Assembly (NCBI GenBank): GCA_028865155.1
Contig: JAGWKW010000004.1
Span: 1 to 16,377, forward strand
From: Alphaproteobacteria bacterium
GTDB taxonomy: Bacteria; Pseudomonadota; Alphaproteobacteria; UBA9219
DNA length: 16,377 bases
Reading direction: 5' to 3'
Both the position numbers and the translations under genes were made by a program. Below the pieces are notes generated by a model. It saw only the letters and a list, made by a program, of their open reading frames with translations. It had not been told where the DNA came from and ran no database searches. Below are positions 1 to 16,377 of the stretch, piece by piece (the stretch's first letter is position 1; each line of letters begins with the position of its first letter).

Positions 1-3000
1 ATCCGCGTACCGAGAACGCGGTGGTGACCGTCAGCACCACGTACTACGGCGCCGATCCGTCGGTGGTCGCGGGCTTCATCACCACGCCGCTCGAGAACGC
101 GATCGCTCAAGCCAACGGCATCGACTATCTGACGTCGATCAGCACCGCGGGCGTCAGCACCATCACCGCCAACCTCCGGCTCAACTACGACCCGGACAAG
201 GCGATGACCGAGATCAACGCCAAGATCACCTCGGTGCTGAACCAGCTGCCACCGGGCGCGCAGCAGCCGGTGGTGACGATCAAGATCGGCCAAACCTTCG
301 ACGCGATGTATATCGGCTTCAAGAGCACCGTGCTCGCGCCGAACCAGATCACCGATTACCTGACGCGCGTGGTGCAGCCCAAGCTGCAGGCGGTGTCCGG
401 CGTGCAGACCGCGGAGATTCTGGGCGGCCGCACCTTCGCGCTCCGGGCCTGGCTCGATCCGGCGAAGCTCGCCGCCTATGGCCTGACCGCGAGCGATGGT
501 GCCACTGCGCTGTCGCAGAACGACTACATCTCCGGCCTCGGCAACACCAAGGGCCAGATGGTGCAGATCAACCTTAACGCCTCGACCGACCTGCATTCGC
601 TGGCCGATTTCCGCAGCCTGATCGTCAAGCAGCAGAACGGCGCACTCGTCCGCCTCAAGGACGTCGCCAAGGTCACGCTCGGCTCCGACGATTACGAAAG
701 CCGCGTCGGCTTCGACGGGCAGCAGGCGGTCTATATCGGCATTCAGGTGGCGCCGGGCGCGAATTTGCTCGACGTCGTCAAGGATATCCGCAAAACCTTT
801 CCCGGCATTCAGGCGCAATTGCCGCAAGGGCTGCAGGGCAAGATCGTCTACGACTCGACCAAATTCGTGACCGCCTCGATCAACGAAGTCGAACATACGC
901 TGCTTGAAGCCATCGCCATCGTCGCCTGCGTCGTGTTCCTGTTCCTCGGCTCGCCGCGTTCGGTCGTCATCCCGGTTATTGCCATTCCTTTGTCGTTGAT
1001 CGGCGCCTTCATCTTCATGATGGCGCTCGGTTTTTCGATAAACCTGCTTACCCTTCTCGCGCTTGTCCTCGCCATAGGCCTTGTCGTCGACGACGCCATC
1101 ATCGTGGTCGAAAACGTCAACCGCCATATCGAAGAAGGCAAAAAACCGCTCGACGCGGCACTGATCGCGGCGCGCGAACTTGCCAGCCCGATCGTCGCCA
1201 TGACTATCGTTTTGATCGCGGTCTATGTGCCAATCGGGTTTCAGGGCGGATTGACCGGCGCGCTGTTCACCGAATTCGCCTTTACGCTGGTCGGCGCGGT
1301 GACGATTTCGGCCATCGTTGCGCTGACCCTGTCGCCGATGATGTGCGGCAAGTTTTTCAAGCCGCATACGCCCGGCGACACCGGCTTCGACCGCAAGATC
1401 ACCGACGCGCTCGACCGGGTTTTCGACCGGGTGCGCAAGGGTTACGAGCGCCGCCTGCGCGCCAGCCTCGACTACCTTCCCGTGACGGTGACTTTCGCCG
1501 CGCTTATCCTCGGCAGCATCTATTTCCTTTACACAAGCGCCAAAACGGAACTTTCGCCGCAGGAAGATCAGGGCGTCGTGATTTCGCTTCTGACCTCCGC
1601 GCCCGACGCGACCCTGCAACAGCGTCTGTTGTACGATCAGCAGGTCTATAAAATGTTCGCCGCCTATCCCGAAACCGACCACGTGTTCCAGCTCGACATG
1701 CCGGGCCGGTCGATCGCAGGCATGGTGCTGAAGCCGTGGGATGAGCGCACCCGCACGTCGAATGATCTTCAACCGCTTGTGCAAAACGAGCTTAACGGCA
1801 TCGCGGGCGTGCGCGCGGCCGTGTTCCAGCCGCCGCCGCTGCCAGGCAGCCGCGGTTTGCCGGTCCAGTTTGTCATCACCTCGACCCAGCCGTTCGAGCG
1901 CATGAACCCGGTCGTGCAGAATTTCATGGAGGACGTGCGCAAAAGCGGCCTGTTCCTGTTCAGCGACGAAGACCTGAAGATCGACCAGCCGCAGGCCACC
2001 GTCGTCATCAACCGCGCCAAAGCCGCGCAATTCGGACTGACCATGAGCGACGTTGGCGACGCGCTGTCTTCGATGCTGGGCGGCGGCTATGTCAATTATT
2101 TCACGCTCGACGGGCGATCCTACAAAGTCATCCCGCAGGTGCAGCAGCGTTCGCGCCTGACCGTGCAGCAATTGAACGACTATTATATCCGCACGGCCTC
2201 GGGCACGCCGATCGCGCTGTCGACGCTCGCGCGCATCGTCACCAAAACCGTTCCGGAATCGCTTAACCACTTCCAGCAGGCCAATGCCGCAACGGTTTCG
2301 GGCGTCATGTTCCCGGGCATATCCCTCGGACAAGCACTCGATGGGCTCAAGAAAATCGCAGCGCACGATCTGCCGCAGGGCTATAGCTACGATTATGCCG
2401 GCCAGTCGCGCCAGTTCGAGCAGGAATCTTCCGGCTTCCTCGGCACCTTCGCCTTTGCCCTTATCATCATTTTCCTGACGCTGGCCGCACAATTCGAATC
2501 CTTTCGCGATCCGTTGATCATTCTGGTTTCGGTGCCGATGTCGATCGCGGGCGCGTTGTTCTTCATCAGCCTCGACAGCACCGATGCGAACGCGTTGCAA
2601 GCGATGCCGCATGCGGTCGCGTGGTTTTTGCAAACTCTGGGCCTCGGCGGCATCGGCAAAGCCAGCATCAATATCTACACGCAGGTCGGGCTTGTGACCC
2701 TGATGGGGCTGATCAGCAAACACGGCATTCTGATCACCGAGTTCGCCAACAATCTGCAAAAGGAAGGGCGCGGCAAGCACGATGCGATCATCGAAGCCGC
2801 TGCCATCCGCCTGCGCCCGATTTTGATGACCACCGCCGCGATGGTCTTGGGCGTCGCGCCCCTGATTACCGCATCGGGCGCTGGTGCGCTGTCCCGCTTC
2901 AATATGGGCCTCGTCATCGCGACAGGCCTTGCCATCGGTACACTGTTCACGCTTTTCGTCGTGCCGGCGATGTATATGATTTTAGGCGCCGACCATCACA

Positions 3001-3020
3001 AAAAATTAACGACCGACTAA
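1..3020 (+). CDS. RND-family multidrug efflux permease, inner-membrane subunit (5' truncated)
   Basis: This is the proton-driven inner-membrane pump of a tripartite HAE1/AcrB-type efflux system, which exports drugs or other amphiphiles with a membrane-fusion protein and an outer-membrane channel. The reading frame is open from the window edge, and the first visible residues (PRTENAVVTVSTTYYGADP) match the stretch just after TM1, so roughly 35-40 N-terminal residues are missing; the GTG at 21 is not a real start. The proton-relay Asp pair of TM4 is present in GLVVDDAIIVVENV (Asp codons 1089-1094), and the TM10 Lys is present in GLISKHGILITEFAN (codon 2718-2720). The SKHGIL version of this motif resembles the MexI/MexW-like branch rather than AcrB itself (SAKNAIL), from memory. 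The TM9-TM10 loop carries an extra segment of about 30 residues (about 2570-2672). The fusion-protein partner must lie upstream, outside the window. Codon usage changes near 700-760. Confidence -1.
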   Translation, partial: PRTENAVVTVSTTYYGADPSVVAGFITTPLENAIAQANGIDYLTSISTAGVSTITANLRLNYDPDKAMTEINAKITSVLNQLPPGAQQPVVTIKIGQTFDAMYIGFKSTVLAPNQITDYLTRVVQPKLQAVSGVQTAEILGGRTFALRAWLDPAKLAAYGLTASDGATALSQNDYISGLGNTKGQMVQINLNASTDLHSLADFRSLIVKQQNGALVRLKDVAKVTLGSDDYESRVGFDGQQAVYIGIQVAPGANLLDVVKDIRKTFPGIQAQLPQGLQGKIVYDSTKFVTASINEVEHTLLEAIAIVACVVFLFLGSPRSVVIPVIAIPLSLIGAFIFMMALGFSINLLTLLALVLAIGLVVDDAIIVVENVNRHIEEGKKPLDAALIAARELASPIVAMTIVLIAVYVPIGFQGGLTGALFTEFAFTLVGAVTISAIVALTLSPMMCGKFFKPHTPGDTGFDRKITDALDRVFDRVRKGYERRLRASLDYLPVTVTFAALILGSIYFLYTSAKTELSPQEDQGVVISLLTSAPDATLQQRLLYDQQVYKMFAAYPETDHVFQLDMPGRSIAGMVLKPWDERTRTSNDLQPLVQNELNGIAGVRAAVFQPPPLPGSRGLPVQFVITSTQPFERMNPVVQNFMEDVRKSGLFLFSDEDLKIDQPQATVVINRAKAAQFGLTMSDVGDALSSMLGGGYVNYFTLDGRSYKVIPQVQQRSRLTVQQLNDYYIRTASGTPIALSTLARIVTKTVPESLNHFQQANAATVSGVMFPGISLGQALDGLKKIAAHDLPQGYSYDYAGQSRQFEQESSGFLGTFAFALIIIFLTLAAQFESFRDPLIILVSVPMSIAGALFFISLDSTDANALQAMPHAVAWFLQTLGLGGIGKASINIYTQVGLVTLMGLISKHGILITEFANNLQKEGRGKHDAIIEAAAIRLRPILMTTAAMVLGVAPLITASGAGALSRFNMGLVIATGLAIGTLFTLFVVPAMYMILGADHHKKLTTD

Positions 3021-3143
3021 CTATACGCGCCGGATTTTTGAATGGATTCAAGGCTGGGCCTTCCTGGCAAGCACTTGAAACATCATCATAAATTTGCGTT
3101 TTTAGTCGTGAACTTCATCGATATTTAACATTTTAGATAAATA

Positions 3144-3200
3144 ATGGAGACATTAGAGAGACATTTTTTAAAAACTTATTTTTTATGGAGACGGCCATGA
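3144..3200 (+). promoter_or_regulatory. candidate 18-codon upstream ORF (leader peptide)
   Basis: An ATG at 3144 opens an 18-codon frame (METLERHFLKTYFLWRRP) whose TGA at 3198-3200 overlaps the ATG of the next gene at 3197 as ATGA, the usual geometry of translational coupling. No convincing ribosome binding site precedes it, and the DNA is AT-rich, so a short ORF by chance is quite possible. It could be a leader peptide or nothing. Confidence -1.
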
Positions 3201-3418
3201 CCCTGTCCCGCGCCAGCATTGAAGTTTTAAGCGACTTGATCGAAAACCGCCTTGCCATCATGAGCATCGGCGACCAGGACGATCTGCGCGAAAAAATCAC
3301 GCTGAAAAGAGCCCTGACCGAATTGCGCGGCGACGAAGTCCCCGCCGGCATCCTGCAGAATTTCGCCGATATTCCGCGCCGGGGCCGCCGTCGCAAAGTC
3401 GGCGCCGCCGCAAGCTAA
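3197..3418 (+). CDS. small conserved-looking protein of unknown function (73 aa)
   Basis: I do not recognise this protein. It is predicted to be helical and charged (SIEVLSDLIENRLAIMS, then DDLREKITLKRALTEL) and ends in a strongly basic tail (RRGRRRKVGAAAS). It has no signal peptide or membrane segment, so it is probably cytoplasmic, and the basic tail would suit nucleic acid or protein binding, which is only inference. I chose the ATG at 3197 because GGAG at 3187-3190 sits six bases before it. An in-frame ATG at 3185 would add four residues but has no ribosome binding site. The 5' flank (3085-3184) is much more AT-rich than the genes around it and is the likely promoter region. The GC-rich third positions of the codons support real coding. 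Confidence -1.
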   Translation: MTLSRASIEVLSDLIENRLAIMSIGDQDDLREKITLKRALTELRGDEVPAGILQNFADIPRRGRRRKVGAAAS

Positions 3419-3463
3419 AGCGCGTTTATCTGTTTCTTTCCCTCGCTGGGAAAATGCTCTAGA

Positions 3464-3496
3464 CTCGCGGGAACGCCGTTTTTTCGTTCCCGTGAG
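3464..3496 (+). repeat. perfect-plus-wobble hairpin just upstream of cpoB
   Basis: CTCGCGGGAACG (3464-3475) and CGTTCCCGTGAG (3485-3496) can form a 12-bp stem with a single G-U pair around the loop ccgtttttt. The stem ends three bases before the cpoB ATG at 3500 and would bury its ribosome binding region in mRNA. The T-run is in the loop and not after the stem, so this is not a standard intrinsic terminator of the upstream gene. Confidence -1.
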
Positions 3497-3499
3497 ATC

Positions 3500-4360
3500 A
3501 TGAAATCCGTCCGCTTTTTCCTGTTCGCCTTCGCTCTCCTGCTTGCCGCACAACCGGCGCTAGCGCAGGACGACAACACCGCGCCCATGGTCTCGACACA
3601 GCTTGAGACGCGCATTTCCTCGCTCGAAGACCAGATGCGCGACCTCAACGGCCGGATCGAGCAAACCCAGTTCGACGTCAATCGGCTGAATCAGGCTTTG
3701 CAGCGCTTCCAGACCGATGCAGACGCGCGCCTGACCGCGCTTGAAACCAAGCAGGCCGCGCTGGCCCAGCAGCAGGCCGGCGCGACCGGCGAAGGAACCG
3801 GCCAGGCGGAGTCGCCGGAAGCGGCGCATACCAATCTTTCGCCGACCGCGTCCAGCGCACCGGTCAATGGCACGCTCGGCTCGCTTAAGATGCAGGATGG
3901 CAAGGTCACAAGCGCCACCGACAACCCGAAAGCGCCGCCGCTCCCCGCCGTGCCGCCCGGTTACGGCCTGACCCCGAAAGAGCAATATGAGCGCGCGTTC
4001 GGCCTGCTGCGCCAGGCCAATTATCCGGCCGCCGAAAAAGCGTTCAAGGCCTTCATCGATAAAAACCCGAAAGACAAACTCATCGATAACGCCAAATATT
4101 GGTACGGGGAAACTTTGTATGTCCGCGCGAAATTCGCCGAAGCCGCCGTCGCGTTCGCCGACGCCTACCAGCAGGCGCCGCGCGGCAACAAGGCGCCCGA
4201 CAGCCTGCTCAAGCTGGCGATGTCTTTATCCGCGCTGCACAAAAAGACCGACGCCTGCGTCACTCTGCATGAGCTGAAAACCAAATACCCGCACGCCGCG
4301 CCGACCATAAGGGCACGCGCCGCCGACGAGCTCAACCGCCTCAAATGCCCGCCGCACTGA
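3500..4360 (+). CDS. cpoB: Tol-Pal system coordinator CpoB (YbgF), periplasmic TPR protein
   Basis: CpoB links the Tol-Pal machinery to peptidoglycan synthesis during outer-membrane constriction. The 286-residue product has a classic Sec signal peptide (residues 1-22, cleavage after ALA before QDDN). A coiled coil follows at about 34-92 (LETRISSLEDQMRDLNGRIE and following), the YbgF trimerisation region. An Ala/Pro/Ser-rich linker leads to a C-terminal TPR domain at about 160-283 (YERAFGLLRQANYPAAEKAF; YWYGETLYVRAKFAEAAVAF; KLAMSLSALHKKTDAC), the usual YbgF organisation. Its last 16 bases overlap tilS. In many proteobacteria cpoB follows tolQRAB-pal; here an unknown small gene and an RND pump stand upstream instead, so the gene has been separated from the rest of the tol-pal cluster. 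The mRNA hairpin at 3464-3496 may limit its translation. Confidence -1.
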   Translation: MKSVRFFLFAFALLLAAQPALAQDDNTAPMVSTQLETRISSLEDQMRDLNGRIEQTQFDVNRLNQALQRFQTDADARLTALETKQAALAQQQAGATGEGTGQAESPEAAHTNLSPTASSAPVNGTLGSLKMQDGKVTSATDNPKAPPLPAVPPGYGLTPKEQYERAFGLLRQANYPAAEKAFKAFIDKNPKDKLIDNAKYWYGETLYVRAKFAEAAVAFADAYQQAPRGNKAPDSLLKLAMSLSALHKKTDACVTLHELKTKYPHAAPTIRARAADELNRLKCPPH

Positions 4361-5652
4361 ACAGGGCGGACGGAACGCCCGCCGCGCCTCTCGGCATTGA
4401 AGAGTTCGGCGCCCTTCTGGAGCCCTTTGCCCTTCAGGGAAAAATCGCGCTTGCCGTTTCGGGCGGCCCCGACAGCATGGCGCTGGCTTTCTGCGCGCAA
4501 CGATGGGCTGCGCAACGCGAATCCGAATGTATCGCCCTGATCGTCGATCATGGGCTGCGCGCCGAATCCGCCGAGGAAGCCGAAAGCGTCAAAGCGCGGC
4601 TTGAGGCGCTCGGCCTGCGAAGCGAAATCTTGCGCTGGGAGCATCAAGGGATCGCGCGCCGCCTGCACGAGCAGGCGAGAGACGCGCGTTACCGGCTGTT
4701 ATTCGACGCCTGCCGTCGCCATGGCGCGCGTGATCTTTTGCTTGCGCATCACCGCGAAGACCAGGCCGAAACGATTTTGATGCGCCTCGCCAAAGGCAGC
4801 GGCCCCGACGGGCTTGCGGGCATGGCGGCCCAAACGGCACGCGAAAATATCCGCCTGCTGCGCCCCTTTCTGTCCGTTCCCAAAGCGCGCCTTGTTGCAA
4901 CCTGCCGCGCGGAAAATCTGGACTTTGTCATCGACCCAAGCAACGCGTCGGAAAAATTCGCGCGCGGGCGGTTGCGCAAAATCCTGCCGCTGCTCGAAAC
5001 CGAAGGGCTGACAGTTGAAACACTGCTCGATCTTGGCGCGCGCGCAACTGAGACCGCATCCGCGCTCGACCATTATGCGCGGGACTTCCTGCGCGCGGCG
5101 GCGAACGTCGAAGCCGGCGGCACATTACGGCTCGACCGCGCTTCGTTCTGCACTGTGCCACACGCCATCGCCATGCGTGCGCTCGCTTCTTCTTTGACTT
5201 TCATCCATGACGGCAGGCATCCGCCCGAACGCGCAGGGCTTGCTAGTCTGCTCGGCGCGGTTTGTGCCACACCGGCAGAAACGGTGCGCACTTTTTACGG
5301 CTGCCTGATTTCGGTTGCGACTGGAAGCGCGCACATCATGCGTGAACCTGCCGCCGCAACCGAAGCTCTGCCGTTCCACACGAACAAGCCGCTTTTATGG
5401 GACAGGCGCTGGATCGTATACGGGCATGGGCCGGATAAAAACGCCGCGTATACGCTGCGCGCGCTCGGCAACCCGCCGCATGATCTCCTCGACCGGCTTG
5501 CGCCGGGATTGCGTCGCCACATCCCACAGGGCCGCGCGCGCGCGTCATTGCCAGCCCTGTGGCAAGACGATCTTCTTTGCGCGATCCCGTCTTTCGATGA
5601 ACATGCCAGCCTGCGCATGGCCCGCGCAAAACAAGCCTTTCCCTTGGCATAG
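4345..5652 (+). CDS. tilS: tRNA(Ile)-lysidine synthase TilS
   Basis: TilS uses ATP and lysine to convert C34 of the CAU-anticodon tRNA(Ile) into lysidine, so that it reads AUA and is charged with isoleucine; this is normally essential. The PP-loop SGGPDS is at residues 39-44, followed by VDHGLR at about 67-72 and the family signature AHHREDQAETILMRLAKGSG and GLAGM. The length (435 residues) is close to the 432 of E. coli TilS. The ATG at 4345 is the only ATG before the PP-loop in this frame, so it is the likely start, and it overlaps the end of cpoB by 16 bases, which implies coupled translation. The cpoB-tilS order is common in alphaproteobacteria, but ftsH, the usual next gene, is replaced here by a pseudokinase gene. 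Confidence -1.
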   Translation: MPAALNRADGTPAAPLGIEEFGALLEPFALQGKIALAVSGGPDSMALAFCAQRWAAQRESECIALIVDHGLRAESAEEAESVKARLEALGLRSEILRWEHQGIARRLHEQARDARYRLLFDACRRHGARDLLLAHHREDQAETILMRLAKGSGPDGLAGMAAQTARENIRLLRPFLSVPKARLVATCRAENLDFVIDPSNASEKFARGRLRKILPLLETEGLTVETLLDLGARATETASALDHYARDFLRAAANVEAGGTLRLDRASFCTVPHAIAMRALASSLTFIHDGRHPPERAGLASLLGAVCATPAETVRTFYGCLISVATGSAHIMREPAAATEALPFHTNKPLLWDRRWIVYGHGPDKNAAYTLRALGNPPHDLLDRLAPGLRRHIPQGRARASLPALWQDDLLCAIPSFDEHASLRMARAKQAFPLA

Positions 5653-5691
5653 AAAATCATTTAAAGTCGAGCCTTCCTCTCCGGTTGTCCT

Positions 5692-7731
5692 ATGGCCTCT
5701 GAACCCCAGAAAAACCTGAACGGCGTCGAAAGCGTTCCCCTGAGCGGTCGCGTCGAGGTTTTCCCGACCATGCCGCTGCCCGACCTCGACGCAGCGGGCG
5801 GCAAGGCCTACGCAGCGCGGTTCAGGACCGAGGCTTCGGCCGATCTTTTTGCCATCATCTGCCTTTCGAGCCTGCTGCCGCGCCCCGAAGATCTCAACAC
5901 GCTGCGTGGGCTCGACAACCCCCATATCATCCGCTTCGTCGAAAGCGGCGTCGTTGACTGGCCTGACGGTGGGCGCGCCTATGCCATCGTCTACCAAAGG
6001 CCGCTCGCGCCCCGCATGATGACCGATATCGACGAAACCCGCACACCCTTGAGCGAAGACGCCATCAACCACCACTTCATCATGCCGATGATCGACGCGC
6101 TGGCTACGCTCAGCGCTTCAGGCATCGTGCACAACGGGATCAGGCCCAACAATATTTTCTGGCGCATCGGCAACGCGGCGCCGCCGCAAATCGGCGAGTG
6201 CCTGTCGGCGCCGGGCGGCGTGGGCCAGCCGGTTTTGTTCGAACCGATCGAGCGCGCTCTGGCCACGCCCATGGGGCGCGGGCGCGGCACCCATGCCGAC
6301 GATTGCTATGCTTTCGGCGTGACGCTCGCGCTTTTGGTTCTTGGCAAAAATCCGATGCAGGGCATGAACGACGCCGAGATCATCGACGCGAAGATGCAGC
6401 GCGGCAGTTTCGGCACCCTGGTCGGCGCGCAACGCCTGTCGCCGACCCATATCGAGATTCTGCGCGGACTTCTGGTCGACGATGCGCGCCAGCGCTGGAC
6501 GGCAGCCAACCTCGAACAATGGCTGAGCGGACGGCGCATGACGCCGAAAAACTCGGATGCCGGGCGGCGCGGCGCGCGCCACCTCGAATTCGAAGGCAAA
6601 AATTACTGGCAAACGGCGCCCTTGGCCTGCGCGCTGGCCGCGAATGTTTCCGAGGCGGCCAAATTGATCGAAAATGACGGTCTCGACAAATGGCTGCGCC
6701 GCGCCCTCAACGACGAGGAACGCGCCAACCAAATCAAGGGAATTCTCGACGAGCTCAAGCAAAGCGGCAAGAGCGCGCATTATGAGGAGCAGCTCGTCGC
6801 CCGCGTCTGCATCGCGCTCGACAGCGCCGCGCCGATCCGCTACCGCGGCCTTGCGGTCATGCCGGCAGGCCTCGCGCCGCTTCTGGCCGAAGGGGCGGCG
6901 GCTGGAAGTGGCGGCAACATCCCCGTTTTGTGCGAAATCATCGCGAGCCGCCTAGCCGGGCTGTGGATCGAGGCGCAGCGCGAGATCGGCCCGGAACAGA
7001 TTGCCCTGCTCCAGCTTTTCGACCGGATGAAGGGCGTACTTGAAAAAACGTCGTTCGGCAGCGGCGTCGAGCGCGTCGTCTATGAGCTCGACACCGGCGC
7101 ACCTTGCCTGAGCCCGATGCTCAAAGGACAATATGTCATGTCTCCCAAAACGCTTCTGCCCGCGCTCGAACGCGTCGCCGCGTCCGGAAACCGCCCCAGC
7201 GAACCGATCGACCGCCACATTGCCGCTTTCATGCTATCGCGCGAAAAACGGGGCGAGGCCATGTTTGCGGCGCTCGGCGGGCCCGACGGCTCGTCGCGGC
7301 GCGGCGTTGCGCTTTTATCGTTGTTTTCCGAACTTCAGTACCGGCACGGACCCGAAAGGCTGCCGCACCTGGCAGGCTGGCTTGTGCCTTTCATCGAACC
7401 GGCGCTGCGCCGCTTCCTTGGCAAATCCTTGCGCGACCGCCTGCATAAACAGGTCAAGGAAGCAGTCGCCGACGGAAGCCTGCCCACTCTTTTGCGCCTG
7501 ATCGACGATCCGCGCCGCATCGAACGCGACCGGCAAGAATTCATCGCGGCGCGGCTTTTGCACCTGAACACGCAAAAGGAAATCGTCGGACTCGAGGCCA
7601 AGCTCGGCAACCGCGACAGCATCGTGCGCAGCGCGGGCAAGCCGACCGCGGCATCGATCAGCAGCCTGCTTGCGATTATCCTGATATGCGCGGCCGTGCT
7701 ACGCGCGCTGTTTGGGCTCCTGATGCAATAA
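5692..7731 (+). CDS. tail-anchored protein kinase-like protein, probable pseudokinase
   Basis: Residues of about 20-290 have the layout of a eukaryotic-like Ser/Thr kinase, but the catalytic elements are lost. The HRD loop is HNG in [14 protein letters not shown] (His147, Asn148, Gly149), so the catalytic Asp is Gly and the following Lys position is Arg. The DFG Mg-binding motif is replaced by IGEC (167-170). The N-lobe VAIK lysine is not visible (LFAIICLSS). The structural motif [17 protein letters not shown] (202-218, normally DVYSFG) is kept. The second half is a helical region of unknown type containing [13 protein letters not shown] single hydrophobic helix ends the protein (about 656-677, with an Arg inside), which predicts a tail-anchored inner-membrane protein with the fold in the cytoplasm. 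The gene begins 39 bases after tilS on the same strand and no terminator separates them. No clear ribosome binding site is seen. I infer a scaffold or nucleotide/protein sensor rather than a kinase. Confidence -1.
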
Positions 7732-7829
7732 TCCTTCCGGGACGTGCGAATTGCTGCGCCGCACAAGGGATTTTTCAATACAGAATAAACCTTGTTGCGT
7801 TAAAATGGCCGAAAAGAAAGGGGCCGGCC

Positions 7830-9797
7830 ATGTCCGATTTGTTTCCCGTTTCTCCCGCCGCAGCCAAAGCCGCATGGATCGATGCCGAGACCTACGAATC
7901 CATGTATGCGCAATCGACAGTCGAGCCAGAAACTTTCTGGGGCGAACAAGGCAAATATCTCGACTGGATCCGCCCCTACACAAAAATCCGCAGCGGCGGC
8001 TTTACCGGCAACGCGCATATCAAATGGTTCGAAGACGGCACGCTCAACGCCGCCGCCAACTGCATCGACCGCCATCTGCCCGACCGCGCCAATCAAATCG
8101 CGATTATCTGGGAGCCTGACGATCCGAACGAACCCGCGCAGCGCATCACCTATAAAGAACTGAGCGAAAAAACCGGCGCCTTTGCCAACGTTCTCAAACG
8201 CCATGGCGTCGTGCGCGGCGACCGGGTCGTTGTTTATCTGCCGATGATCCCCGAAGCGGCCTATGCGATGCTGGCCTGCGCGCGCATCGGCGCGATCCAT
8301 TCGATCGTGTTCGCGGGCTTTTCTCCGCACAGCTTGCGCGACCGCATCATCGATTGCGGCGCGAAGCTCGTGATCACGGCGGACGAAGGTTTGCGCGGCG
8401 GCAAGCGCGTGTCGCTCAAGGCCAACATGGACGAGGCCATCGCTTCCTGCCCCGAGGTGAAAAAATGTCTCACCGTACGGCGCACCGGCGGTTGTGTGCC
8501 GTGGCAGGCAGGGCGCGATGTCTGGCTGCATGAGGAGATGGATAAAGTTCCCCCCCATTGCAAAGCCGAGGAAATGAGCGCCGAGGACCCGCTTTTCATC
8601 CTCTACACGTCGGGGTCGACCGGCACGCCCAAAGGCGTGCTGCACACAACCGGCGGCTATCTTCTGTACGCGGCGCTAACGCATAAATGGGTTCTCGACT
8701 ACCATGACGGCGAGACCTACTGGTGTGGCGCGGATATCGGCTGGATCACCGGGCACAGCTATATCGTTTATGGCCCGCTCGCCAACGGCGCGACGACGCT
8801 TATGTATGAGGGTGTGCCGACCTATCCCGATCCGTCGCGTTTCTGGCAGATCGTCGACAAGCATAGGGTCAATATCTTCTACACCGCGCCGACCGCGATC
8901 CGCGCGCTGATGCGCGAGGGCGAAGGCTGGGTGCGCAAAACGAGCCGTAGTTCCTTGCGCCTGCTCGCGTCGGTCGGCGAGCCGATCAATCCCGAAGCCT
9001 GGCTCTGGTATTACCGCGAAATCGGCAACGGCAAATGCCCGGTCATCGACACCTGGTGGCAAACCGAAACCGGTGGCCACATGATTGCGCCGCTTCCAGG
9101 CGCGATCACGCTCAAACCCGGATCGGCAACGCGACCCTTCTTTGGCGTCAAACCCGTCATCCTCGACAGCGCAGGCAATGTCGTGCATGGCGCCTGCGAA
9201 GGCGTTTTATGCATTGCCGAACCATGGCCCGGCATGATGCGCACGATCTATGGCGACCATGCACGTTTCGTCAAAACCTATCTCGCCCCCTATGAAGGCA
9301 TATATTTCACCGGCGACGGCTGCAGGCGCGACGAAGACGGTTATTACTGGATAACGGGGCGCGTCGACGACGTCATCAATGTCGCGGGGCACCGGCTCAG
9401 CACGGCCGAGATCGAAAGCGCCTGCGTTGCGCATGAAGCGGTGGCCGAGGCTGCTGTCGTCGCCTGCCCGCATGACATCAAAGGCCAGGGCATTTACGTC
9501 TATGTGACGCTGAAGAACGGGATCGACGGCAGCGACGGATTGCGCAAAGAGCTGGTCGAGACGATCCGCCACACGATCAGTCCTATTGCGACTCCCGATT
9601 ATATCCAGTGGGCGCCGGCTTTGCCGAAAACGCGATCCGGCAAGATCATGCGGCGTATTTTACGGAAAATCGCCGCGCTAGAGGCGGAAAACCTTGGAGA
9701 TGTTTCAACGCTCGCCGACCCGTCCGTTGTCGAACTGCTTATCAAAGGATGCTTAATTGCGCCGAAGACTCCTTCTTCTTCGCAAGCAGCATCATAA
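7830..9797 (+). CDS. acs: acetyl-coenzyme A synthetase
   Basis: This is AMP-forming acetate:CoA ligase, which turns acetate, ATP and CoA into acetyl-CoA through acetyl-AMP in the cytoplasm. The 655-residue length matches the family (652 in E. coli). The A3 ATP-binding signature [11 protein letters not shown] is at residues 259-269. The acetate-pocket stretch [19 protein letters not shown] and the A5 motif [10 protein letters not shown] are intact. YFTGDG and [13 protein letters not shown] of the hinge are present. The regulatory lysine of [11 protein letters not shown] is Lys605, the site acetylated in many Acs enzymes. The start at 7830 is preceded by AAGGGG (7818-7823) at good spacing; an earlier in-frame ATG at 7686 lies inside the pseudokinase gene and would add an unrelated tail. 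The C-terminus is longer than usual after ADPSVVELL and overlaps ppsR. Confidence -1.
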
Positions 9798-10572
9798 TTT
9801 CCGCCGCCGTTTCTTCTATCGAGCGCCGCGACACGTCGATGATTGGGCAGCCGATGCGCGCGAAGAAGCGCCGCGCCTCCATAACTTCGGCACGCACTTT
9901 TTCGGGGTCGACATAGGCAGTATCGCGCTTTTCGCTTAGTAAATGCAGGCGGCTGCGGCGGATCGCGATGAGGCTGTCAGGATCCTTGGTCAAGCCTACG
10001 ACAAGGGGTTTTTTCAGCGTATCAATATCGAATGGCAACGGAATGCCGGGCACGATCGGGATATTGGCGGCGCGGATACCGCGCCCCGCCAAATAAATGC
10101 AGGTCGGCGTTTTCGATGTGCGTGACACGCCCAGAATGACGACATCGGCGTCACGCAGCCGCTCGATGCCATGGCCGTCATCCTGCGCCATCGCGAAATC
10201 CATCGCATCGATGCGCGCAAAATAGCTTTCGTCGAGTGAATGCTGCTTGCCCGGCATATGGGTCGGTTTGTGTCCGAACAGGTCGACCATGCCATGCAGG
10301 ACCGGCTTCAGCACTGACACGCAAGAAATTTTGTCCGCGCGGCAGGCTTCCTCAAGCGTTTCACGCAATTCTTCATCGACGAAAGTGTAAAGGACAAGGC
10401 CGGGATTTTCCTGAATGCCCGCGATGACCGTTTTGAGCTGGCGCGGCGTGCGAACAAGGTTCCAGACATGCTCAGTGATATCGGTGCCTTCGAACTGAGC
10501 GAGGCAGGCGCGCGCCACCGCGCCGATGGTTTCGCCGGTCGAATCCGATACAAGATGGAGCTGAAAAGCCAT
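9742..10572 (-). CDS. ppsR: pyruvate, phosphate dikinase / PEP synthase regulatory protein (DUF299)
   Basis: Proteins of this family are bifunctional: they inactivate PPDK or PEP synthase by ADP-dependent phosphorylation of a threonine and reactivate it by Pi-dependent dephosphorylation, which controls pyruvate/PEP flux. The N-terminal signature [11 protein letters not shown] is at residues 6-14, the conserved [12 protein letters not shown] follows, and the P-loop GVSRTSKT is at 148-155. The 276-residue length is normal. Its 3' end overlaps acs by 56 bp in convergent orientation. Its start faces the putative origin and hemE across 434 bp, which matches the Rickettsia/Caulobacter RP001-origin-hemE arrangement that I know for alphaproteobacteria. 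PPDK is the more usual target in this class, but the target gene is not in the window. The ribosome binding site is weak. Confidence -1.
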
Positions 10573-10659
10573 GTTGGCAAAGAGCGCGCAAGATAAGGTC
10601 GTTGAAAAGTCTATTCTCTACCGCTTACTTCATCGCCTTCTCTGTATAAAGCGGAATCG

Positions 10660-10668
10660 TGGGGATAA
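10660..10668 (-). promoter_or_regulatory. DnaA-like box (TTATCCCCA on the minus strand)
   Basis: The plus strand reads TGGGGATAA, so the minus strand reads TTATCCCCA, one mismatch from the consensus DnaA box and containing the weak W-box core TCCCCA. Confidence -1.
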
Positions 10669-10714
10669 GTTGCGCTCTTGCGCATTCCTTTCTTTTTTTC
10701 CCCCATCAGGCTTT

Positions 10715-10771
10715 GGCTTTCCACCATTTCCTTTTCCGGGAATAAAAAACACAGGCTGTCTGTGGAAAGCC
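10715..10771. repeat. 10-bp perfect inverted repeat with DnaA-like arms
   Basis: GGCTTTCCAC (10715-10724) and GTGGAAAGCC (10762-10771) are exact inverted repeats separated by 37 bases. The right arm gives a DnaA-like sequence CTTTCCACA on the minus strand. The arms may be oppositely oriented initiator sites rather than a hairpin. Confidence -1.
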
Positions 10772-10783
10772 GGGATAAAAAAC
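10736..10783 (+). repeat. direct repeat of about 14 bp inside the putative origin
   Basis: CCGGGAATAAAAAAC (10736-10750) and CCGGGATAAAAAAC (10770-10783) differ only by one extra A and lie 34 bp apart, start to start. GGGATAA is the complement of TTATCCC, so these may be weak initiator sites. Confidence -1.
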
Positions 10784-10798
10784 TGAAAATCGCCCCCA

Positions 10799-10807
10799 TG
10801 ATCCACA
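10799..10807 (+). promoter_or_regulatory. DnaA G-box (TGATCCACA)
   Basis: TGATCCACA is one mismatch from the classic DnaA box TTATCCACA and is identical to the G-box of the Caulobacter origin as I know it. It sits at the left edge of the AT-rich stretch, a sensible position for loading an unwinding element. Confidence -1.
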
Positions 10808-10973
10808 GGGACGTCAAGACAATTCCTAATAACTGGTTAAGAATAATTTACTAACAAAGTTTTAATTTAACTTTTGATCAATAAACGAACGCACCTTGCT
10901 GAACAAAATTTGTATATTCTTTTCCTGTATTTAATCCCCATCTTCCCCTATACCAACTACTTACCCCTACTCT

Positions 10974-10988
10974 TTAATATAAAATTAA
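10974..10988 (+). promoter_or_regulatory. CtrA-type site TTAA-N7-TTAA upstream of hemE
   Basis: TTAA at 10974-10977, seven bases, then TTAA at 10985-10988 is a full match to the CtrA recognition consensus. It ends 18 bases before the hemE GTG and overlaps the TATAAAA stretch that is the best -10 candidate, a position from which bound CtrA could repress hemE and the origin. Looser one-mismatch sites occur at 10837-10851, 10851-10865 and 10867-10881, but the region is AT-rich and these could be chance. Confidence -1.
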
Positions 10989-11006
10989 GATAAAGGAAAA
11001 ACGCGC

Positions 11007-12041
11007 GTGAATAGAATCCGTAAACCGATCCTCGATGTTCTTTGCGGACAGATTCCCGAACACATTCCGGTCTGGCTCATGCGCCAGGCAGGGCGTTTCC
11101 TTCCAGAGTACCGGGAAATAAGGGCCAAATCTAAAAATTTCCTTAACATGTGTTTGACGCCAGACCTGGCGACCGAAATAACCCTTCAGCCCGTCCGCCG
11201 TTTCGACATGGATGCCGCCATCCTTTTTTCCGACATCCTGATCGTTCCCATGGCACTCGGTTTGTCCCTCGATTTCCGCGAAGGCGAAGGCCCGGTTTTG
11301 CAGACAGTTTCCGATCAGGCTTCGATCTCCGTTCTCGAATATAATTCCGAAAAAGCTGCGCCGGTTTTTGAAACCGTTCGCCGCGTCAAACAATCCCTGT
11401 CCGGCATGCCGACAACCTTGATCGGCTTTTGCGGCGCGCCTTGGACGGTTGCCTGCTATATGATCGACGGCAACAGCAAAAATGATTTCGCCGCAGCCAG
11501 GGCATGGGCTGCAAATGAGCCGGGGAAGCTTGACACGCTGATCGAAAAGCTTATCGACGCAAGCGAAACCTATCTTGCCGCACAAATTGAAGCCGGGGCC
11601 GAAGCTTTGCAGATTTTCGACAGCTGGGCGGGATCCTTGAAAGGCGAGGATTTCGCCCATTTCATCATTGCGCCGACACGTAAACTTGTTTCGCGCCTCA
11701 AGAAAAAATATCCCGAAATCCCGATCATCGGCTTCCCGCGCGAAGCGGGCGACGGATACAGGCCTTATATCGAACAAACAGGCGTCGATGCCTTAAGCAT
11801 CGATCCATCGGTTGCCCTCGATTATGCGAAACGCGAACTCCAAACCGTCAAGCCGTTGCAAGGCAATCTCGATCCCGAACTTCTGGTTCGCGGCGGCGAA
11901 GGCATGAAACGCGCGGCGGCATGCATCCTCGATGCGCTTGGCCCGCGCCATATTTTCAATCTCGGCCATGGCGTTGTGCCTCAAACGCCGGTCGAAAACG
12001 TTTCTGCGCTCGTCGAGCAGGTCAGAAATTTCCGGATATGA
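11007..12041 (+). CDS. hemE: uroporphyrinogen decarboxylase
   Basis: HemE removes the four acetate carboxyls of uroporphyrinogen III to give coproporphyrinogen III, without a cofactor, in the cytoplasm. The 344-residue protein carries the signature PVWLMRQAGRFLPEYR with substrate-binding Arg26 and Arg30, the catalytic Asp76 in FSDIL, GAPWTVACYMIDG (143-155) with Tyr151, FDSWAG, and the late NLGHGV histidine. It starts with GTG at 11007, supported by AAAGG at 10992-10996. The stop overlaps the hemH start as ATGA, so the two are translationally coupled. It faces ppsR across the putative origin, and a CtrA-type site lies on its promoter. Confidence -1.
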   Translation: MNRIRKPILDVLCGQIPEHIPVWLMRQAGRFLPEYREIRAKSKNFLNMCLTPDLATEITLQPVRRFDMDAAILFSDILIVPMALGLSLDFREGEGPVLQTVSDQASISVLEYNSEKAAPVFETVRRVKQSLSGMPTTLIGFCGAPWTVACYMIDGNSKNDFAAARAWAANEPGKLDTLIEKLIDASETYLAAQIEAGAEALQIFDSWAGSLKGEDFAHFIIAPTRKLVSRLKKKYPEIPIIGFPREAGDGYRPYIEQTGVDALSIDPSVALDYAKRELQTVKPLQGNLDPELLVRGGEGMKRAAACILDALGPRHIFNLGHGVVPQTPVENVSALVEQVRNFRI

Positions 12042-13054
12042 AAAAAATCGCCGTCATCCTGTTCAACCTCGGCGGACCAGATGCGCCCGAAGCGGTTGAG
12101 CCTTTCTTGTTCAATTTGTTCAACGACAAAGCCATCATCCGTGCGCCGCAACCAATCCGTTATTTGATCGCCAAGCTCATCTCCACGCGCCGCGCGCCCA
12201 TCGCGCGCGAGATTTATGCCAAAATCGGCGGCGCTTCGCCGATCCTCAAGAATACGCAAGCACAGGCCGATATTCTGACGCAAGCGCTTAATGCCAGGGG
12301 CGATACGCTTTACAAATGTTTTATCGCCATGCGCTATTGGCATCCTTTTGCCGACGGCGCGGCCCATGCCGTCAAGGCTTTTGCGCCCGACGAAATCGTC
12401 CTGCTTCCGCTTTATCCGCAGTTTTCGACCACGACGACACAATCGAGCTTCGACGATTGGCGCCGCGCCGCGTGCCGGCAGAAACTCGACATCCAGACGC
12501 GCGAAGTCTGCTGTTACTCCGAAGAACCTGGCTTCATTCACGCGGTAGCCGCATTTGTACGCCCCGCTTACGACGAAGCGAAAAAACACGGGAACCCCCG
12601 CATTTTGTTTTCCGCCCACGGGCTGCCGGAAAAAATCGTCAAGGCAGGAGATCCCTACGCCGCGCAATGCGCGCAGACGGTCGAAGCTCTGCGGCATGAA
12701 CTGGCCATCGAAAATCTCGACAGCGTTTTATGTTTCCAAAGCCGTGTCGGGCCTTTGAAATGGATCGGTCCTGCGACCGACGACGAAATTCGCCGGGCAG
12801 GCGCGGAAAAAAGACCGCTTGTCCTCGTTCCTGTCGCTTTTGTGTCCGACCATTCCGAAACATTGGTCGAAATCGACATTGAATATCGTGCGCTTGCAGG
12901 CAAATGTGGCGTTCCGTTCTTCGCCTCAACCCCGGCCGTTGGAACTGCGCCCGCTTTTATCGAAGGTCTTGCGCGACTTGTCGAAGGGGCTTGCCTTTCA
13001 GGGCCGTCTGCGCGAATTTGTCCACACAAATTTTCCGGCTGTCTGCGCGCGTAA
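12038..13054 (+). CDS. hemH: ferrochelatase
   Basis: HemH inserts Fe2+ into protoporphyrin IX, the last step of heme b synthesis, at the inner face of the membrane. The ATG at 12038 overlaps the hemE stop (ATGA); an upstream in-frame ATG at 11921 lies wholly within hemE and would add a tail that does not belong to the family. The 338-residue product begins KKIAVILFNLGGPD, and contains MRYWHPF, LYPQFSTTTTQSS, the catalytic His in FSAHGLPEKIVKAGDPY, and the acidic SDHSETLVEIDIEY. The C-terminus has Cys319, Cys328 and Cys335 (in CPHKFSGC), spaced C-x8-C-x6-C, which recalls the C-terminal [2Fe-2S] cysteines of some ferrochelatases; a fourth ligand is not assigned, so this is only suggestive. Confidence -1.
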   Translation: MKKIAVILFNLGGPDAPEAVEPFLFNLFNDKAIIRAPQPIRYLIAKLISTRRAPIAREIYAKIGGASPILKNTQAQADILTQALNARGDTLYKCFIAMRYWHPFADGAAHAVKAFAPDEIVLLPLYPQFSTTTTQSSFDDWRRAACRQKLDIQTREVCCYSEEPGFIHAVAAFVRPAYDEAKKHGNPRILFSAHGLPEKIVKAGDPYAAQCAQTVEALRHELAIENLDSVLCFQSRVGPLKWIGPATDDEIRRAGAEKRPLVLVPVAFVSDHSETLVEIDIEYRALAGKCGVPFFASTPAVGTAPAFIEGLARLVEGACLSGPSARICPHKFSGCLRA

Positions 13055-13065
13055 AGGTTTTTCCC

Positions 13066-13497
13066 ATGTCTTACGAATGGCTCAAGGCGCTTCACATCAT
13101 TTCCGTTATTGCCTGGATGGCGGGTATGCTCTACTTGCCGCGCCTTTATGTCTATCACGCCGACACCCAGCGGGGTTCCGAGCTTTCCGAAACGCTCAAG
13201 GTCATGGAGCGCCGCCTGCTGCGCGGCATCATCAACCCGGCGATGGTTTCGACCTTCGTTTTCGGCATCTGGATGCTGACGATCAATCCCGGCATTCTGG
13301 GCGAGACCTTTATGCATGTAAAACTCGCCGCTGTTTTATGCATGGTGACGCTGCACGGCCTTTTGGCCCACTACCGCCGCGCCTTCGCCGAAGACCGCAA
13401 TATTCATTCGGCGCATTTTTACCGCGCCCTCAACGAAGTCCCGACCGCCCTGATGATTATCATTGTCATCATGATCGTTGTGCAGCCTTGGTCGTAG
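13066..13497 (+). CDS. hemJ: protoporphyrinogen IX oxidase HemJ
   Basis: HemJ oxidises protoporphyrinogen IX to protoporphyrin IX and replaces HemG and HemY in most alphaproteobacteria. The 143-residue protein is an integral inner-membrane protein with about four hydrophobic segments (near 9-29, 55-74, 82-101, 127-140). Conserved family residues are visible: His10 in WLKALHIISVIAWMAG, Arg26 in LPRLYVYH, Lys86 in HVKLAAVL, and RALNEVP at 119-125. I chose ATG 13066 because AAAGG (13053-13057) lies directly over the hemH stop with eight bases' spacing. A start at 12904 is open but is buried within hemH. Order hemE-hemH-hemJ then gives substrate-to-heme steps in one transcription unit. Confidence -1.
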   Translation: MSYEWLKALHIISVIAWMAGMLYLPRLYVYHADTQRGSELSETLKVMERRLLRGIINPAMVSTFVFGIWMLTINPGILGETFMHVKLAAVLCMVTLHGLLAHYRRAFAEDRNIHSAHFYRALNEVPTALMIIIVIMIVVQPWS

Positions 13498-13696
13498 GGC
13501 GATGTTATGGTTAACGCCCCTGCCGCAAGGATTTCTTGACTTGCGGCCGTGTTTCGGTTTATGAAGAGCCAGTTCCGGTGCGGTGATTTTATCAGCCGTA
13601 CGATTTTGAAAGCGCCGGAACCCCATCCCCCTCGGCAAGCGACAATCCAGAAAATAACGGACAGACGCGCCATATTCCCGATTAGCGAAGGATAAA
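13498..13696 (+). promoter_or_regulatory. rho 5' leader region with two hairpins
   Basis: The 199 bases between hemJ and rho hold no credible gene but two strong inverted repeats. GCCGCAAG (13522-13529) pairs with CTTGCGGC (13540-13547), an exact 8-bp stem with a 10-base loop. GTTCCGGTGC (13572-13581) pairs with GCGCCGGAAC (13612-13621), 10 bp with one G-U pair. No strong T-run follows either, so they look less like intrinsic terminators than folded leader RNA. In E. coli rho is autoregulated through attenuation in its leader, so similar control is possible here. Confidence -1.
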
Positions 13697-15067
13697 ATGA
13701 CATCGACGAATTTACGTGAATTGAAAGCCAAGACCCCGGCCGAACTGCTGGTCATGGCCGAAAAACTCGGCATCGAAGGCGCGTCCGCGATGCGTAAACA
13801 GGACATGCTGTTTGCCGTCCTGAAGGTGGTGGGCGAACAGGCCGATACCACCATCACCGGCGAAGGCGTGCTGGAAGTCCTGCCCGACGGGTTCGGTTTT
13901 TTGCGCTCGCCCGAAGCCAATTACCTGCCCGGCCCCGACGATATCTATGTCTCGCCGAGCCAGGTGCGCAAATTCAACCTGCGCACGGGCGACACGGTCG
14001 AAGGCGAAATTCGCGCGCCCAAGGAAGGCGAGCGGTATTTCGCCCTGCTCAAGGTCGGCAGAATCAATTTCGAGGAACCGGAAAAAGCAAGGCACCGCAT
14101 CGGCTTCGACAACCTGACCGCGCTTTATCCGACCCAGCATCTGAAGCTTGAGATTCCGGATCCGGCCAAGAAAGAATATACCTCGCGGATCATCGACCTT
14201 GTCTGCCCCTTGGGCAAAGGCCAGCGCGCGTTGATCGTAGCGCCTCCGCGTACCGGCAAGACCGTGATGATGCAGAATATCGCGCATGCGATCACGACCA
14301 ACCATCCCGAAGTCTATCTGATTGTTTTGCTCATCGACGAACGCCCCGAAGAAGTCACCGACATGGCGCGCTCGGTCAAGGGCGAGGTTATCAGCTCGAC
14401 CTTCGACGAACCGGCCACACGCCACGTCCAGGTCGCGGAAATGGTGATCGAGAAAGCCAAGCGCTTGGTCGAGCACAAGCGCGACGTCGTCATTGTGCTG
14501 GATTCCATCACGCGCCTCGCGCGTGCCAACAAAACCGTCGTGCCTTCGTCGGGCAAGGTCCTGACCGGCGGCGTCGATGCCAACGCGCTGCAACGCCCGA
14601 AGCGTTTCTTCGGCGCGGCGCGCAATATCGAGGAAGGCGGTTCGCTCACAATCATCGCGACCGCGCTCATCGACACCGGCAGCCGTATGGACGAAGTCAT
14701 TTTCGAAGAGTTCAAGGGAACGGGCAATTCGGAAATCATCCTCGACCGCAAACTGTCCGACCGCCGTACCTTCCCGGCCATCGACATCACCAAGTCCGGC
14801 ACGCGCAAGGAAGAATTGCTCGTCGACAAGACGACGATGTCGAAAATGTGGGTGCTGCGCCGCGTGCTGCTGCCGATGGGCACGACCGACGCGATGGAAT
14901 TTCTGCTCGACAAGCTCAAATACTCGAAAACCAACGCGGATTTCTTCGACAGCATGGGCTCAAGCGGCGGCAACGAGAATGGCGGCGGTTCCGGCCCCGT
15001 GGTACAGCGCGCAACGATCGCGCGGCGCAGCTCGTCTTCGGGCTCGACCAATTCCGACAAGGATTGA
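13697..15067 (+). CDS. rho: transcription termination factor Rho
   Basis: Rho is the ring-shaped RNA-dependent ATPase/helicase that ends transcription at unstructured C-rich RNA. The cold-shock-like RNA-binding fold carries the RNP1-like GFGFLR (65-70). The P-loop APPRTGKT is at 182-189 with Lys188 and Thr189. [10 protein letters not shown] holds the catalytic Glu215, DVVIVLDS (263-270) is Walker [17 protein letters not shown] is the Q-loop region, and [14 protein letters not shown] holds the arginine finger. The core ends near FFDSM at 416-420; a Gly/Ser-rich basic tail of about 36 residues follows, ending at 456, compared with the usual end a few residues after this motif. GAAGGA at 13687-13692 supports the start at 13697. 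An intrinsic terminator follows the gene. Confidence -1.
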
Positions 15068-15073
15068 CCATCG

Positions 15074-15127
15074 CAAGGCAAGCAGCCAGAGACGGTCGCT
15101 TGCCCCCTTGCCTTGACCGGTTTTTTT
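15074..15127 (+). terminator. intrinsic terminator after rho
   Basis: CAAGGCAAG (15074-15082) and CTTGCCTTG (15107-15115) form an exact 9-bp stem with a 24-base loop, and seven T residues follow at 15121-15127. An alternative short stem, CGGTC (15093-15097) with GACCG (15115-15119), ends one base from the same T-run. Either fold separates rho from the next gene. Confidence -1.
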
Positions 15128-15169
15128 CGCGATGATCGGCCCGGCTTTTCCAACCGGAGGTATCGAGAC

Positions 15170-15991
15170 ATGAAAACCGACGCGCGCACCCTGTTCACCG
15201 CAGCGATCCTGGCCCTGGCTGTTGCTGCGCCGCACGCAGCCATGGCAAAAACCGAAGCCAAGACGGAAGTGAAAAGCAAATCCGACGAGAAGCCCGCGCC
15301 CAAGCCTTTTTTTGCCCTGACGCCCGAGCGCAAAACCCATGAAGCGCCGCGCAAGGCCAGCAAGGGAGATGTGACAGAAGGAAGCATAACCGTAAGCGAC
15401 TATCGTCTGGTCTATGAAGGTAAAGCACTCGACATTTCCATGACACTCAAGAACAAGGGCAAAGTCGACGATGTCCTGATCGGCGCGGGAACGGGGTGGG
15501 AAAGCTCCGGCGTCGCCGAAATGATGTGGGGCAGAGACGGTAAGCCGGCCAACAATCCGCTCGTCGAAACAATCCCAGCTGGCAAAAGCCTAACCTTTTC
15601 GCATGATGATAAATGGCTTCGTTTTTCCGAGGCGAAGAAACCGAAAATCGGTGAAGTCATTACCGTCACGCTTTATTTTCGCCGTGCGCCCAACCTGACG
15701 CTCAATATGCCCGTCGCCGCTTACGAAGCCGAAAAGATGCCGGCCAAGGCGAAAGCAAAAATGAAAGCGGAAGAAAAGTCGGTCGTAACGCCTGTACCGG
15801 AGAAGTCAGTCGTAATACCCGCGCCGGAAAAATCAAAAGAGCTTGCCGCCCCGACCTCGGATAAAACAGCCAAGACCCCGGCGGCTTCGGAGAAGCCCGC
15901 AGCTGCACCGAAGGCTGAAACATCCGCGTCTGCCACCAAAACGTCGGAAGCCAAGAAGAAATGGTCGATATGGGACTGGTTCAAGAAGTAA
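15170..15991 (+). CDS. secreted protein with degenerate PCu(A)C-like domain and Lys/Ala/Pro-rich tail
   Basis: The 273-residue product has a Sec signal peptide (residues 1-26, cleavage after AMA). A Lys/Ala/Pro-rich stretch follows, then a domain at about 71-182 that resembles the PCu(A)C (DUF461) copper-chaperone fold: [46 protein letters not shown]. The family copper motif H(M)x10Mx21HxM is not kept: the first His is missing (EMM at 117-119), the middle Met is absent, and the HxM is replaced by the sequence KWLRF. Copper binding is therefore doubtful. A tail of EKSVVTPVP and EKSVVIPAP repeats (202-219) leads to a Trp-rich basic end, WSIWDWFKK (265-273). The start at 15170 has GGAGG at 15156-15160; the open frame continues upstream to 15113 but is not supported by a ribosome binding site. 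It overlaps queH. Confidence -1.
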
Positions 15992-16377
15992 GCAAACAGC
16001 GTCTCAGGCTCCCCGTTCCGGGCGGGGCGACGCGCGTGCTTTTACATTCGTGTTGTGCGCCCTGTTCGGGCGAGGTGATCGAGGCGATGCTGGCCTCGGG
16101 CCTCGACTTGACCGTTTATTTTTACAACCCCAATATCCATCCGCGCGAGGAATATGAAATCCGCAAAGAGGAAAACATCCATTTTGAGGAAAAGAACGGC
16201 ATCCCTTTCGTCGACGCCGATTACGATACTGAAAACTGGTTCGCGCGCGTCAAAGGGCTGGAATGGGAGCCGGAACGCGGCGAACGCTGCACCGAATGTT
16301 TTGACATGCGTTTCGAGCGCACGGCTTTATACGCACATGAAAATGCCTTTCCGCTTTTCACCTCGTGCCTGGGCATT
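15970..16377 (+). CDS. queH: epoxyqueuosine reductase QueH (3' truncated)
   Basis: QueH (DUF208) reduces epoxyqueuosine to queuosine in the wobble position of tRNAs and is an iron-sulfur enzyme unrelated to the more familiar QueG. The N-terminal [11 protein letters not shown], the [17 protein letters not shown] segment, and the [16 protein letters not shown] motif place it in the family; both Cys pairs are typical cluster/zinc-type ligands. The reading frame is open to the window edge, so the C-terminus is missing. ATG 15970 and ATG 15961 are both possible starts; the AAGAAG upstream fits 15970 slightly better, and overlap with the preceding gene is 22 bases (31 bases for the earlier start), which suggests coupled translation. 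Alphaproteobacteria usually carry QueG, so QueH is a less common choice. Confidence -1.

Follow-up and report, generated by a model that had tools for sequence, protein, structure and literature searches.

The window, i.e., the whole stretch of 16,377 nucleotides analyzed here, corresponds to the complete contig C151 of an alphaproteobacterial draft assembly (1,542,811 bases in 285 contigs, 82% complete). Within this window, a gap of 434 bp separates two divergently oriented genes, ppsR and hemE, and both the orientation and the gene names proposed in an earlier sequence-only reading were borne out by matches to the corresponding Pfam families (Table 1). The intergenic region hence borders hemE on one side and a gene of the COG1806 family on the other. 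Downstream of hemE, the genes hemH and rho are followed by an incomplete queH-type gene running off the contig end. To the left of ppsR, acs, a gene with a sub-threshold kinase match, tilS, a gene encoding a TPR protein and an AcrB-type gene were observed. Positions 5692-7731 of the window encode a 679-aa protein for which a sub-threshold protein kinase match was the sole match, and which is conserved in the relatives G002, G003 and G006 (relatives are designated by G numbers).

Table 1. Flanking genes and sequence features of the ppsR-hemE gap (positions refer to the window).
Feature	Position	Strand	Basis or remark
ppsR (COG1806 / Kinase-PPPase), left flank	9742..10572	-	Pfam PF03618, 306 bits
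Proposed oriC (whole gap)	10573..11006		conserved element; profile matches in relatives
Weak box TTATACAGA	10641..10649	-	2 mismatches to TTATCCACA; in non-conserved part of gap
DnaA box TTATCCCCA, includes W-box TCCCCA (10660-10665)	10660..10668	-	at most 1 mismatch to TTATCCACA
Weak DnaA box CTTTCCACA	10761..10769	-	2 mismatches to TTATCCACA
Conserved half box (GGGATAAA on +, TTATCCC on -)	10772..10779	-	six-gap alignment
DnaA box TGATCCACA, Caulobacter G-box (PMC4285127, excerpt)	10799..10807	+	exact identity
AT-rich stretch, proposed unwinding region	10821..11000		27.8% GC, lowest-GC 180 bp of the contig
Overlapping CtrA-type half sites, each one base off	10826..10851		CTAA-N7-TTAA (10826-10840), TTAA-N7-TTAC (10837-10851)
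Weak DnaA box TAATCCCCA, W-box TCCCCA (10935-10940)	10932..10940	+	2 mismatches to TTATCCACA
Degenerate DnaA-trio-like run (CCAACTACTTACC on +)	10953..10970	-	2 consecutive strict trios
Exact CtrA-type site TTAA-N7-TTAA, just upstream of hemE	10974..10988		pattern match
hemE (URO-D), right flank	11007..12041	+	Pfam PF01208, 374 bits

The AT content of the gap is above the contig average, which served as the reference for this comparison (GC contents of 39.6% and 58.8%, respectively). Its right half (34.1% GC, vs. 45.2% in the left half) holds the contig's most AT-rich 180 bp, starting at position 10821, and is indeed AT-rich as previously described. Two boxes with at most one mismatch from TTATCCACA were counted in the gap, with 0.08 expected and 3 of 1000 dinucleotide shuffles reaching this number. 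When two mismatches were allowed, five boxes were detected (1.29 expected; reached in 7 of 1000 shuffles). The gap accordingly contains a cluster of DnaA boxes, though a modest one in number. Across the whole contig, the motif TTWTNCACA (at most one mismatch) was mildly in excess (24 vs. 15.0; 5 of 200 shuffles).

In Caulobacter, the G-box is defined as TGATCCACA and the W-box as TCCCCA (PMC4285127, excerpt). The exact G-box sequence present in the gap occurred in none of 1000 dinucleotide shuffles, and two copies of TCCCCA occurred in 19 of 1000. In relatives, the alignment column of this central box is occupied by TTATCCACA, TTATTCACA or CAATCCACA; since other boxes are found there, the exact G-box represents a variant of the site and not proof of descent, and its exactness is probably a chance variant. 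A G directly 3' of the central box (10799-10807) was found in all six aligned genus gaps. Moreover, GGATAA at the TTATCCCCA site is present in 8/8 aligned gaps, and TTATCCCCA itself in eight of the nine gaps listed, G025 being the one from which it is absent. The DnaA-like boxes claimed by the sequence-only reading are therefore real, but their assignment to the left half is only roughly right, because the G-box is placed slightly to the right of the centre.

The CtrA-type site predicted for the gap was recovered as one exact TTAA-N7-TTAA, the kind of site expected in a Caulobacter-like DnaA/CtrA/IHF origin, and ends 18 bp before hemE. Exact sites of this type were carried by 65 of 1000 shuffles of the AT-rich gap, and three looser TTWW-N7-TTWW sites by 115 of 1000. 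Judged by these shuffle counts, the boxes exceed chance and the CtrA site alone does not, so that it was ruled out as proof on its own; it gains weight only because each of the six genus gaps holds at least one exact site. In addition to these six gaps, which were also used for the profile described below, an exact site was observed in G001, and none was found in the gap of G005. At the aligned place beside the central box, G002, G006, G007 and G009 show an exact TTAA-N7-TTAA, which is one base off in the window. Furthermore, the assembly encodes a ctrA orthologue cut by a contig end (G000:C198:3-605, 373.5 bits, cut-off 350), and CtrA control of the candidate origin appears plausible. IHF sites are listed among the widely conserved features of alphaproteobacterial origins, with the consensus WATCAN5WTR (PMC1914354, excerpt); the exact form of this consensus was found in 0/6 genus gaps.

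DnaA-trios were counted in the window, G002 and G009, leaving out G003, G006 and G007, and runs of two, two and four consecutive trios were obtained, respectively. According to the excerpted text of PMC8287927, a BUS combines a DnaA box with three or more trios in succession no farther than 16 bp away; the window falls short of this published rule of three because just two of its trios are consecutive. A general score combining boxes and trios was rejected as an origin detector for lack of specificity: the conserved trio region ranked first in 0/4 regions, and sites outside the gap ranked first in G003 and G006.

In order to evaluate conservation, the gaps of six genus members (the window, G002, G003, G006, G007 and G009) were aligned, resulting in 99 invariant positions among 357 ungapped columns. 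Without G009, 108 of 358 columns were invariant, compared with a mean of 13.2 and a maximum of 22 in 20 mononucleotide shuffles; the 430 bp preceding rho, a comparison region that is perhaps partly coding, showed 64 invariant columns out of 376 in five species. Invariant blocks are formed by the boxes, by an array rich in TTAA next to the central box and by a right-hand block, TTTAATCCCC...CCAAC...CTA, which in G009 reads as the four consecutive DnaA-trios.

A nucleotide profile of the six gaps was searched against 2.43 Mb of partly overlapping loci, and all matches with E<=1e-3 were located at the ppsR/hemE locus. Furthermore, a model based on sequence only was built from the same gaps for window positions 10768-10990 and applied to 59 genomes, among them the genome of the window itself; up to 38 candidates were scored in each. 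At E<=1e-5, 20 matches in 20 of the 59 genomes were obtained (six from training and 14 held-out genomes); among these best candidates (up to 38 per genome), every one of the 20 neighbours at least one of the two genes ppsR and hemE. The best match elsewhere, within the same up to 38 candidates per genome, was located on G005:C132 (E 2.2e-4), about 6 kb from the dnaA gene of G005. Regarding held-out genus members, G001 and G005 matched strongly, G004 reached E 0.45 at the locus, upstream of rho and behind a match of E 0.096 elsewhere, and G008 showed no model match at the locus. Among family members from other genera, 11/14 matched at E<=1e-5; the match in G011 was weak (E 0.001), and G016 and G017 had none at the locus. 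Matches beyond the family were mostly weak: at the order level, G025 and G031 gave E values of 0.002-0.003 in the gap, and G029 gave no model match at all. A pattern derived from the gaps occurred in 7/59 genomes, once each and at the gap, and its reversed form matched nowhere; having been made from the same gaps, it counts only as a sign of uniqueness.

The element is also retained where one of the flanking genes was not found. In the incomplete assemblies of the genus and family, ppsR was not found in six genomes (G005, G011, G014, G015, G018 and G021), and the element is located directly upstream of hemE in five of these, G011 being the remaining one. In the ppsR-less family members read, aroE-coaE(-dnaQ) lies beside the element, a gene order differing from that left of ppsR in the window. 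In G005, a dciA gene (L115:3260-3847 on G005:C68; PF05258, 40 bits vs. the 24-bit cut-off) adjoins the element. Conversely, hemE was not found in the genus and family genomes G001, G004, G008, G011 and G017 (G044 was left out of this search, and these assemblies are likewise incomplete); a strong model match was obtained in just one of the five, G001, where ppsR and rho are the immediate neighbours of the element on one contig. In the class-level relative G042, hemE is located on another contig, and the element lies 0.8 kb from ppsR, from which it is separated by a PIN-domain gene (L242:2303-2719 on G042:C55). The origin-like model match in this genome coincides in part with the 5' end of a ybeY reading frame. 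For G011, in which neither flanking gene was found, a weak trace of the element was recognized beside aroE-coaE.

These cases bear on the possibility that the gap holds nothing but the promoters of the diverging genes ppsR and hemE, where DnaA and CtrA would control transcription. Its position upstream of two divergent genes and the exact CtrA-type site so close to hemE would fit such a function, and both DnaA and CtrA are known to regulate promoters as well (excerpts of PMC4468827 and PMC7200025). However, since the element is kept beside hemE or ppsR where the other gene was not found or lies on another contig, it is not simply the promoter of either gene, and a weak trace persists in G011, where neither flank was found. 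Moreover, its conservation exceeds that of the region preceding rho. A mere promoter function is accordingly considered very improbable, and the distribution described above shows that the candidate element rather than the gene pair is the conserved entity.

GC skew was evaluated in relatives, including contigs of 106-265 kb from G002, G003 and G006; in the window itself, the skew is mostly negative on both sides of the gap. In these three genus members (in window orientation), the skew takes negative values immediately to the left of the gap and also for 10-18 kb rightward, and the raw cumulative minimum is displaced towards the hemE side, lying at +10.5, +17.8 and +14.4 kb in G002, G003 and G006, respectively. 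The third-position skew corrected for gene strand breaks at +10.7, +21.3 and +12.8 kb, and placing the break at the gap worsened the fit by 11.4, 11.0 and 3.1 log-likelihood units, respectively; this fit imposed no direction constraint and included scattered stretches, and the kb positions originate from a direction-constrained analysis. The sites of the skew switch are located on G002:C9, G003:C9 and G006:C259, +10 to +21 kb from the gap. On the left side of G003, negative skew extends to about -30 kb; values are close to zero from there to -60 kb and turn positive farther out. Genes between 0 and +15 kb in this genome resemble those of the left side on both strands, though just 3 of 16 are encoded on the minus strand. 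Homologues of mnmG, rsmG, parA and parB, named from their translations, were observed at +10 to +15 kb in G003, with parAB at +12.5 to +15 kb.

Outside the genus, the skew profiles are heterogeneous. In G025, a low-amplitude profile has its raw minimum over 125 kb at +0.3 kb. In G029, hemE (244 kb) and ppsR (284 kb) lie 38 kb apart on a contig of 1.83 Mb, and the raw cumulative minimum within a contiguous 160 kb is located 11.2 kb from hemE. Sampled skew on this contig was positive in 10/10 stretches at 238-865 kb and negative in 9/9 stretches from 0.95 Mb to the end as well as in the 2/2 readable at 0-200 kb. A cluster of three boxes in 400 bp was detected upstream of hemE in G029, compared with at most one by ppsR, and the gene-corrected break at -36 kb (-61 to -26) falls by ppsR, not hemE. 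Breaks returned by the unconstrained fit in G025 and G029 were discarded, as they are not origin-like switches. G044 and G046 have local skew minima 48-49 kb away, and in G010 the minimum lies at the edge of the stretch, with none near the gap.

In three genus members, the switch is located at +10 to +21 kb with and without gene-strand correction, which could be taken to mean that the functional origin lies 10-20 kb rightward near parAB and that the gap served as origin formerly or acts as a secondary one. However, no model match with E<=1e-5 was found away from the gap locus in the 59 genomes (best candidates, up to 38 each), and the raw minima of G025 and G029 lie 0.3 and 11 kb, respectively, from the gap or hemE. 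A conserved intergenic block at +19 kb in G003 was also considered as a rival origin and rejected, because it bears a sub-threshold likeness to a SAM_alpha riboswitch (28.7 of the 36 bits required); other intergenic regions near parAB were covered by box and profile scans only. Taken together, an origin near parAB appears very improbable. The riboswitch-like block itself (L164:8094-8168 on G003:C9) aligns in G002 and G006 and is located upstream of a gene that resembles, by reading, a homoserine acyltransferase.

We read the skew as placing the origin in this neighbourhood without resolving the gap, and the earlier wording that the window fixes the replication origin is too strong. The displacement of the switch by 10-20 kb, to about the far side of parB and in the same direction in three species, might reflect unusual initiation or early fork movement (replication starting a second time or a fork stalling near parAB), or a move of the element relative to its neighbours in the common ancestor of these species, although such explanations are regarded as unlikely. 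As a second marker, parS was tried and set aside: G025, G044 and G046 have canonical or near-canonical sites at a distance of 6-17 kb from the gap; none occurs in the genus stretches, where a parS-like TGTTNCACGTGNAACA with at most two mismatches was found neither in the window nor in the stretches read from G001-G006. The parS of this genus may be changed or located elsewhere; G003 possesses a ParB-like gene near +14 kb.

Location of the origin near dnaA is common in many bacteria. The dnaA gene was not found in the own assembly (285 contigs, 82% complete), and the dnaA loci of ten relatives (3.5 kb each) were analyzed, scoring the best 400 bp of each. Boxes with at most one mismatch from TTATCCACA numbered 0-2 at these loci (n=10) and 1-3 in the nine gaps listed. 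Counts alone do not decide on a better box cluster near dnaA, raised by the sequence-only reading as an argument against the gap: dnaA locus and gap tie at two boxes in G002 and G007, and the dnaA locus of G006 has two, vs. one in the gap. No profile match with E<=1e-5 was found at any dnaA locus among the best candidates (up to 38 per genome) of the 59 genomes. The profile of the whole element, not the box count, is what separates the gap from the dnaA loci.

On the upstream side of dnaA, outside the DnaA-domain match, a TTGTCCACA box was observed in 6/10 loci, namely L080, L081, L082, L083, L084 and L086 (belonging to G001, G005, G003, G009, G006 and G002, respectively), at a distance of 0.7-0.8 kb from this match in several relatives. 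This recurrent box perhaps serves dnaA self-regulation. The two near-consensus boxes within 400 bp in G002, G006 and G007, the recurring upstream box and the position of the strongest off-locus match close to dnaA in G005 notwithstanding, an origin near dnaA is scarcely credible, since the best candidates of the profile search include no match with E<=1e-5 there, both boxes of G006 and G007 lie inside the stretch coding for the DnaA domain, the single upstream box fits self-regulation, dnaA lies 63-66 kb from the gap and away from the skew switch in G003 and G006, and, according to the excerpted text of a published survey, proximity of dnaA to ori is not a conserved trait in Rhodospirillales and Sphingomonadales (PMC8116508).

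Comparison with known origins supports an assignment by position. The origins of Caulobacter crescentus and Rickettsia prowazekii are located between hemE and the COG1806 gene (PMC1914354, excerpt). Caulobacter Cori shares with the gap these flanking genes and a similar size (404 bp vs. 434 bp here; same source), an AT content above that of the genome, the G-box and W-box sequences (PMC4285127, excerpt) and CtrA-type sites near a DnaA box (PMC4468827, excerpt). In contrast, Cori has two G-boxes, both near or overlapping CtrA sites (PMC4468827, excerpt), whereas the gap has one G-box, one exact CtrA site and no exact IHF site. The R. prowazekii origin (hemE - RP001), compared here by flanks, length and composition, is likewise similar in its flanking genes and length (384 bp vs. 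434 bp), but contains 82.6% AT vs. 60.4% here (PMC1914354, excerpt).

In Hyphomonas neptunium, read depth peaks near hemE, whereas skew, dnaA and DnaA sites gave no clear answer according to the excerpt of PMC6650430, and CtrA binds beside the origin (PMC7200025, excerpt). The candidate described here resembles it in being hemE-proximal, in an unclear skew and in the vicinity of parAB (about 7 kb from hemE in H. neptunium according to the excerpt of PMC6650430; +12.5 to +15 kb in G003), but was predicted from sequence, whereas the H. neptunium origin was mapped by experiment. Furthermore, ppsR-hemE gaps at 25 Azospirillum loci show the same flanks, lengths of 410-528 bp and several DnaA-type boxes; unlike the gap in the window, they are richer in GC (0.57-0.64), contain an exact CtrA site in 0/25 cases and gave no profile match with E<=1e-3. 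As no exact IHF site was found, classification follows the position of the gap, which is assigned to the hemE-adjacent oriC regions rather than to the full DnaA-CtrA-IHF origins of the Caulobacter type.

Based on these results, the gap very probably represents the chromosomal oriC, in the hemE/COG1806-adjacent position reported for Caulobacter and Rickettsia (PMC1914354, excerpt). Support for this prediction comes mainly from comparison: the element is conserved, occurs as one strong locus per genome and is kept when either flank was not found, in line with the origin first suggested from the sequence. In the proposed mechanism, DnaA would first occupy the left boxes and the central G-box. From there it would extend over the weak box at 10932 into the AT-rich right half; strand opening and helicase loading would take place in this half, so that replication would start in the gap. 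Phosphorylated CtrA, at the sites beside the G-box and before hemE, would exclude DnaA in non-replicating cells.

Place and parts of this candidate origin are of a known kind, which makes the result useful for annotation and unsurprising. A probable origin is hereby marked in an uncultured lineage that has unclassified alphaproteobacterial assemblies as its closest named records, and a sequence profile is available for locating origins in fragmented assemblies of the family. Moreover, the comparison suggests that CtrA sites belong to the origin in this genus, the Azospirillum gaps examined being without them.
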